Shown: piece after piece, positions 1-64,000 of the stretch
Numbering within the stretch: the stretch's first letter is position 1
How the letters are laid out: every line of letters starts with the position of its first letter
Assembly: GCF_002723455.1 (NCBI RefSeq)
Contig: NZ_PDUS01000012.1
Coordinates: 60,125-124,124 of the forward strand
Length of the DNA stretch: 64,000 nucleotides
Source of the DNA: Pseudoalteromonas sp. 3D05
Lineage (GTDB): Bacteria > Pseudomonadota > Gammaproteobacteria > Enterobacterales > Alteromonadaceae
Direction of reading: 5' to 3'
The notes under the pieces: generated by a model
What the model was told of the DNA's origin: nothing
What the model saw: only the letters and a program-made list of their open reading frames with translations
The model's database searches: none
Program-made: the position numbers and the translations under genes

Positions 1-20
1 GCTGATAGCTGATAGCTGAT
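1..20. repeat. Short tandem repeat at the window edge
   Basis: Almost three copies of the 7-mer GCTGATA lie end to end and may continue upstream of the window. No gene overlaps them. They precede the promoter of the rpsF operon by about 35 bases. Function unknown. Confidence 0.7.
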
Positions 21-55
21 TTATTAACTCCCCCACTTAAAGCTAAAAAACCTGC

Positions 56-84
56 TTGCTTAATTTTCCAACTAAGCGTAAAAT
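56..84 (+). promoter_or_regulatory. Probable sigma70 promoter of the rpsF operon
   Basis: TTGCTT at 56-61 and TAAAAT at 79-84 are separated by 17 bases, a good match to the -35/-10 arrangement. It would give a leader of about 85 bases before rpsF, enough to hold the regulatory hairpin at 114-172. Prediction by eye only. Confidence 0.5.
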
Positions 85-113
85 GCGCGCTCATTTCGGC
101 CTATTTAATATTA

Positions 114-172
114 ATTCCTTGCCTTAAACCGACTGGCTGAAACGGTAGAAGGCTCTATTAACCGTAAGGAAT
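114..172 (+). promoter_or_regulatory. Probable S6:S18-binding autoregulatory mRNA leader
   Basis: The rpsF leader can fold with an outer helix ATTCCTT (114-120) against AAGGAAT (166-172), continued by GCCTT (121-125) against AAGGC (149-153) and ACCG/CGGT inside. An unpaired stretch with TAACCG lies on the 3' side. Many bacteria carry an S6:S18 motif at this place, with a conserved CCG near a bulge, by which the S6-S18 heterodimer represses its own operon. The Shine-Dalgarno AAGGA is inside the outer helix, so folding would hide it. Identification is by structure and position, not by a covariance search. Confidence 0.6.
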
Positions 173-176
173 ATCC

Positions 177-518
177 ATGCGTCATTACGAAATCGTATTC
201 ATGGTTCACCCTGATCAGAGTGAGCAAGTTGCTGGTATGATCGAACGTTATACCGGTTCTATCACTGAAGCTGGTGGTACTATCCACCGTCTTGAAGACT
301 GGGGCCGTCGTCAACTGGCTTACCCAATCAACAAGCTTCACAAAGCTCATTATGTTCTTATGAACGTTGAAGCACCTACTGAAGTAATCAGCGAGCTAGA
401 AACTACTTTCCGCTACAACGATGCAGTGCTTCGTAACTTAGTTATGCGTACTAAAAACGCTGTAACTGAAGCGTCTCCTCTTGTAAGAGAAGAGAAGAAA
501 GAAGCACCAGCTGCTTAA
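177..518 (+). CDS. rpsF: 30S ribosomal protein S6
   Basis: Small-subunit platform protein that pairs with S18 and binds 16S rRNA. The 113 residues follow E. coli S6 closely from [18 protein letters not shown] through the [14 protein letters not shown] region. The start is fixed by the conserved N-terminus and by AAGGA just upstream. It heads the rpsF-priB-rpsR-rplI operon. The protein is shorter than E. coli S6 and ends EEKKEAPAA, so it lacks the long acidic tail with terminal glutamates that E. coli RimK extends. A rimK gene lies 14 kb away in this window. The identity is not in doubt. Confidence 0.98.
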
Positions 519-563
519 TTGTTTTGAGTCCAAGCATGGCGCTTGTTCAGTTGAGTAATTAAG

Positions 564-890
564 ATGAGCCAAAAGCTTAACCCTTACATGAATCAACTAA
601 CACTATCTGGAGTCGTTTGTAAAACGCCCAAATATAGTCAAAGCCCTGCTGGTATACCGCATTGTATTTTTGTTGTAGAACATAAATCAATGCAAGTTGA
701 AGCAGACCTTAACCGTAATAGTTATGTAAAGCTTCAAGTGGTTGCTAGTGGTAAGCAAATGCAACAACAGACTCAACATTTGCACGTTGGGCAGGCATTG
801 CAAGTGAGCGGTTTTTTAAACCGCCATGAAGGTCGTAACGGCCTTAGCCAATTGGTTTTGCATGCTCAGCATATAGAAAGAATTAATTGA
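564..890 (+). CDS. priB: Primosomal replication protein N (PriB)
   Basis: PriB is a dimeric OB-fold single-strand DNA-binding protein that joins PriA and DnaT to restart stalled forks. The core reads MNQLTLSGVVCKTPKYSQ and later SGFLNRHEGRNGLSQLVLHAQHIERI, matching E. coli PriB in order and length (108 residues as called). The gene keeps its usual place between rpsF and rpsR. Two starts are possible: ATG 564 and ATG 588; the second aligns better with the E. coli N-terminus, but neither has a strong Shine-Dalgarno sequence. I keep 564 and regard 588 as a real alternative. Confidence 0.95.
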   Translation: MSQKLNPYMNQLTLSGVVCKTPKYSQSPAGIPHCIFVVEHKSMQVEADLNRNSYVKLQVVASGKQMQQQTQHLHVGQALQVSGFLNRHEGRNGLSQLVLHAQHIERIN

Positions 891-902
891 GGAATTTATC
901 TC

Positions 903-1130
903 ATGGCACGTTATTTCAGACGTCGTAAGTTCTGCCGCTTTAAAGCGGAAGGCGTACAACAAATCGATTACAAAGATCTAGCTACTCTTAGAAACTATGT
1001 TACAGAAAGTGGCAAAATCGTACCTAGCCGTATTACAGGTACTAGCGCTAAATACCAGCGCCAGCTAGCAACTGCTATCAAGCGCGCTCGCTACTTAGCC
1101 CTTCTTCCATACACTGACTTACATAAGTAA
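903..1130 (+). CDS. rpsR: 30S ribosomal protein S18
   Basis: S18 is the partner of S6 in the platform of the small subunit. The 75-residue product [20 protein letters not shown]...LPYTDLHK has the length and the basic N-terminus typical of the family. The start follows a GAGGAATTTATCTC leader with a good ribosome binding site (GAGGAA). The gene lies 12 bases after priB and 35 bases before rplI in the same operon, and S18 is the second protein of the predicted S6:S18 feedback on the leader at 114-172. Confidence 0.98.
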
Positions 1131-1165
1131 GCAGCGGATTAACAGTTTTTAAAAGGTGTAGAAAC

Positions 1166-1618
1166 ATGCAAGTTATTCTACTAGATAAGATCGCTAACCT
1201 AGGTAGCCTAGGTGAACAGGTTGTAGTTAAATCTGGTTTCGCACGTAACTTCCTTTTCCCGCAAGGTAAGGCAGTTCCTGCGACTAAAGCTAACATTGAA
1301 ACTTTTGACGCACGTCGCGCAGAACTTGAAGCGAAAATCGCTGAACAGTTAGTTGCTGCACAAGCACGCGCTGACAAACTAGAAGCATTAGCTGAAGTTA
1401 CATTAGTATCTAAAGCTGGTGACGAAGGTAAGTTATTCGGTTCAATCGGTACTCGTGATATCGCTGACGCTATCTCAGCTGTTGGTGTTGAAGTTGCTAA
1501 ATCAGAAGTTCGTTTACCTCTAGGTACTATCCGTGAGACTGGCGAATTTGACGTTGCAATCGCAGTACACTCAGACGTAACGGCTACTATTAAAGTAATC
1601 GTAATCGCTGAAGCTTAA
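1166..1618 (+). CDS. rplI: 50S ribosomal protein L9
   Basis: L9 is an elongated two-domain large-subunit protein that helps keep the reading frame. The N-terminal domain [22 protein letters not shown] with [14 protein letters not shown], the connecting helix rich in Ala/Glu/Lys (about residues 45-75), and the C-terminal domain with [16 protein letters not shown] are all present. At 150 residues it is full length. AAAAGGTG precedes the start. It is the last gene of the operon and is followed by a strong terminator. Confidence 0.98.
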
Positions 1619-1633
1619 TTTTTAATTAAGCCA

Positions 1634-1668
1634 AAAAAGCCGCGCTCATTGAGCGCGGCTTTTTGTTA
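1634..1668 (+). terminator. Rho-independent terminator after rplI
   Basis: Perfect 14-base stem, AAAAAGCCGCGCTC at 1634-1647 against its complement at 1651-1664, with the three-base loop ATT. The A and T ends of the stem give a U-tract in both directions. It closes the ribosomal operon. Confidence 0.93.
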
Positions 1669-1844
1669 CCTAATAGAATGAACTCACTACTTATATTGTT
1701 CGTATATGTAAGCTGTTGTTAGTTATAATGTATTAGAGTAAGAAATGCTTTCGGTGTAGCTTTTCTTCACCGAGCCAAGTCGAAGAAAAATCAGAAAGTG
1801 GTAGATATACTTTTATTTGTTGTCTTCATTTAGATTTCAGTTTG

Positions 1845-1874
1845 TTGACAGTGACAGCGTTGTCACTGTATATT
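1845..1874 (+). promoter_or_regulatory. Strong sigma70 promoter with operator dyad for the minor-pilin operon
   Basis: TTGACA (1845-1850) and TATATT (1869-1874) are separated by 18 bases. The spacer is almost entirely a perfect inverted repeat, CAGTGACA-GCGT-TGTCACTG (1849-1868). The -35 box is consensus. A repressor dimer bound to the dyad would occlude the promoter. Which protein binds is not evident. The pilin start lies 37 bases downstream. Confidence 0.6.
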
Positions 1875-1910
1875 GTTTGTGCACTGGGCATGGTGTGAAG
1901 GAAGTAATTG

Positions 1911-2345
1911 ATGAACAATAAAATGAAAAAAAGTGTATTACAACATGGGTTTACACTCACCGAGTTATTAATAGTTGTTGCAATAATAGGTATTCTTTAT
2001 AGCGTAGCTTTACCTTCATATACAGAGCATATGGAGCGCAGTCGCCGCGCTGATATTCAGCAGGTAATGTTACAATATGGTGCAAGCCTAGAGCGAATAT
2101 ATTCACGTAACGGTGGTTACCCAAATGCATTTAATGCTGCCGTAAATACTGAATTCTATACTTTTTCATATACGCCATCAGATAGAGTCCCCGGTGCAGC
2201 TGCTGCCGATGATTTTCGTAGTCGAAAGTACACTTTAAAAGCGACTCCTAAAGCAGGCTCAGCTCAAGCGAATGACCTTTGTGGTGCCTTAACGTTAACT
2301 CATGATGGTTCACAGCTACCAAATTCTAATAGTTGTTGGGGTTAG
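1911..2345 (+). CDS. pilE: Type IV pilin-like protein, PilE/minor pilin family
   Basis: Prepilin of a type IV pilus system, to be cleaved by the prepilin peptidase and assembled through its N-terminal helix. The short leader MNNKMKKSVLQHG is followed by FTLTELLIVVAIIGILYSVALPSY, the class IVa signature with Glu5 of the mature protein. Two cysteines near the C-terminus (DLCGAL and NSCWG) can form the D-region disulfide. The ATG at 1911 is chosen over the in-frame TTG at 1908; GGAAG precedes it. At 144 residues it is the size of PilE-type minor pilins. In Pseudomonas pilE ends the fimU-pilVWXY1E operon; here it comes first. Confidence 0.88.
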   Translation: MNNKMKKSVLQHGFTLTELLIVVAIIGILYSVALPSYTEHMERSRRADIQQVMLQYGASLERIYSRNGGYPNAFNAAVNTEFYTFSYTPSDRVPGAAAADDFRSRKYTLKATPKAGSAQANDLCGALTLTHDGSQLPNSNSCWG

Positions 2346-2349
2346 CCAA

Positions 2350-2799
2350 ATGAACAAAGCCTCAGGTTTTACTCTTGTTGAGTTAATGGTGGTGGTTGGT
2401 ATCATCGCGATTATGGCTGTGCTTGCATTTCCCTCATTTAGCCAGCAAATAATGCAAGATCGTGTTGTAACAACCGCCAATCAGTTGAACAGTGTATACA
2501 AGTTTGCGCGCAGCGAAGCGGTAAAGCGCGATAGTAATGTTAAGCTTGTTGTGAGCGGAGATAAATGGCAAGTAAAGGCACCCGTTGATGGAGTCGAAAC
2601 CTTGTTGCGTGAGTTTGCTATTCAACATCAAGGTATTAATGTTTCATTAGTAGATAAAACGATTATGTCTACAGGTGAGGTTTCGTTAGCAAGTACCATT
2701 TTGGTTAAAGATGATAACGAAAAAACGACAGACTATTATCTTTGTGTTTTAAAAAGTGGTCAAAATTGGTTAGCTGAAAAATCCACTGGGTGCGCGTAA
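2350..2799 (+). CDS. GspH/FimT-family minor pseudopilin
   Basis: Minor prepilin of the FimT/FimU/GspH family. The leader MNKASG is followed by FTLVELMVVVGIIAIMAVLAFPSF, with the prepilin peptidase site G/F and Glu5. The remaining 120 residues resemble the GspH fold: a helix with NQLNSVYKFARSEAVKR, then beta strands and a C-terminal Cys pair region (YYLCVLKSG...STGCA). A more upstream start at 2302 would overlap the pilE-like gene and add residues without pilin character, so 2350 is chosen. The stop overlaps the next start (TAATG), indicating coupled translation. It likely belongs to the pilus-tip priming complex. Confidence 0.85.
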   Translation: MNKASGFTLVELMVVVGIIAIMAVLAFPSFSQQIMQDRVVTTANQLNSVYKFARSEAVKRDSNVKLVVSGDKWQVKAPVDGVETLLREFAIQHQGINVSLVDKTIMSTGEVSLASTILVKDDNEKTTDYYLCVLKSGQNWLAEKSTGCA

Positions 2800-3212
2800 T
2801 GAAATCGCAAAATGGTTTTTCATTACTTGAGGTAATGATATCGGTTGTGATTGCAGGTATTGCTTTATTAGGCCTTGCCTCTGCACAGCTAAAATCTTTA
2901 CAGTACGCGACCAATAGTTTTAATTACACTGTTTCTTTAATTCAAGCGCAAAATACCATAGAGCGACTATGGCCTCATATTTGTGAATTACAAACAACGA
3001 ACCCTGATCTATTTACGGATGTGGATTTTCGCGCTGCTCTTGAACCACAAATAGCCGACTACACGTTAACCTTACCAGCTGCTTTTAATGATGAAATGCA
3101 GGTTATTGTTAGCTGGAATGACGAACGTATTAAGCAAAACGATCCACTGGGTCTGGAAAATCAAATCACACTCAATGCCAGTTATCCTGATTTATCTGCA
3201 GGGTGTAGTTAA
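2799..3212 (+). CDS. pilV: Type IV pilus minor pilin PilV
   Basis: Minor prepilin with leader MKSQNG and the helix FSLLEVMISVVIAGIALLGLASAQLKSLQYA, whose LLxLASAQ end is typical of PilV. 137 residues. It starts inside the stop codon of the preceding gene and ends inside the start of the next, so the five pilin genes form one tightly coupled unit. The role is inferred from family and context: with the FimT-, PilW- and PilX-like proteins it primes pilus assembly. The GTG at 2790 is a poorer start because it would lengthen the leader without a better ribosome binding site. Confidence 0.85.
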   Translation: MKSQNGFSLLEVMISVVIAGIALLGLASAQLKSLQYATNSFNYTVSLIQAQNTIERLWPHICELQTTNPDLFTDVDFRAALEPQIADYTLTLPAAFNDEMQVIVSWNDERIKQNDPLGLENQITLNASYPDLSAGCS

Positions 3213-3739
3213 TGTTTTATTGCGGAGAAAAACAACGCGGTTATACATTGGTCGAGTTGATGGTAGCACTTGCAGCAGGGGCGTTTTTGCTCGGTGGTGT
3301 AAGTTTGGCATACTCTGCCATAAAAGGGACTGTGTTGGTTGGCAAGGAATTAGAAAACGCGCAAGAAGTTATACGCTATACCAGCAAGGTATTTACTCGC
3401 AGTATTAAGCAAACACCGGTTACACCTATAGTGAGTGCTGATGGTTCATCAATTACAATAACCCAGCCCGCAGGAGTTGTGACTTGCACAGGAAGTGTGG
3501 CAGCGGCGGATGTAAATGAAGTCTATAGCTTAGACGGTAATAACCTCATGTGTGCGCTCGGTGCATTGACCCCTGAGCGGTTATTAACCGGTTTAGCATC
3601 GCTAAATTTTAGTATCAACAATGAGCTAGTCACAATTAACGTTAAACCAGAGCAGTTACCAGCTCAATTTGGGGACTCCGTTGCTATAGAGCTAGCTGCA
3701 TCTAACGTTATTCTTGAAAAAGTATACAGTGGTGAATAA
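3212..3739 (+). CDS. pilW: Type IV pilus minor pilin PilW
   Basis: Prepilin with leader MFYCGEKQRG and helix YTLVELMVALAAGAFLLGGVSLAYSAIKG, the pattern of PilW/GspJ-like minor pilins, followed by a helix with ELENAQEVIRYTSKVFTRSIK. At 175 residues it is shorter than the PilW of Pseudomonas (about 270 residues). The start and stop each overlap the neighbouring genes by one or more bases. Assigned from the N-terminal signature and operon position; the C-terminal half has no motif I recognise. Confidence 0.82.
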   Translation: MFYCGEKQRGYTLVELMVALAAGAFLLGGVSLAYSAIKGTVLVGKELENAQEVIRYTSKVFTRSIKQTPVTPIVSADGSSITITQPAGVVTCTGSVAAADVNEVYSLDGNNLMCALGALTPERLLTGLASLNFSINNELVTINVKPEQLPAQFGDSVAIELAASNVILEKVYSGE

Positions 3740-5565
3740 TGAGTAAGAAACAGCATGGCTTTACATTAATAACGGTGCTTATTTTAACAAGTATGGCCAG
3801 CATTGTTGTACTTAATTCATTACGTGAAAACCTTGTGCAAGAACGTTTGACGGGTAACTTTCAAAAGAAGATTAATAGCCGCCTGTTAGCTGAAAAAGGG
3901 GTATTCGAAGAAGCGAAGTTATTAAAACAGGCACTGAACGATAATCAGGCGCTTGATGTAGATGGTTTAATTGCTGCAGCAGGAAATGCGACAGGGAGTG
4001 GTTTAATTGGCGATGATGCTATTTATAATGCGACATTAAGTAAAAATGCAGCAGGAGAAATTGAAATAGCTAGTCAGGGCCGGCGCTATAGCGGCGACGC
4101 GGTCAGTAACCTCGTTGCACGTTATAAAATGATTCCTGGTGCGCCTAAGTCTCCCTTTGAGCAAGCCATTGTTGGCTGTGAAGGGGTTCTTGTTAATGGT
4201 AGCGGTCGTATTGACAGCTACGATTCAGCGGACGGGCCATATAAAGAAGAAGATGCGGGTACAGATGCACGGGTAGGGACTATTCATCATGATTCAGATG
4301 TTTCGTTAAGTGGTGGCTCGCCTATTTGGGGCGATGTGATAGTAACGGGTAATGTAACTTTAAGTGGTAGTTCACCTGTAATGGGAGATATACATGCCAA
4401 CGGAAGTGTTACTATTAATGGCGGTACTGGCACCGGTGTGCCTGAAGGCTATCCAGCTGACACCCGCGTAGCAGGAGATATTTTATCAATGCAAAGCATT
4501 GATTTCACTGGCGGACGTGTTTTGGGGGTGTTAAGGGCTACAAAAGATTTAACAATCCGTAATAATGATGACGGTATTGTTGAGAATAGAGAAGCAAATG
4601 GCCTTGATATTATGTATGGCGGTAAAGGTAGCTTCCCCAGTGATTTAGGTGCGCACCAGTATCAAGATGGTAAACCATATTCGCATGAAGTATTTAAAAA
4701 AGTGCCAGATATACAACCTGTCCCTTCGGTTGACCCAAATAACCCAGACCCAAATCATGACTACACAGATCCACGTACTAACTGTGATCCGATTTTGGTT
4801 GTTCGTAACAATGAAAATTTAGCAGGCAGCAGTACACTTACGGATTTAAATGTTATCGAATTTTCAGCATTTAATTTGACCGCAAATCAGGGGACATTTA
4901 CCAAGTGGCCGAGTTGGAAAAAACCGATGGGGCAAAACATTACGCCTGTATCAAGAACCGTATTTGAGCAACCTAATCAACAAGTTTATGTCTTGGATAG
5001 CTTGACCGTTTCTGGCGGAAAACTGACTGTGCAAAGTGGTGATGTCACTTTATATATTAAAAACGACTTTAGGTATAATAATCATCCTAGTAATGGGTTT
5101 GAGATAGCCTCGGGTGCCACATTAACAATATATATTGAAGGACGCGTTATTATTGATGATGAAATTACAGCGCATGAGCCTATTTCGTCAGTTGGGCGTG
5201 CTGTATTTAGCATTTTTTCAAGTTACGAAACCCCAGACATGGATCCGCTGGTGTGTCATGGTGTGCCTTCAACAGGCAATAAAGTTGGCGTAGAGCTTTT
5301 ATCAAATGCATCTATGTATGCAGCGATTTATGCACCTAGAGCCCATATTCAAGTTAATTCAGATTCTGGTAATGACTTTAATGGCTCCCTGAGAGGTAAA
5401 ACGGTCTCAACATGCGGTAATGGTGGGATCCATTATGACAAACGTTTAAAAGATATTAGTGCTGGCGGCGGCGGTGCTACCGTACCTAAATTACAGTTTC
5501 TAGGTTGGTCATACAAAGCCCCCGAAACTATTGTTGAAGAAACAGAAGAAGAAACAACTCCTTAA
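3739..5565 (+). CDS. Large PilX-like pilus assembly protein
   Basis: The N-terminus MSKKQHG/FTLITVLILTSMASIVVLNSLRENLVQERLTGNFQ is that of a PilX-type minor pilin, which lacks Glu5 (Ile-Thr here) and carries the QERLTGN motif. Ordinary PilX proteins have about 170-200 residues; this one has 608. The extra part (about residues 140-590) is rich in short beta repeats of the type GDVIVTGNVTLSGSSPVMGD and resembles the polymer-forming beta-helical domains attached to some PilX or PulK-like proteins. The C-terminus is acidic (VEETEEETTP). No pilY1 follows, so the long C-terminal domain may replace the PilY1 adhesin at the tip; this is inference. Confidence 0.75.
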   Translation: MSKKQHGFTLITVLILTSMASIVVLNSLRENLVQERLTGNFQKKINSRLLAEKGVFEEAKLLKQALNDNQALDVDGLIAAAGNATGSGLIGDDAIYNATLSKNAAGEIEIASQGRRYSGDAVSNLVARYKMIPGAPKSPFEQAIVGCEGVLVNGSGRIDSYDSADGPYKEEDAGTDARVGTIHHDSDVSLSGGSPIWGDVIVTGNVTLSGSSPVMGDIHANGSVTINGGTGTGVPEGYPADTRVAGDILSMQSIDFTGGRVLGVLRATKDLTIRNNDDGIVENREANGLDIMYGGKGSFPSDLGAHQYQDGKPYSHEVFKKVPDIQPVPSVDPNNPDPNHDYTDPRTNCDPILVVRNNENLAGSSTLTDLNVIEFSAFNLTANQGTFTKWPSWKKPMGQNITPVSRTVFEQPNQQVYVLDSLTVSGGKLTVQSGDVTLYIKNDFRYNNHPSNGFEIASGATLTIYIEGRVIIDDEITAHEPISSVGRAVFSIFSSYETPDMDPLVCHGVPSTGNKVGVELLSNASMYAAIYAPRAHIQVNSDSGNDFNGSLRGKTVSTCGNGGIHYDKRLKDISAGGGGATVPKLQFLGWSYKAPETIVEETEEETTP

Positions 5566-5579
5566 GAATATGGCTGCAC

Positions 5580-5606
5580 CCCAGTGTAGCCATTCAAAAC
5601 TGGCTA
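5580..5606 (+). terminator. Hairpin after the pilin operon
   Basis: The sequence GGCTGCACCCCAGTGTAGCC can pair GGCT with AGCC and CAC with GTG across a short loop. There is no U-tract, so it is at best a weak terminator. A TGATCA dyad pair lies just downstream (5609-5622). Confidence 0.3.
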
Positions 5607-5664
5607 TAATGATCATTTGATCACTGACCTTTCATTTAGAAAATAAATAATTTTATTTCTTTTA

Positions 5665-5692
5665 AACCTTTTCTACCTTGCCTAACGTCTAA
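5665..5692 (+). promoter_or_regulatory. Possible ECF-type promoter upstream of the sigma factor gene
   Basis: AACCTT (5665-5670) and TCTAA (5688-5692, within CGTCTAA) are separated by 17 bases. This resembles the GAACTT...TCTGA or CGTC pattern of ECF sigma factors, which commonly transcribe their own genes. Putative; based on the match and the position about 95 bases before the start codon. Confidence 0.4.
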
Positions 5693-5787
5693 CTATTCAA
5701 GAAACTAAATATGAATAAAACATATTTTTTAATGGCTTGGGTATAAACTCAATTCATAACAACAATTATAAAGGGACAACATCAACG

Positions 5788-6339
5788 ATGTTGATAGATG
5801 CTAAAGAGGCTTTTGCACCTCCTTCTGAGGATGCATTAATTACGCAAGCTAAAATGGGTGATCAACAGGCCTATGCCCAACTGTATACGTTACATGTTAA
5901 GCGTGTCTATGCCTTGTGCTTACGCTTACTTGCGGACAAAGAGCATGCGGAAGATGCAACACAAGAGGTCTTTGTTCAGCTGTGGCATAAAATTGCGAGC
6001 TTTGAAGGGCAATCACAATTTTCCACATGGTTACATAGTGTAACCAGTAATATTGCGATTAGTTACTTAAGAAAGCATAAAAACTGGCTGCAAAAGGTGG
6101 TGAGTTTTGAGCAAAGTGGTATGGATGAACAAAGTGCGACTGATTGCCAAGGCTTAAACGGGCTCGATAAATTAGTGCTGCGATTGCCTGAGCGAGCAAG
6201 GATGGTGTTTGTTCTTCATGCTATTGAAGGTTACCGCCACGAAGAAATTGCGACCATGCTTGGAATGGCCGTCGGATCGAGTAAGTCGCAATATCATCGT
6301 GCAAAACAGTTATTAAAAGAGTGGTATGAAAATGAGTAA
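5788..6339 (+). CDS. ECF-family RNA polymerase sigma factor
   Basis: Sigma70-family factor of the extracytoplasmic-function type. Region 2 runs over about residues 30-95 (AYAQLYTLHVKRVYALCLRLL, EHAEDATQEVFVQLWHKI, STWLHSVTSNIAISYLRKHK) and region 4 over about 130-180 (LPERARMVFVLHAIEGYRHEEIATMLGMAVGSSKSQYHRAKQLL). ATG 5788 is preceded by AAAGGGA; an in-frame TTG 17 codons upstream is much less likely. The gene overlaps the next one by eight bases, as expected for a sigma/anti-sigma pair. The stimulus is unknown; the linked DUF4097 protein suggests an envelope response. Confidence 0.9.
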   Translation: MLIDAKEAFAPPSEDALITQAKMGDQQAYAQLYTLHVKRVYALCLRLLADKEHAEDATQEVFVQLWHKIASFEGQSQFSTWLHSVTSNIAISYLRKHKNWLQKVVSFEQSGMDEQSATDCQGLNGLDKLVLRLPERARMVFVLHAIEGYRHEEIATMLGMAVGSSKSQYHRAKQLLKEWYENE

Positions 6340-6808
6340 ACCAGATTTTGAAACATTCTTAGCTGAGTCACTTAACAACTCAGAGACGCACATTGCGCCG
6401 GAAAAAGATTTATGGCAAGGAATAGAAAAAGCGATTTCTAACCCAGCGATACAGCAACGTGAATCGTCTATGTGGCCAAAGCTTGCTGGGATTGCAGCAT
6501 GCAGTGTTGCTGCATTATTAAGTGTTCAGCTGGTCTTTAATAGCCCAACTCAGGACGCCAGCGTTGCAATGAGTGACTTTTTTGCAGAGCAAAAACAAAC
6601 GTTATTAGTGCAGTACCAAGATCAGCCTGCGTTAACGGATAACTGGCAACAACAATTAACAGAGTTAGAGGATGCAGAGCGGGCAATTAAACAAGCGTTA
6701 GAGAATGAGCCCGAAAATCCCGCATTGTTAAAAATGCTGGCGCAAATTTATCAACAGCAATTAGATCTAATCAATAAGGTGCATGCACCTAAGTGGCAAA
6801 CAATTTAG
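6332..6808 (+). CDS. Probable anti-sigma factor (membrane-anchored)
   Basis: The 158-residue product has no motif I can name. Residues 1-45 are cytoplasmic and acidic (MSKPDFETFLAESLNN). A single hydrophobic segment lies near residues 48-66 (LAGIAACSVAALLSVQLVF). The remainder is a Gln/Glu-rich helical periplasmic part with TPR-like spacing (ALENEPENPALLKMLAQIYQQQL). Position directly behind and overlapping the ECF sigma gene, one membrane span and a soluble N-terminus are the usual features of an anti-sigma factor. No zinc-binding HxxxCxxC motif is present. Function is inferred from context. Confidence 0.65.
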   Translation: MSKPDFETFLAESLNNSETHIAPEKDLWQGIEKAISNPAIQQRESSMWPKLAGIAACSVAALLSVQLVFNSPTQDASVAMSDFFAEQKQTLLVQYQDQPALTDNWQQQLTELEDAERAIKQALENEPENPALLKMLAQIYQQQLDLINKVHAPKWQTI

Positions 6809-6819
6809 GAGTAATGAGT

Positions 6820-7761
6820 ATGAAAGCATTAATTTTAGCGATGAGTATGTTGCCGCTAATGGCAGTTGCAGGGCAAAAAATCGATGAGCAAATTAGCGTA
6901 CCAGCTAATAAACGTATTTTTATTGATAACCAACGCGGGGATGTGCGCGTTGAAGGGTGGGATAAAGCTGAACTTAAAATAAGCGGTGAACTTGATGACA
7001 AAGCACAAGGGTATCGTTTAGAAGTTGAGAATGATCGTATTGAATTTATTGTTAAAATGCCACGCAATCAAAACTACGGTTGGAATAGAGGCGATGGGTC
7101 AGAGCTTGTAATCTTCATGCCAAAGAGTAGTGAATTAGAGCTGTCGGGTGTGAACGTTAACGTTGTGGCAAGCGAGCTTAGCAATGGTACTGATATTGAT
7201 GTAGTCAATGGCGACATTACATTATCTGCTATTGAAGGAGATATAAGCGTTGAAACGGTTAATGGTGATGTAGATGCAACAAACTTAATTGGTGATATTC
7301 GCTATGAAACCGTTAATGGTGAAATTAATGATAGAGACTCTCAAGGAAAATTACGTTTTACAGCTGTAAATGGTGATATTAAATCAACGTCGAAAGCGCA
7401 AGATGTAAGATTAGAGAATGTTAATGGGGATATCGACTTTGCCCTTGATACTGTTAAAAAGTTACGCATTAACACTGTTAATGGTGAGGCTGAAGTACGC
7501 ATTAACCGTTTACTTGATAAGGCTGACATACGCTTTGAGTCAGTCAGTGGTGATGCTGAATTCTTTTTCCCTGATGACATATCTGCTAAATTTGAAATTG
7601 AAGCACATGCAAATGGCAAGATAGTTAATGAGCTCAGCAATGATAAAGTAAAAAAAGCTAAGTATGGTCCTTCAAGTGAACTTGAGTTTAGCGTAAATGG
7701 CGGCGACGCTGATATCGAAATAGATACAATCAGCGGTCGTATTGAATTACGTAAAAAATAA
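6820..7761 (+). CDS. DUF4097 beta-strand repeat protein, exported
   Basis: The signal peptide is MKALILAMSMLPLMAVAG. After it come about twelve short repeats carrying VNGD or VNGE (for example VVNGDITL, ETVNGDVDA, NVNGDIDF), the beta-helix pattern of the DUF4097 family. ATG 6820 is chosen because TAGGAG sits eight bases before it; ATG 6814 is too close. It lies 11 bases behind the putative anti-sigma gene. DUF4097 proteins are often found with ECF sigma factors, and this one is probably the output or a sensor of the regulon. The molecular activity is unknown. Confidence 0.8.
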   Translation: MKALILAMSMLPLMAVAGQKIDEQISVPANKRIFIDNQRGDVRVEGWDKAELKISGELDDKAQGYRLEVENDRIEFIVKMPRNQNYGWNRGDGSELVIFMPKSSELELSGVNVNVVASELSNGTDIDVVNGDITLSAIEGDISVETVNGDVDATNLIGDIRYETVNGEINDRDSQGKLRFTAVNGDIKSTSKAQDVRLENVNGDIDFALDTVKKLRINTVNGEAEVRINRLLDKADIRFESVSGDAEFFFPDDISAKFEIEAHANGKIVNELSNDKVKKAKYGPSSELEFSVNGGDADIEIDTISGRIELRKK

Positions 7762-7796
7762 CCATAACACTTTATGGTGATTTGGGTACATGAACC

Positions 7797-7826
7797 AAAG
7801 CAGGAAAAGAATTCCTGCTTTGCTAT
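7797..7826 (+). terminator. Hairpin after the DUF4097 gene
   Basis: AAAGCAGGAA (7797-7806) pairs with TTCCTGCTTT (7812-7821), a perfect 10-base stem with a five-base loop. The following GCTATTTTC is a weak U-tract. It separates the ECF operon from dnaB. Confidence 0.65.
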
Positions 7827-7884
7827 TTTCACAACCTCAGCAAGTCGATAGAATAGAGCTATTCCCTGTTAGTATTGCGAAGTT

Positions 7885-9264
7885 ATGGCTAAACCAGATA
7901 AACAAGTCGACACCCTTAAAGTTCCTCCTCATTCCATTGAAGCAGAACAGTCTGTTCTAGGTGGCTTAATGCTTGATAACCAAGCCTTTGACCGTGTTGC
8001 TGAGCTGGTTGTTGCGCAAGATTTTTATACGCGTACTCATAAACTTATCTTTGAGGCTATGGTTGAGCTGGCTGAAGTGGGTGATCCGATCGACTTAATC
8101 ACGATTTCAGAGAGCTTAGAGAAAAAGAATTCATTGAGTAATATTGGTGGTTTTGCCTATTTAGCTGAAATCGCCAAAAATACACCCAGCGCGGCGAATA
8201 TAGACGCTTACGCGAATATTGTGCGTGAACGTGCGGTGGTTCGTGAAATGATCGGCGTGGCTAACGAAATTGCTGAAGCTGGTTTTAATCCTGAAGGGCG
8301 AACCAGCCATGATTTGCTCGACTTTGCAGAAAGCAAAGTATTCAAAATTGCTGAACAGCGGACAAAAAGCAGTGAAGGCCCGCAAAGTATTCACAATATC
8401 CTAGAGAAAACCGTTGATAAAATTGAAGAGCTTTACCAGTCACCGCAAGATGGTGTAACGGGTGTAGGCACTGGGTACGCTGATCTAGACAAAATGACAA
8501 CGGGTTTGCAGCCCTCTGATTTAATTATTGTGGCAGCGCGTCCATCAATGGGTAAAACCACGTTTGCGATGAACTTAGCTGAACATGCTGCAATGACACA
8601 AGATAAGCCTGTACTTATTTATTCATTAGAGATGCCATCTGAGCAAATCATGATGAGGATGCTGGCGTCTCTTGGCCGTATAAACCAAACCAAAGTACGT
8701 ACAGGCCAATTAGATGATGATGATTGGGCGCGCTTATCATCAACCATGGGCTTATTGATGGAAAAAGGTAAGATGTATGTAGATGATGCATCAGGTCTAA
8801 CACCGACAGATGTTCGCTCAAGAGCACGTCGTATTGCTCGAGATCATGGCGGGATCAGCATGATCATGGTCGATTACTTGCAGTTGATGCGAGTACCGAG
8901 CTTGTCAGATAATCGTACCCTAGAGATTGCAGAAATATCACGCTCACTTAAGTCATTGGCTAAAGAGCTAAAATGCCCCGTTGTAGCTCTTTCTCAGCTT
9001 AACCGTACTCTAGAGCAACGTGCTGATAAACGACCGATCAACTCGGATTTACGTGAATCAGGCTCTATCGAGCAGGATGCCGATTTAATCATGTTTATTT
9101 ATCGTGATGAGGTCTACAACGAAGACAGTACAGAAAAAGGCATCGCTGAGATCATTATCGGTAAACAGCGTAACGGTCCTATCGGTAAAGTACGTTTGAC
9201 CTTCCAAGGCCAGTTCTCGCGTTTTGATAATTACGCGGGTCCAGCAGTTGATGACGAGTATTAA
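7885..9264 (+). CDS. dnaB: Replicative DNA helicase DnaB
   Basis: Hexameric helicase that unwinds the chromosome 5' to 3' at the fork. The N-terminal DnaG-interaction domain (HSIEAEQSVLGGLMLDN, residues about 12-115) and the RecA-like domain are present. Walker A is ARPSMGKTT with Lys224, Walker B lies in IMVDYLQLM, and DLRESGSIEQDAD is intact. The length of 459 residues is typical and there is no intein. The stop codon of dnaB overlaps the start of alr by one base (TAATG), so the two are probably cotranscribed, as in E. coli. Confidence 0.98.
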   Translation: MAKPDKQVDTLKVPPHSIEAEQSVLGGLMLDNQAFDRVAELVVAQDFYTRTHKLIFEAMVELAEVGDPIDLITISESLEKKNSLSNIGGFAYLAEIAKNTPSAANIDAYANIVRERAVVREMIGVANEIAEAGFNPEGRTSHDLLDFAESKVFKIAEQRTKSSEGPQSIHNILEKTVDKIEELYQSPQDGVTGVGTGYADLDKMTTGLQPSDLIIVAARPSMGKTTFAMNLAEHAAMTQDKPVLIYSLEMPSEQIMMRMLASLGRINQTKVRTGQLDDDDWARLSSTMGLLMEKGKMYVDDASGLTPTDVRSRARRIARDHGGISMIMVDYLQLMRVPSLSDNRTLEIAEISRSLKSLAKELKCPVVALSQLNRTLEQRADKRPINSDLRESGSIEQDADLIMFIYRDEVYNEDSTEKGIAEIIIGKQRNGPIGKVRLTFQGQFSRFDNYAGPAVDDEY

Positions 9265-10343
9265 TGCGTTTAGCGGTAGCACAAATTAATTTATCGAACC
9301 TTGCGCACAATCTTGCGCAGGTAAAACGATTTGCCCCTAATAGCAAGGTGATGGCTGTTTTAAAAGCGAATGCTTATGGCCATGGCTTAGTTAAAATAGC
9401 GCAGCACTTAAATAATGCCGATGCATTTGCCGTAGCACGAATTGATGAGGCTCTTGCGCTTCGTGCAGGTGGGCTGACAAAACCTATTGTGCTTCTTGAA
9501 GGTGTTTTTCACCCCGAAGATTTAGCCATCCTGCTGGCGAACAATTTTCAAACCATTATCCATGATGAGAATCAATTAATTGCGCTTGAAGAGGCGCAAT
9601 TAGAGGCACCTATAAACTGTTGGCTGAAAATAAATACTGGTATGCACCGCTTAGGTATTGCGCCATCGCAATTAAATAATTTTTACCAGCGCTTAAGTGC
9701 GACTAAAAATGCTAACAGTACTATTAATTTAATGACGCACTTTTCGTGTGCAGATGATGTGAGCGATGCAAAAACAGCTGAGCAAATCGCGTTGTTCGAC
9801 TCCCTCGTCGCAGGTAAGCAACAAGCGCATTGCCTAGCCAATTCTGCGGGCATTATTGCATGGCCTGCGGGGCATGGGGATTGGGTGCGACCAGGTCTTA
9901 TGATGTATGGTGTATCGCCTATGTTGGGAGCTTTAGGCCATCAACATAATTTAAAACCAGTTATGCGCTTAACGACCCGAGTCATTGCTATTCGTGAGGT
10001 CGATGCAATGCAATGTGTTGGCTACGGTGGAAGTTGGCACTCTCAAAGCGCAACTAAGTTAGCAGTGGTTGCTATGGGCTATGGCGATGGTTATCCACGT
10101 CATGCGAAGCACGGTACGCCTGTTGTAATAGGTAATAAGCGCTATGGTATTGCCGGCAATGTTTCAATGGATATGATAAGCGTAGACATTGGTAACAACA
10201 GCGAAAACATTAAAGTGGGTGACGAGGTCGTAATGTGGGGCCCTGAATTACCAGTTGAAGAGATCGCGCAATGTGCAACCACGATCCCTTATGAATTACT
10301 ATGTAATATTACCCCACGAGTGAGCTACGAGTATCTCGATTAA
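9264..10343 (+). CDS. alr: Alanine racemase
   Basis: PLP-dependent enzyme that interconverts L- and D-alanine for peptidoglycan. The PLP lysine is in VLKANAYGHG (Lys34). The C-terminal domain contains the AMGYGDGYPR motif and GNVSMDMISVDI. The length of 359 residues is that of Alr. Translation is coupled to dnaB through a TAATG overlap. The dnaB-alr pair is the same as in E. coli, favouring the housekeeping role rather than a catabolic DadX. Confidence 0.97.
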   Translation: MRLAVAQINLSNLAHNLAQVKRFAPNSKVMAVLKANAYGHGLVKIAQHLNNADAFAVARIDEALALRAGGLTKPIVLLEGVFHPEDLAILLANNFQTIIHDENQLIALEEAQLEAPINCWLKINTGMHRLGIAPSQLNNFYQRLSATKNANSTINLMTHFSCADDVSDAKTAEQIALFDSLVAGKQQAHCLANSAGIIAWPAGHGDWVRPGLMMYGVSPMLGALGHQHNLKPVMRLTTRVIAIREVDAMQCVGYGGSWHSQSATKLAVVAMGYGDGYPRHAKHGTPVVIGNKRYGIAGNVSMDMISVDIGNNSENIKVGDEVVMWGPELPVEEIAQCATTIPYELLCNITPRVSYEYLD

Positions 10344-10345
10344 GG

Positions 10346-10585
10346 CTATTCTTTAATAAAGTAGATATCAGCGAAGCCCATTCGAGCAAACTCTTGATCG
10401 CGAAAATTACGTACCGCGGCAGATCCTTTCGATGTCATTTCAATTTGTCGTACCATATTTAAATAGTTGGTTAAATCGACACCTTCAGCCGCAGCTATCG
10501 CCTGATACATATCTTGGTATTTATCTTTAGCGAAGTTAATTTCACGAGGCTGATTTTTGAAGGTGTAGGTAATACGTCTGGCCAT
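10346..10585 (-). CDS. DUF2960 family protein
   Basis: Small conserved protein (79 residues) starting MARRITYTFKNQPREINFAKDKYQDMYQAIAAAEG. I recognise it as the DUF2960 family of gammaproteobacteria (present in Vibrio, Shewanella and relatives); the function is unknown. The N-terminus is basic and strand-like, the rest helical, with no membrane segment or signal. It converges on alr with two bases between the stops. Confidence 0.8.
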   Translation of the reverse strand: MARRITYTFKNQPREINFAKDKYQDMYQAIAAAEGVDLTNYLNMVRQIEMTSKGSAAVRNFRDQEFARMGFADIYFIKE

Positions 10586-10699
10586 GGGATACTCATAATT
10601 AAAACTAATAATGCTAATTTTACACCTTCTTCGCCGTCGCCTCTACCATTGAATGACTTGTAAGCAGTAGCGGGTTACAATAAGGTAATTATTTTAATA

Positions 10700-10966
10700 A
10701 TGAGTGCGTTAGTAATGAAATTATCTGTTGAGATCAGTAAATACCCACTACACCAAGACTATATCCCATTTATTAAAGGATTTATTGATCGTTTAAATAC
10801 CTACGATGATTTAAAAGTAATAACAAATACGCTGTCTACGCAAATATTTGGCGACTATGATTTGGTCATGTCTGTTCTTAATACTGAAATTAAGCGCTCG
10901 TATGAAGAGTTTGGTAAAGCCATTTTTGTGTGTAAGTTTCTATCTGGTGATCTTTCGCCTGAATAA
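10700..10966 (+). CDS. YkoF-like thiamine-binding domain protein
   Basis: An 88-residue protein: MKLSVEISKYPLHQDYIPFIKGFIDRLN...KVITNTLSTQIFGDYDLVMSVLNTEIKRSYEEFGKAIFVCKFLSGDL. The alpha/beta pattern with an odd-length ferredoxin-like repeat and the motif STQIFGDYD...VMSVLNTEI is that of the YkoF/MTH1187 family. B. subtilis YkoF has two such domains and binds thiamine; here only one is present. ATG 10715 is an alternative start. It is followed after 12 bases by a PnuC-type transporter and a kinase, so it probably serves vitamin salvage. No TPP riboswitch is visible in the short upstream region. Confidence 0.7.
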   Translation: MSALVMKLSVEISKYPLHQDYIPFIKGFIDRLNTYDDLKVITNTLSTQIFGDYDLVMSVLNTEIKRSYEEFGKAIFVCKFLSGDLSPE

Positions 10967-10978
10967 TGTGAGCCAATA

Positions 10979-11602
10979 ATGGACTTTATTACGCAAACTC
11001 TTGCAGGGTTTACTGCAATGTCGCACTGGGAATATATTGCAGTCGCTTTGTCTATGGCCTATCTATTATTGGCTATAAAAGAAAATCTATGGTGCTGGCC
11101 GGCAGCATTCTTTAGCACGCTAATTTATACCATAATGTACTGGAATGGTGCTTTGTTAATGGAGTCATTACTGCATTTTTATTATATGTACATGGCTGTT
11201 TATGGTTGGATGGTATGGCGAAAGGGGGGGGCAAATAAACAAGAGCTGGCCATTACCTCATGGGGTATTAATCATCATATAGCTATCATTATAGGTACTT
11301 CGTTAGTTGCAACCGTACTAGGTTACATAATGACTAATTATACTCATGCAGATTTCGCGTATCTAGATAGTTTTACAACCTGTTTTGCTGTGGTGACCAC
11401 GTATTTAGTGGCTAAAAAGGTGCTTGAAAATTGGCTTTATTGGATAGTTATAGATGCCGCATCAATGTATTTATACTATGAAAAAGGCTATTACCCAACG
11501 CTCGCGTTATTTGTATTCTATACGCTTATGGCTGCATGGGGGTTTAAAACTTGGTACGAAGAGTACGAACAAGATCAAGCTAAACCTTTAGCACAATTGT
11601 AA
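10979..11602 (+). CDS. PnuC-family vitamin transporter, probably PnuT (thiamine)
   Basis: Integral membrane protein of 207 residues with about seven hydrophobic segments and the PnuC signatures LLAIKENLWCWPAAFFSTLIYTIMYW and YGWMVWRKGG, plus a C-terminal WLYWIVIDAASMYLYYEKGYY. PnuC transports nicotinamide riboside and the close relative PnuT transports thiamine by facilitated diffusion coupled to intracellular phosphorylation. The YkoF-like gene upstream and the overlapping kinase downstream favour thiamine, but the substrate cannot be settled by sequence inspection. The stop overlaps the kinase start. Confidence 0.85.
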   Translation: MDFITQTLAGFTAMSHWEYIAVALSMAYLLLAIKENLWCWPAAFFSTLIYTIMYWNGALLMESLLHFYYMYMAVYGWMVWRKGGANKQELAITSWGINHHIAIIIGTSLVATVLGYIMTNYTHADFAYLDSFTTCFAVVTTYLVAKKVLENWLYWIVIDAASMYLYYEKGYYPTLALFVFYTLMAAWGFKTWYEEYEQDQAKPLAQL

Positions 11603-12402
11603 TGATGAGTTTTGATAAAATTAGTGCAATATTTAGTGCTTTTAATTCTCAGTTAGCAATTACTCATACTGAACGCTTACATAGTGGCTTAAGCAACGAT
11701 AATTTTCTTGTTCGCACATCAAACCATGGTTATTTACTTAAGTGCTATCGTGAACACTGGCCTGTAGTGGGTTTAGCAGCTCAAAAAAAATTTGCTGCGC
11801 TGAGCGTATGTTCAACGCCTTTATGGACTGATCAGGCACAAAAAATAGCGATATTCGAATACATAGAGGGTACAACTGCTCAAAGTGAATTGAATCATCA
11901 GCTAATTAGTAAGCTAGTGCAGCTTCATCAGCACTCAGTGTTGACTGAACCCATGGATATTAAATACGAACTTGATTATTACCAAAGTACAACACTGTAT
12001 GAATACTATCAGGGGGTAATCGAGCACGCATTAGCGAGAATATATACTTTTAAAAAGGATCTTGGTTTTTGCCATAATGACTTGGTCAAAGAAAATATTA
12101 TAGAAAATGACACGGGTGTGTATTTAATTGATTTTGAATACGCCAAAAGTAATGACGTGTACTTTGATCTGGCAGCATTGGCTGTGAGCTTTAAATTAAA
12201 TCAAAAACAAAAAATTGACTTACTCAATGTTTATCAAAAAAAACGTTCACATAGCGTTGAATTTCATCCCTCTGTGGACAAGCTAATATGCTATGAAGTC
12301 GTTTTTTTAGTGTTGTGTATATGTTGGTACAGCGCACGCAATGTTGATGATAAAGTAACGACTTTACGTGCGCAATTGGATGACTTAATAAGTAAAATGT
12401 AA
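11602..12402 (+). CDS. Aminoglycoside phosphotransferase-fold kinase, probable thiamine kinase
   Basis: Small-molecule kinase of the APH/choline kinase fold, 266 residues. The catalytic loop is GFCHNDLVKENI (HxDxxxxN variant), followed by YLIDFEYAKSNDVYFDLA (DFE magnesium motif). The N-lobe has LHSGLSNDNFLV and a Lys in YLLKCYRE. E. coli ThiK has this fold. The gene begins within the stop of the PnuC-type transporter, so trapping of the imported vitamin by phosphorylation is the simplest reading. Choline or another alcohol is the alternative substrate. Two tandem ATGs (11602, 11605) are equivalent starts. Confidence 0.72.
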   Translation: MMSFDKISAIFSAFNSQLAITHTERLHSGLSNDNFLVRTSNHGYLLKCYREHWPVVGLAAQKKFAALSVCSTPLWTDQAQKIAIFEYIEGTTAQSELNHQLISKLVQLHQHSVLTEPMDIKYELDYYQSTTLYEYYQGVIEHALARIYTFKKDLGFCHNDLVKENIIENDTGVYLIDFEYAKSNDVYFDLAALAVSFKLNQKQKIDLLNVYQKKRSHSVEFHPSVDKLICYEVVFLVLCICWYSARNVDDKVTTLRAQLDDLISKM

Positions 12403-12421
12403 GTGCCGTCTTTGCTGTGAA

Positions 12422-12604
12422 TTAAAGGCCACCAAAGCGAGCAGCTAACTCTTTGTATTTGGCAACTTCTTCAGCATCAAACTGTGGCTCTCCATTGGCA
12501 TCTTCAGACTTTGCGATTAATAGACTCTCTCTGGCTAAGCGTTTAACGCGCTCAACTTTAACCCCTAAAAACTCGGCGACTTGTTCTGTCGACATTAAAC
12601 TCAT
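12422..12604 (-). CDS. Small MerR/excisionase-fold DNA-binding protein
   Basis: A 60-residue protein beginning MSLMSTEQVAEFLGVKVERVKRLARESLL, a winged-helix HTH of the kind in excisionases and MerR N-termini, followed by a short acidic stretch (FDAEEVAKYKELA). There is no effector domain. The reverse-strand Shine-Dalgarno AGGAAG precedes the start. It is not next to an integrase. It could be a free-standing regulator or a relic of a mobile element near the downstream tRNA gene. Confidence 0.65.
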   Translation of the reverse strand: MSLMSTEQVAEFLGVKVERVKRLARESLLIAKSEDANGEPQFDAEEVAKYKELAARFGGL

Positions 12605-12853
12605 AACTCTACTTCCTCGTGGTTAACTATTTCGAAAAGCGGTTTTGAACCGTACAGATGTTACAAAATAGTTATTAATTTTTATCAAGTATAATTTAAT
12701 AGCTGTTTTTTGTCTTCTTGTGAAGTAAATTATTATAATTAGTGTATTAAATGAGCATATAAGCAACAGATGCTAGCATTTAGCCCAAGATGTCTTTATT
12801 ATTGCCCGTGCTAAAGCATCGATATCGCGAGTCGGTGTGGCGGCAACAAATGT

Positions 12854-12928
12854 GCTCTCGTGGTGAAATGGATATCACGTGGCTCTCCGGAAGCTAAGTT
12901 GCAGGTTCGATTCCTGCCGAGAGCGCCA
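12854..12928 (+). tRNA. tRNA-Arg (anticodon CCG)
   Basis: Complete cloverleaf. Acceptor GCTCTCG (12854-12860) pairs with CGAGAGC (12918-12924), then discriminator G and an encoded CCA (12926-12928). The anticodon stem TGGCT/AGCTA encloses CTCCGGA, with anticodon CCG at 12887-12889. The T arm is GCAGG-TTCGATT-CCTGC. It reads CGG arginine codons. It stands alone, with no other tRNA nearby. Confidence 0.95.
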
Positions 12929-12998
12929 TTTGCTTTTCTTATATATCAAATCCCGCTTACTTTGTTACACTTCATTTTTTATCCTTTTGTGATCAGTT

Positions 12999-13223
12999 AT
13001 GCATTATCGGCCTATTAAGTGTGGTGATTACGATCAACTTGAGCTGTTCTGTATGCAGCAAGCGAAGGTTACAGTTATCACCACTGACGATGAAACTCTA
13101 ATTGGTAAAGCGATTAACCTTGAAAACCATAAAGGTCAGGGGGAGTTTTTGCTGATTAACTGTGAAGAACAAGGCGAACATAAAGTCCGCCTTGATAAAA
13201 TTAAAGCCATTTCTTACTTTTAA
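12999..13223 (+). CDS. rof: Rho-binding antiterminator (Rof/YaeO family)
   Basis: Small Sm-like protein (74 residues) MHYRPIKCGDYDQLELFCMQQAKVTVITTDDETLIGKAINLENHKGQGEFLLIN...KVRLDKIKAISYF. The YxPIxCxxYDxLE start and the final beta strand L-x-x-I are the Rof/YaeO hallmarks. Rof binds Rho and blocks its loading on RNA. Its 3' end overlaps the 3' end of zntB on the other strand by 23 bases. Family assignment is good; activity is inferred. Confidence 0.8.
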   Translation: MHYRPIKCGDYDQLELFCMQQAKVTVITTDDETLIGKAINLENHKGQGEFLLINCEEQGEHKVRLDKIKAISYF

Positions 13224-14172
13224 AATAAACGCCTATACCGCCTGTTAGCACAATTAAAAATAGCACAAATGCGCTAAACGCGTACGGGCTATCAGTGCCT
13301 GGGATCCCTCCAACGTTAACGCCGAGTAGGCCAGTTAAAAAGCCTAGCGGTAAGAATAATGCCGCAACAACAGACATTACATACATGCGTTGATTTAGCT
13401 GCTCAGACACATGGTTAGTGATTGTTTGCTGTATAACCTGGGCACGCTCAATCGCACTGTCTAATTCCTCAAGGTATCTTATCAGCAAGTTGGTCGTTTC
13501 ATTTAGCTTGGCTTTATCCGTTTCTTCTAACCATGTGAAACGGTTACTAGCAAGCGAGCTTAAAGCTTCCTTTTGTGGTCGTAAATACCTTTTTAAAGCA
13601 ATAGTTTGCCTGCGTAGCTGTGATAGGCCTTGATTATCAAAGCGCTTTGTCGGTTCGTCAATCTCGCCTTCAAAAATATCTAAAGTATCGTCGAGTTCAT
13701 CAATCACAGCTTGCATTCGAGAGGTTAAATTTTGTGTTAAATGACACACTAGTTCAGAAATATTGCATGGGCCATCACTTTGCATCAATGAATCTAATAC
13801 ATTCTGTACTGATAGCAGGCGACGCCTACGAGTCGTAATCACAATATCGTCATTAATAAATAGGCGTAATGACACCATATCTTCAGGGCTTTGCGCCGGA
13901 TTAAGGTTTACACCGCGTAAAAAGAGCATTGAGCCTTTGGCTGCTTTGCTTAGTCGCGGCCTAGTTTCATCAGCAATAAAAGACTCTAATTCATAGTCAC
14001 TCAACAGCTCGCTGTTTTTTAGCCAGTTAACAGCTTGATCTTGTGAGTAATCTAAATGCAGCCATAGTTTTCCTTGTTTAGGTTGCCAATTAGCAAGAGT
14101 GCTACTAGTGTCTAGTGTGCACGCACCGCCTTTGCCATCGAGTAGCACCGCATGAAGTAAGCCATCGAACAT
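13201..14172 (-). CDS. zntB: CorA-family zinc transporter ZntB
   Basis: Inner-membrane metal transporter of 323 residues. It has a long cytoplasmic N-domain with coiled coil (residues about 130-260) and two C-terminal membrane helices (about 265-315). The loop between them reads GVNVGGIPGTD, as in ZntB rather than the GMN-MPEL loop of CorA. ZntB of E. coli moves Zn2+ with protons. The gene converges with the rof-like gene with a 23-base overlap, and is divergent from the rim operon. Confidence 0.92.
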   Translation of the reverse strand: MFDGLLHAVLLDGKGGACTLDTSSTLANWQPKQGKLWLHLDYSQDQAVNWLKNSELLSDYELESFIADETRPRLSKAAKGSMLFLRGVNLNPAQSPEDMVSLRLFINDDIVITTRRRRLLSVQNVLDSLMQSDGPCNISELVCHLTQNLTSRMQAVIDELDDTLDIFEGEIDEPTKRFDNQGLSQLRRQTIALKRYLRPQKEALSSLASNRFTWLEETDKAKLNETTNLLIRYLEELDSAIERAQVIQQTITNHVSEQLNQRMYVMSVVAALFLPLGFLTGLLGVNVGGIPGTDSPYAFSAFVLFLIVLTGGIGVYFKSKKWL

Positions 14173-14321
14173 AAGTTTGTCTCTACTTTTAATAAGGGCG
14201 CTATAGTTGTCTAATCTTTAATCTAGGTCAATTAAAGTTTCTTATCGATAAGAGTAATTTATTTTGTTGGTGTTTATTTGGTAATCGCGTATAAGTCATT
14301 TTTTTATTAAAGGGCGCATTT

Positions 14322-14750
14322 ATGACGGCAAAAATTACAGTTGGTTGGCGTGAGTGGTTAAGCTTACCTGAGCTTGGTATAAATAAAATAAAAGCAAAGG
14401 TGGATACTGGCGCCCGTACGTCATGCATACATGCTATTAATATTGAAGAATTTAAACGTGATGAGCAGCAGTGGGTTCGTTTTATTGCTCAGCCTATACA
14501 GGGTAATGAACACACTCAAATAGAGTGTGAAGCAAAAGTAAAAAAGATGAAATACGTGACCAGCTCCAGTGGAGAGCGCCAGTTACGTTATTTTATTGAG
14601 ACCATGCTCCACGCAGGAGGCGAGAGCTGGCCTATTGAAGTGACATTAACTCGTCGCTCAAGTATGAAGTTTAGAATGTTGTTAGGGCGTACCGCCATGG
14701 AAAATCGCATAGTCGTTGATCCGGCTTTATCTCATTTATTAGGTAGTTAA
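14322..14750 (+). CDS. rimB: RimB-like ATP-dependent zinc protease family (retropepsin-like)
   Basis: A 142-residue protein of the family annotated as RimK/lysine-biosynthesis-associated ATP-dependent zinc protease, whose fold is a retropepsin-like aspartic peptidase. The active-site motif [10 protein letters not shown] has Asp28, and LLGRTAM-like [14 protein letters not shown] lies near the C-terminus. The gene stands ten bases before rimK. In Pseudomonas fluorescens RimB works with RimK in controlling S6 glutamylation. The exact role here, removing or limiting poly-glutamate tails, is inference from that system. Confidence 0.82.
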
Positions 14751-14760
14751 GGTTTTAACT

Positions 14761-15666
14761 ATGAAAATTGGTATTTTATCTCGCAATAAAAATTTGTATT
14801 CAACACGTCGTTTAATTGAGGCCGCTACAGAGCGAGGTCATGAAGTTAAAGTGATTGATGCACTGCGCTGCTATATGAACATTAACTCAGAGCAACCTGA
14901 AATTCATTATCGCGGTGAAAACTTAAAAGACTTTGATGCGATTGTGCCACGTATTGGTGCATCTGTTACGTTTTATGGTTGTGCTGTTTTACGTCAGTTT
15001 GAAATGATGAATGTATTCCCAGTTAATGAATCTGTGGCAATTTCTCGTTCACGTGACAAGTTACGTTCATTACAACTTTTATCTCGTAAAGGTGTAGGTA
15101 TGCCTGTTACAGGCTTTGCGAGTAAGCCTGATGACGTAAAAGACTTATTAGAGATGGTTGGTGGCGCACCTGTTGTTATTAAGTTACTAGAAGGTACTCA
15201 GGGCATTGGTGTGGTTTTAGCTGAAACGCGTAAAGCGGCTGAAAGTGTTATTGAAGCATTTATGGGCTTAAAAGCGAATATTATGGTTCAAGAGTACATA
15301 AAAGAGGCGGGTGGTGCTGATATTCGTTGTTTTGTTTTAGGTGATAAAGTTATTGCTGCTATGAAGCGCCAAGCACAAGAGGGTGAGTTTAGATCAAACC
15401 TTCACCGCGGTGGTAGCGCAACATTAGTACGTATCACCCCTGAAGAACGTAAAACAGCGGTGGCTGCTGCTAAAGCAATGGGCTTGAATGTAGCCGGTGT
15501 TGACTTACTGCGCTCATCTCGCGGACCATTAGTGATGGAAGTGAATTCATCACCTGGTCTTGAAGGCATTGAAGTGGCAACGGGTAAAGATATTGCAGGT
15601 ATGGTGATCGATTTTATTGAGAAAGCCGCTGCGACTAAAGGAACAGCAACACGTGGCAAAGGTTAA
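14761..15666 (+). CDS. rimK: Ribosomal protein S6--L-glutamate ligase RimK
   Basis: ATP-grasp ligase that adds glutamate to the C-terminus of S6 and can make poly-alpha-glutamate. The N-domain [25 protein letters not shown]-grasp segments [18 protein letters not shown] and [28 protein letters not shown], and the metal site [14 protein letters not shown] (residues about 259-272) are intact over 301 residues. The downstream hydrolase gene starts within its 3' end. The S6 encoded in this window lacks a terminal glutamate, so the substrate preference is worth testing. Confidence 0.95.
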
Positions 15667-16711
15667 AATTAATAGCGCCTTTTCTTTATTAGGCGAAACG
15701 GTCGGAGTAGGAGAGCGCAAGACGCTGGCATTAGAGGCTGCGAAGCTTTATACCCACTCGCCGTTGAATATCCCAATCGAAGTGGTTAATGGGGTGCAAG
15801 AAGGCCCTGTGTTGATGGTCTGTGCTGCGATTCATGGTGATGAACTCAATGGTGTGGAAGTAGTGCGACAGCTACTCGCTAAAATTGATGCCAGTCAGTT
15901 GCGCGGAACACTTATTGCGGTGCCAATTGTGAATGTATTTGGCTTTATTCATAAGTCACGATATTTACCTGATCGACGAGACATGAACCGCAGTTTTCCG
16001 GGTTCTATTCGCGGCTCGTTAGCAGGGCGCATGGCACATATGTTCTTCTCACAGGTTGCTGTTCATTGCACGCATATTATTGATTTGCATACAGGGGCAA
16101 TACATCGTACCAATTTGCCACAGATCAGGGCTAACCTTAGTGATGAGGCGACAGCTGAAATGGCCAAAGCATTTGGTACACCCGCTGTGATTGATGCATC
16201 GCTTCGTAATGGGTCATTACGCAGTGAAGCGGCTAATTTAGGTATTCCGGTTATTACTTATGAGGCTGGTGAAGCGCTTAGGTTTGATCCCATTGCCATT
16301 GCCGCAGGTATGCAAGGGGTCGATTATGTAATGCGTCACTTAAAAATGATTCGGGGAAAACGCGCTAAAAAGCTACCAGAGCCTATTATCGCAAGTTCTA
16401 CCAGTTGGGTGCGTGCTGAGGTTGACGGTATTGTACGTGCGCAAGTTTCACTGGGTGAGCGCGTTGTTAAAGGCCAGATCTTGGCCTATATCAGCAGCCC
16501 GCTAGGTGATTCTGAATTAGAGTTACTAGCACCTCGCAGTGGAATTATTATTGGTCAGCAAACAATGCCATTGGTAAATGAAGGGGATGCGGTGTTTCAT
16601 ATAGCTTATTTTGCCCATGCAAATAGCTTAGTTGAACAGCAGCTAGAGACCTTTATTGATGGTATTAATGATTTAGATGACGAATTAAAAACAGCCGATT
16701 TAAATAATTAA
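15653..16711 (+). CDS. Succinylglutamate desuccinylase/aspartoacylase family hydrolase (M14-like)
   Basis: Zinc hydrolase of the AstE/AspA branch of the M14 carboxypeptidase fold, 352 residues. Zinc ligands are in [13 protein letters not shown] (His61, Glu64) and [14 protein letters not shown]. The C-terminal 90 residues form a biotinyl/lipoyl-like barrel ([23 protein letters not shown]). The start is probably GTG 15653, with AAGGAA before it, overlapping rimK by 14 bases. The usual AstE neighbours for arginine catabolism are absent. Coupling to rimK suggests it cleaves glutamate or a similar acyl group from a protein tail; not proven. Confidence 0.85.
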
Positions 16712-16728
16712 TGTTTTAATTTGCTATA

Positions 16729-16764
16729 AAAAGGCGTTTGTTGGGTGACTGACAAGCGCCTTTT
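16729..16764. terminator. Bidirectional terminator between the rim operon and the MscS gene
   Basis: AAAAGGCGTTTGT (16729-16741) pairs with ACAAGCGCCTTTT (16752-16764) with one G-T pair. A and T runs at the ends give U-tracts on both strands. It serves the two convergent units. Confidence 0.88.
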
Positions 16765-16768
16765 AAGT

Positions 16769-17338
16769 TTAGGGCTTTTTAGGGCCTAAGATTCTTTTTA
16801 TTGCGGCGGGCTTCGTCGGTTTGGGCTCTTTGTTTAAAACCATGACAGGGCGCGTTACAAATAGGTTATTAGGATAAATAACACGATGCCCATCGATGTG
16901 TTCTAGCACAACATTCATTAGGCCCATTTCAATAATGCGGCCTTCTACAAAATTAGCGCCGTCAATCACTCTTATCCAGTAACCAACACGGCAGTCGTTT
17001 TGTATAAACATCAATAAAAACGAGGTTAAATTACTTAGCAATGACCAAGCTGCAAATAAAGCGACGCCAAGCATTGCAAACAATGAAGAACCTAGTACTA
17101 ACAAGCCCCTTAGTTCAATGCCCCAAAATACCAATACTAAACAAATCATCACAATCGCTAAGATTATTTTTAGTAGTAGCTCTGCACGGTATTTACGGTG
17201 TACATCGACTTTACCTTTTATGGTTTTTTCGAGTAGTTTTTTGGTGAACTTTAATAGCAAAGGGAAGGCTAATAAGGCAACTAGGGTTACCACCCATTTA
17301 TATTGCATGCTAAGAATATCAAGTAATTCCACGGCCAA
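16769..17338 (-). CDS. Small MscS-family mechanosensitive channel protein
   Basis: 189 residues with three hydrophobic segments (about residues 14-32, 50-72 and 76-112). The last holds the pore-helix pattern LFAMLGVALFAAWSLLSNLTSFLLM, and the beta domain follows (DCRVGYWIRVIDGANFVEGRIIEMGLMNVVLEHIDGHRVIYPNN). This is the MscS core with a shortened C-terminus compared with E. coli MscS (286 residues). The gene lies behind the Omp85 gene on the same strand, 47 bases apart. Confidence 0.85.
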   Translation of the reverse strand: MAVELLDILSMQYKWVVTLVALLAFPLLLKFTKKLLEKTIKGKVDVHRKYRAELLLKIILAIVMICLVLVFWGIELRGLLVLGSSLFAMLGVALFAAWSLLSNLTSFLLMFIQNDCRVGYWIRVIDGANFVEGRIIEMGLMNVVLEHIDGHRVIYPNNLFVTRPVMVLNKEPKPTKPAAIKRILGPKKP

Positions 17339-17385
17339 TCCATGTCTGCTTTATTTAAAGTGTATTTTAGCCATTTTAGCCGCCT

Positions 17386-19089
17386 TTAAAAGGTATTTTT
17401 AACAGTAACCAACCACTGAATTGAATCTACGTCATTACTTTTATCAAGAGGGGCGGCTATGTCTAAGTGGATCACTGTGCCTGCATTAGCTCGACTCGGT
17501 GCTAGCCTAAGACCCACGCCAGCATTTTTTAAAACCTGACCGTTGGCGCCATTATTTTTATCGTCAAACCAAGCTCGGCCAATGTCAAAAAAGGCAGCAC
17601 CCCCGACCTTAAATAATTGCAGTAAGTCGTATTCCCAGTAATAGCGCTTTTCAAGATTGATTAAAAAACTACGATCGCCTTGTTGATAGTTAAGTGGGTA
17701 ACCACGAAGGCCATTATCTCCGCCTAAATTAAGCTGTTTATCGTGTGTCAGGTTTTTTGCGTAATCGAGACGTACTTTAGCGTACCAAGATTGTTCTAAA
17801 CTAGTGTTTAAGTAATATTGTATTTGGCTGGTGGCAAACAGGTTTTCGACTTTGCTTTGTTGTTCGTTCCAGTAACCGTCTAGGCTAGCATAAAATCGCC
17901 ATAAGGTATTGTCACCACTAAAGTGAGCCTTTTTAGCATTAAATGAATAAACGGCGCGGCTATCATCGTCACTTATTTCTTCGCTAGAGTAACCAATTAG
18001 GCCTTTCACATTCCAGCCCAGATTTAAATCTTCAGTACGATAAATACTGTCAAAATTGCGCACTTTAATGAAGTGATCTTCAAACCAGTGACCGCTGACA
18101 TAGGGGTAGCTTAAGTCGCGACTTTGGGCAAGTGGTGTATGAGTAGCAGGTATATTGTTAAATGAGTGCTCTTCGAATATGTAGCCAACACTTAAACGTT
18201 GGGTCCAACTATTACCTAATTGCTTGGAATGACCAAAGTGCAATTGGTTGTAATCCGTTTTTTGTTCAAACTCACTAAATACTTCACCACGTTTATAGAG
18301 AGATTCAATACGTTGGTCTGAATAGCTGACAAGACCATAGCTATAAGGTGTATCAATTGAATAAAAGGGGTAGGTCAACTCTAATAGATGACGCTTGCCA
18401 TCGTCGTTATCCGAATACTCTACACGACCACGGTAGCGGCTAGAAAAAATATTAGGATCGTCATACACAAATAAATAGCCATCGCGATCAGCGTCACTGG
18501 TGCGAGAGACTGACAGGCGCTTACCCCAACCAAATAAATTAGACTCTCGAAAACCTATACTGGATTTATTCTCCCCGCCACTGCGACTGAAGCTTATTTC
18601 TGGCAGTAAGGTCCATAAGTCACGGGTAGCAACGTTGACATTTATGTTGCCATCACAGTCAAGCTCAGCACTAATATCAGCATCGTATAGGTAATTTTGC
18701 TTGCGTAAAAGGCGTTCGGATTCTGAGAGCTTTCTAGGAAGGTATTCATCACCAGACTTAAATAACAATAAATTAGTAATGACATCAGGCTCAGTGGTTA
18801 TATGAACGCGATTGGCGAATCTAAAAATAGCGTTATTTTCTTCTTCTAAGTCTGTATTAAATACATTGAGTTGATTTAGAGTCACTTTACCTATTTTTGA
18901 ACCAGTGGTTTTTTTTGGAAGTTGTTCCTCACCACTAAGTTGACGTCTTAGGTTTTGTTCTGAAGGGGTGATGGTGCGTTGATTGCTACAACTGCCATTA
19001 TCTATAGTTTCAGCCTTAATCGTTGGGCTCAATAAGATAATACTACAGCAACTAAGCAGTAATGTTTTGCGATAACTATTTACGACCAT
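17386..19089 (-). CDS. Omp85/BamA-TamA family outer membrane protein
   Basis: 567 residues with a signal peptide (LLLSCCSIILLSPTIKA). One POTRA-like domain lies at about residues 75-165 (NRVHITTEPDVITNLLLFKSGDEYLPRKLSESERLLRKQNYLYDADI), and a C-terminal 16-stranded barrel of the Surface antigen D15 type follows. The barrel shows GLRGYPLNYQQGDRSFLINLEKRYYW (the conserved [VI]RG(Y/F) motif of Omp85) and ends VTVKNTF with a terminal aromatic. It is not BamA itself, which has five POTRA domains. Likely function: outer-membrane insertion or secretion of an unknown substrate. Confidence 0.82.
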   Translation of the reverse strand: MVVNSYRKTLLLSCCSIILLSPTIKAETIDNGSCSNQRTITPSEQNLRRQLSGEEQLPKKTTGSKIGKVTLNQLNVFNTDLEEENNAIFRFANRVHITTEPDVITNLLLFKSGDEYLPRKLSESERLLRKQNYLYDADISAELDCDGNINVNVATRDLWTLLPEISFSRSGGENKSSIGFRESNLFGWGKRLSVSRTSDADRDGYLFVYDDPNIFSSRYRGRVEYSDNDDGKRHLLELTYPFYSIDTPYSYGLVSYSDQRIESLYKRGEVFSEFEQKTDYNQLHFGHSKQLGNSWTQRLSVGYIFEEHSFNNIPATHTPLAQSRDLSYPYVSGHWFEDHFIKVRNFDSIYRTEDLNLGWNVKGLIGYSSEEISDDDSRAVYSFNAKKAHFSGDNTLWRFYASLDGYWNEQQSKVENLFATSQIQYYLNTSLEQSWYAKVRLDYAKNLTHDKQLNLGGDNGLRGYPLNYQQGDRSFLINLEKRYYWEYDLLQLFKVGGAAFFDIGRAWFDDKNNGANGQVLKNAGVGLRLAPSRANAGTVIHLDIAAPLDKSNDVDSIQWLVTVKNTF

Positions 19090-19148
19090 TCAATCCCCTT
19101 ATTTAGTATTACCTACTAAACACCATGTGGTCGTTAATGTCTAGCTGA

Positions 19149-19445
19149 TTATTGCAATTGCGTTATTAAATAGTGGGTAAGGGCAGCAAGTAAATGCTCA
19201 GCTTCAGCGCCTTCACCATTGATCCAAACACTATTACTATAATGTTCAAAATTCAAATTAAAATTGTGTTGCTCATAATTGAAACGTAGTTGGTGGCGGT
19301 CAGCACCCGCTTCAAATTCTGTAATAGTAATAAGTGGAAAGTGTAGAAATAAGTTAGCCCAAAGCTCAAAGTCTTCGTCGTTTGGCATTTCTGTTGGTGA
19401 AATGACAATGGCGTTATGTTTATTATCAAGTTGAAAATCTATCAT
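19149..19445 (-). CDS. DUF3630 family protein
   Basis: 98 residues: MIDFQLDNKHNAIVISPTEMPNDEDFELWANLFL...ANLFLHFPLITITEFEAGADRHQLRFNYEQ. I recognise the DUF3630 family, a small soluble protein usually encoded just after recQ in Alteromonadales and Vibrionales. It lies 14 bases downstream of recQ on the same strand, so it is very likely cotranscribed. Function unknown. Confidence 0.7.
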   Translation of the reverse strand: MIDFQLDNKHNAIVISPTEMPNDEDFELWANLFLHFPLITITEFEAGADRHQLRFNYEQHNFNLNFEHYSNSVWINGEGAEAEHLLAALTHYLITQLQ

Positions 19446-19459
19446 GGTGTTACCGTCAT

Positions 19460-21283
19460 TTAGGGGGTAGCTAGATAATTACGTATCGCAGTTAAAAATG
19501 GGCTGCCGTATTTATTAAGCTTAGTAAAACCAACTCCCGAGACCTTTAAAAATTCGCTGTCGTTGGTTGGCATAAGCTGAGCCATTTCTGCCAGCGTTTT
19601 ATCATTAAAGACGACATAGGGAGGCACATCATCATCATCAGCAAGCTGTTTGCGTAAGGCACGCAACTTAGCAAATAACTTTTTGTCATAATTAAATTGC
19701 GCCAGTTTGTCTTGGTATACATGCTTTGCTTGTAGTCGCGGCTCGGCCATTTGTAGGGTGTATTCACTTTTTAATACAGCGCGCGCACCTTCAGTTAAGC
19801 GTAACGTTGAACCTTGAGTTATGTCTTGGCTTAGTAAGCCTTGATGAATCAGTTGGCGTAAAATACTAAGCCAGAATTCACTGCTGTGATCTTTACCAAT
19901 GCCATAGGTGCTTAATTGGTGGTGGTTATTATCCCGAATGCGACTAGTGTTAGCGCCACGCAACAGTTCTACTATGTAACCTAAGCCAAAACGTTGCTCA
20001 GCACGATAAACGCATGAGAGTGCTTGCTGGGCTACTAACGTGCCGTCAAAGCTTTTTGGCGGATTTAAGCAAATATCACAGTTACCACAGGGTTCGCGCT
20101 GATATTCACTGAAATAGTTGAGTAGTATTTGTCTGCGACACGTTTGTGCTTCGGCAAAGCTTGCCATGGCATTAAAGCGTTGCTCTTCAACGCGACGACG
20201 TTGCTCATCTTCAATATCTTCAAAAAAGCGCCTGACGCGGCCTATATCCGCCGGGTCAAAGTACATGATTGCTTCTGCTGCAAGCCCGTCACGTCCAGCT
20301 CTTCCTGTTTCTTGATAATATGCTTCGATACTTTTGGGTATGTCATAATGCAGTACAAAGCGCACATTGGGTTTGTTAATCCCCATGCCAAATGCCACAG
20401 TCGCAACTACAATTTGTATATCATCGCGGGCAAAACCTGTTTGCACGAATTGGCGTTGCTCGTTACTCATACCAGCATGATAGGCGGCAGCATTTAAACC
20501 AGCATCAGCAAGCTTTTCAGCAATATCATCAACGCGTTTACGGCTCGTGCAGTAGATAATGCCACTTTGATTTTGTTGTTCTTTTAAGTAGCGTAACAGT
20601 TGCGCCAGTGGTTTAAATTTTTCTTCAATGGTGTAGCGAATATTAGGCCTATCAAAACTGCCTGTGTGGATGTAAGGTGTTTGTAGCCCAAGCTGCTGTA
20701 CAATATCGAATCGAGTTGCTTTGTCTGCTGTTGCAGTTAAGGCCATCATTGGTACATTTGCAAAGTGCTGTTTTAGTTCACTTAAGCGGCAATAGTGGGG
20801 TCTAAAGTCATGCCCCCAATGCGACACACAGTGTGCTTCATCAATAGCAAATAAACTGATATTTAAGTGGCTCAACCGCTCCAGGAACTCTCTTTGCAAC
20901 ACTTTCTCAGGGGCAACATACAGTAATTTTATTTGGCCACTATGTAATTGTTGATATATCTGTTGTTGCTCTTCACGATTAAGACTGTTGTTTATATACG
21001 CAGCTTTTACTCCGAGTGCTTGTAATTGAGCTACTTGATCTTGCATAAGAGAGATTAAAGGTGAAATCACTACCGTGAGACCACTCAAAGCCAACGCAGG
21101 TACTTGATAGCAGACTGACTTACCTCCGCCAGTTGGAAGCAGTACAAGCGAGTCCTTGCCATAAAGTGCAGCATTAATCACGGCTTCTTGGCCGTCTCGG
21201 AATTCGCTATAACCAAATACTTGCTTTAGTATGGCTGCGGGAGTGCGCACTACGGCGCTTGGAGTAGGGGCTAGTGTATTCAT
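19460..21283 (-). CDS. recQ: ATP-dependent DNA helicase RecQ
   Basis: 3'-5' helicase of the RecF repair pathway, 607 residues. Walker A LLPTGGGKSVCYQ (Lys55), DEAH box FAIDEAHCVSHWGHDFRP, motif VI QETGRAGRDG, the zinc cluster CRRQILLNYF...CGNCDIC of the RQC domain, and a C-terminal HRDC domain (about 525-600) are all present. Divergent from the yigI-like gene and then rarD, resembling the rarD-yigI-pldA-recQ region of E. coli with pldA missing. Confidence 0.97.
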   Translation of the reverse strand: MNTLAPTPSAVVRTPAAILKQVFGYSEFRDGQEAVINAALYGKDSLVLLPTGGGKSVCYQVPALALSGLTVVISPLISLMQDQVAQLQALGVKAAYINNSLNREEQQQIYQQLHSGQIKLLYVAPEKVLQREFLERLSHLNISLFAIDEAHCVSHWGHDFRPHYCRLSELKQHFANVPMMALTATADKATRFDIVQQLGLQTPYIHTGSFDRPNIRYTIEEKFKPLAQLLRYLKEQQNQSGIIYCTSRKRVDDIAEKLADAGLNAAAYHAGMSNEQRQFVQTGFARDDIQIVVATVAFGMGINKPNVRFVLHYDIPKSIEAYYQETGRAGRDGLAAEAIMYFDPADIGRVRRFFEDIEDEQRRRVEEQRFNAMASFAEAQTCRRQILLNYFSEYQREPCGNCDICLNPPKSFDGTLVAQQALSCVYRAEQRFGLGYIVELLRGANTSRIRDNNHHQLSTYGIGKDHSSEFWLSILRQLIHQGLLSQDITQGSTLRLTEGARAVLKSEYTLQMAEPRLQAKHVYQDKLAQFNYDKKLFAKLRALRKQLADDDDVPPYVVFNDKTLAEMAQLMPTNDSEFLKVSGVGFTKLNKYGSPFLTAIRNYLATP

Positions 21284-21393
21284 CGCGGTTATTTTAGAGC
21301 TTTTAAGCGACCTTGCATAGGAGCTTTTTATCGCACTTTCCTTTTAGTTGTGCTTTACTCATCTTACCAGTTGAGAATAATGAAAAAATAATA

Positions 21394-21849
21394 ATGAATA
21401 AAACGATGCTGATTAACCAAGTTGCTAATATTTTTGTAGAGCAAATGCCCTTCAATCAATTCTTACAAATTAGCGTTAAGTCACTTGATGCCGATCAAGC
21501 ACAAATTACTTTTCCTTGGCAGGATGTATTTATTGGTAACCCTTCGCAAAAAATTCTGCACGGTGGTGTTATCTCAGCCGTGCTTGATAATGTTGGCGGC
21601 ATGCTTGCCGCGGCCTCTATCATTGATAAGCTTGAAGAGATTGATATGCTCAGTATTCAAAAGAAGCTATCAACACTCGGGACTATTGATTTAAGAACCG
21701 ATTACTTACGCCCAGGCAAAGGGGATGAATTTACTGCCAGTGCAAAGCTGATCCGTTCGGGAAATAAAGTGTGCGTTTGCCGAATGGAGTTACACAATGA
21801 GTTAGGTGTGCAAATTGCCTTTGGCACAGGTACTTATTTAGTTGGATAA
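21394..21849 (+). CDS. yigI: Hotdog-fold thioesterase, YigI/PaaI family
   Basis: 151 residues of the 4HBT/PaaI hotdog fold: ADQAQITFPWQDVFIGNPSQKILHGGVISAVLDNVGGMLAA carries the HGG motif and the catalytic Asp/Asn pair, and LRTDYLRPGKGDEFTASAKLIRSGNKVCVCRMEL gives the sheet. The substrate is probably an acyl-CoA. ATG 21394 is preferred over an upstream ATG at 21313, because the extra residues are not conserved in the family. Located between recQ and rarD, as yigI is in E. coli. Confidence 0.82.
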   Translation: MNKTMLINQVANIFVEQMPFNQFLQISVKSLDADQAQITFPWQDVFIGNPSQKILHGGVISAVLDNVGGMLAAASIIDKLEEIDMLSIQKKLSTLGTIDLRTDYLRPGKGDEFTASAKLIRSGNKVCVCRMELHNELGVQIAFGTGTYLVG

Positions 21850-21901
21850 AACACTGCTCGAAGAGTAAACTAGCCGCCTTTTCCATGTTTAGAATAAATT
21901 T

Positions 21902-22825
21902 ATGCCAACTAATCCTGAACAACGTAAGGGCGTTATATTAGCCTGTATGGCCTTTTTTATGTGGGGTTTGGCTCCCATTTACTTTAAGTTATTACAGCAT
22001 ATTTCGGCATTTGAAATACTAATGCACCGCGTTGTATGGTCTGTATTGTTTATTGTCATCATTGTATCGGTGATGCAGCAATGGCGTAAAATAAAACATG
22101 TGATTGTACAACCTAAGCTGCTCCTCATGTTAGTGCTTACTGCGACCTTACTGGGTTTTAACTGGGGGTTATTTATATGGGCAGTTAATAATGATCACAT
22201 GCTTGATGCAAGCTTAGGCTACTATATTAACCCGTTGCTCAATGTATTGCTTGGCATGGTGTTTTTAGGTGAAAAATTACGAAAATGGCAAGGTATTGCT
22301 GTGGCGTTGGCATTCAGTGGTGTAGTTATTCAGCTGGTAAGCTTTGGCTCCTTTCCTGTAGTGGCATTTTCACTTGCTGGCTCGTTTGCAATTTACGGAT
22401 TACTACGTAAAAAATTACCCATTGAGTCTTTACCAGGGTTGTTGTTGGAAGCGGTTATATTAGTGCCGATTGCATTGCTTTATTGGTGGTTGATGGCACC
22501 GTCTTCAAGTTCAAATCTCATGTTAAATGAATGGTATACTAACCTATTGTTGATCAGTGCAGGCGTTATTACTACTCTACCTTTATTGTGCTTCACTGGT
22601 GCTGCAAAGCGCTTGCAGTACACGACGCTGGGCTTTTTTCAGTACATAGGGCCAAGTCTAATGTTTATTCTTGCTGTGATGTTTTATGGTGAAGTGTTTA
22701 GTAATGAACGCATGGTGACGTTTGCCTGTATTTGGAGTGCTTTAGCTATTTTTAGTTGGGATTCATATCGTCAATCACAAAAGCGCAAGCGTGCAGCGGT
22801 GCTTGCGCCTGTTAAGCCTGTTTAG
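21902..22825 (+). CDS. rarD: RarD-type EamA transporter
   Basis: Ten-helix drug/metabolite transporter, 307 residues. The N-terminus QRKGVILACMAFFMWGLAPIYFKLLQHISAFEILMHRVVWS and the LDASLGYYINPLLNVLLGMVFLGEKL segment are the RarD signature. The substrate is unknown (named for a chloramphenicol-sensitivity link). The final four bases overlap the convergent diguanylate cyclase gene. The yigI-rarD pair is conserved. Confidence 0.92.
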   Translation: MPTNPEQRKGVILACMAFFMWGLAPIYFKLLQHISAFEILMHRVVWSVLFIVIIVSVMQQWRKIKHVIVQPKLLLMLVLTATLLGFNWGLFIWAVNNDHMLDASLGYYINPLLNVLLGMVFLGEKLRKWQGIAVALAFSGVVIQLVSFGSFPVVAFSLAGSFAIYGLLRKKLPIESLPGLLLEAVILVPIALLYWWLMAPSSSSNLMLNEWYTNLLLISAGVITTLPLLCFTGAAKRLQYTTLGFFQYIGPSLMFILAVMFYGEVFSNERMVTFACIWSALAIFSWDSYRQSQKRKRAAVLAPVKPV

Positions 22826-24057
22826 GCGATAACTCTGTTACGCCCAGATTCTTTTGCCTTGTAGAGGTTAATATCGGCCTGTTTTAATAGTTCATCAATC
22901 TTGTAAACAGGCCCTTGGTTGTAACCTACCGAAATCGTAAACTTAATCTTTTCCGCGCTAAATTTAGGGCTGTTTAACTCAATGAATTGTCTAAACTTCT
23001 CAAGTAGTTCGATTGCTTCTGACTTGGCAGTGTCGGCAAAGTAAACGGCAAATTCCTCCCCGCCTAAACGCGCGACTAGGTGTTTGCTAAAGTGTTTCGC
23101 AAAACAAACTGATAAACCTTTAAGTACCTCATCGCCAGCATCGTGACCATAGGTGTCGTTAATTGATTTAAAGTGGTCAATATCTATCATGGCAAGTGAG
23201 GTTACTTCTTCTTGCTTTTTTAGGTGTTTTAACGACTTATTTGCTTCTTCAAAAAAGTAACGGCGATTAGGGAGCTTAGTCAAATAGTCTGAGTTAGCCT
23301 GTAGACGAATGGTTGCTATGTTTTCCAGCATGTCGACGTTTTGGCTTAACCGACAATAAAACTCTTCATTGTTAAATGGTTTTCGTAAATAGTCATTCGC
23401 CCCGCTTTTTAAAAAACGCGCCGACAAGTGTTCAGCATCTGAACCAGAAATTCCAATGATAGCTTTTTCATCATTGCTATAAAGCCGACGAATTTCACTG
23501 CATAGTTCATCACCATTCATATTTGGCATTTCATTATCAGTAATAATCACATCAATATCGGGTGTTTGAGAAAGCACTTGTAATGCTTGCTCACCACTGT
23601 CTGCTTGTAGTACTTGGTATTTGTGCCGTTTAAGCAAACTCAATATATGGCGCCTTGTTGATGATGAATCATCAACGACCAATACTTTTATATTTTCGTT
23701 TCTAGGTAAACGTAACAGTTGCTTTGAAAGGTATTGGTACGCTTGCTTATTTTCTTTAGTGATGTAATCAATGATTGGGTACTTTTCGACGGTATTTCGT
23801 GTGGCAGAATCTAAACTGCCAGTCATAACAATCGTGGGGATTTCTGCACCAACGGTACATGGCACAGCTTCACCATTTTGGGCATCAGGTAAGATAAAAT
23901 CTACTACAGCACAAAAGTAGTTGTTGTTTTCAATGTAGTCTTTTGCTTGTGCAAGTGAGCCAGCAATATCAACATCATAGCCTGCTTTAATTGCAATATG
24001 CTTTTGCACCATTGCAATCGTTGGCGTGTCTTCAATAATTAAAATTTTTCGTGTCAC
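22822..24057 (-). CDS. Two-receiver response regulator with GGDEF domain
   Basis: Probable diguanylate cyclase of 411 residues. REC1 spans about 1-115 (ILIIEDTPTIAMVQ, phospho-acceptor in CAVVDFILPD). REC2 spans about 125-240 (VLVVDDSSSTRRHIL, acceptor in VIITDNEMPNMNG). The GGDEF domain spans about 250-411 (SLAMIDIDHFKSINDTYGHDAGDEVL; active-site LGGEEFAVYF). The GGEEF signature and metal-binding Asp predict activity. There is no membrane segment or kinase partner in the window. c-di-GMP often promotes polysaccharide production, so a functional link to the syp-like locus is possible but not shown. Confidence 0.9.
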   Translation of the reverse strand: MTRKILIIEDTPTIAMVQKHIAIKAGYDVDIAGSLAQAKDYIENNNYFCAVVDFILPDAQNGEAVPCTVGAEIPTIVMTGSLDSATRNTVEKYPIIDYITKENKQAYQYLSKQLLRLPRNENIKVLVVDDSSSTRRHILSLLKRHKYQVLQADSGEQALQVLSQTPDIDVIITDNEMPNMNGDELCSEIRRLYSNDEKAIIGISGSDAEHLSARFLKSGANDYLRKPFNNEEFYCRLSQNVDMLENIATIRLQANSDYLTKLPNRRYFFEEANKSLKHLKKQEEVTSLAMIDIDHFKSINDTYGHDAGDEVLKGLSVCFAKHFSKHLVARLGGEEFAVYFADTAKSEAIELLEKFRQFIELNSPKFSAEKIKFTISVGYNQGPVYKIDELLKQADINLYKAKESGRNRVIA

Positions 24058-24161
24058 GTATCACCTTGATACTAGTTTCTTGAGCAATTATTGCTGCTAG
24101 TACAAGTTTTAACTGTTAAAACACAAAAAAGCAAATGCCATTACATTATTATTTGTAATTA

Positions 24162-24181
24162 GACGGGGTTTATACCCCGTC
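24162..24181 (-). terminator. GC-rich hairpin spanning the maoP stop codon
   Basis: GACGGGG (24162-24168) pairs with CCCCGTC (24175-24181), and the six-base loop contains the maoP stop codon. The stem is strong but the following U-tract is poor. It separates maoP from the diguanylate cyclase gene downstream. Confidence 0.45.
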
Positions 24182-24544
24182 AGAATCGAAATGGTATGTT
24201 GAGCTTTGTGGCAATACAGCGGCTATTTTTGAACGACCAAACAAGGTATGAAACTTGGTTTTACAGGTTGTTAATTTTAAGTATTTTAGCCATGCTCTTT
24301 CAATGGAATTGCTAACAGCAGACTCGCCATTGATGACCTTTAAAAATTGTTCTTGAATTTCATTTTGCGGTGCAAGAGATTTGTTGTATAACCCATTAAG
24401 AATAATTCCATGTTGCTCTAGGATGCTTGCTTCAAGTAATGTGAAATTACCACTGCGACTAAATCCGCGAGGGAAGTTTTTGTCATCAAAGAACTGACGT
24501 TGACTTACAAATGCTTGGCGAAGTACTGAAATATCATTGCTCAT
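24170..24544 (-). CDS. maoP: Ori macrodomain protein MaoP (DUF413)
   Basis: 124 residues close to E. coli MaoP (YifE): RQFFDDKNFPRGFSRSGNFTLLEASILEQHGIILNGLY, then QEQFLKVINGESAVSNSIERAWLKYLKLTTCKTKFHTLFGRSK. In E. coli MaoP and its site maoS organise the Ori macrodomain. ATG 24544 has GAGGAAAC before it and begins the conserved part; an upstream ATG at 24571 adds unconserved residues. It is divergent from hdfR, exactly as in E. coli, where maoS lies between the two genes. Confidence 0.9.
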   Translation of the reverse strand: MSNDISVLRQAFVSQRQFFDDKNFPRGFSRSGNFTLLEASILEQHGIILNGLYNKSLAPQNEIQEQFLKVINGESAVSNSIERAWLKYLKLTTCKTKFHTLFGRSKIAAVLPQSSTYHFDSDGV

Positions 24545-24635
24545 GGCTGTTTCCTCATGCCCTAATTTCATGCTGGAGTATGGAACAAGTTGAGTGATTT
24601 TTTAAGCGAGAAATTTTTATCGTGAGGATAAATAA

Positions 24636-25496
24636 TTGGATATCGATTTATTAAAAACGTTTGTAGAAGTTGTACGGACAAGACATTTTGGCAAAGCTGC
24701 CGAAAATTTATATATAACACAGTCAGCCGTCAGTTTTCGAATACGTCAGCTTGAGCAAGGGTTGGGTGTAAATTTATTTATTCGTCAGCGCAATAATATT
24801 CAGCTAACGGCCCCAGGTGAGCGATTATTACCCCATGCGCAAATGATTATTACTGGTATGCAGCGCGCGAAAGTGGACGTTGCATTAGCTGATAATATGC
24901 ATAAACAAGTAAGCTTAGCTGGAACTCCTAATATTTGGGATGCTTTTTTACAGTTTGGTATTACCAATATAGTTTCAGCTATGCCCGGTGTTTCACTTGT
25001 TGCTGAAGTAAAAGCGCAACAAGAAAGTACGCGGCTATTACTTGAACGGACACTGGATTTAGCTATTTTGTTTGATCCGCCAAAAGTAGATGAGCTGGTG
25101 GTGGAGCGTATTTGCGAGCTTCCTATTATTCCGGTTAGTGCTTATGAATCGGCTGTTAATGAAAACTTCTTTGACAACAAATATGTTTATGTTGACTGGG
25201 GAACTACATTTTCACTGTGGCATGCTCGCCAGTTTAATGGCCGTACACCACCTTTCTTTAGAACAAGCACAGGAAGAATTGCGTTAGATTTAATTTTGCA
25301 ATGTGGCGGAAGTGCGTTTATACCTGATGTATTGGTAAAAAACTACATCGAAGCGGGTGAATTATTTGAAGTGCCTGATGTTGAACATACTTCAAGGGAT
25401 ATTTTTGTTGCTTACCATAAAGATAATGAACAAAAACAATTACTTGAAAAGCTAGTAAATTTGCTAATTGAGTTAGGGCCAAAGCTAGGTCAGTAG
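24636..25496 (+). CDS. hdfR: LysR-family transcriptional regulator HdfR
   Basis: 286 residues. The winged HTH DIDLLKTFVEVVRTRHFGKAAENLYITQSAVSFRIRQLEQGLGVNLFIRQRNNIQLT is nearly that of E. coli HdfR, followed by a LysR substrate-binding domain. The start is TTG 24636 (MDIDLL aligns with MDTELL of E. coli), with GTGAGGATA upstream; no nearer ATG fits. In E. coli HdfR represses flhDC and activates gltBD. The maoP-hdfR divergent pair is conserved. Confidence 0.9.
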   Translation: MDIDLLKTFVEVVRTRHFGKAAENLYITQSAVSFRIRQLEQGLGVNLFIRQRNNIQLTAPGERLLPHAQMIITGMQRAKVDVALADNMHKQVSLAGTPNIWDAFLQFGITNIVSAMPGVSLVAEVKAQQESTRLLLERTLDLAILFDPPKVDELVVERICELPIIPVSAYESAVNENFFDNKYVYVDWGTTFSLWHARQFNGRTPPFFRTSTGRIALDLILQCGGSAFIPDVLVKNYIEAGELFEVPDVEHTSRDIFVAYHKDNEQKQLLEKLVNLLIELGPKLGQ

Positions 25497-25652
25497 CTTA
25501 ACGAGTAACTATGACAGTTACATGTCGCTAATTGTTCTTTTTTATTAAACAAATGAGGCAGAAATATTTCCGCTGTAATAATTCTGTCATTAAATGCGGG
25601 CAAACTGCAGCTGTTTTGAAAATTAGTTTGTTGCGATTATGAGGTTGTTAAT

Positions 25653-26582
25653 ATGAAATTTGTAAATTCTAGTCTGTTGCTAACAGTATTGGGTGCTTTA
25701 TCTTTTTCTGCATCAGCAGATGTCGACGTTTATGGTAAAGCGAACGTTACTGTACAATCATCAGATGATGGTGAAGGTTCATTTACTGAAATTAAAAGTA
25801 ATAGCTCTCGTTTTGGCCTTAAAGGATCTGAAAGCTTAACAGACGGCCTTGAAGCTGTTTATAAATTTGAGTTTGGTGTAGATGTATCTGATGCCGATTC
25901 AAAAGGTGATAAAGATAACATTACTTCTCGCAACCAGTATGTGGGTATCAAAGGTGGTTTTGGTCAAGTGGTTATTGGCCGAAATGACACTGCCACGAAG
26001 CAGTCTCAGGGCAAAATCGATTTATTTAACGACTTAGAAGCTGACCTTAAAAATTTATTTAAAGGCGAAAACCGTGTTGGCGATAGCATCTCTTACGCGT
26101 CAAATGACCTCAATGGGTTTAAAGTGCTTGCCTCTTATATCGCAGAAGATTCAACTGATGGTGATAATGGTTACTCAGTAGCCTTAACCTACGGCGATGT
26201 AGGCCTTAAGAAAAGCGATGTTTATGCATCAGTTGCCGCAGACAGCGAAGTGAAAGGCTACGATGTTGTTCGTGCTACAGTTCAAGGTAAGTTAGGCGAC
26301 TTTAAATTAGGTGCGATGTACCAAACACAAGAAAAGGTTGATGGCAGCAGTGAAGCTGATGGCTACTTGGTAAATGCAGCATACAAGCTAAACAGTAATA
26401 CTTTCAAAGTACAGTATCAAGTTATCGACTTTGATCAAGGTGATACTAAAACAGCTATTTCAGCAGGTGTTGACCATAAACTAACTAAAAATACCAAAGT
26501 ATTCGGTTTCTACTCTAACTTCGATATGGATAGTTTAGTAGACCAAGATTACATGGGTGTTGGTATTGAATACAAATTCTAA
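25653..26582 (+). CDS. Gram-negative porin (general porin family)
   Basis: 309 residues with signal peptide MKFVNSSLLLTVLGALSFSASA followed by DVDVYGKANVTVQSS. The 16-stranded trimeric porin pattern includes SRFGLKGSESLTDGLEAVYKFEFG, SRNQYVGIKGGFGQVVIGRNDT and a terminal YMGVGIEYKF with a C-terminal Phe. It is monocistronic with its own terminator. It allows passive diffusion of small hydrophilic solutes; specificity cannot be read from the sequence. Confidence 0.93.
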   Translation: MKFVNSSLLLTVLGALSFSASADVDVYGKANVTVQSSDDGEGSFTEIKSNSSRFGLKGSESLTDGLEAVYKFEFGVDVSDADSKGDKDNITSRNQYVGIKGGFGQVVIGRNDTATKQSQGKIDLFNDLEADLKNLFKGENRVGDSISYASNDLNGFKVLASYIAEDSTDGDNGYSVALTYGDVGLKKSDVYASVAADSEVKGYDVVRATVQGKLGDFKLGAMYQTQEKVDGSSEADGYLVNAAYKLNSNTFKVQYQVIDFDQGDTKTAISAGVDHKLTKNTKVFGFYSNFDMDSLVDQDYMGVGIEYKF

Positions 26583-26610
26583 ACTATCGTAATCTTAAAT
26601 AGTTGATAAT

Positions 26611-26638
26611 AAACCCAGCAGAGATGCTGGGTTTTTTT
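26611..26638 (+). terminator. Terminator after the porin gene
   Basis: AAACCCAGCA-GAGA-TGCTGGGTTT followed by a run of T. Perfect 10-base stem with a tetraloop. Confidence 0.93.
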
Positions 26639-26654
26639 GTATTTGAAAGTGCCA

Positions 26655-28736
26655 TTAAGCTAGTGCGTAATCTGATTTTCCTGCCAACCAGCGGTAAATT
26701 AATTTATCCACTAGGTTAGGGTGTGCTCTAAGCAATTCTGAGGCGATCGGTCTTACTTGGTTTAAGATATGCTTATCACGGCTTAAATCTGCAATTTTAA
26801 ACTCAGCTAACCCTGTTTGCTTGGTACCGAGCACTTCACCAGGGCCCCTTATCTCTAGATCGCGTTCAGCAATAACAAAACCGTCGTTACTATCACGTAG
26901 CACGGCTAACCGTTTTTGCGCGGTTGCCGAAAGTGGAGCATGGTATAGCAGTACACAGTGGGAAGCGATGGCTCCACGGCCAACACGGCCACGTAATTGA
27001 TGTAGCTGTGCAAGCCCCAAGCGCTCTGGGTTTTCAATGATTATTAGGCTGGCATTGGGTACATCTACACCAACCTCTATCACAGTTGTTGCAACTAACA
27101 CATGGATATTACCAGCTTTAAAGTCGCTCATGATGGCTTGTTTTTCAGCTGGCTTCATTCTGCCATGAACAAGGCCCACAGTGAGCTCAGGCAGTGCTTG
27201 GGTAAGCTGTAAGGCTGAGTCTTCAGCCGCTTGACATTGAAGTACCTCAGATTCATCTATTAAGGTGCATACCCAGTAGACTTGTCGTCCCTGTTCTGTG
27301 CAGGCAGTTTTTACCCTTTCAATAACTTCTTCACGTCTTAAATCAGGCAAAGCAACAGTCGTAATAGGGGTTCTGCCGGGGGGAAGTTCATCAATAATTG
27401 ACGTTTCTAAATCAGCGTAGGCCGTCATGGCTAAAGTTCTAGGTATTGGGGTGGCTGTCATGACCAACTGGTGTGGGTAGCAATCACCAAAGCGACCTTT
27501 TTCCCTTAGCGATAATCGTTGGTGAACACCAAAACGGTGCTGCTCATCAATGATAATAAGTACTAGGTTATTAAAAACGACTTGTTCTTGAAACAAAGCG
27601 TGAGTACCTACAATCATCTGAGCTTCACCCGAGGCTATTTGCTCAAGTGTAGTGGTACGTTCTTTACCTTTGGTTTTTCCACCGAGCCATGCGGTTTTTA
27701 TTCCCAGTGCACAAAACCACTGTGAAAATGTGATGCCATGTTGCTCAGACAGTATTTCTGTTGGTGCCATTAGCGCGACTTGGTAGCCCTGTGCTATTGC
27801 TGTTAAAGCACTTAGTGCGGCAACTAAGGTTTTTCCTGAGCCAACATCACCCTGTACTAAACGCATCATTGGATAAGGGTGCTGTAAATCATGCTTAATT
27901 TCGTCTACCACTCGGCTTTGAGCATTAGTGGGTGTAAACGGTAGCTTTGATAAGAACTCTTGCTCCAGCGCGTTCGAGGGGGTTAATTCGACTGCTTTAA
28001 CTTGCTGACCTTGCTGGCGTAATTTTAATAAACTTAAGTTTTGTGCAACCAATTCTTCAAAAATAAGTCTTTGTTGCGCAGGGTGTGAGCCAAGCTCTAA
28101 CGCGGCGACATCGACATCATTGCTAGGTCGGTGAAGTATATGCAAGGCTTGGGTTAGCCCCATACCACCATGTTGAAATTGTGTGGGCAATAACTCTTCA
28201 ACCTGATATTTATCTAATAGCGCAATGGCTTGATCGCTTAAGGCACGAATAGAAAGCTGTTTTAAGCCTTCGGTGGTTGAATAAACGGGTGTTAATGTTG
28301 TTGCTGTCGGTTGTTCAGAGGGGGTGTCACTAATACTGTACTCTGGATGAGTCATTTCAAAGCCAACACGACCGCGACGCACTTCACCAAAACATCGAAT
28401 GACTTTTCCTGCATCCATGGCATTTTTTTGTGCCGCGCTAAAGTTAAAAAACCTAAGTGTAAGCCTGCCTGTCCCATCGTTGACCTGGCACACGAGCATA
28501 CGACGTTTGCCAAATGTGATTTGGCTAGTTTCTATTGTGGCCTCGATACTCACATGGCTGTGGGCTTGCAATTCATTTATCGCATATATTCGCGTGCGGT
28601 CTTCATAGCGAAGAGGCAAGTGAAAGAGCATATCTTGCACAGTGGAAATGCCTAACTTTTTTAGGCGTTCAGCCATTTTTGGCCCAACACCTTTTAGTTC
28701 GGTTATCGGAAATCGACTTAAATCGGGCTTTGACAA
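26655..28736 (-). CDS. recG: ATP-dependent DNA helicase RecG
   Basis: Branch-migrating helicase that remodels stalled forks, 693 residues. It has an N-terminal wedge/OB domain (FPITELKGVGPKMAERLKKLGI, VSIEATIETSQITFGKRRMLVC), Walker A LVQGDVGSGKTLVAALSA, DEQH box LIIIDEQHRFGVHQR, and motif VI QLHQLRGRVGRG. Full length. trmH lies upstream on the same strand 61 bases away, as in the spoT-trmH-recG order of E. coli. Confidence 0.97.
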   Translation of the reverse strand: MSKPDLSRFPITELKGVGPKMAERLKKLGISTVQDMLFHLPLRYEDRTRIYAINELQAHSHVSIEATIETSQITFGKRRMLVCQVNDGTGRLTLRFFNFSAAQKNAMDAGKVIRCFGEVRRGRVGFEMTHPEYSISDTPSEQPTATTLTPVYSTTEGLKQLSIRALSDQAIALLDKYQVEELLPTQFQHGGMGLTQALHILHRPSNDVDVAALELGSHPAQQRLIFEELVAQNLSLLKLRQQGQQVKAVELTPSNALEQEFLSKLPFTPTNAQSRVVDEIKHDLQHPYPMMRLVQGDVGSGKTLVAALSALTAIAQGYQVALMAPTEILSEQHGITFSQWFCALGIKTAWLGGKTKGKERTTTLEQIASGEAQMIVGTHALFQEQVVFNNLVLIIIDEQHRFGVHQRLSLREKGRFGDCYPHQLVMTATPIPRTLAMTAYADLETSIIDELPPGRTPITTVALPDLRREEVIERVKTACTEQGRQVYWVCTLIDESEVLQCQAAEDSALQLTQALPELTVGLVHGRMKPAEKQAIMSDFKAGNIHVLVATTVIEVGVDVPNASLIIIENPERLGLAQLHQLRGRVGRGAIASHCVLLYHAPLSATAQKRLAVLRDSNDGFVIAERDLEIRGPGEVLGTKQTGLAEFKIADLSRDKHILNQVRPIASELLRAHPNLVDKLIYRWLAGKSDYALA

Positions 28737-28797
28737 AATAGGCTCAACACTTTAATTTTTAGATTTTTTTTGAGTTTACGTGCGAATAAGCAAGGCA

Positions 28798-29487
28798 TCA
28801 AGTGTGTTTTAATGTGTGCCAAAAAATCTCATCAGCCACAATTTCTCCGTTTTCATCAAGTGCAGGGTATGGCAGTGCTTTTTCTTTACATTTTTGCGCA
28901 ATGATGGGGTGGCAACCTTCAAATAGCATGGTGTGTTTTATGCGTTCATCTAGCATATTTCGATCATATAGCCCGGCTTTTAAACGCTGATGCTGAGCTT
29001 CGAATAAAATTAACGCTGCTGCAACCGATACATTCAGTGATTGCGCCATTCCCTGCATTGGAATAATGATATTTTTATCTGCATGAGCCAGCGCTTTAGG
29101 TGAGATCCCTGTTTTTTCCTGCCCCACGATAATAGCTGTTGGTTTGGTATAATCAATATCGCGGTAATCTACGGCATTTGGAGAGAGGTTTGTGGCAAGG
29201 ATTTGGACATCAGGATTATGCTGATGCATTGTTGCTACCGCACTATCAATATCTTTATGTAGATGCGTTTCAATCCAGTTTTTACTGCCGCCAGAAGTGT
29301 TGTTGGTAAGCCATTTTTGATTTTCAGGCCATACGGCATGAACATGATGGCAGCCAACGGCGTCAGCGCTACGTACAATCGCTGATAAATTATGATGCTT
29401 GTGCACATCCTCTAAACACACGGTTAAATCTGTTTGGCGACGGTCCAGTACATTTTTAACTCGGTGAAAGCGTGTGTTTTCCATCAT
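28798..29487 (-). CDS. trmH: tRNA (guanosine-18-2'-O)-methyltransferase TrmH
   Basis: SPOUT-class methyltransferase of 229 residues that forms Gm18 in tRNA. Motif 1 LEDVHKHHNLSAIVRSADAVGCHHVHAVWP, motif 2 AIIVGQEKTGISPKAL and motif 3 IIIPMQGMAQSLNVSVAAALILFEA (the SAM knot) are intact. Two tandem ATGs at the start. Same orientation as recG; the E. coli order is kept. Confidence 0.95.
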   Translation of the reverse strand: MMENTRFHRVKNVLDRRQTDLTVCLEDVHKHHNLSAIVRSADAVGCHHVHAVWPENQKWLTNNTSGGSKNWIETHLHKDIDSAVATMHQHNPDVQILATNLSPNAVDYRDIDYTKPTAIIVGQEKTGISPKALAHADKNIIIPMQGMAQSLNVSVAAALILFEAQHQRLKAGLYDRNMLDERIKHTMLFEGCHPIIAQKCKEKALPYPALDENGEIVADEIFWHTLKHT

Positions 29488-29538
29488 TTACCTTTTCTAT
29501 AATCTTTAAAGTAGCGTGATTATACGCCAATTAGGTCT

Positions 29539-29997
29539 TCAAGGCATTACGCTGCGGCTAATCGGGTTTTGTAGTGATATAAGGGTTTCCGTTGATTGAA
29601 TTGCTTCAATTGCTTGAATCTTATTAATCAGTACATCTTGTAAGTGTTCAATTGAGCGGGTCATTACTTTAATAAAAATACTGTAGTTACCTGTGGTGTA
29701 ATAGGCCTCGACTACCTCTTCAAGCTCTTTTAACAGCAACAAGGTTTGCGGGTAATCACGGGCATTATTTAGGTTAATACCAATAAAGCAGCAAACGTCA
29801 TAACCCAGTTGTTTGGCATCAATGGTTACTTGTGTGCCGGTGATAATACCTGCTTGCTTCATTTTCTCTACACGCACGTGAATAGTGCCAGCACTGACTG
29901 CAAAGCGTTTGGCTAATTCGGCATAAGCTGTGCGTGCATTATCCATTAACGCGTGAAGTATCTTTTTATCGAGATTATCGATTTGATAATTTTCCAT
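29539..29997 (-). CDS. asnC: Lrp/AsnC-type regulator AsnC
   Basis: 152 residues, the same length as E. coli AsnC, and very similar: MENYQIDNLDKKILHALMDNARTAYAELAKRFAVSAGTIHVRVEKMKQAGIITG (HTH), then the RAM domain with VEAYYTTGNYSIFIKVMTRSIEHLQDVLINKIQAI. It activates asnA and responds to asparagine in E. coli. ATG 29997 corresponds to the conserved start; four extra upstream codons are possible. Divergent from asnA. Confidence 0.96.
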   Translation of the reverse strand: MENYQIDNLDKKILHALMDNARTAYAELAKRFAVSAGTIHVRVEKMKQAGIITGTQVTIDAKQLGYDVCCFIGINLNNARDYPQTLLLLKELEEVVEAYYTTGNYSIFIKVMTRSIEHLQDVLINKIQAIEAIQSTETLISLQNPISRSVMP

Positions 29998-30129
29998 ATA
30001 AATAACCACTAATAATTATTGAATATTCGGTTTTTATATCATTATTTTATTGGTATTTATATATTAAAGCTATTTTCATTATGGGTTATTGAATTTAATT
30101 GCTAAATGATTGACGATTGGTTTATTGAG

Positions 30130-30147
30130 TTTTGCCAAAGGGCAAAA
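30130..30147. promoter_or_regulatory. Inverted repeat in the asnC-asnA intergenic region
   Basis: TTTTGCC-AAAG-GGCAAAA is a perfect 7-base dyad about 40 bases before asnA. It is a candidate AsnC operator because the site lies between the divergent regulator and its target. Not compared with any known motif. Confidence 0.4.
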
Positions 30148-30185
30148 TAATTACATAAAAATAACTGGGAATGAGGCCAATTATT

Positions 30186-31181
30186 ATGAGTTCACACTAT
30201 GTGCAGCAACAGCAGCAAATAAGTAAAGTTAAACAATTTTTTTCACAGCAACTGGAAAAACAGCTTGGATTAGTTGAAGTTCAGGCACCAATTTTGGCAA
30301 AAGTAGGCGATGGGATCCAAGATAACTTAAGCGGTACTGAAAATGCGGTTAGTGTGAGTGTTAAAGCGATTCCTGGCAGTCAGTTTGAAGTAGTGCACTC
30401 ACTAGCAAAATGGAAACGAAAAACGTTGGCTCAATATGGTTTCGCTGTTGGAGAGGGGTTGTATACCCACATGAAGGCACTGCGCCCTGATGAGGAATCT
30501 TTGAGTCCAATTCATTCTGTATATGTTGATCAATGGGATTGGGAGAAAGTGATTTGTGCAAGTTCAGAGCGCTCCCTAGATAAGTTAAAACAGACAGTTA
30601 AATCACTGTATCAAGGCTTAAAAGCCACGGAGAAGTTTGTTGCTGATGAATTTAGCATTAGTGGGTTTTTACCAGCAGACATTACCTTTATTCACTCTGA
30701 GCAACTACGCCAAATGTACCCTGATTTCACAGCAAAGCAGCGAGAAAAAGCCATAGCTAAAGAGTATGGGGCGGTCTTTTTAATTGGTATTGGTGGTCAG
30801 CTTGGTGATGCAAAAATACATGATGTGCGAGCACCAGATTACGATGATTGGTCTAGCGCGACATGTGAGCAATACAGCGGCTTAAATGGTGATATTATCG
30901 TATGGAACCCTGTGCTTGAAGATGCGTTTGAGATTTCATCAATGGGTATTCGCGTTGATGCCGAGGCTCTTGTAAAACAACTTGAAATTACCGCAGATCA
31001 AGCTAGATTAGAATTTGATTGGCATAAGCAGCTTTTGGCAAATGAATTTCCGCAAACAATTGGGGGTGGAATCGGCCAGTCACGTTTAGCAATGTTGCTT
31101 TTGCAAAAACCACATATAGGCCAAGTTCAAGTGGGTGTTTGGAATGAGCAACTAAAACAAGAAGTCGCTGACATTCTATAG
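30186..31181 (+). CDS. asnA: Aspartate--ammonia ligase AsnA
   Basis: Ammonia-dependent asparagine synthetase, 331 residues, similar along its whole length to E. coli AsnA. Signatures are [64 protein letters not shown] and the C-terminal [20 protein letters not shown] 30186 is the conserved start with GAGG upstream. The asnC/asnA divergent pair is as in E. coli. Confidence 0.97.
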
Positions 31182-31291
31182 CGCATAAATAATTCAATCT
31201 GAACTCTGGTTAAGATATGTACAAATGTATTTATCTACCTCCAGAATTCAGGTTAATTTATGAGATACAGCAACATCGCCACTGAGTCCCA

Positions 31292-32896
31292 TTAGCTGGT
31301 TTTGAATTCGACTTCAATTTTACCTTCTTGCAATTTTACATTGCATGGAGGGTAATTACGGTTAGTTTTTAACACTTTATCAAAAATATGAATTTCCACA
31401 CCGGGATGAAGCACTTTATTAACTGCTAAGTTTGCATTATTAAGTATGTCATGTAAGTGCTTTTCTAATTTCGATAATCGCTTTTCAAGTTGTTCAGCTT
31501 CTTGGCAATAGTGCTGCTGCGTTGCACCAATTTTAGCGAGAAGTTGTTTTTTCTTTTCTAGATCTTTTACTAAATCTGCTTTCTCAATTGCTGATTGTAA
31601 GGTATCAAGTTGGCTATCTGTTTTGGCTAGCTCCTTAAAGCAATCATCTGTCTCTTCTGTTACTTCTCTTCCTGAAGCAGCTAAGTTTATCTGCATTTTA
31701 GCGCCAGATTCATTACCTATTTCGCCCGCGATTATCATTCCCGCATCAAGTATTTCACCACCAAAAATTTTTCCTTGCGGGTTATCTTTTTGACCAACTT
31801 GTAATAAGTGAGTTGCTTTCATCACGCAATGACTTGATTGACGTTCGATAAAAATATTTTCACCACTTAGGTAACTATATTGTGCATGTGATAGGTAAAT
31901 ACTACCTTGACTGATTATTTTGCAAGAGAGTGACTTATCGTCAAGTTGGTGGCCAATAACACCTTGCTTGATGGTAATACTGCCTTGTGCAGTTAGCTCT
32001 CCTGACTCAACAGTACCCATCACTGTAATGTCGCCTTTGGCAGTAACCTTCATTCCAGGCTCTATATTTTGTGTAACGATAACGCTGCCATCAAAATTAA
32101 TATGGCCGCTTTTTACATTGACGTCTTTCACTGTGTAAATATCATCAACACGCATGCCATTAGCTATCTCTATAGGCACACCCGAAATAGTAGAGACTAG
32201 CTCCAACGGATTGGTTTTTGATATTTCTGTGCCATCACCAGCGACCAATGAGAAGCTTTCACCTGGTTTGGCTTGGAGTGAATCACCTGTAACTGTAAAA
32301 CCCTCTTTACCTGGCGTTGCCGGTAATTGTTGTAATAGCAATGTACCAGGTTCAACACTGGCAAGCTTACCGAAATCACGCATGTCTACTGTTCCGTCTT
32401 CACGTAGTTTTGGCGATTTTAAGCGTTCTTTGAGAGTTTCTACGTGAGGAATCATTCGCGATGATTGTCCATCAACTGGAAGCCGACCTTTAGCAAGGAC
32501 GCCTTTGGCAGTTTGCCCTGCTGCCATTTCAAACTGTTGTTGTAATAAGTGTTCTAAAAATGCTTGTTTATAACCACGGGAAACGCCTGACTTTACTAAT
32601 AGTTGTTTAGCCGTGTCGAGGTCGAGTATATCCCCACCTTCGGCTAAGGTTAACTCACCTGTAGCAAGCATCTTTTCACTATCAATGGTTACGACGAGCT
32701 TAGCGTCATGTTTACTAGCAACAACCAGGGTGCGTTCGTTATTTGGTGCATCGAAATAGGCTTTTATAGAGTCGTGCTCTACTCGGTACTCGCAAAACTG
32801 CGAGCGCTCAAGAGCCTCGGTTACGAAGGCCGCACTAGGAGGTGAATGCTCTACAACATCCAGTAATACATTTCCGTTATGGGCAAGCTTAAACAC
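31292..32896 (-). CDS. FapA-family (DUF342) protein
   Basis: 534 residues of the flagellar-assembly-protein-A family. An N-terminal region of about 170 residues is followed by a beta-helix of strands typical for polymer-forming domains (SGHINFDGSVIVTQNIEPGMKVTAKGDITVMGTVESGELTAQGSITIKQGVIG, about 265-320). A C-terminal coiled coil follows (about 420-500, with EELAKTDSQLDTLQSAIEK and EQLEKRLSKLEKHL). The molecular role of FapA proteins is poorly defined. It sits between asnA and ridA-spoT, and is probably transcribed alone. Confidence 0.8.
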   Translation of the reverse strand: MFKLAHNGNVLLDVVEHSPPSAAFVTEALERSQFCEYRVEHDSIKAYFDAPNNERTLVVASKHDAKLVVTIDSEKMLATGELTLAEGGDILDLDTAKQLLVKSGVSRGYKQAFLEHLLQQQFEMAAGQTAKGVLAKGRLPVDGQSSRMIPHVETLKERLKSPKLREDGTVDMRDFGKLASVEPGTLLLQQLPATPGKEGFTVTGDSLQAKPGESFSLVAGDGTEISKTNPLELVSTISGVPIEIANGMRVDDIYTVKDVNVKSGHINFDGSVIVTQNIEPGMKVTAKGDITVMGTVESGELTAQGSITIKQGVIGHQLDDKSLSCKIISQGSIYLSHAQYSYLSGENIFIERQSSHCVMKATHLLQVGQKDNPQGKIFGGEILDAGMIIAGEIGNESGAKMQINLAASGREVTEETDDCFKELAKTDSQLDTLQSAIEKADLVKDLEKKKQLLAKIGATQQHYCQEAEQLEKRLSKLEKHLHDILNNANLAVNKVLHPGVEIHIFDKVLKTNRNYPPCNVKLQEGKIEVEFKTS

Positions 32897-33016
32897 ACAT
32901 TATCCTTTTACACTACTAAAGTTAAAGGTTATCAAAATTTATAACCATAGAGTGCTAGAGAATTTAGGAACTGTCAAGGTATTAGGAGAGCAGAGCAAGT
33001 AGGTTGAAATCGTTGG

Positions 33017-33057
33017 CAAACACTTGTTTAGTCATAACATACTTAAACAAGTGCTTG
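33017..33057 (-). repeat. Inverted repeat downstream of ridA
   Basis: CACTTGTTTA (33021-33030) pairs with TAAACAAGTG (33044-33053), extended by flanking bases with one mismatch. It lies just after the ridA stop on the reverse strand. No U-tract, so it may be an RNA end structure rather than a classical terminator. Confidence 0.5.
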
Positions 33058-33067
33058 GCTTATAAGG

Positions 33068-33460
33068 TTAGTTTGTTGATGGCAGTTCCATGATGCCATC
33101 AATTTCAATTTGTACGTTCTTTGGTAATGCGCGAACACCGATTGCTGCGCGTGCAGGGTAGGGCGCTTTAAAGTACTGGCTCATTACCTCATTAACTGTG
33201 GCAAAGTTTGATAAGTCAGTAAGATAAATGTTCACTTTTACTAAGTCTTGAATTGTACCACCTGCTTCAGCACAGACTGCGCTGATATTTTTAAATACTT
33301 GGTGTGTTTGCTCTGCGAAGTCTTCTGATATTACTTGCATGCTTGCAGGAACAAGTGGGATTTGACCAGATAAGTACACTGCGGTGCCCACTTTTACTGC
33401 TTGGCTATAAGTACCGATTGCAGCAGGTGCATCATCGGTAGAAATAAATGCTTTATTCAT
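33068..33460 (-). CDS. ridA: RidA-family enamine/imine deaminase
   Basis: 130 residues: GTYSQAVKVGTAVYLSGQIPLVP, HQVFKNISAVCAEAGGTIQDLVKVNIYLTDLSNFATVNEVMSQYF and YPARAAIGVRALPKNVQIEIDGI, with the conserved Arg of the active site. RidA hydrolyses reactive 2-aminoacrylate. It follows spoT by 11 bases on the same strand, as in Pseudomonas (spoT-ridA). Confidence 0.95.
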   Translation of the reverse strand: MNKAFISTDDAPAAIGTYSQAVKVGTAVYLSGQIPLVPASMQVISEDFAEQTHQVFKNISAVCAEAGGTIQDLVKVNIYLTDLSNFATVNEVMSQYFKAPYPARAAIGVRALPKNVQIEIDGIMELPSTN

Positions 33461-33471
33461 GATTGTCCTAT

Positions 33472-35577
33472 TTATTTTTTTCGATAGACTTTTTGCACAT
33501 CAGGCATAACCCTGATTCGGCGCATAATATTGGCAACGTGAACACGGTTTTTCACTGTTATGCCAAGGTCTATCACATAGAGGTTACTTTCTTTTTCGTC
33601 GGTGGCTATTTCTACAATGTTTGCTTGTGTAGTCGCAACGACATTGGTCAATTTAGCCAGTGCACCTTGATGGTTAATTATTTCAACACGCAGTGCAGCT
33701 ATATATTCTTTTTCAGGGTTGTCATCCCATTTCACTACGAGGTATTTAGATCGCTCAGACTCCCAGCCACGAATGTTTTTACATTCTTGGCGATGTACAG
33801 TGACGCCTTTACCTTGACTGATATGTGCGGTAATGGCATCTCCGGGTACTGGGCGACAACATTTAGAATAGTTTACCAACATTCCTTCAGTGCCAATTAT
33901 GGTTGCTTTGGCATTTTTGGCTATGTCACTTAAATCTTCATCATCATTTTGTAATAAGCGTCGGGCAATAAGCATACTCATTAAATTACCAGCGCCAATT
34001 TCGACTAACAGTTCTAGTACGGTATTTAAGTTATGTTCGTTCAGTACACGAGTTATATTTTCATCAGGTAAATCGTTTAAATTTGATTCGCCCAATGCTG
34101 AGTCGAGTAAACGACGACCCAGTTGTAACGCTTCTTCCTGGTGTTGATTTTTTAAATAGTTACGAATACCTAATCGGGCTTTACCAGTCACAATAAAGTT
34201 AAGCCATGTTGCATTTGGGTGCGCGCCAGAGCTGGTGATAACCTCTACAGTTTGGCCAGTATCTAATGCTTTACTTAACGGATGAGGCTTACGATTAACC
34301 CGAGCTCCAACACAGGTGTTGCCTACGTCAGTATGAACCGCATATGCAAAATCAACAGCTGTTGCGCCCATTGGTAATTCAACTATGCGGCCATCGGGTG
34401 TAAATACATATATCTCTTCAGGGAAAAGTTCTGTTTTAACGTTTTCAACAAACTCAAATGAAGATCCAGCACTTTGCTGAAGTTCCAGTAGGCTTTGCAT
34501 CCACTGGCGTGCTCGTTGTTGTGCTGTATGGCCGGCACCATCACCTGATTTTTTATACATCCAGTGCGCAGCAACCCCTTTATCAGCCATGTGATCCATG
34601 TCGTGAGTTCGAATTTGTATTTCGACAGGGATACCGTGAGGTCCAACTAAGGAAGTATGCAGCGATTGATAACCATTCGTTTTAGGCACCGCTATGTAAT
34701 CTTTAAAACGTGTTTCAATGGGTTTGTAAAGATTGTGGGCAACACCGAGTACTCGATAACAAGTGTCCATGGAGTCAACAGCGATTCTAAAGGCGTATAT
34801 ATCCATAACTTCATTGAAAAGCAGTTCTTTGTTTAGCATTTTTTTATAAATACTATATAAATGCTTCTCACGACCTGAAACACCTGCTTTTATGCCGGCT
34901 TCTTCAAGACGTGCTGTAATTTCAGTTTGAATATTGGAAATAACTTCTTTGCGATTACCACGTGCTTTTGCCACTTCGGATTTAAGTGCGCGATGACGCA
35001 TAGGGTAGAGTGCTTGAAAGCCAAGATCTTCTAACTCGTTTTTAATGTCATGAATACCTAAACGGTTAGCGATTGGCGCGTAAATCTCAAGCGTTTCACG
35101 TGCTATGCGACGACGTTTATCAGGGCGAAGAGCCCCTAAGGTGCGCATGTTATGTGTACGGTCGGCAAGTTTGATTAAAATAACGCGAATATCCTGCGTC
35201 ATTGCCATAATCATTTTACGATAGTTTTCAGCTTGAAATTCTTTTTTATCCTTGAAGCTGAGTTTATCGAGTTTACTAACCCCTTCAACTAACTCCGCGA
35301 CGGTATCACCAAATATATCGGCTAAGTCTTGTTGACTAAAGTCGGTGTCTTCAATGACGTCATGCATTAATGCAGCCATGAGCGTTTCATGGTCTAAATG
35401 CATGCCAGCAAGGATGTGAGTTACTTCAACTGGGTGAGTAATATAGGGTTCGCCGCTTGAGCGAGTTTGCCCCTCGTGCGCTTCGCGAGCGACAACATAG
35501 GCTTTTTGCACCAGTTCTACATCTGCCGATGGCAAATATTCTGATATTTTCTTTTTTAGACCTTCAAAAAGATACAT
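33472..35577 (-). CDS. spoT: Bifunctional (p)ppGpp synthetase/hydrolase SpoT
   Basis: 701 residues. The HD hydrolase domain is intact (HEGQTRSSGEPYITHPVEV, ALMHDVIEDTDFSQQDL), followed by the synthetase domain (VSGREKHLYSIYKKM, DIYAFRIAV, YIAVPKTNGYQSLHT), a TGS domain (EEIYVFTPDGRIVELPMGATAVDFAYAVHTDVG) and a C-terminal ACT domain. The intact His-Asp motif separates it from RelA. It precedes ridA and follows rpoZ, in the gmk-rpoZ-spoT order. Confidence 0.97.
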   Translation of the reverse strand: MYLFEGLKKKISEYLPSADVELVQKAYVVAREAHEGQTRSSGEPYITHPVEVTHILAGMHLDHETLMAALMHDVIEDTDFSQQDLADIFGDTVAELVEGVSKLDKLSFKDKKEFQAENYRKMIMAMTQDIRVILIKLADRTHNMRTLGALRPDKRRRIARETLEIYAPIANRLGIHDIKNELEDLGFQALYPMRHRALKSEVAKARGNRKEVISNIQTEITARLEEAGIKAGVSGREKHLYSIYKKMLNKELLFNEVMDIYAFRIAVDSMDTCYRVLGVAHNLYKPIETRFKDYIAVPKTNGYQSLHTSLVGPHGIPVEIQIRTHDMDHMADKGVAAHWMYKKSGDGAGHTAQQRARQWMQSLLELQQSAGSSFEFVENVKTELFPEEIYVFTPDGRIVELPMGATAVDFAYAVHTDVGNTCVGARVNRKPHPLSKALDTGQTVEVITSSGAHPNATWLNFIVTGKARLGIRNYLKNQHQEEALQLGRRLLDSALGESNLNDLPDENITRVLNEHNLNTVLELLVEIGAGNLMSMLIARRLLQNDDEDLSDIAKNAKATIIGTEGMLVNYSKCCRPVPGDAITAHISQGKGVTVHRQECKNIRGWESERSKYLVVKWDDNPEKEYIAALRVEIINHQGALAKLTNVVATTQANIVEIATDEKESNLYVIDLGITVKNRVHVANIMRRIRVMPDVQKVYRKK

Positions 35578-35705
35578 TCACACTCCAATGTTCTCGTGAA
35601 GCAAATAGGTAACGGTATGTTAAGAATATACGATGAAAAGAAGGGATTGCCAACGGCTAGAGTAGAAATACTAAGCCGTTGACGAAATCAGACCGGGAAG
35701 TCGGA

Positions 35706-35981
35706 TTATTGGTTGCCACCTACAATAGCAGCAACGGCAGCCATTTCAGCCGCTTCTTGGTGTTGTTGCTCTTCACGATCAATGACATCCATTGATGAGC
35801 TATCAACTAAACCAAGTTCAATTTCACGTAAAGCAACCACTGTTGGTTTATCGTTTTCAGGGTCAACTAGTGGGTTTTTACCGCCCACAGCAATTTGGCG
35901 GGCACGACGAGCCGCAACTAAAATTAAGTCAAAACGATTACCAATTGCATCTACTGCATCTTCAACAGTTACGCGAGCCAT
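35706..35981 (-). CDS. rpoZ: RNA polymerase omega subunit
   Basis: 91 residues as in E. coli: [39 protein letters not shown], with the conserved RARQ and EIELGLVD-type ending ([10 protein letters not shown]). Omega binds the beta' subunit and, with DksA, ppGpp. The start is the ATG at 35981; a longer frame to 36011 adds residues not in the family. Located between gmk and spoT. Confidence 0.97.
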
Positions 35982-36085
35982 CTTCAGCACTCCAAATAAA
36001 TTTTTAAGCAAAGACGTAGTTTACTGCACCCAGTAAGATTCGCCAATAGCTAGTGGTTAATTTTTATCTATAAATATATAAACAG

Positions 36086-36706
36086 CTATTTTATTAAGTC
36101 AGTAATAAGGCTTTGATGGCGAACAGACTGGCACTTTAAAGATAAACGCTTAGCAAGCACTATTGTTTCTATCTGTGTTAATGCCGTGTCGAAATCGTCA
36201 TTAATTACAACGTAATCATACTCGTCGTAATGAGAGCTTTCTGACTGTGCTTGTGCCATGCGCCCAGCAATAACCTCTGCTGAGTCTTGACCACGATTGT
36301 TTAAACGAGTTTCTAGTTCTTCTTTTGACGGGGGTAGAATAAAGATCGTTTCAATATCATCAACTAGCTTGCGCATTTGTTGTGCGCCTTGCCAATCAAT
36401 ATCTAAAAATACATCAATCCCCGCAGCGAGTTGCTCTTCGATAGCTTGTTTAGATGTGCCGTAATAATTATCAAATACTTGAGCCCATTCAAAGAAGTCA
36501 TTTTTATCAATGAGCGACTTAAATTCATCAACGGATACAAAATGGTAATGCACACCATTATCTTCACCAGGTCGAGGTGAGCGAGTTGTGTGAGATACAG
36601 ATACTTTCATATCTGCATGTTTTGCTAATAACGCATTTATTAAGCTTGATTTACCTGCTCCCGAAGGGGCTGATAGAATAAATAGATTTCCGCGATTTTG
36701 TGCCAT
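36086..36706 (-). CDS. gmk: Guanylate kinase
   Basis: Converts GMP to GDP, 206 residues. P-loop [17 protein letters not shown], then [33 protein letters not shown] and [21 protein letters not shown] are typical. It is followed by rpoZ and spoT. In many gammaproteobacteria yicC stands next to gmk; here yicC lies 27 kb away across the syp-like region. Confidence 0.97.
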
Positions 36707-36713
36707 GCTTGTT

Positions 36714-36753
36714 ACCTAAAATAAACAGGCTTAGCGTTAATGGAGCTAAGCCT
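36714..36753 (-). terminator. Terminator-like hairpin just before gmk
   Basis: On the reverse strand AGGCTTAGC pairs with GCTAAGCCT (36727-36735 with 36745-36753), then TGTTTATTTT leads to the gmk ribosome binding site. It looks like a terminator or attenuator for transcription entering gmk, and may be the end of the unit once upstream (yicC). Confidence 0.5.
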
Positions 36754-36848
36754 TAATTACATTATTGTACTGTATTTATCTCACCTGACTCAACTATCAA
36801 CCAAATTGAGCGTGGTGAATCCTGTTGCTCGCCTATTTTCAAAAAAGA

Positions 36849-36885
36849 CTCGCATAATGCAAAAAACCAAGTTGCAAGATGCATT
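36849..36885 (+). promoter_or_regulatory. Two putative SypG-type enhancer sites upstream of the LruC operon
   Basis: CTCGCATAATGCAAA (36849-36863) and GTTGCAAGATGCATT (36871-36885) share the core GCA-NNN-TGC. Centres are 22 bases apart and lie about 55-75 bases before the sigma54 -24 element. The first is identical over 13 bases to a site before sypA (CGCATAATGCAAA). The CA-NNN-TGC core agrees with the V. fischeri SypG enhancer consensus as I recall it (TTCTCANNNTGCDWN). Confidence 0.6.
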
Positions 36886-36924
36886 GTTAAATATGTTTAG
36901 TCTTAATTTTCAATAGGTTAAATT

Positions 36925-36941
36925 TTGGAATGAAGCCTGCA
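36925..36941 (+). promoter_or_regulatory. Sigma54-type promoter of the LruC operon
   Basis: TTGGAATGAAGCCTGCA has GG and GC separated by exactly 10 bases (consensus TTGGCACRNNNNTTGCW), and the translation start of the LruC gene lies 34 bases downstream. Two putative SypG sites lie upstream. Confidence 0.65.
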
Positions 36942-36975
36942 TTGGTATACCCACTTAACTTATGAGGGGTATCTA

Positions 36976-39168
36976 ATGAAATTAACCTATTTAGCAAAAG
37001 CATGTATATTGCTACTCCCATGCACCGCGTATAGTCAGTCATTTGATACGTGTCCAAGCCAAGCATTCTTAATGCAAGACGCAAATGCTCAGCTCTACGG
37101 AATAGACTTGGTCTCTGCAAAGCCCACCGTTTTAGCTTCTCAATTAACCTTTTCTACAGAAGCAAACAACGAAAGCGTCAATGCAATTGGTTTTAATTAT
37201 AAAGATCAGTATTTATATGGCTTCAGCCGCCAAGCACCTAAAAGTGTGGTGCAGATCGGCAGTGGTTACGAGATGACCCGCCTTGATATCTCAGGCCTTC
37301 CAGACACTAATTTTTATGTTGGTGATGTTCGTGTCACTGGTGAAGAAGCGGCACAAAGTGCTGCATATTATGTTTATTCGCCTAACTTTGGGCTGTATGA
37401 AATTGATTTGGATGGTGACTTAAACGCACCTATCACTGCTAACCTAATGCCTGGTACTGTTAATTGGAAACTAGGGATTTATGACTTTGCATTTCACCCC
37501 CAGAGTAACTTGCTTTATGCGGTTGAATCAAATGGCGATTTACATGAAATAGATGTCGATGCGAACACCAGTAAGTTTATAACGCAGCTAGACATTGGCA
37601 CAGATACAGGGGCTTTCGGGGCAGCCTACTTTGATATTAATGGCCAATTTTATTTTAGTAATAATAGAAGCGGTAAAATTCATAAAGTGGATTTAAATAC
37701 CAGCCCTGTTGTGGATTACACGCCGGTGGCCAATGTATTTACGTCTGGGCCTAAATCAAGTCAAAATGATGGTGCTCGTTGTGCTATCGCTGAAGTTAAG
37801 GTTACTGACAGTTCAATTGATTTTGGTGATGCACCTCTGCCATACCGCACAAGTCTAGCGCAAAGTGGTGCAAGACATTTATTCGACCCAAATAGCGATA
37901 ATACTAATCTAATTTATTTAGGCGCAACGGTTGATGGTGAAAACATCAACACTGACAGTGAGCTTGCTTCTAACCCAGTCGACGCATCAGATGATGGAGT
38001 TAGCTTTGTTACTGCGTTTTCTGCAGGGCAATCAAGTCAAATTATCGTGAATGCTTCAGCGGGCAGCTATTTATACGCCTGGTTTGATTGGGATCAAAAT
38101 GGTGTTTTTAGTGAAACTGAGCGAATGGTCACTAAGACTGTTCTTAATAAAGGCGACAACAGCATTTTAGTTGATGTACCTAACAACACAAAGTCAGGCC
38201 AAACTTGGGCACGTTTTAGGGTTACAGATGGTACAGAGGCATCGTTAATCACTGCTACTGGTGGAGTATTAGGTGGTGAAGTCGAAGATTATGAAATTAC
38301 CACATTTGCCAGCGCTGTTTACCCTGGTGAAAGTGATTGGGTTACCCTTGCCTATGAGGATAAATGGCCATTTGCAGGAGACTATGACTTCAATGATGTT
38401 GTTTTAAATTATCGCACCACGCAATTAATTGAAGGTAGTAATGTTGTTGGTTACAGAATTGAAGGTCAACTAATAGGAATAGGCGCAACTTACCATAATG
38501 GGTTTGCAGTTAGCTTAAAGGAAACGGTTGGCAGCAACACATTGACTGTTTTACGCAGCGAAGTGGATGAGGAAAACATTACATATCTTATTGATGGCCA
38601 ATTGCAGAACAAGCAAGTGCTAGAAACAGGACGTGAGAATGCTATTTTAATCTTTATGCAGGACACCTGGGAACATGTAACCACTCAAACAGGGTGTAGC
38701 TACTTTAGAACACAAAAAGATTGTGATGTGAATACTAAAGTGTCGTTTTCAATGACGATTCCTCTAAAGGCGCCTAAAGCTAAATCCGTTTCTCCAGGCA
38801 CATTGTTAGACCCGTTTATTTTTGCAAGCGAGGGGTTTTACCATGGTGATTTTTTAGTTGGCAAAGAGGCGCGTAGTTGGGAGGTTCATATGAAAAACCA
38901 GCAGCCAACAGCGGCCTTTGACACTGCTTTATTTAAATACGCACAAAGCGACGATGTAAGTGAGCCTAGCAGCAACCTATATTTTCAAACTGAAAATGGT
39001 CTGCCGTGGGCAATTGAAGTTGGAACACAATGGTTACATCCTCTTGAAGGGGTTGATATTACAACTGCCTATGATCGTTTCGCTGGTTTTGCAGAATCTT
39101 CAGGGCAACAAAATTCACAATGGTTTAAAAATTACAATGTAGGCAATGTTGTAAAAGGGGAGCAATAA
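36976..39168 (+). CDS. Secreted LruC/GEVED-domain protein, probable matrix protein
   Basis: 730 residues with signal peptide MKLTYLAKACILLLPCTAYSQ. Residues about 25-265 form a beta-propeller-like region (DANAQLYGIDLVSAKPT; NLLYAVESNGDLHEIDVD). About 290-445 is a GEVED domain (LYAWFDWDQNGVFSETERM...GGEVEDYEIT). About 450-725 is an LruC domain (WPFAGDYDFNDVVLNYR). There is no membrane anchor or sorting motif, so secretion to the periplasm or outside is expected. It is followed by a lipoprotein gene in a TAATG overlap, and preceded by a sigma54 promoter and SypG-like sites. That points to a biofilm-matrix role with the syp polysaccharide; inference. Confidence 0.82.
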   Translation: MKLTYLAKACILLLPCTAYSQSFDTCPSQAFLMQDANAQLYGIDLVSAKPTVLASQLTFSTEANNESVNAIGFNYKDQYLYGFSRQAPKSVVQIGSGYEMTRLDISGLPDTNFYVGDVRVTGEEAAQSAAYYVYSPNFGLYEIDLDGDLNAPITANLMPGTVNWKLGIYDFAFHPQSNLLYAVESNGDLHEIDVDANTSKFITQLDIGTDTGAFGAAYFDINGQFYFSNNRSGKIHKVDLNTSPVVDYTPVANVFTSGPKSSQNDGARCAIAEVKVTDSSIDFGDAPLPYRTSLAQSGARHLFDPNSDNTNLIYLGATVDGENINTDSELASNPVDASDDGVSFVTAFSAGQSSQIIVNASAGSYLYAWFDWDQNGVFSETERMVTKTVLNKGDNSILVDVPNNTKSGQTWARFRVTDGTEASLITATGGVLGGEVEDYEITTFASAVYPGESDWVTLAYEDKWPFAGDYDFNDVVLNYRTTQLIEGSNVVGYRIEGQLIGIGATYHNGFAVSLKETVGSNTLTVLRSEVDEENITYLIDGQLQNKQVLETGRENAILIFMQDTWEHVTTQTGCSYFRTQKDCDVNTKVSFSMTIPLKAPKAKSVSPGTLLDPFIFASEGFYHGDFLVGKEARSWEVHMKNQQPTAAFDTALFKYAQSDDVSEPSSNLYFQTENGLPWAIEVGTQWLHPLEGVDITTAYDRFAGFAESSGQQNSQWFKNYNVGNVVKGEQ

Positions 39169-39662
39169 TGAACAAATTAACGATTACCTTATGTTTTTCA
39201 GTATGCTTAGTTGGGTGTGGTGGAGGCGGTGGTGATGACAAAGCAACATCATCAGTGCAATCGGCAGCAGCAACGACAACGACTAGCGCGGCATCAACAA
39301 CGGATACCACAACAACTACTACAGACTCTGATTTAACAGGAATGCAAGGGTTAACCATCGCGAATGATTTCAATTTATCGACTAAGTTTGAGCTGGATAT
39401 AGACGTAAACCTTAATGCGGGTGATCAACGGGCTTATCTAAATGTGTGCTACAAAAAAGACCAATCAGATCGCGCAGATTACAATAACTGCGTTGTTAGA
39501 TCTCCTTTAACTCAAGGCATGATAGACACAACGGTGGTGATGAGTCGTCAAGACATTGAGTTAGTAGCTGAAATTTGGTTTTATGACTCTAGCACTCAGC
39601 CATTATCATATTCATGGCAGTACGACACACAGCAACAGCAGCAGTTATTCGAGATTCGCTAG
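39168..39662 (+). CDS. Hypothetical lipoprotein with Ser/Thr-rich linker
   Basis: 164 residues. The signal peptide ends in the lipobox LVGC (Cys16), followed by a glycine run, then a Ser/Thr/Ala-rich linker (about 30-58, SAAATTTTSAASTTDTTTTTT), and a beta-rich domain containing two cysteines (LNVCYKKDQSD, NNCVVRS). No family is recognised. Translation is coupled to the LruC gene (TAATG), so the two products probably act together, the lipoprotein perhaps anchoring or exporting the LruC protein. Confidence 0.75.
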   Translation: MNKLTITLCFSVCLVGCGGGGGDDKATSSVQSAAATTTTSAASTTDTTTTTTDSDLTGMQGLTIANDFNLSTKFELDIDVNLNAGDQRAYLNVCYKKDQSDRADYNNCVVRSPLTQGMIDTTVVMSRQDIELVAEIWFYDSSTQPLSYSWQYDTQQQQQLFEIR

Positions 39663-39688
39663 TACTGAGTAATGGTTAAAAATATGAA

Positions 39689-39716
39689 AGAATATACTGA
39701 GGTATATTCTTTTTTC
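39689..39716 (+). terminator. Terminator after the LruC-lipoprotein operon
   Basis: AGAATATAC-TGAG-GTATATTCT followed by six T. Perfect 9-base stem. Confidence 0.88.
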
Positions 39717-39738
39717 TATGCGTAAAGGTGTATAGAAA

Positions 39739-40701
39739 ATGGTTGATTATATTGAGCAAAAAAAGTCCATAAAGGGCTGGCAAAAAAGCCTATTAAAGTG
39801 GCTGGGAATCGTTGTTTGCATTGTGTGTATTGCCTGCGCATACATTCCCTTTGAGAGTTACTATGGCGATCTTCTTATTTCGTTGAGAATGCCTTTATTA
39901 AGCTTCACAGTAGTGTGTAGTTTATTATTGATGCTAACAAAATCAAAAGGGGTTGCCTTGCTCATGCTGTTGGCAAGTGCTGTGGGGCTGGGTACTTTGA
40001 TCCCTTTGCCGTCATCATCACAATTAAGTAGCCAAGACACGATTAACATTAAGCAAATTAATCTTAGCTATACCAATCCTTTTATTGCTGAGCATTTAAC
40101 TGCCCTTAAAAAGCAAACATGGGATATATTAATTCTACAAGAATTCAGTGATTTGAATCGCCATTTACTTCGCCCATTTTTAACGCAGGCTGATTTATTT
40201 GGCTATCGAGAAGTTGAAGGGATACCTTATGGGATCGTGGTTATTTCACGTTTACCTATCGTTTATAGGCAGCAAATAAAGCTCGACGGTGATCGGCTAG
40301 GTTATATAAAGCTGCGTGTGCTATTTAAAAACAGGATGATTACAACTTATGTAGCTCACCCACCGTCACCCAGAACGCGACAACATTGGCACAATAGAAA
40401 CCGTTTATTGGCCTCAATTAACGCATCTGTACTCAGTGAAAAAACACCTTGGTTAGTTGCTGGCGATTTGAATACCGTGCCTTGGTCATCCTATTTTAAT
40501 TTTGCACAAGCAAACAGCTGTTATAGCCAAGCGAACGCTTATACTAGCTTTACCCCTTTTGACTTTATTGATTCGATGTTTACTGGATTACCCATTGATC
40601 ATTGTTTATTTAGTCGTGAACTGTCGCTTGATAATTTGTCGGTGACTCCTTTTAAAGGCAGCGATCACAAAATGCTCAGTTACGCCCTCGGTGTAAATTA
40701 A
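39739..40701 (+). CDS. Membrane-anchored endonuclease/exonuclease/phosphatase family protein
   Basis: 320 residues with three N-terminal hydrophobic segments (about 22-42, 50-70, 72-90) and a C-terminal EEP domain. The motifs are DILILQEFSD (Glu), VAGDLNTVPWSSYF and PIDHCLFS with the final GSDHKML (His/Asp). The fold is like that of E. coli YafD. Possible substrates are nucleic acids, phosphoinositide-like lipids or phosphodiesters of the envelope; unknown. It has its own bidirectional terminator, and sits between the LruC operon and the glycosyltransferase gene. Confidence 0.75.
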   Translation: MVDYIEQKKSIKGWQKSLLKWLGIVVCIVCIACAYIPFESYYGDLLISLRMPLLSFTVVCSLLLMLTKSKGVALLMLLASAVGLGTLIPLPSSSQLSSQDTINIKQINLSYTNPFIAEHLTALKKQTWDILILQEFSDLNRHLLRPFLTQADLFGYREVEGIPYGIVVISRLPIVYRQQIKLDGDRLGYIKLRVLFKNRMITTYVAHPPSPRTRQHWHNRNRLLASINASVLSEKTPWLVAGDLNTVPWSSYFNFAQANSCYSQANAYTSFTPFDFIDSMFTGLPIDHCLFSRELSLDNLSVTPFKGSDHKMLSYALGVN

Positions 40702-40716
40702 TATCTGAATAGCAAT

Positions 40717-40748
40717 AAAAAACGTGCCCATAATTAGCACGTTTTTTT
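40717..40748. terminator. Bidirectional terminator between the EEP gene and the GT2 gene
   Basis: AAAAAACGTGC (40717-40727) pairs with GCACGTTTTTT (40737-40747) across a nine-base loop, with T runs on both strands. It serves convergent transcripts. Confidence 0.92.
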
Positions 40749-40766
40749 AACTAGATTGGCTGGATT

Positions 40767-41687
40767 TTAACTTGTTGATATCGAGCTCTTTAAGTCATGT
40801 AATAAATGGCGAAGATTTCGTTTATGTGGAAATAGAGTAAAAGCAGCGGCGGCCGTTGATAACGCTTTAAATTTATTCCCTATTTCACGATAATATTCAC
40901 CGTAACACTCTAAGATACGCGCTTGCGCTTTTACTTGTGCAAGTAAGCCTGCATCATCTTTACAACGTGATACAATTTCTTTCATTGCATTAAGCCTATT
41001 AGTTCTATTTGCTGTGATTGAGCCTGCTCGCATTAAGTAGTCCATCGATACATTAGGCGAAAAAGCAACATCACCAATTCGAGCTAGTTTTAACCAACAA
41101 TCCCAGTCACTTGCGCTGTTTAATGCATTGTCAAACCGGCCAATATAGTTAATGGTAGAGCGTTTTACCATAACAGAGGATGTGCCTATAACATTGGCGT
41201 AAATGAGCAAATCCATCGGTGATTTTAAGTTTTGATAGCCAAGATCATTATGATCTATGTGTTTTGCAAATTCAGGCCAAAATGAAAAGCAATCTACAAT
41301 GGGTTCATACGCTTCATTTACGTGCATATAATTGGTAAAACTGAGTACGCAATCCTTATGCTGTTGCATATAGCTTAGCTGTTCAAACAGCTTGTCATCT
41401 GTCCAGTAATCATCGGCATCTAAAAATGCAATATACTCCGCTTTTGCTGCACCAATGGCTCTGTTTCTGACGTTGACGACGCCTGTATTCTCTTGTTCTA
41501 AAATCACCAGTTGTGGAAAAGTTTGTTGTGCTTCTTTTAGCCACTCAAGGCTGCCATCAGTTGAGCCGTCATCAACAATAATAATCTCTATATCTACTTT
41601 AGATTGTCTAACAACACTACTAATCGCTTTGGCTAAATACTGTTTACAGTTGTAGTTTGGAATAATAACACTGATATCTACGCTCAT
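40767..41687 (-). CDS. Family 2 glycosyltransferase
   Basis: 306 residues: ISVIIPNYNCKQYLAKAISSVVRQSKVDIEIIIVDDGSTDGS (nucleotide-binding), AEYIAFLDADDYWTDDKL (DxD), and a C-terminal helical tail. It is a GT-A inverting transferase, cytosolic, with no membrane span. It points away from the syp-like operon, with the sigma54 promoter of the first glycosyltransferase in the 212-base gap. Whether it belongs to the polysaccharide pathway is uncertain. Confidence 0.85.
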   Translation of the reverse strand: MSVDISVIIPNYNCKQYLAKAISSVVRQSKVDIEIIIVDDGSTDGSLEWLKEAQQTFPQLVILEQENTGVVNVRNRAIGAAKAEYIAFLDADDYWTDDKLFEQLSYMQQHKDCVLSFTNYMHVNEAYEPIVDCFSFWPEFAKHIDHNDLGYQNLKSPMDLLIYANVIGTSSVMVKRSTINYIGRFDNALNSASDWDCWLKLARIGDVAFSPNVSMDYLMRAGSITANRTNRLNAMKEIVSRCKDDAGLLAQVKAQARILECYGEYYREIGNKFKALSTAAAAFTLFPHKRNLRHLLHDLKSSISTS

Positions 41688-41784
41688 AATGTTTACCTTT
41701 GAGGTTCAAATTAACTTACAAGGGTATACGCAATTTAGGCGCCAACTATTTTAATGGCTTAACGCAGCGTTTTTTGTCTAATGC

Positions 41785-41799
41785 TTTGCATATTGCAAT
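41785..41799 (+). promoter_or_regulatory. Putative SypG enhancer site before the first glycosyltransferase
   Basis: TTTGCATATTGCAAT contains the perfect dyad TTGCA-TAT-TGCAA and fits GCA-NNN-TGC. It lies about 60 bases before the -24 element at 41850, a normal distance for a sigma54 activator. Confidence 0.5.
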
Positions 41800-41847
41800 A
41801 TATGTTCGCAAATTGGGTTTTTAGTCGCTATTTTATGGGAAATAACG

Positions 41848-41864
41848 TGGGCATGGTTCTTGCG
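41848..41864 (+). promoter_or_regulatory. Sigma54-type promoter of the glycosyltransferase/wzx/wzy operon
   Basis: TGGGCATGGTTCTTGCG has GG (41850-41851) and GC (41862-41863) 10 bases apart, consistent with the sigma54 -24/-12 arrangement. The glycosyltransferase start is 36 bases downstream. Confidence 0.65.
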
Positions 41865-41899
41865 AAATAACAAGTTAGTTATTATTAGGAGCATTCACC

Positions 41900-43057
41900 A
41901 TGAAACATATCGGCATTGTAGTCCCTGCATTTCACGTACCTTCAGAAACATTTGTGGTAACCGAAATTAACGCGCTTGTTAGAGCAGGGCATAAAGTAAG
42001 CGTTATTACATTTGAAAACTCTGATGAGTCTAGCAATATCGATAAAAGCGTTAACGTTATTGTTGTAAAAAGGTCGCTATCTGAAGCCGTGAAGTTTGCA
42101 TCAGCGCACCCAGGCAAATTTATAAATACAGCATTAATCGCAACTAAATTTAAATCAATCTCAACACAGTCATTATTGGGTTTTGGTGCAAATATAGCTG
42201 CTATTATAAAACAGCATAAAATTTCGCACATACACTGTCACTTTATGCATGCACCACTGGCCTACGCAATTGCGGGTAGCAAAATGGCGGGTATCAGCGT
42301 TTCTTCTATCGGCCATGGCCATGATGTGTATGTTAATTATTCAGATTTAAAGCTTAAACTTTCTCTTTGTGATTTTTCAGTGGCAGTTTGCCAAGACATG
42401 GTTGAGAAACTGAATGAATACAAAGCAGGTAAAGTTGAGTTACTTCATTGCGGTATCGATTTTAGTTTATTCAATTCTTCGCCAAACCGCTTAAGCGAGT
42501 CAGTAAAGTTACTTTTTGTAGGTCGACTAGTTGAAAAGAAAGGATTGCAGTTTCTATTTCCTGCAATCAAGAAATTAAGTACTAAGTACCCCATTTCTTT
42601 AGATATTGTAGGAGATGGTCCATTATTAAATGATCTTAAATTTTTATGTGAAAAGCTCGGTATAGAGAATAACGTGCGGTTTTTAGGTCGCAAAACACCG
42701 TTTTGGTTGTCAAAGAACGCCTGTAATTATTCTGCTCTTGTTGCACCTTTTTGCGTGTCGCGTAACGGTGATAGAGACACAGGCCCTGTAGTTTTAAAAG
42801 AAGCGATGGCCAGTGGTATACCTGTGTTAACCACTGAATTGATGGGAACGAAAGAGATAGTTAATGATGCGGTAGGTTATAAGTGTGAGCCGTCTAGTAT
42901 TTCTGGCCTAGAAAAAATACTCAGGGAGTTTTGTGAATTAAGCCCATACCAGAGATATGCAAAAGGGGTAAATGCAAAACGTTTAGCCGCGAGTAAGTTC
43001 AATGCGAATGCACAAGCTAAAAAATTATCGCAATGGGTGCAAAGAGCACAGGGGTAG
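41900..43057 (+). CDS. Family 4 glycosyltransferase (sypH/I/J-like)
   Basis: 385 residues of GT-B fold: MKHIGIVVPAFHVPSETFVVTEINALVRAGHKV at the N-terminus, HIHCHFMHAPLAYAIAG, and the GT4 C-domain KLLFVGRLVEKKGLQFLFPAIKKL and GPVVLKEAMASGIPVLTT with the E-x7-E motif. AGGAG precedes the start. First gene of the operon behind a sigma54 promoter, three bases from wzx. In V. fischeri the corresponding block (sypI-sypL) also begins with its own SypG promoter. The exact syp letter cannot be set from sequence alone. Confidence 0.85.
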   Translation: MKHIGIVVPAFHVPSETFVVTEINALVRAGHKVSVITFENSDESSNIDKSVNVIVVKRSLSEAVKFASAHPGKFINTALIATKFKSISTQSLLGFGANIAAIIKQHKISHIHCHFMHAPLAYAIAGSKMAGISVSSIGHGHDVYVNYSDLKLKLSLCDFSVAVCQDMVEKLNEYKAGKVELLHCGIDFSLFNSSPNRLSESVKLLFVGRLVEKKGLQFLFPAIKKLSTKYPISLDIVGDGPLLNDLKFLCEKLGIENNVRFLGRKTPFWLSKNACNYSALVAPFCVSRNGDRDTGPVVLKEAMASGIPVLTTELMGTKEIVNDAVGYKCEPSSISGLEKILREFCELSPYQRYAKGVNAKRLAASKFNANAQAKKLSQWVQRAQG

Positions 43058-43060
43058 AGT

Positions 43061-44473
43061 ATGAAAGGAATAAAGCAAATTGCCTACTTTGGACTATCAA
43101 CCTTACTTCTCAAAGGGTTAGGCTTTGTTTTATTGCCTATTTCAACACGGTTATTAAACCAAACACAATTTGGTGAGTTGAATTTTTTAGTCTCTATTTC
43201 AGCTGTGATGTCGTTGCTTTTATGTTTAGGTTTACCAGAACTTTTATTTAAACAACAAATGCAAAGTGAAGTCCATAAGCGTGCATTATTTAGAGATGCA
43301 TTACTACTGTGTAGTGTACTAAGTTTATTGTTTGTTTTAACTCTCTGGTTTTTTATTCAGCCTATAAGTGAACTATTACCTATTTCTTTGTCATTAATTG
43401 ACTTGCAGTTACTCGCCTTAAACTTAGCTTTTTCGTCACTTTTATCACTCGTTTTTTGCTTTTTCAGGTATTACGAAATGGCGAAGCAATTTTGTTTTCT
43501 GGCGGTTTTGCAAGGGGTGGGTCAAACACTCTTAACCATAGTTTTACTCTACCTTGGTTTTGGGGTAACAGGGGTAATGGCATCAGGTGCGATTGCAAGC
43601 TGCGTTGTTTTAATCATTTCACTTGGTATTATTTTTTCAAGGATTAACATTGATTTTAAACAAGTACCATGGAGCATTTCACGCAAAAATGGTTTGTTTT
43701 TATTGAGTATTCTAGTGTCATCGTTATTTGTTTATGCCAATAACGGGGCCGAAAACTGGTTTATTGCAGCCAATATAGGGAAGGAGGCGTTAGCACAATA
43801 TTATGTTGCTTTGCAATTTGCAGTGATGACCTCCTTCGCTTTTGAGCCCGTAAGAATGTGGTGGTTCTCCCGCCGATTTGATGAACTATCCTCGAGCCCT
43901 TCACGTTATGTGTACTTATGTGAACTTAGCCTTGAGATAGGGATTGTACTGTGTGCATTAATGCTAATTGTTACGCCACACCTGTTTATTTTTGTGCTAC
44001 CTCAAAGCTACTTACTCAATGCCTGGTTGTTACCTTGCCTTATTTTTATTGTAGTACTTCGTCATCATAGTGACTTATTAAATATTGGCTGTTATATCCA
44101 TTCTAATGGCCTATTTGTTTCGGTGATTAATGGCATCAGTGCTGTATGTGTTCTTATTCTACTTACTTATTTAGTACCTGCATGGGGTGTAGTTGGTGCC
44201 GTTGTCTCGTTGGTTTTGGCGCAAACACTCAAAACTATTTTATTTTTTGTGGTGAGCCAAAAACTAGAAACTTTGTCATTTAATTTTTATCGAATAGTAC
44301 CCAGCTGGGTGTGCTTTTTAAGTATTTTTGCGTTTGCTGTGATTGACGTAAGCTATGCTGTGAGTATCCAGTGCCTCATTTTTACTTGTTTACTTATTGT
44401 TTTGGCTAACAAGTATAAATCTCTAGTAACCAATACCTTTGAGCAATTAACTAAAAGGAATGCACATGGTTAA
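43061..44473 (+). CDS. sypK: Oligosaccharide flippase, Wzx type (SypK-like)
   Basis: 470 residues with 12-14 hydrophobic segments and the N-terminal signature YFGLSTLLLKGLGFVLLPISTRLLNQTQFGELNFLVSISAV of the polysaccharide biosynthesis (Wzx/MATE-like) family. It would flip the undecaprenyl-linked repeat unit to the periplasm. Followed by the ligase gene with an eight-base overlap. The symbol rests on gene order K-L-M-N-O-P-Q-R, identical to the Vibrio fischeri syp locus. Confidence 0.87.
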   Translation: MKGIKQIAYFGLSTLLLKGLGFVLLPISTRLLNQTQFGELNFLVSISAVMSLLLCLGLPELLFKQQMQSEVHKRALFRDALLLCSVLSLLFVLTLWFFIQPISELLPISLSLIDLQLLALNLAFSSLLSLVFCFFRYYEMAKQFCFLAVLQGVGQTLLTIVLLYLGFGVTGVMASGAIASCVVLIISLGIIFSRINIDFKQVPWSISRKNGLFLLSILVSSLFVYANNGAENWFIAANIGKEALAQYYVALQFAVMTSFAFEPVRMWWFSRRFDELSSSPSRYVYLCELSLEIGIVLCALMLIVTPHLFIFVLPQSYLLNAWLLPCLIFIVVLRHHSDLLNIGCYIHSNGLFVSVINGISAVCVLILLTYLVPAWGVVGAVVSLVLAQTLKTILFFVVSQKLETLSFNFYRIVPSWVCFLSIFAFAVIDVSYAVSIQCLIFTCLLIVLANKYKSLVTNTFEQLTKRNAHG

Positions 44474-45818
44474 TTGGTATAAGCAACATAATTTATTAAT
44501 CAATGGGCTTTTGGTCACTATTTTAGTTTCGGTGCTGTATTTCTTATTTGGCCCAATCGCTGCTTTTGCACTTTTACTGTTGCCCTTTGCAGGCTTTTTA
44601 GCTGTTCGTTTAAGTACGGTATTTGTCATTCTGTTTATCCTCTTTAGTTACTTTAGAATCCACGAAGCATTTGTGGTGCTTATGCCGCTAAAAATACCCA
44701 AATTGCTGGCAATTGCTTCATTATTGGCAATTGCATGGCATTTGTTTATTTCTAAAACATTAAAGCCTCACTGGAGTTCTACTCACCTGATTTTTGTGAT
44801 CTGGTTTGCATGGCTAACGGTGTGTGTGTTTTCAGCGTCGAACAGAGGTGTGGCCATTGAATATTGGTCAGGGGTTTTAGTAAAAGTGTTTATTATGGTG
44901 TTTGCTATAAGCTGGTGGTTAACCCGTTTCTCTCACTTTAGCTTTGTGAGGCTAGGAATTATGATCTCAGGAGTCACGATTTCTTTAGTCGCACTTAATA
45001 ACAAGATGAATGGAGTAGGGCTTGTTGAAGGTACTCGAGTAACTATTTCACGAGAATACCGTTCGCAACTAGGAGACCCAAACGATCTATCTTTGGTGCT
45101 TATGTTCCCTGTGTCTTTTTTAGCGGCGGAGTTGTTTGATACACATGCGAATAGGTATCGACGCATTTTTGCCGGAGTTGGATTAATTTTAGCTATTTCT
45201 GGTGTTATCGCAACGCAAAGTCGAGGCGGGCTTTTAGGTATTGCTGCTATTTTAAGTTTCTTCTTTTATCAAAAAGTAAAAAACCCTGTGGTTGTGGCTG
45301 CATTTGGTGCCGTTGGCATGTTAGCCATGATGGTGTTCGCAGGCATTTCAGATCGACAAAGTGGAGGCGCTGCTGAATCTGGTGTTGATGAATCAGCTAT
45401 GGGGAGAATATATGCTTGGCAAGCGGCCATAAATATGGCGATAGCGAATCCATTTACAGGTGTCGGTGTAAATAACTTTTTTGTTAATTATTATTTTTAT
45501 AGTCCGCATTGGGATGGCAAGAATCATGCAGTACATAGCACATGGTTTCAAGTTCTAGGTGAAACAGGGTTTGTAGGAATGTGTATATTTGTGTTGGTGA
45601 TTGCTGCTATTTACCGCAGTTTATCTAGAGTGCTGTGCATGAATAAGCTGAAGTTTAGTCCTGATGTAGCTGTTAATGCCGATGCATTAAAAGCAGGTTT
45701 ACTAGGGTTTATGGTAGCTGGCACGTTTTTAACACAAGCTTTTACATGGCCACTTTACATTATCTTGTCTCTAACGATTGCACTTGAAAAGCTAACAGTT
45801 CAAAACAATAAGGAATAA
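44466..45818 (+). CDS. sypL: O-antigen ligase/polymerase family protein, Wzy type (SypL-like)
   Basis: 450 residues with about 11 transmembrane segments and the Wzy_C motif region ([21 protein letters not shown], and [26 protein letters not shown]). The periplasmic loop before HSTW contains GVGVNNFF. It polymerises or ligates lipid-linked repeats. ATG 44466 is chosen since AAAGGAA lies five bases before it. The stop is followed after four bases by the acyltransferase gene. Confidence 0.87.
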
Positions 45819-45822
45819 CCGC

Positions 45823-46533
45823 ATGTTGACACAATTAAAGCATTGGCTAAAAAATAGTGAACATCCGCTGGCATCCCCATTTTTTCGTTTTGCAAAAGCG
45901 CTTCGCAATCCGCAAATGATAGTGATACCAGTGTTTCACTCTGGATTATTCCACTTCCATCATTTGATTAAGCAGCTAAGCCATGAGCTACTGCGTGTTT
46001 TATATTTTACGCCACTATTTAAAAGCCAAATTGCAGGCTCAAAGAAACGCTTGTATGTGTATTCGGGTATGCCGCAGATTCTTGGCGAGCTTGAAATTGA
46101 GTGTGGTGATGACGTTAGAGTCTCTGGAATTAGTACCTTATGCGGCCGCTCTTGCGGTAATACAAAGGCTAAATTAATCGTTGGCAGTAATGTTGATATA
46201 GGTTGGCAAAATGCGTTTTCTGTTGGTCGTACTATTATACTTGAGGATGATGTGCGATTAGCTGGCAGAGTTTTTCTTGCAGGCTTTCCTGGGCACCCTG
46301 TTGACTGTGAACGTCGCGCTGCGGGGGAAAGTGATGATGAGTCTCAGGTTGGCGATATCATAATAAAACAAGGTGCGTGGCTTGGAACCGGAGTAACTGT
46401 ACTTGGTGGTGTGACAATTGGTAAAGGAGCCATTATAGGTGCTGGCAGTGTCGTTACTAAAGATGTACCAGCATTTTGTATTGCAGCTGGTAACCCTGCA
46501 AAAGTAGTAAAGGAAATAGAGGGTGACGCATGA
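45823..46533 (+). CDS. sypM: Hexapeptide-repeat acyltransferase (SypM-like)
   Basis: 236 residues. A helical N-terminal part of about 70 residues is followed by a left-handed beta-helix ([54 protein letters not shown]), typical of O-acetyltransferases. The probable role is acetylation of the sugar unit. The gene overlaps the next glycosyltransferase by four bases. Position matches sypM of V. fischeri. Confidence 0.85.
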
Positions 46534-47660
46534 AATTTATCGTTTTCGCAGAAGATTGGGGCAGTCACCCAAGTAGCACTCAGCATTTATTTCATGAGCT
46601 TGCGCAACAGCACGAGATCCACTGGGTGAACTCTATTGGAATGCGTAAACCACGTTTGAGGCTTCATGATATAAAGCGTGTTTTTGATAAAGTGTTACAA
46701 GTATTCAAACCTACCAAAACACAGTCACTTACAACGCCTAAAAATATGGTTGTATATAAACTGCCTATTTTACCTTGGCATGATAACCGCTTTGTTCGCT
46801 CTATAAATAAACGTATTTACGCTCACTTTTTCAAAGAACATGCAGACCCTGCTCCTGTGGTTTACTGGTTAAGTGTGCCAACTGCGCATTATTTTGTAAA
46901 AAAACAGCCACAAGATAAGGTAATTTATTATTGCGGGGATGACTTCTCAGCATTAGCAGGGGTAGATGCACAGCTTGTTGCTCCTTTTGAAAAGCAATTA
47001 ATAGCAACCGCAGATTTAATTTATGTCATAAGTGATTTTTTAATGGCAAAAATGCCCGCCAATAAAGCTAAAATGTTAAGCCACGGCGTGAGCGTTGAGT
47101 TATTTAGTGAAAGTACAATCAAGGCCGACGAAATCAAAGCATTCAATGCGCCAGTGATTGGCTTTTACGGCAGTATAAATGCATGGCTTGATATTGACCT
47201 GCTTGAGGCGCTTGCAGCAGCAAGACCCGATTACCAATTAGTATTAATCGGTCATATTGTTACTAACATAGAACGGTTATTAAGTTTTAAAAATGTGACA
47301 CATATTCCAGCCGTCAGTCATGAGCGATTAGCATCTTTTTCTGCACATTGGAGTGTATCGATTTTACCTTTTGTTATTAACGATCAAATACGTGCATGCG
47401 ATCCCCTAAAGCTAAAAGAATACCTAGCCGCAGGCAAACCTATTGTTACAACAAACTTCCCCGCTGTAGAGCGTTATGCTTCCCACCTTTTTATAGCGGA
47501 TACTACACAGCAATTTATTAGCCACCTTGATAACGCATTGAACCTCAGTAAAGCGCAATTAATGTGCTTAGAAAAGACACAGCAAAACATCGCACTCCAA
47601 CACAGTTGGCAATCTAAGGCGAATACAGTAATCAATGATACCGTGCGGCTAAATCGCTAA
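46530..47660 (+). CDS. sypN: Glycosyltransferase, GT-B fold (SypN-like)
   Basis: 376 residues: [44 protein letters not shown], later [36 protein letters not shown] and [28 protein letters not shown]. This is the pattern of the family of GT1/GT4-like transferases that includes SypN. The next gene is wzz, separated by 139 bases containing a sigma54 promoter. The sugar specificity is unknown. Confidence 0.82.
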
Positions 47661-47684
47661 TTTTTTTTTAGCGCAAACGTTATA

Positions 47685-47701
47685 TTGGCGCGCCCTGTGC
47701 A
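47685..47701 (+). promoter_or_regulatory. Sigma54-type promoter before the wzz (sypO) gene
   Basis: TTGGCGCGCCCTGTGCA: GG (47687-47688) and GC (47699-47700) are 10 bases apart. The wzz start is 99 bases downstream. No SypG-type site is found in the 180 bases upstream; one lies downstream at 47769-47783. Confidence 0.55.
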
Positions 47702-47768
47702 ACTACCTAGTAAAGCCGGTTATTAGCAGCAAATCATTTTTATTTTGCAAATAATCGCTCATTTATGC

Positions 47769-47783
47769 ATAGCAAAATGCAAA
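47769..47783 (+). promoter_or_regulatory. GCA-NNN-TGC element upstream of the sypO start
   Basis: ATAGCAAAATGCAAA has the core of the SypG-type sites but stands between the sigma54 element and the gene. A functional role is uncertain. Confidence 0.25.
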
Positions 47784-47799
47784 TATATAGGTAGGGATT

Positions 47800-49293
47800 A
47801 TGTTAGTTAGAGAGCAAATAAAACGGTTACTTTATTTAGCTTTGTATGCACTGTATACACGGGCTAAGCTTTTTGTGCTGCCATTAGCGATTGTCCCTGT
47901 TGTGGTTATATTATTGGCAGTAACGGCACAAAAAAAATACACTAACCACGCTACAATTCTTATTGAAGAGTCAGCGTTACTTAATCCTTATTTAGATGAT
48001 TTATCTTTTTCTTTTGACTTAACTAACCGTATGGCAGCCCTAAGCACCTTGGTTATTAGCCGTAAGGTACTTATCGCTGTCGCACGCGAAACCAATTTAG
48101 TGCCTAAAAATGCAAGCCCAGCTGCCATTGAAAAGGTACACCAAGAGTTGTCTCAGTCACTTTCACTTTCATTAGTCGGTGATGAACTTGTGCGTGTTAA
48201 TTTTATTTGGCATGAGCCATCACAAATGAAGCCTGTGTTGGAAAAAATTGTTGAAAAGTTCATTGAGAGTTTATTGGCCCCAACAAAAGCCTCGTTGGAT
48301 ACCTCAGAGCAGTTTTTTTACCAACAGCTTGTTAGCCTTCGCCAAGAGCTTGAGATATCAGAAGAGGAATTAGCGGCATTCAAAGCTAAAAATACTAATA
48401 CTCTGCCCACTGTACTTCATAGTAACAGACAGACATTTGATAAGTTATTGAGTGACTTGCAGCAAAAATCAATTGTGCTGTCTGGCGCCAAAGCCAAGCT
48501 GGAAGCGTTAACCTCAAAAATGGGTCAAGCAAACCCTATTTTAGGACGCATTGAGGAACGAATCATTACTGCTGAGTCCGAATTAAGCTTTTTAAAAACA
48601 CGTTACACAGACAAGCACAGTAAAGTGATTTCAAAACAACGGGAGCTGATAAACATCAGAGCTCGTCAGCAAACGTTAATCGAAAACGGCAAGAATCTAG
48701 ATGCTAAAAATATTGAACAACTATGGCAAATGGCTAATACATTACCCGCTAACACGGATAATGAAAGTAATGTGCTTGTGTCACAAATATTGGCGTTGGA
48801 AGAAGCTAAAAACCAAGTTTATCAGCATCAACAGGAATTTGAGCTGCTTGAACAACAAGTCAATGAGCTAAGTCAGCGTTTACTTATCACCAGTGATGTT
48901 GAAAAACAATTACGAAAATTAGAGCGTGATTACGATGTTAAACAGTCTTTGTACAAAGACATGTTAGGGCGATACGAAATGGCTAAAGTCACAGGTAAGT
49001 TAGTCAAATATGAAGGCCCAGATAAAGTTAAAACAATCGAGCGCGCTTACAGCCCAACTCAACCAATTAACACTTCAATGATGGTCGCTGTGATTGTAGG
49101 TATTTTGTTAGGTGTCTTTACAAGTGGAACATGTGTTTTCGTTGCTACGTTATTCGATAGCCACTTAAAAGATATTCAAACTATTGAGAAGTTAGCAGCC
49201 GTTGAGGTGATAACTGTCTTACCCATCGTAAGTAAAGAGGAGATCTATCCGAACTCACACTCAACGATGAACTTATTAAAAAAGGGGTATTAA
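47800..49293 (+). CDS. sypO: Wzz-type polysaccharide co-polymerase (SypO-like)
   Basis: 497 residues: N-terminal membrane segment (about 24-44, LPLAIVPVVVILLAV), a periplasmic domain with long coiled coil (about 170-400, SEQFFYQQLVSLRQELEISEEELAAFKAK), then a C-terminal membrane segment (about 428-450, MVAVIVGILLGVFTSGTCVFVATLF) after the YSPTQPIN proline motif. It lacks the BY-kinase domain, which is split off into the SypD-like protein. It sets chain length in the Wzx/Wzy pathway. First gene of a unit continuing into a glycosyltransferase and the fused gene. Confidence 0.88.
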   Translation: MLVREQIKRLLYLALYALYTRAKLFVLPLAIVPVVVILLAVTAQKKYTNHATILIEESALLNPYLDDLSFSFDLTNRMAALSTLVISRKVLIAVARETNLVPKNASPAAIEKVHQELSQSLSLSLVGDELVRVNFIWHEPSQMKPVLEKIVEKFIESLLAPTKASLDTSEQFFYQQLVSLRQELEISEEELAAFKAKNTNTLPTVLHSNRQTFDKLLSDLQQKSIVLSGAKAKLEALTSKMGQANPILGRIEERIITAESELSFLKTRYTDKHSKVISKQRELINIRARQQTLIENGKNLDAKNIEQLWQMANTLPANTDNESNVLVSQILALEEAKNQVYQHQQEFELLEQQVNELSQRLLITSDVEKQLRKLERDYDVKQSLYKDMLGRYEMAKVTGKLVKYEGPDKVKTIERAYSPTQPINTSMMVAVIVGILLGVFTSGTCVFVATLFDSHLKDIQTIEKLAAVEVITVLPIVSKEEIYPNSHSTMNLLKKGY

Positions 49294-49294
49294 T

Positions 49295-50371
49295 ATGAAT
49301 GTTTTACACTTGGTTCAGCATTTTAAAATTGGCGGCTTAGAAAAAATGGCTGTAACACTAATGCAAAAAAGCCAATTTGCTCATAACAGCTTGATTGTTT
49401 CCCTTGAAGGTAAAGAACAAGATGCATTAAAAGAGTGGCCTGCGCTTACACAGTTTGGGCATCAAATGGTGAGCTTAAATAAAGCGCCCAAATTTGATTT
49501 TTCCTTACTAAAAAAACTAAACCGATTAATCAAAGAGCACAATATAGATGTGATACATAGCCACCACATAGGGCCTATGCTTTATGCCAGTCTTGTATGT
49601 TTGACAAACAAGAATGTGCGCCATGTTTCAACAATCCACGATGCGTGGTATTTAAATAATTTTAAGCAACGCTTAATAACGAAAGTATTAAATAGTCTTA
49701 CCAAAATTAATTGGGTTGCCGATGCTCAAGTAGTGGCAAATGATTTTTACCAACATACATCTATCAAGGCTGATAAAACTATTCTTAATGGAATTGATTT
49801 TCATCAGTTTACCGATATCAATGAGGCCAATGCACGTAATCTGCTCGGGTTACCCTTAGATAAAAAACTCATAGGGTGTTCTGCTCGTTTGGAGCCAGGA
49901 AAAGGTCATTTGGACTTAATAAAGCTGCTCCCTGAATTAGATAGCGATATTGAGTTAGTGTTTGCAGGAAATGGCAGCTTAATGTTGTCGCTTCAAAATG
50001 CAGCTTCAGTGCTTGGTGTGTTTGAGCGAGTGCATTTTTTAGGAAATGTACAGCATATGCAGCAGTTTTACTCGGCAATTAATGTGATGTGCCTTTATTC
50101 GCAAAGAGAGGGATTACCGCTGTCTATATTGGAGTCCATGGCGTGTGGAAAAGTCATTGTGGCCAGTGATGTTGGCGGCATTAGTGAGGTTGTTACGCAA
50201 GAGCAAGGAGTACTTGTTGGGTTAAATGATCTAGTTGGTTTAAAAGTTGCTCTATTAAAAGCGTTAAACATGAAGCAAGGGCAATGTATTAGAGAACATA
50301 TCTTCTCAATTGCCGATGCAGATCAAATGAGCAAAGCATACGATCATTTTTATAATGGTTTGGCTTTATAG
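49295..50371 (+). CDS. sypP: Family 4 glycosyltransferase (SypP-like)
   Basis: 358 residues of GT-B fold: MNVLHLVQHFKIGGLEKMAVTLMQKSQ, HNIDVIHSHHIGPMLYASLVC, KLIGCSARLEPGKGHLDLIKLLPEL and YSQREGLPLSILESMACGKVIVASDVGGISEVV, the GT4 nucleotide-sugar site with E-x7-E. One base separates it from wzz, and the next gene starts 10 bases after its stop. The acceptor and donor sugars are unknown. Confidence 0.87.
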   Translation: MNVLHLVQHFKIGGLEKMAVTLMQKSQFAHNSLIVSLEGKEQDALKEWPALTQFGHQMVSLNKAPKFDFSLLKKLNRLIKEHNIDVIHSHHIGPMLYASLVCLTNKNVRHVSTIHDAWYLNNFKQRLITKVLNSLTKINWVADAQVVANDFYQHTSIKADKTILNGIDFHQFTDINEANARNLLGLPLDKKLIGCSARLEPGKGHLDLIKLLPELDSDIELVFAGNGSLMLSLQNAASVLGVFERVHFLGNVQHMQQFYSAINVMCLYSQREGLPLSILESMACGKVIVASDVGGISEVVTQEQGVLVGLNDLVGLKVALLKALNMKQGQCIREHIFSIADADQMSKAYDHFYNGLAL

Positions 50372-50381
50372 GGGAAACATT

Positions 50382-52181
50382 ATGTCGGTCTTATTTACTA
50401 TATGGGTAATTTTAATTGTATTGGTTTTGTACCATCACGTGGGGTATTTAGTTGTTTTAAAACTCTTTAGTAATGAACAGCGTAAGGAAGATAAGCCCAC
50501 TGTAACTCCCACCACACGCTTTGGAATTTTAATGTGTGCTTACAATGAGCAAGCTCATATTAAAGAGAAGTTATATAACTTAGGGTCGATGCTTTACGAT
50601 ACTCAGTATTATGCAATTCATGTTTACCTTGACGGTTGCACAGATAAAACATATCAAGAAGCCATGATTGCTCAATCGCATCTTGCAAAGCAAAATGTTA
50701 ATTGTCATTTGCATTTTAGCAAAGAGAATAAAGGTAAGGCATTTGGCATCAATGAATTGATCAAACTCACCAAGCCAACTTACGATGCATTATTATTTAC
50801 CGATGTGAGCGCCTTATTAAGCATAGATGTATTAAATAAAATCGATACAGATTTTAAAAACCCAGAGGTGAATGTAATCACCGGGGTGTATGTGCTTGAT
50901 GAACTCGCCTCTGCACAGCAAAAGCAGTATTGGCATTATCAGAACAAAGTAAAAAGCATGGAATCATCGCTTGGGGCTGTTATTGGGATGCCAGGGGCTA
51001 TGTTTGCTATACGCTCTGAGGCTGCTGAGCTTTTAGAGGGTGGCACCATCAATGATGATTTTATTCTTTCGATGAAGGCTCTTCAAAAAGGTGGTAAATC
51101 GCAGGTTAATAGTGACATCAATATTTTAGAAAGAGAGTGTGACGAACAAAGCCATGATAATGCAAGAAGAGTGCGAATTGGTGCTGGAAACTGGCAACAA
51201 ATAAAAGCATTGTTTGCTTTATTAAACCCCAAGTTGGGTTGGGTAAGTTTTAACTTTTTTTCACATAAGGTGTTACGTGGACTAATGCCAATTATATTAT
51301 TGAGTGTTTATGTATCGACGTTTACCCTAGCATTTTTGTCCAGCTCAGTATTACCTTCATTATTAAGTATGTTGATACTTGCGGTTCATGGGGTTGGCGT
51401 AATTAAACGCCTATTTAATATTAAAGCTAAATTGCCAATTGTAGACAGTGTTAATTACCTAATTAGTGCTTATGCGCTGGCGCTTTGGGGAATTGTTAAA
51501 TTTGAGCGCGGAGACTACAAAACTCATTGGCAGCGTGTTCATCATTTAAATAAACAAAACAATGCGCCGATCAAAACTATCAAGCGTGGAATTGATATTA
51601 TCGGCTCCGCAACCGGATTAATTCTGTTATTGCCTGTTATGCTTGGGGTGGCGCTAAGCATAAAAATGACCTCTAAAGGACCTGTATTGTTTAAGCAACA
51701 AAGAGTGGGTGAGAGTAATGATGACTTTGTTGCCTTGTTTGATGTGCTTAAGTTTCGTTCTATGGTGGTTGACGCTGAAAGTAAAAGTGGTGCCGTTTGG
51801 GCGAGTAAAAATGACCCTAGAATCACGCCTATAGGTCGTTTTATTCGCAAAACTAGGTTAGATGAGTTACCGCAACTTTGGAATGTACTGATCGGTGATA
51901 TGTCATTAATAGGCCCTCGTCCAGAGCGACCGGTATTTTATTCAAAGCTGGAAAAAGACATTCCTTATTTTTGCCAAAGAACATACGGTATAAAACCAGG
52001 TATATCAGGCTTAGCGCAAGTAATGAATGGATATGATGAAAGTATTGATGATGCGCGAAATAAAATCGGTTGGGATTATGCTTATATGCTAAGTACGTCA
52101 TCAGCGCGTAGTTGGTGTTATATGGAGTGCAGTATTTTGTATAAAACCTTTGTTGTTATCTTTACAGGAAAAGGTCAGTAA
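50382..52181 (+). CDS. Fused family 2 glycosyltransferase and sugar-phosphate transferase (SypQ-SypR fusion)
   Basis: 599 residues. TM helix about 3-27. The GT2 domain spans about 46-270 (ILMCAYNEQAHIKEKL, DGCTDKTY, LLFTDVSALLS, GTINDDFILSMKALQ). Two or three TM helices follow at about 285-360. The bacterial sugar transferase domain runs from Ile397 to about 590 (KRGIDIIGSATGLILLLPVML, KFRSMVVDAES, RLDELPQLWNVLIGDMSLIGPRPERP). In V. fischeri the two activities are separate genes (sypQ, sypR). The C-terminal half would start repeat-unit synthesis by moving a sugar phosphate to undecaprenyl phosphate. The AGGGGAAAC site supports ATG 50382. No frameshift or stop at the junction. Confidence 0.9.
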   Translation: MSVLFTIWVILIVLVLYHHVGYLVVLKLFSNEQRKEDKPTVTPTTRFGILMCAYNEQAHIKEKLYNLGSMLYDTQYYAIHVYLDGCTDKTYQEAMIAQSHLAKQNVNCHLHFSKENKGKAFGINELIKLTKPTYDALLFTDVSALLSIDVLNKIDTDFKNPEVNVITGVYVLDELASAQQKQYWHYQNKVKSMESSLGAVIGMPGAMFAIRSEAAELLEGGTINDDFILSMKALQKGGKSQVNSDINILERECDEQSHDNARRVRIGAGNWQQIKALFALLNPKLGWVSFNFFSHKVLRGLMPIILLSVYVSTFTLAFLSSSVLPSLLSMLILAVHGVGVIKRLFNIKAKLPIVDSVNYLISAYALALWGIVKFERGDYKTHWQRVHHLNKQNNAPIKTIKRGIDIIGSATGLILLLPVMLGVALSIKMTSKGPVLFKQQRVGESNDDFVALFDVLKFRSMVVDAESKSGAVWASKNDPRITPIGRFIRKTRLDELPQLWNVLIGDMSLIGPRPERPVFYSKLEKDIPYFCQRTYGIKPGISGLAQVMNGYDESIDDARNKIGWDYAYMLSTSSARSWCYMECSILYKTFVVIFTGKGQ

Positions 52182-52187
52182 TTTTTT

Positions 52188-52234
52188 TTCGCATAATGCA
52201 AAAGCACACTTAAAAAGCGATTGCATTATGCGTA
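52188..52234 (+). promoter_or_regulatory. Paired inverted SypG-type sites upstream of sypA
   Basis: TTCGCATAATGCAAA (52188-52202) and ATTGCATTATGCGTA (52220-52234) form perfect 11-base inverted arms, GCATAATGCAA (52191-52201) and TTGCATTATGC (52221-52231), whose starts are 30 bases apart. The first site matches the recalled V. fischeri SypG enhancer consensus (TTCTCANNNTGCDWN) except at the fourth base. They lie about 60-105 bases before the sigma54 element. Confidence 0.65.
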
Positions 52235-52292
52235 TCAAGCCTGCTTATACCAAGCATTAAAATAAAAACCAATAAAATTCAACTGCTTATAT

Positions 52293-52309
52293 TTGGCATT
52301 CTTCTTGAA
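52293..52309 (+). promoter_or_regulatory. Sigma54-type promoter of the sypA operon
   Basis: TTGGCATTCTTCTTGAA: GG (52295-52296) and GA (52307-52308) 10 bases apart; the -12 GC is GA here. The sypA start is 38 bases downstream. V. fischeri sypA likewise has a SypG-dependent sigma54 promoter. Confidence 0.6.
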
Positions 52310-52346
52310 TTACTTTAAGAGTCTTTAAACTTAAAAGGTAACAAGC

Positions 52347-52655
52347 ATGATTAATTTAGCCAGCGATACAGAGCAAAAAGTTTTAACACTTCCTACAGAC
52401 TTCTCAGGTTTTGCAGTTGATGAACTAAAAGATAAGTTTGAATATTTTGTAGAACAGGATGCGAGTTCGGTTATTCTTGATTTCTCAAACACGGAATTTA
52501 TCGACTCTTCTGGAATTGGTGCTATTGTTTTTCTATACAAAAGAATTGAAAAACAAGGTAATTCATTATCTTTACTAAATGTGACGGGTCAGCCGTTTAA
52601 GCTAATGAATCTGTTGAGAGTCGATAAAACAATTCCGTTTATAGACTCAATCTAA
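52347..52655 (+). CDS. sypA: STAS-domain anti-sigma-antagonist-like protein (SypA)
   Basis: 102 residues, the size of SpoIIAA. STAS core: VILDFSNTEFIDSSGIGAIVFLYKRIEKQGNSLSLLNVTGQPFKLMNLLRV. Ser54 of the DSSGIG motif aligns with the phosphoserine of SpoIIAA (Ser58) and with the SypA serine switched by SypE in V. fischeri (Ser56). Unphosphorylated SypA is required for biofilm there. Behind the sigma54 promoter and first of the A-B-C-D-E block; the gap to sypB is 19 bases. Confidence 0.88.
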   Translation: MINLASDTEQKVLTLPTDFSGFAVDELKDKFEYFVEQDASSVILDFSNTEFIDSSGIGAIVFLYKRIEKQGNSLSLLNVTGQPFKLMNLLRVDKTIPFIDSI

Positions 52656-52674
52656 ATGGACTAAGGAGAGTATA

Positions 52675-53532
52675 ATGAGATCTTATGTCATCATTGCTAT
52701 TATTTTGTTTGTAGGTGGGTGTTCTTCTTGGCCGGAGCACGGTAAAGGGGGGCTAGCTGAAAAATATCAAAACTATCCACAAGAAGATGAATTATATGAT
52801 TCTAATTATACGCAACCTGAAGATGTGGTAACCAGTGAGTTTGAGCATTTAGTACTTAAACTTGAATTACTTAAATCACAAGACATCAAGGCGTGCATGC
52901 CTGCGCAGCTACTCAAGGCGCAAATATACGAAAACCGTATTCGTCGATTAATTGCAGCTCAAATGTGGCAAGATGCTGAGCACGACTTACTACTTCATTA
53001 TCATGCGCTAAATCAGCTAACTAATCATTTTGATACTGTTCGTAAACTCACCGATTGCGCACCAGAAACGGCGACCAAGCCTGCGCTTGTGAATGTTAAA
53101 AAACAATTATCAGAATTACTTAATAGTGACAACCAATTTGCATTTAATGCGTTTGAAATAACGCCTAAATATGCCGTGAGAGTGGCCCAAGCAGCGGATT
53201 TAATTAAACAGTTAGAAAGTATCAACATTTTATTGGTAGGTCATACTGATAAATTAGGTACAACGAATAGTAACTATGAGCTTGCTCTCAAACGTGCAGA
53301 AACAGTAAAGCAATGGTTGGTAATATATGGGGTGCCTAAAGCGAGTATTACCACACTGACTCAAGGGAGCTTAAAACCGTATAGTGACAATGCAATTCAA
53401 AATGAAAGTGCTCGTCACTCAGACCGCAGAGTTGAAGCAATAATATTCGATGCAAATAACACGAATCCACAAGATCAAAAAGAAAAAGCATTGGTTAAAT
53501 GGACAAAAATTATTGCAAGTAAAAAGGAGTAG
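52675..53532 (+). CDS. sypB: OmpA-family lipoprotein (SypB)
   Basis: 285 residues. A lipobox (FVGGC, Cys16) ends the signal peptide. The C-terminal OmpA domain (about 160-265) includes NILLVGHTDKLGTTNSNYELALKRAETVKQWL and the NESARHSDRRVEAII peptidoglycan-binding motif. It probably ties the exporter to the cell wall. Between sypA and sypC; the sypC start lies four bases after its stop. AAGGAG precedes the start. Confidence 0.88.
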   Translation: MRSYVIIAIILFVGGCSSWPEHGKGGLAEKYQNYPQEDELYDSNYTQPEDVVTSEFEHLVLKLELLKSQDIKACMPAQLLKAQIYENRIRRLIAAQMWQDAEHDLLLHYHALNQLTNHFDTVRKLTDCAPETATKPALVNVKKQLSELLNSDNQFAFNAFEITPKYAVRVAQAADLIKQLESINILLVGHTDKLGTTNSNYELALKRAETVKQWLVIYGVPKASITTLTQGSLKPYSDNAIQNESARHSDRRVEAIIFDANNTNPQDQKEKALVKWTKIIASKKE

Positions 53533-53536
53533 TGCC

Positions 53537-55618
53537 ATGAAAACTATTTTTACTATGCTGATATTACTATTTTTGGTGACCCCTGGTGCTGCAAGCACAG
53601 CTGCTGACGAACTTGAAGTGCAAGTAGGTAATAAACTGTTTTTGTATATACCGGGTGAGGTTGAATTTGATGGCTTATTTGAGGTAGATAAAAACGGCCA
53701 AATCAACATCCCTGAAATTGGAAAATTTAACGTTGCTAATAAAACAACTGCACAAATAGAATCTGAATTAAAGCCGCTGTTAACAGAGCTATATGTTGCA
53801 ATTGATGATTTTTATGTGGAGGTGCGTAGCCGCGATATTTTTATTAACGTGTTAGGTTATGTCATTAACCCATCTCAAGTCAGTATTCCAGATGACGGCA
53901 ACATTCAAATGGTTATTGCAAAAGCCGATGGCTTAAAGCCGGGGGCTCAGCTTGATAGGCTACAGATAAGACGTGGCGATGAGGTTATTGAATTTAACTA
54001 CAAGGCCTACCTAGACACAGGCAATATTAGCCTATTACCCCCACTTAAAAGTGAAGATACCGTGTTTGTGCCTGTCTCTCCTTTGTTAGGTAATGTACAA
54101 ATAGATTTTGATGCACAAACGCTTAGCGCCACTGGGGATGCCAGCGACAAAAGCGCCATCACTATTTTAGGTGAAGTACACAACCCAGGTAGTTTTTCAT
54201 TCAAAGAAAAAATGACAATTTTAGATGCGCTAATGCGTGCAGAAGGGGTGACGCGTTACGCTGACGTGACCAAAATAAGGGTCATTTTAAATGAAACCCC
54301 TGTTATATTTGATTTAAAAGCTTATCTTGATAAACCAGTTAATAGTATGCCTGAGCTAGAAGCAGGGTCGACTATTTACGTCCCCATTATGGTGGATGAT
54401 GTCAATACTACCTCGCGTACAGTTTATATTATGGGAGAGGTGCAAAAACCTGGTGCCTATGAAGCGGCAGACAGTACTAATTTTTTAGATATTTTAGCCA
54501 ATGCTGGCGGGCCTACACGGTTTGCTGAAACACGTTTAATTAAAATATTGACCCCTCAAGGCGAGAGTATTTTATTTGATTTACAAAGTTACAGTGAAGG
54601 CACACAAACAGTTAAGGTGCCTGATCTTAATCCAGGTGATGTCATATTTGTGCCTGAGAAAACAGACGTTAATGAAAAAAGCTGGTTAAAAATCCCCACT
54701 AAACGAGCAATAAAAATCATTGGTGCTATTCAATCGCCAGGACGTTATGAGTGGAGCAATGAGATGGACTTTACCGATTTACTTGCGCATGCTGGTGGGC
54801 CAACCAAAGGGGCGAACATCAATGATATTAAAATAATTCGAGATGGTGAAGAAACCCAGCGTTTTGATTTAGAAAAATACACCATTACTGACGGGCAAAC
54901 TTCTTTACCTGATTTGCATGCAGGCGACACCATTATTGTGGAAGAATTACCTGTTGATCCAGCTGATAATAAATCGCAATGGATACGCCAAGAGTCGAGT
55001 AAGTCAATCTACATTATGGGACAAGTGGGCTCTCCTGGGCGCTATGCGTTTAATGATAATATGCACTTCATTGATATTCTGTCAGCTGCCGATGGGCCAA
55101 ATGCAAATGCAGACATTAGAAATATCCGCGTAACACATCGCAATAGTAATCGTGCACGGGTAAGCAAGTTAGATTTAGCGCTTTATTTTGAAACAGGTGA
55201 TGAAACATTATTTCCGCACGTGCAGCCTGGCGATACTATTTTTATCCCAGAAAAAAATAAAGACTGGTTGCGCACACCTAAAGAACGGGTTGTACGCATT
55301 ATGGGCGCGGTACAAAAGCCAGGCCGGTATAACTTTGACGATACCATGTCTATTCTTGATGTATTGGCGGAAGCTGGTGGGCCACTGAATTCAGCGTTAA
55401 TTGATAAAATTGTTGTCGTTAATCATTCATGTTGTAAAGAGCAGTCGAGGGTTTTTGATTTAGAGGCGTTTATTAAGTCACCTAATTCAGCAAATATTCC
55501 TGTATTGCGTGCCGGCGACACGCTTTATGTGCCAGATAAAGGGCAAGATTTACTCAGTCAATTTAAAGACAATTTCCTCGACTTTATTACTATTATTGCG
55601 CTAGTGGTGGGCTTATGA
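53537..55618 (+). CDS. sypC: Wza-type outer-membrane polysaccharide export protein with multiple SLBB domains (SypC)
   Basis: 693 residues, larger than Wza (about 380). Signal peptide MKTIFTMLILLFLVTPGAAS. A poly-export domain spans about residues 22-95 (YIPGEVEFDGLFEVDKNGQINIPEIG). About six SLBB-type repeats follow, each carrying G-x-V/I-x-x-PG and ILD-LA-x-A-x-GP (for example ILGEVHNPGSF, IMGEVQKPGAY, IIGAIQSPGRY, IMGQVGSPGRY, IMGAVQKPGRY), spaced about 90-110 residues. The C-terminus ends in a hydrophobic segment (DFITIIALVVGL). No lipobox is evident, so anchoring may differ from Wza. Confidence 0.88.
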   Translation: MKTIFTMLILLFLVTPGAASTAADELEVQVGNKLFLYIPGEVEFDGLFEVDKNGQINIPEIGKFNVANKTTAQIESELKPLLTELYVAIDDFYVEVRSRDIFINVLGYVINPSQVSIPDDGNIQMVIAKADGLKPGAQLDRLQIRRGDEVIEFNYKAYLDTGNISLLPPLKSEDTVFVPVSPLLGNVQIDFDAQTLSATGDASDKSAITILGEVHNPGSFSFKEKMTILDALMRAEGVTRYADVTKIRVILNETPVIFDLKAYLDKPVNSMPELEAGSTIYVPIMVDDVNTTSRTVYIMGEVQKPGAYEAADSTNFLDILANAGGPTRFAETRLIKILTPQGESILFDLQSYSEGTQTVKVPDLNPGDVIFVPEKTDVNEKSWLKIPTKRAIKIIGAIQSPGRYEWSNEMDFTDLLAHAGGPTKGANINDIKIIRDGEETQRFDLEKYTITDGQTSLPDLHAGDTIIVEELPVDPADNKSQWIRQESSKSIYIMGQVGSPGRYAFNDNMHFIDILSAADGPNANADIRNIRVTHRNSNRARVSKLDLALYFETGDETLFPHVQPGDTIFIPEKNKDWLRTPKERVVRIMGAVQKPGRYNFDDTMSILDVLAEAGGPLNSALIDKIVVVNHSCCKEQSRVFDLEAFIKSPNSANIPVLRAGDTLYVPDKGQDLLSQFKDNFLDFITIIALVVGL

Positions 55619-56319
55619 AAATTATACCAGAGCAGTACCATGAGTTAGAAACAATCTGTAATACTATTAAAGATAGTGATGCACGGTGTGTCACGTTTAT
55701 TTCATTACATGGTGCAGAAGGGTCATCTAGTGCTTGTATAAGCGTTGCAAGGCGTTTACAAAGCCAAAATCAATCAGTGTTAATTATTGACCTTAATCCA
55801 ATAAGTTCATTTAACATTGATGAGCATTTACCAAACTTAACGAATGAGTGGCGATTTGATGATATTTCATGCCAGCTCAGTGTATTACCTTACAAAGAAG
55901 TTAATATACTAACGATAAAAAACTTATCGGCTATTGAATCAGCAAAAAATAAGCATGTTTTGAATGAGGCAATTATCCGTTTAAAGCAAGAATATGATTA
56001 TATCTTGTTAGATATGTCACCGGCTTTAAAGCTTAATCGTAACAATGTTCCCTTACACTCACTAAGTTTGTGTAGCGATTTAACGTTGGTTACTGTTGGG
56101 TTGGGTATTAACGATGAAGAGTCATTGTGTGAAGGTGTTCGGGAATTAAAACAGGCAGGACATAGCAATATAAAAATGTTAGTTAGCCAACATGATTTTG
56201 CCCCCTTAGGTGAAAGAGTCTTGCTATTTTTAGAGAGTAAAGCTCAGAAGTGGCCGAAAGTGTGTCGGCTATTAAGTAACAAAATACATAAACAGAAATG
56301 GCTGTTTAAGCATTACTGA
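55615..56319 (+). CDS. sypD: BY-kinase-like ATPase with degenerate P-loop (SypD-like)
   Basis: 234 residues of the CpsD/CapB/Wzc-kinase fold: VTFISLHGAEGSSSACISVARRLQSQNQSVLIIDLNP (Walker A and A' regions), then QEYDYILLDMSPALKLN (Walker B). Walker A would read G-E-G-K-S/T; here it is GAEGSSS, with Ser37 in place of the catalytic lysine. The usual tyrosine cluster is missing at the C-terminus (KWLFKHY has one). It overlaps sypC by four bases. Either a catalytically impaired regulator or an unusual nucleotide-binding protein that still pairs with the SypO co-polymerase. Confidence 0.82.
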   Translation: MKIIPEQYHELETICNTIKDSDARCVTFISLHGAEGSSSACISVARRLQSQNQSVLIIDLNPISSFNIDEHLPNLTNEWRFDDISCQLSVLPYKEVNILTIKNLSAIESAKNKHVLNEAIIRLKQEYDYILLDMSPALKLNRNNVPLHSLSLCSDLTLVTVGLGINDEESLCEGVRELKQAGHSNIKMLVSQHDFAPLGERVLLFLESKAQKWPKVCRLLSNKIHKQKWLFKHY

Positions 56320-56327
56320 GGGGCTGC

Positions 56328-57788
56328 ATGGATATTTTATTTGAACGACGTTTTGAATTACTTTGGCCAACATTAACTGAAATTCGCCAAGTACTTAAAC
56401 ATGTATTAGGGGCATTGTCTGTTAAGCGTGATGAGGCTGATGCAGCCGGATTGGTTGCAACGGAATATTTAACTAATCTTATTCGCCATAATGAGGGAAG
56501 TGAGCAATGGATCACTGTGCGCATAAGTCAAATAAGCAGTGATTCGTATAACTTAACTTTTATCGATGAACTAAAACCCTATAACCTATTTGAAAAAAAT
56601 AACTCCACTTGGAAAATAGACTCTGAAGAGCTGGTGGAGGGAGGAATGGGGGTTGAATTGATTCGCCACTATTTCGCTGACGCCTCATATGAAACAATTG
56701 AGTTAAAAAACTTTTTTACATTTCCTTTAACTCAGATTGATAAGCGACCTTGCGTTATCTATGTTGATGACGATGTAACTCAGCTTGCACTGATGAAAGC
56801 CTATTTAAAAGACAAGTTTCAAGTTATTACATGTGAAAATATCGAGGCCGGTTGGCAAGCTATTCTAACGTCGGATGCAAGTATTCTGTTATTGGATCAT
56901 AAGCTCAAAAATGGCACTTGTGAGCCGCTATTGGCGAAGCTAAATCGTTCGAACCTTAAGTCCCAATTATCTGTTGTTATGCTTACGGGTGATGACAGTG
57001 AAGAGGTGATCAGTAAAATTAACCGTTTAGGTGTTGATGATTACTTAATTAAACCCGTAAAGAAAAACAAACTATTACAAAGTATTGAGCGTGTTACACA
57101 TCGGTTTGCCTACTTGTCATACCAAAGCACGTTTGGTCAGGCTCCAGCAAAGGTCCACCTTGCAAATAAAAAAACTGCGCATATTTTTGGCTCAATTAGC
57201 GTTGGCAATGGCGGCGATTTTTTTATGCCAATCAATGATGAAGGCAGTGCGTTTATACTCGGTGACATGATGGGGCACGGGTTACAAGCTTTGAAAGAAA
57301 GCTTTGCAATTAAAGGTTTTATAAGTGGATTTTTAGCAACAGGACTCGCTTACCAAGATATGCTGAGTGCATTAAATGATGCACTTTACAAGCAACAACT
57401 ATGTAAATCGAGCCTAGTGACCTTGGTTATTTGCTTCTTAAAAGACAACAAACTGTATTGGTTAAATGCAGGTCATCCAGCTCCAGTGGTAATTTATAAA
57501 GATGGCACTGTTTTACAGCTTACAGGTACCGGTCCGTTACTCGGTCTTTCAAAAGAGCATACTTATACACTTTATGAAGCTGAGTTAGAAAATGTAGAGC
57601 ACCTTTTGGTGTATACCGATGGTTGGACCGAGAATCGATGTGCAGATATGAATGAAATTGCTGAACTAAAAAAAATAATTCCCCCTCACCAGGACTCTGC
57701 TGAGGAGTTTGCTCATTTATTATGGAAAAATTCACAAGTGATCCTTTCTAAAGAAGTAGATGATGCATCGTTGGTGATCATTAATTGA
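56328..57788 (+). CDS. sypE: RsbW-type kinase/receiver/PP2C phosphatase switch protein (SypE)
   Basis: 486 residues with the rare order of SypE. The N-terminal GHKL kinase domain spans about 1-130; its N-box TEYLTNLIRHN has Glu46, Asn50 and His54, and EGGMGVELIRHYF holds the nucleotide loop. The receiver domain spans about 141-258 (VIYVDDDVT, phospho-acceptor Asp190 in ILLLDHKL). The PP2C/SpoIIE domain spans about 275-486 (GNGGDFF, LGDMMGHGLQA, YTDGWTE). In V. fischeri SypE both phosphorylates and dephosphorylates SypA. The pair sits in one operon here. Confidence 0.92.
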   Translation: MDILFERRFELLWPTLTEIRQVLKHVLGALSVKRDEADAAGLVATEYLTNLIRHNEGSEQWITVRISQISSDSYNLTFIDELKPYNLFEKNNSTWKIDSEELVEGGMGVELIRHYFADASYETIELKNFFTFPLTQIDKRPCVIYVDDDVTQLALMKAYLKDKFQVITCENIEAGWQAILTSDASILLLDHKLKNGTCEPLLAKLNRSNLKSQLSVVMLTGDDSEEVISKINRLGVDDYLIKPVKKNKLLQSIERVTHRFAYLSYQSTFGQAPAKVHLANKKTAHIFGSISVGNGGDFFMPINDEGSAFILGDMMGHGLQALKESFAIKGFISGFLATGLAYQDMLSALNDALYKQQLCKSSLVTLVICFLKDNKLYWLNAGHPAPVVIYKDGTVLQLTGTGPLLGLSKEHTYTLYEAELENVEHLLVYTDGWTENRCADMNEIAELKKIIPPHQDSAEEFAHLLWKNSQVILSKEVDDASLVIIN

Positions 57789-57881
57789 ATTTGATTTAAT
57801 GTGTTTTATATAGTTAACTTAAATTGCGCTAGGCGAATAATAATTAAAGTAATTTTAGTGGATAGCTAAGGGGAAAGGATA

Positions 57882-59288
57882 ATGCCACCAACAATTTTAA
57901 TTGTAGAAGATACCCAGTCGTTAGCTATGATGTACCAAGCCTATTTACTCCCTACAGGTGTCAACACCTTGCTTGCTAATGACGGGGCAACTGCTTTAGA
58001 AATCATAGATCGCGTCAAGCCTGACTTAATCGTGCTAGATGTTATGCTTCCTGATATGAATGGTTTGGATATACTCGCTCAATTAGAACCCGAAAACTCT
58101 CCACAAGTGGTTGTTTTAACTGGCCACGCCACAAAAGAAATGGCAATCCAAGCAATAAAATTGGGAGCGAGTGACTTTTTGGAAAAGCCTGTTGAAGCAG
58201 ATCGCTTTAGAATAACAATAAATAATGCTCTCAAAATTAAAGACCTAAAACAAAAAGTTACCACATACAAAAACACATATGAAAATGGTCGTTATTTTGA
58301 TTTGATTGGTAGTTCAAAACAAATGCAGTCTGTTTATCAAATCATCAGCTCTGCATCTGTGAGTAAAGCGACGGTGTTTATTACTGGCGAAAGCGGCACA
58401 GGGAAAGAGTTGTGCGCACGTGCTGTACATCAAGCATCTAGCAGAGCTAGTAAGCCATTTGTGGCATTAAATTGTGCCGCAATACCTAAAGATTTGATAG
58501 AAAGCGAAATATTTGGTCATCTAAAGGGGGCATTCACAGGAGCTATTGCAAATCGTGCTGGTGCTGCAGGTCAAGCTGATGGTGGAACACTCTTTTTAGA
58601 TGAGTTGTGTGAAATGGACATCAATCTGCAAAGCAAGTTGCTGCGTTTTATCCAAACGGGAACCTATCAGTTAGTGGGTAGCGAAAAAGAGGTTAAAGTT
58701 GACGTGCGTTTTGTGTGTGCGACAAATCGAGATCCTTTAGCTGAAGTTGAGGCGGGACGATTTAGGGAAGATTTGTATTATCGATTACATGTGATCCCTA
58801 TCGAACTTCCGCCTTTACGCGAGCGTGAAGGCGATATTATTGAAATAGCTGAGGCCTTGTTTGTAAAAATAGCGAAAGAAGAGAGCCACTCGTTTAAGTC
58901 TATGACAATGGATGTAAAACACGCTTTTAGCCAATATGATTGGCCGGGTAATGTTAGACAGTTAGAGAACGTAATTCGAAATATATTAGTACTCAATCCA
59001 CAAGAAATTATTGATGTAAATATGCTTCCGGCTCTTCCCAATAGCAACATTAAAACACCGTTGCCAATTGAGAAAAAAGAACCTGAAAGCCGTGTTTCTG
59101 TAGAAGATTTAACGGCATTACCTTCAGATGAAGCTGGGGTGAAGGCGCTTTGGCTGGCTGAGAAAGAATACATAGAAAGAGTAATCGATATTTGTGCCAG
59201 TAATATTCCTAAAGCCGCGGCACTATTAGATGTGAGCCCCTCTACTCTTTACAGAAAAATTAAAGGGTGGGAGGAAAGTGCTACTTAG
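57882..59288 (+). CDS. sypG: Sigma54-dependent response regulator (SypG)
   Basis: 468 residues. The receiver has Asp53 in IVLDVMLPDMNG. The AAA+ domain has Walker A GESGTGKE (Lys175), the sigma54 loop GAFTGA at residues 216-221, and GGTLFLDELCEM and WPGNVRQLENVIRNI. The C-terminal Fis-type HTH is at about 430-462 (NIPKAAALLDVSPSTLYRKIKG). The intact GAFTGA motif predicts sigma54 activation. The architecture and neighbours match SypG, the master activator of the syp operons. It converges with the following glycosyltransferase (four-base overlap). Confidence 0.93.
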   Translation: MPPTILIVEDTQSLAMMYQAYLLPTGVNTLLANDGATALEIIDRVKPDLIVLDVMLPDMNGLDILAQLEPENSPQVVVLTGHATKEMAIQAIKLGASDFLEKPVEADRFRITINNALKIKDLKQKVTTYKNTYENGRYFDLIGSSKQMQSVYQIISSASVSKATVFITGESGTGKELCARAVHQASSRASKPFVALNCAAIPKDLIESEIFGHLKGAFTGAIANRAGAAGQADGGTLFLDELCEMDINLQSKLLRFIQTGTYQLVGSEKEVKVDVRFVCATNRDPLAEVEAGRFREDLYYRLHVIPIELPPLREREGDIIEIAEALFVKIAKEESHSFKSMTMDVKHAFSQYDWPGNVRQLENVIRNILVLNPQEIIDVNMLPALPNSNIKTPLPIEKKEPESRVSVEDLTALPSDEAGVKALWLAEKEYIERVIDICASNIPKAAALLDVSPSTLYRKIKGWEESAT

Positions 59289-60295
59289 TTAGGCGCATTG
59301 TAAGCATCAAGCAATAATGAAAGTTGTTGTTTGCCGGAAAACCTTTGCGTAAGGACTGAGTAAGCATTTTGTATCATTATTTTTTTACTTTCAGCAGGCA
59401 GCGTTAGCAGTGTTTCAATGCATTTTTGGCATTCTTTTTCATCTCCTTTATTCATTAATAGTCCGTTAGTTTTATTGATAATACTTGGTATTTCGCCAAC
59501 GGGGCTGCTAATTACTAGTTTATTCTTGGACATTGCTTCAAGTAGGGTCATTGGCAAGCCTTCCTCTCGAGAGCAGATGAGTAACACATCTATGTTATGC
59601 CAAATGTCATCTCGTTTAGCTAATCCGTAATACTGTAAGTTACTTATTTTTGGAATATCTTTTTTCATTGGGCCATCACCAAAAAGATGAAAGCTCACAT
59701 TAGGGTTGTTCTTCATATTGTTTGCTAGTGAAAAGAAAATATCAGGTGCTTTTTCGTAAGATAGTCGCCCCACAAACCCGACTCTAATATGACTATGAGT
59801 TTTGATAGGGGGCACCTCTTTAGGCATATCTATAAAATTTTCAAGTAATGTTGCATTATGAATTGTTTTTTTTATTTTACGTGAAACTGCGAAATTAGTA
59901 GAAAGTATTGATAGCCACACGTCTAGCTTGTTATAAAACCACATTTTTCCTTTGCCAGCCTCGCCAGCATGATAGGTGCTAATACAACGTCGCCCCATTA
60001 TTTTGCAAGCTATACGGCCTAAAATACCCGCTTTATAGCCATGCGTATGGATGACCGTATGTTTATCATACTGCGTGAATTGATTTATCAAGCTACTGAG
60101 TGTACCTTGAATGAAGGAATACTCTACGCTCTCTTTATCAAGCAGTGTATAAAATTCATGATTGTGATGATTTTTATAAAATAATACAGAGCAGCTAACA
60201 TGATTATTTTTTAGTAGCTTAAATAGTTCTACTATATGGGTTTCAATGCCGCCGATCATGGATGAGTCGACAAATAAAACAACCTGACATTTCAT
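59285..60295 (-). CDS. Family 4 glycosyltransferase (SypH/SypJ-like)
   Basis: 336 residues of GT-B fold: CQVVLFVDSSMIGGIETHIVELFKLLKNNHVSCSVLFY, IRVGFVGRLSYEKAPDIFFSLANNM and CSREEGLPMTLLEAMSKNKLVISSPVGEIPSII with the E-x7-E motif. It lies on the opposite strand to the rest of the syp block. On its strand AGGAG precedes the start; the divergent HPt gene starts only 21 bases away, so its promoter probably overlaps that gene. In V. fischeri the syp locus contains several such glycosyltransferases (H, I, J). Confidence 0.83.
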   Translation of the reverse strand: MKCQVVLFVDSSMIGGIETHIVELFKLLKNNHVSCSVLFYKNHHNHEFYTLLDKESVEYSFIQGTLSSLINQFTQYDKHTVIHTHGYKAGILGRIACKIMGRRCISTYHAGEAGKGKMWFYNKLDVWLSILSTNFAVSRKIKKTIHNATLLENFIDMPKEVPPIKTHSHIRVGFVGRLSYEKAPDIFFSLANNMKNNPNVSFHLFGDGPMKKDIPKISNLQYYGLAKRDDIWHNIDVLLICSREEGLPMTLLEAMSKNKLVISSPVGEIPSIINKTNGLLMNKGDEKECQKCIETLLTLPAESKKIMIQNAYSVLTQRFSGKQQLSLLLDAYNAPN

Positions 60296-60316
60296 ACTTA
60301 ACTCCTAAAGAACAAT

Positions 60317-60649
60317 ATGATTGATAATTCCATAATAGAACAACTTAAATCTGATGTGGGTGAAATTTTAGCCATCGAACTAATCCACGTTTTTGTTGAT
60401 GAATCGCAAAAGTTAGTCGCAGAGATGGTTCACTCATCTGATGCTAAAACAATAGAAATAAACGCGCACAGTTTAAAGAGTAGTTGCAACAGCTTTGGTG
60501 CTACCCAATTAGCGCAAACGTGTTTGCAAATTGAAAAAACTGTTAACCAAGAGGGTGTAAGCTCCCAGTTACAACAACTTTTAAAAGTAGCGGAGTCCCA
60601 AAGCGAGCTCACCTTTAAGCAACTTGCGTTGGTAATCAAAAATCCTTAA
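60317..60649 (+). CDS. Stand-alone histidine phosphotransfer (HPt) protein
   Basis: 110 residues: an HPt four-helix bundle with the phospho-accepting His51 in NAHSLKSSCNSFGATQLAQTCLQIEKTV. It has no other domain. In V. fischeri SypF carries the HPt at its C-terminus; the hybrid kinase here (61687-63684) ends with its receiver domain and has none. This protein is therefore the likely missing link between the kinase and SypG. It begins 21 bases from the divergent glycosyltransferase, and its stop overlaps the yvcK-like stop. Confidence 0.88.
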   Translation: MIDNSIIEQLKSDVGEILAIELIHVFVDESQKLVAEMVHSSDAKTIEINAHSLKSSCNSFGATQLAQTCLQIEKTVNQEGVSSQLQQLLKVAESQSELTFKQLALVIKNP

Positions 60650-61518
60650 ACAAGAGGGCTTTCATCTATTGAGCTTTTTAAAAAAGTACAAAATATATGA
60701 TTTAGCTCGCTAATATCGTGCAAGTGGTTTGAGTGATTTTTAAAATGTGAATTACTAGCTAAAATTTCAGAAATAGCCGAAGGTGAGATACTTAAATCGT
60801 ATATTTTGCTACCGAGCTGCTCTTGCAGCCAATCAATTCCAGCACTTTGAATATGCTTCATAACACTGTTTTCTTCAGCTGTGTTTTCAATAAAGACCCG
60901 GCACGCAGATGTTTTTTCAACGGCTCGAAGTATATCGTCGATTAACAACGCGGGCATCACGCTAGATATAATACTGCCGGGCCCAATAATAACTAAATCA
61001 GCATTTAAAATAGCATCGACACACCCAGGCGATGCAGCCACTTTATTAGATAAATAGATTTTATCGGGAAGAGAATTTAACGCATCAATAGCGCATTCAC
61101 CAAAAACCTCTTCACCATTACTTAAAATAGCGACGAGGTCTGTTGGTGATTCAGTCATCGGTAATACTGTCTCAGAGTTACCTAAAAGCTTATTGAATTT
61201 TGCAATTGCTGCTGTTGCAGAATGTGATGCTTGTAGCATGTTTAACAGGACTAAATTGCCTAAGCAGTGGCCTTTTAAATCACCAGTGGTAAATCTATGC
61301 TCATAAATTTTCCTCGTAACGGCTGAGTCATCAGCAAGTTGAACACTGCAGCGCCTTATATCTCCAAGTGCAATACAGTTATGTAATTGCCTAATTTTTC
61401 CCGTGCTTCCACCATTGTCGGTAGTCGCAACAATAGCTGTTAATTGATTACACACTGGCTTTATTGCACTTAAAACTTGTGCGAGTCCGTGACCACCACC
61501 AATACATACTATATTCAT
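60646..61518 (-). CDS. YvcK/CofD-family protein (gluconeogenesis-factor-like)
   Basis: 290 residues: MNIVCIGGGHGLAQVLSAIKP, VATTDNGGSTGKIRQ, GDIRRC, KGHCLGNLVLLNML and DLVIIGPGSIISSVMPALLI. These are the motifs of the CofD/YvcK fold, a Rossmann-like fold that in B. subtilis YvcK binds UDP-sugars (UDP-GlcNAc). AAGGGG precedes ATG 61518; an earlier ATG at 61569 lacks one. It lacks a partner for F420 synthesis. In a polysaccharide locus a UDP-sugar-sensing role is the more natural guess. Confidence 0.8.
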   Translation of the reverse strand: MNIVCIGGGHGLAQVLSAIKPVCNQLTAIVATTDNGGSTGKIRQLHNCIALGDIRRCSVQLADDSAVTRKIYEHRFTTGDLKGHCLGNLVLLNMLQASHSATAAIAKFNKLLGNSETVLPMTESPTDLVAILSNGEEVFGECAIDALNSLPDKIYLSNKVAASPGCVDAILNADLVIIGPGSIISSVMPALLIDDILRAVEKTSACRVFIENTAEENSVMKHIQSAGIDWLQEQLGSKIYDLSISPSAISEILASNSHFKNHSNHLHDISELNHIFCTFLKSSIDESPLV

Positions 61519-61641
61519 GCACTTGCCCCTTCGCTTGCTTATACTGTTAGTAAGCAGTAATCGTTCCACCTTAAAACATTTATTAACTCAATGATTTATA
61601 TTGAATTTTGTTCTATATTTAATTGGGATGGAATCGACGGT

Positions 61642-61666
61642 TGCAAATATTTGCATAACGCGATGC
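61642..61666. promoter_or_regulatory. Palindromes upstream of the hybrid kinase gene
   Basis: TGCAAATATTTGCA (61642-61655) is a perfect 14-base palindrome, and GCAT-AACGCG-ATGC (61653-61666) is an overlapping inverted repeat. They resemble but do not fit the GCA-NNN-TGC sites. No convincing sigma54 promoter accompanies them. Possible regulator site. Confidence 0.35.
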
Positions 61667-61686
61667 ATTTTAAACGGAGAGCATTC

Positions 61687-63684
61687 ATGCAACACAATGA
61701 TGTCATTACGGTTAATGAGCTACAACTACATCTTTCTAAGCTATCTCAATGTGAAGATGAGATAGGTATATTCACAGCAATGAATAAAATGCTTCAACCT
61801 TTAATGAAGTACCAAGACTGCATTCTTTTGAAAAAAGAGAATACTCAATGCACATTATTTGCAGCAAGCAACCATAATTTTCATATTGATAAATGGCCAC
61901 ATTGTGCACTGTTCTCACAGGCGCTAGAAAGGGGCTTTAGCCTTTGCCAAAATTCAACTGAGGAGTTGGAGTTTACTTATTTAGATGAGCTAACAAAGCG
62001 CAATATGCAGACTTGTTTAATCATAAGTACTGAGCTTGAAATGGGCCGTTTTTTATATATTTTCACGAACATTAATTTAATAGAACACTCTGGGGTAGTG
62101 CAATCTGAAATAATAAAGCTTTATTTACAACAAGTGGTTTTAGCCTTTATAAACTTAAACCGGGTTGTTGAGCAATCAAGTAAATCGGTTAGATTACTCG
62201 ATGACCTTACTCAGTTGTCGACCTTGTTTAAAGAGCTTGCAAGCGAATGGTTTTGGCGAACAGATTCGGACATGAAATTCGTTAGTGTGAATAATATCGA
62301 GAGTGAAAATAAAATATATACCCAGTTATTTTTAAAAAAGAAAATTATGTCCTTACTCACGCATAATGAAAAACAAAATACACAGAAGTGGCAAGGTTTC
62401 TCAAAGCTGATAGAAGAGCATGAAGATTTTAGTAATTTTGAGTTTGAAGTGAATGCGTCGCAACGCTTATGGGTGTCATTAAATGGTAAGTCACAGTTTG
62501 ATGAGTTGGGCCAATTTATAGGGTATTTAGGAATCGCTAAGGATATTACATTTTCTAAACAGCGAGAGGTCGCTTTAGAAAGTGCTAAATTAAAAGCGGA
62601 AGAGGCAAGTAATACTAAATCTAAATTTTTAACTGTTATGTCACACGAAATCCGCACTCCTATGAATGCAATTATGGGGGTTATTGAGTTACTTCTTGAT
62701 ACTGAATTAACTCAAGAGCAACGCCAGTGGCTTGATTATGCTAATTCAAGTGCCGATATACTTTATGGTTTAATCACTGATGTATTGGATTTTTCAAAAA
62801 TAGAATCGGGCACAATTTTACTGGTGAATAAACCACTCAATGTAAAGCTATTGATCGAAAATATAGTGGGTCAATTACACATAATAGAAGACAGTGACGA
62901 TATCATTTTTTCAATCAATATTGATGAAAAAGTGCCTACTTTTATAATGGGGGATGAATTTCGATTAGGGCAAATTCTATTTAATATTATTGGTAACGCG
63001 TTTAAATATACGCGTTCTGGCAGTATTTCTTTGCGAGTGAATGTCGAAAATGCCCTGCTTAATTTTGAAGTCAAAGATTCTGGAGTAGGGATCGCCAAAA
63101 AAGATTTAGCACTAATCTTTCAGCCTTTTAGACAAGTGAATGATGGCATTAATAGAGAAAGTGAAGGTGTGGGTTTAGGGTTAAGTATTTCTAAGAACTT
63201 AATTGAATTAATGGATGGCTCAATAGATGTCCATACTCAACTTGGTTTAGGGAGTACGTTTAGTATATCAATTCCATTGAATACGGCGCTAGAAAGTGAG
63301 GTAGAGAAAGTTTCATTACAAGATCGTTCAACACTCAACATACTTGTTGCTGAAGATAATAAAACCAATCAATTATTGATTAAAGCATTCCTAGAAAAGT
63401 TAAATCATAAAGTAACGGTTGCTAACGATGGTGCAGAAGCGATTGAATTTATGCAGCTCAAAAGTTTTGATCTAATACTCATGGATATCATGATGCCAAC
63501 TATGGATGGGTTAACTGCTACACAACATATTCGCAATGAGCTTCTAAGCGATATTCCTATTTACGCCCTTACCGCCAACGCTGCCACAGACGACAAAGCC
63601 TCTTGTTTCAAAGTAGGTATGAACAAAGTGCTTACAAAACCGATTAAATTTGAGACATTGAAGGCGTCATTAAATGCATTGTAA
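61687..63684 (+). CDS. Cytoplasmic hybrid histidine kinase (SypF-like, without HPt)
   Basis: 665 residues. The N-terminal region (about 1-165) may be a GAF-like sensor. A PAS domain follows (about 185-295, SEWFWRTDSDMKFVSVNN). HisKA is at about 310-380 (MSHEIRTPMNAIMG, His320). HATPase is at about 420-540 (LFNIIGNAFKYTRSGSISL, GVGLGLSISKNLIELM). The C-terminal receiver has Asp600 in ILMDIMMPTMDG. There is no transmembrane segment. It lacks the C-terminal HPt domain of V. fischeri SypF; a separate HPt gene is nearby. ATG 61687 is preceded by CGGAGAG; an upstream in-frame start has no ribosome binding site. Confidence 0.9.
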   Translation: MQHNDVITVNELQLHLSKLSQCEDEIGIFTAMNKMLQPLMKYQDCILLKKENTQCTLFAASNHNFHIDKWPHCALFSQALERGFSLCQNSTEELEFTYLDELTKRNMQTCLIISTELEMGRFLYIFTNINLIEHSGVVQSEIIKLYLQQVVLAFINLNRVVEQSSKSVRLLDDLTQLSTLFKELASEWFWRTDSDMKFVSVNNIESENKIYTQLFLKKKIMSLLTHNEKQNTQKWQGFSKLIEEHEDFSNFEFEVNASQRLWVSLNGKSQFDELGQFIGYLGIAKDITFSKQREVALESAKLKAEEASNTKSKFLTVMSHEIRTPMNAIMGVIELLLDTELTQEQRQWLDYANSSADILYGLITDVLDFSKIESGTILLVNKPLNVKLLIENIVGQLHIIEDSDDIIFSINIDEKVPTFIMGDEFRLGQILFNIIGNAFKYTRSGSISLRVNVENALLNFEVKDSGVGIAKKDLALIFQPFRQVNDGINRESEGVGLGLSISKNLIELMDGSIDVHTQLGLGSTFSISIPLNTALESEVEKVSLQDRSTLNILVAEDNKTNQLLIKAFLEKLNHKVTVANDGAEAIEFMQLKSFDLILMDIMMPTMDGLTATQHIRNELLSDIPIYALTANAATDDKASCFKVGMNKVLTKPIKFETLKASLNAL

Positions 63685-63701
63685 GAATTGCTAACTGAGG
63701 G

Positions 63702-63741
63702 TTACGATACTAGGCCTTTAATAAAAGGCTTAGTATCGTAA
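63702..63741. terminator. Bidirectional terminator between the hybrid kinase and yicC
   Basis: TTACGATACTAGGCCTTT (63702-63719) pairs with AAAGGCTTAGTATCGTAA (63724-63741), 18 bases with one mismatch. It ends transcription from both sides and marks the right edge of the syp-like region. Confidence 0.9.
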
Positions 63742-63758
63742 TTAAAAGCTTTTGTAGC

Positions 63759-64000
63759 TTATTCTATGTTCTGAATTTGCTCTCTCATTTGCTCAATCAA
63801 CACTTTTAGCTCTACCGCTGCATTGGTGATGTCACTGTTAATTGATTTAGAGGCGAGGGTGTTTGCTTCGCGGTTAAACTCTTGCATCATAAAATCTAAA
63901 CGGCGGCCACATGCACCGCCTTTTTTCAGAATTTTTTTAGTTTCTTTCACATGTGACTTTAAACGGTCGAGTTCTTCGGCTACATCTTGCTTTTGCGCAA
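63759..64000 (-). CDS. yicC: YicC-family endoribonuclease, C-terminal part (continues beyond the window)
   Basis: The frame is open to the window end, reading ..AQKQDVAEELDRLKSHVKETKKILKKGG, then GRRLDFMMQEFNREANTLASKSI and AVELKVLIEQMREQIQNIE. The last two segments are the well-conserved C-terminus of YicC/YloC. The 5' part lies beyond 64000. In many gammaproteobacteria yicC is directly next to gmk; here they share orientation but are 27 kb apart. Confidence 0.93.
   Translation of the reverse strand, partial: AQKQDVAEELDRLKSHVKETKKILKKGGACGRRLDFMMQEFNREANTLASKSINSDITNAAVELKVLIEQMREQIQNIE

Follow-up and report, generated by a model that had tools for sequence, protein, structure and literature searches.

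A YkoF-like, PnuT and kinase gene set of Pseudoalteromonas as a probable thiamine salvage system without TPP riboswitch control

Introduction

The closest described systems for thiamine salvage come from Bacteroides and from Gammaproteobacteria. In Bacteroides, the genes OMthi, pnuT and tnr3 are found in TPP-riboswitch operons, and the loss of pnuT or OMthi in a biosynthesis-minus background leads to a higher need for thiamine, according to excerpts of PMC5613172. Going by the descriptions in these excerpts, the Bacteroides system can be likened to the one studied here: there is likewise an outer-membrane TonB receptor, a PnuT transporter and a thiamine-phosphorylating enzyme, the latter being Tnr3, compared to an APH-fold kinase in our locus. 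The same excerpts of PMC5613172 describe a split arrangement in B. thetaiotaomicron, too; however, the split operons of Bacteroides mostly keep or duplicate the riboswitch, whereas the one described here does not.

In Shewanella and other Gammaproteobacteria (e.g., Shewanella sp. ANA-3, locus L220), operons carry ykoF, pnuT and a kinase gene in the same order as in the locus studied here, and the encoded proteins are homologous. These operons have a TPP riboswitch and a TonB-receptor gene in front, both of which are absent from our locus. The PnuT of Shewanella woodyi is reportedly a thiamine facilitator of the same gammaproteobacterial kind as our transporter. A TPP riboswitch is listed before the TonB receptor SO2715 of S. 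oneidensis in a portion of PMC2659441; a literature search joining the TPP riboswitch with Omr1 found no paper.

Two proteins of E. coli serve as further points of comparison: PnuC, which belongs to the same PF04973 family as our transporter and whose gene adjoins nadA, and ThiK (YcfN), an APH-type kinase like ours. Bacillus subtilis YkoF has the YkoEDC transporter as its partner, whereas the partner of the small protein studied here is PnuT. No paper joining YkoF with PnuT was found in a literature search, the PnuT side of which was limited to the spelling "thiamine" and did not include "thiamin"; in the excerpts consulted, PMC9026889 mentions YkoF and PnuT, each apart from the other.

Here, we analyzed a window, i.e., a stretch of 64,000 nt of Pseudoalteromonas sp. 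3D05, for which an original prediction had proposed that thiamine is taken up by metabolic trapping and that riboswitch control is lacking. The gene context of relatives makes this the best-supported reading: the three genes very probably make up one half of a thiamine (vitamin B1) salvage system, the one at the inner membrane and in the cytoplasm, and uptake would escape TPP riboswitch control. The salvage system as such is known; our locus represents a variant of it that is specific to its lineage.

Results

ORF calling over the window placed three genes on the forward strand, at 10700-10966, 10979-11602 and 11602-12402. The gap between the first two is 12 bases, and the start of the third overlaps the stop of the second by one base. 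The start of the first gene is more likely to be its second ATG, at 10715, since the aligned relatives mostly begin with MKLSVEIS. The genes thus code for a YkoF-like/Thiamine_BP-like single-domain protein (10715..10966, +; 83 aa from the ATG at 10715, 88 aa from 10700), a PnuT-type transporter of the PnuC family (10979..11602, +; 207 aa) and an APH-fold small-molecule kinase, a probable thiamine kinase (11602..12402, +; 266 aa). Upstream there is a divergent DUF2960 gene (10346-10585, -), followed by alr; downstream of the kinase gene there is a tRNA (12854-12925), followed by a Rof-family gene. The original prediction of three coupled genes is therefore borne out by the ORFs, together with matches to PF04973 and PF01636 and the fold match described below.

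For comparison with related genomes, we used a sample of 197 genomes from the order, 56 of which have a YkoF-like protein; the loci of 40 of them were fetched, our own included. The order ykoF-pnuT-kinase is found in 33 of these 40 loci and ykoF-pnuT in 38. It should be noted that kinases were recognized in this count by phmmer with the window kinase, a threshold that misses distant kinases (e.g., a 296-residue ORF in L069). With this order in 33/40 loci and the transporter present in 60/60 genomes of Pseudoalteromonas, the three-gene arrangement is not due to chance.

The leader (10586..10714, +) separates ykoF from the divergent DUF2960 gene and measures 129 bases from the DUF2960 start to 10715. 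As claimed originally, no TPP riboswitch is visible at the locus: RF00059 had no match in the window at the gathering level and none at E<=10 in 9200-12900, and at E<=10 the leader had no Rfam match better than expected by chance. We also built a TPP riboswitch model (R1) from 20 sequences of relatives, the thiC riboswitch of our own genome among them; it found no riboswitch in our locus. R1 recovered the training member from our own genome as well as the riboswitches of five Pseudoalteromonas genomes outside the training set (G201, G212, G198, G213 and G230). A degenerate riboswitch in the leader was also considered and was rejected, as both the Rfam search at E<=10 and R1 were without a match.

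A consensus scan of the leader produced a weak candidate promoter of the sigma-70 type (10653..10681, +; ATGACT-17-TACAAT); the number of scan matches is near the shuffled mean, and of 15 leaders compared, several have similar letters while others do not. It is possible, though doubtful, that thiamine is taken up but another regulator has replaced the TPP riboswitch, so that expression still follows thiamine. This alternative concerns control only and overlaps with the preferred explanation. It draws on short stretches that are common to the leaders of window-like loci; however, they resemble a promoter, coding sequence of the divergent DUF2960 gene makes up much of the alignment, and the Rfam search of the leader provided no candidate above chance.

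The riboswitch is commonly present in relatives. Among the 39 loci of the order sample other than our own, 27 have a TPP riboswitch at the Rfam gathering score approximately 2 kb upstream, and all 27 riboswitches precede a receptor gene some 700 codons long. Our own receptor and the four receptors checked from these riboswitch loci have TonB plug and barrel domains. The other 12 loci are without a riboswitch at the threshold used, and one of them (L061) gains one with R1. We also examined 42 loci from named genomes outside Pseudoalteromonas, in all of which pnuT adjoins the kinase gene; the YkoF-like gene was found in 35 (one by eye) and the receptor in 35. R1 detected a TPP riboswitch upstream on the same strand in 33 of the 42 loci and none in the other nine; 32 of these riboswitches stand before the receptor gene, and one (L209) is directly before pnuT. 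Psychrosphaera (two of three loci) and Algicola (one of one), which belong to the same NCBI family as Pseudoalteromonas, have kept the arrangement riboswitch-receptor-ykoF-pnuT-kinase.

Some loci deviate from this arrangement. Six loci of genus g26 (L034-L036 and L038-L040) have kept receptor-ykoF-pnuT-kinase, and the TPP riboswitch was not found there, a second possible loss. In Shewanella sp. HN-41 (L221), the receptor gene appears as two separate ORFs, 2327-3745 and 3747-4517. At the edge of the Algicola sagamiensis locus (L218), an additional TPP riboswitch match lies on the opposite strand (633-743, -).

In our own genome, there is a single TPP riboswitch match, located on another contig before an operon of thiC, a FAD oxidoreductase gene (thiO-like), thiG, thiDE and thiF. 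A genome search with the receptor of a relative produced a single strong match (602 bits, 46% identity; the next best has 62 bits), and this receptor gene adjoins the thiC operon and is transcribed away from it (L141 7655-9799, -). In this genome, a riboswitch was found before neither the receptor gene nor pnuT, and these two genes lie apart. The genome also encodes ThiL (344.7 bits).

This arrangement is typical of the genus. In 60 genomes of Pseudoalteromonas, pnuT and a receptor homologue are each present in 60/60, and each genome has a single TPP riboswitch match at E<=0.001 (above the gathering score in 59) in a search that used stricter filters, which lose weak matches. In 52 genomes, a distance of 1.0-1.3 kb separates the riboswitch from the receptor gene, which is encoded on the other strand, and pnuT is found at another place; in five, receptor and pnuT adjoin each other within 10 kb of the riboswitch (G213, G230, G199, G198 and G212); and in three, riboswitch, receptor and pnuT are all far apart. 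For this count, the lower-scoring pnuT copy was used in five two-copy genomes (it is linked to ykoF and kinase in four of them, and G238 was assumed to be alike), and G227 entered with just the receptor fragment that shares a contig with the riboswitch. According to gene content, the thi biosynthesis operon of G213 and G230 runs on into receptor-ykoF-pnuT-kinase behind one riboswitch; G199 was placed behind the riboswitch in the thi operon by spacing alone, and in G198 and G212, receptor and pnuT are upstream of the riboswitch.

The 60 genomes contain 65 pnuT matches, and 40 stretches around them were fetched in addition to our own locus. R1 detected no riboswitch in our locus and these 40 stretches, except for the thiC riboswitches of G212 and G198. 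The 36 main loci among the 40 stretches all have ykoF and the kinase gene (in L132, ykoF was found by eye and has a TTG start). Apparently, the uptake set was split in Pseudoalteromonas and lost its riboswitch, while synthesis kept one. Loss from the pnuT locus in this genus is the simplest reading, and the missing riboswitch of our locus looks like a lineage-specific loss.

The small protein alone matched zero Pfam or NCBIfam families at E<=1, and a single-sequence PDB search resulted in weak matches (best E 0.091), so that a profile was needed. In the PDB, a profile of 50 relatives matched B. subtilis YkoF (E 7.1e-7, for the most part over residues 7-56) and also MJ1052 (E 1.9e-5). Of the 50 relatives, 47 match Thiamine_BP and 34 match Ykof at E<=1; the window protein itself is not among the Thiamine_BP matches. 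An AlphaFold2 model (mean pLDDT 92.1, pTM 0.81) aligned best with TM0486 (1vk8; Z 12.5, rmsd 1.6 A over 83 residues), followed by 1lxj (Z 11.9), 2ibo (Z 11.9) and 2eky (Z 11.2), and Foldseek matched the model to MJ1052 (E 6e-6). YkoF itself has Z 7.8, a value no higher than that of many unrelated ferredoxin-like folds, and the single-domain relatives alone stand out.

The likeness to YkoF and to the Thiamine_BP/DUF77 proteins TM0486, MJ1052 and MTH1187 thus consists of a profile match and the fold. YkoF proper has two tandem ferredoxin-like domains (two profile matches per chain), whereas the window protein, with 83-88 residues, is one domain; because of this single domain, it is not YkoF proper. 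By the fold of its model, the small protein belongs to the Thiamine_BP/YkoF superfamily, and thiamine binding is putative. The titles of references cited in excerpts of PMC6393860 and PMC9026889 describe TM0486 as a thiamin-binding protein and YkoF as thiamin/HMP-binding, respectively. It should be noted that ORF calling was trimmed to ATG, and TTG-started ykoF genes in L132 and L190 were missed at first. Two YkoF-like genes, in L063 and L066, are without pnuT nearby; the former comes after genes of what, by a guess from the reading frames, would be acyl or carboxylic acid metabolism, and the latter is near a cobalamin riboswitch.

The kinase has the APH fold (PF01636, E 1.5e-14). Its HxDx4N and DxE motifs are kept; in 22 aligned sequences, D160, D177 and E179 are invariant, and H158 and N165 are nearly so. 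The best NCBIfam model is thiamine kinase TIGR02721, the family of E. coli ThiK, with 72.1 bits versus an equivalog cut-off of 299.45, i.e., 227 bits under it; because of this shortfall, the protein is not filed as ThiK. The original prediction had set a kinase using choline against its own reading. By sequence alone, a choline-type kinase would be possible, and the best PDB match is indeed a choline kinase; conversely, all 22 aligned kinases from the window and related loci match the ThiK model at E<=0.001, and the operons of relatives are linked to the TPP riboswitch. The protein is probably a thiamine kinase.

These data also bear on a related possibility, namely that the system takes up a precursor or breakdown product of thiamine (HMP or the thiazole alcohol), which the kinase phosphorylates. 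Uptake of a precursor would likewise fall under a TPP riboswitch, and HMP appears in the title cited for YkoF in the excerpt of PMC9026889. However, the kinase resembles thiamine kinase and not HMP or HET kinases, our genome makes the precursors by itself (thiC, thiG, thiDE), and a PnuT of another source is reported to move thiamine in the excerpts of PMC5613172. Precursor uptake is thus improbable.

The transporter matches PF04973 with 163.3 bits versus a cut-off of 27.3 (E 7e-48) and is the sole match of this family in the 4.47 Mb genome; a single-sequence PDB search with it found no match, and here, too, a profile was needed. It is over the cut-off of the NCBIfam model for nicotinamide riboside PnuC (TIGR01528; 60.9 versus 42.45 bits). 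This cut-off does not discriminate, because seven of seven riboswitch- or thi-operon-linked relatives scanned singly pass it, too (52.7-87.3 bits), and 40/40 aligned transporter relatives match the model; E. coli PnuC scores 248.8 bits. Since the cut-off also passes transporters from a thiamine context, the automatic label is unreliable here.

The original prediction had called for a phylogeny of the PnuC homologue. In the first tree (82 rows), the window transporter falls within a set of 60 rows that are mostly riboswitch-, receptor- or YkoF-linked, apart from 11 rows of the E. coli type; E. coli PnuC, which has 24% identity to the window transporter over residues 146-231, is in a separate group in both trees. 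The second tree (75 rows) leaves out seven of the 82 rows (four long branches and three fragments) and has the same split between the set of the window transporter and E. coli-type PnuC. Its group T was defined partly by similarity to the window protein, and its clustering is no independent evidence. Both best trees thus place the protein with TPP-riboswitch-linked PnuT; however, AU tests did not reject a grouping with E. coli-type PnuC, forced either for the window protein (p 0.147, with a log-likelihood lower by 22) or for its genus group (p 0.187, lower by 19). As neither forced grouping is rejected, the substrate was rested on gene context and not on the tree. Salvage of nicotinamide riboside, imported by PnuC and phosphorylated by the APH-fold kinase, would agree with the PnuC family, the TIGR01528 score and the AU tests; however, it is unlikely when judged on context, and we give it very little credence, since a TPP riboswitch and a TonB receptor precede the orthologous set in most of the relatives' loci examined, the TIGR01528 cut-off passes riboswitch-linked relatives, the best trees separate the two groups, and NadR, the one nicotinamide riboside kinase searched for, had no match in our genome at E<=0.001.

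Discussion

In the proposed thiamine salvage system, the TonB-dependent receptor encoded beside thiC would bring thiamine across the outer membrane, and its passage through the inner membrane would be by facilitated diffusion via PnuT. The YkoF-like protein may bind thiamine in the cytoplasm, a guess from its fold and its constant company. The APH-fold kinase would convert thiamine to thiamine phosphate, a form expected to be unable to leave the cell, and ThiL would make the coenzyme TPP. The steps of the receptor, PnuT and ThiL are proposed because known members of these families act so. Synthesis led by thiC can be shut off by TPP through the riboswitch, whereas uptake would not be: in our genome and in the majority of the sampled genus, the uptake genes are without a riboswitch and lie apart from the receptor gene, and for this reason uptake should not follow TPP in this manner.

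By analogy with Bacteroides, losing the riboswitch may have a smaller effect than it would appear, because riboswitch-adjacent pnuT and OMthi show minimal expression change with thiamine there, as described in excerpts of PMC5613172. We propose tentatively, with the balance slightly against it, that in most of this marine genus, synthesis is under the TPP riboswitch whereas uptake has escaped it, resulting in constant scavenging of vitamin B1 with synthesis saved for scarcity, and that PnuT has a permanent third partner in the single-domain YkoF-like protein, which hands thiamine to the kinase or buffers it.

How marine microbes exchange vitamin B1 is an ecological question that is still open. 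A genus with uptake seemingly uncoupled from the TPP riboswitch, and synthesis not, differs from the usual model in which the two are switched jointly. Annotation based on riboswitches would miss the uptake genes of Pseudoalteromonas. The comparison also connects PnuT with a YkoF-like protein that is poorly named.

Several observations concern variation of the gene set. Five of the 60 Pseudoalteromonas genomes (G220, G235, G231, G246 and G238) have a second PnuT homologue, which is without ykoF or kinase in the four fetched loci (L133, L135, L137 and L139, of the first four genomes) and forms its own branch in the tree. The kinase changes faster than PnuT, with 19-36% versus 32-73% identity outside the closest clade of the window, as calculated from different sets of rows. 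In seven Campylobacterota loci (L194, L195, L196, L205, L206, L209 and L224), some of them on short contigs, pnuT adjoins the kinase gene, and neither ykoF nor the receptor was found. The PnuT of these Campylobacterota falls inside the gammaproteobacterial set, a position in the tree that suggests gene transfer.
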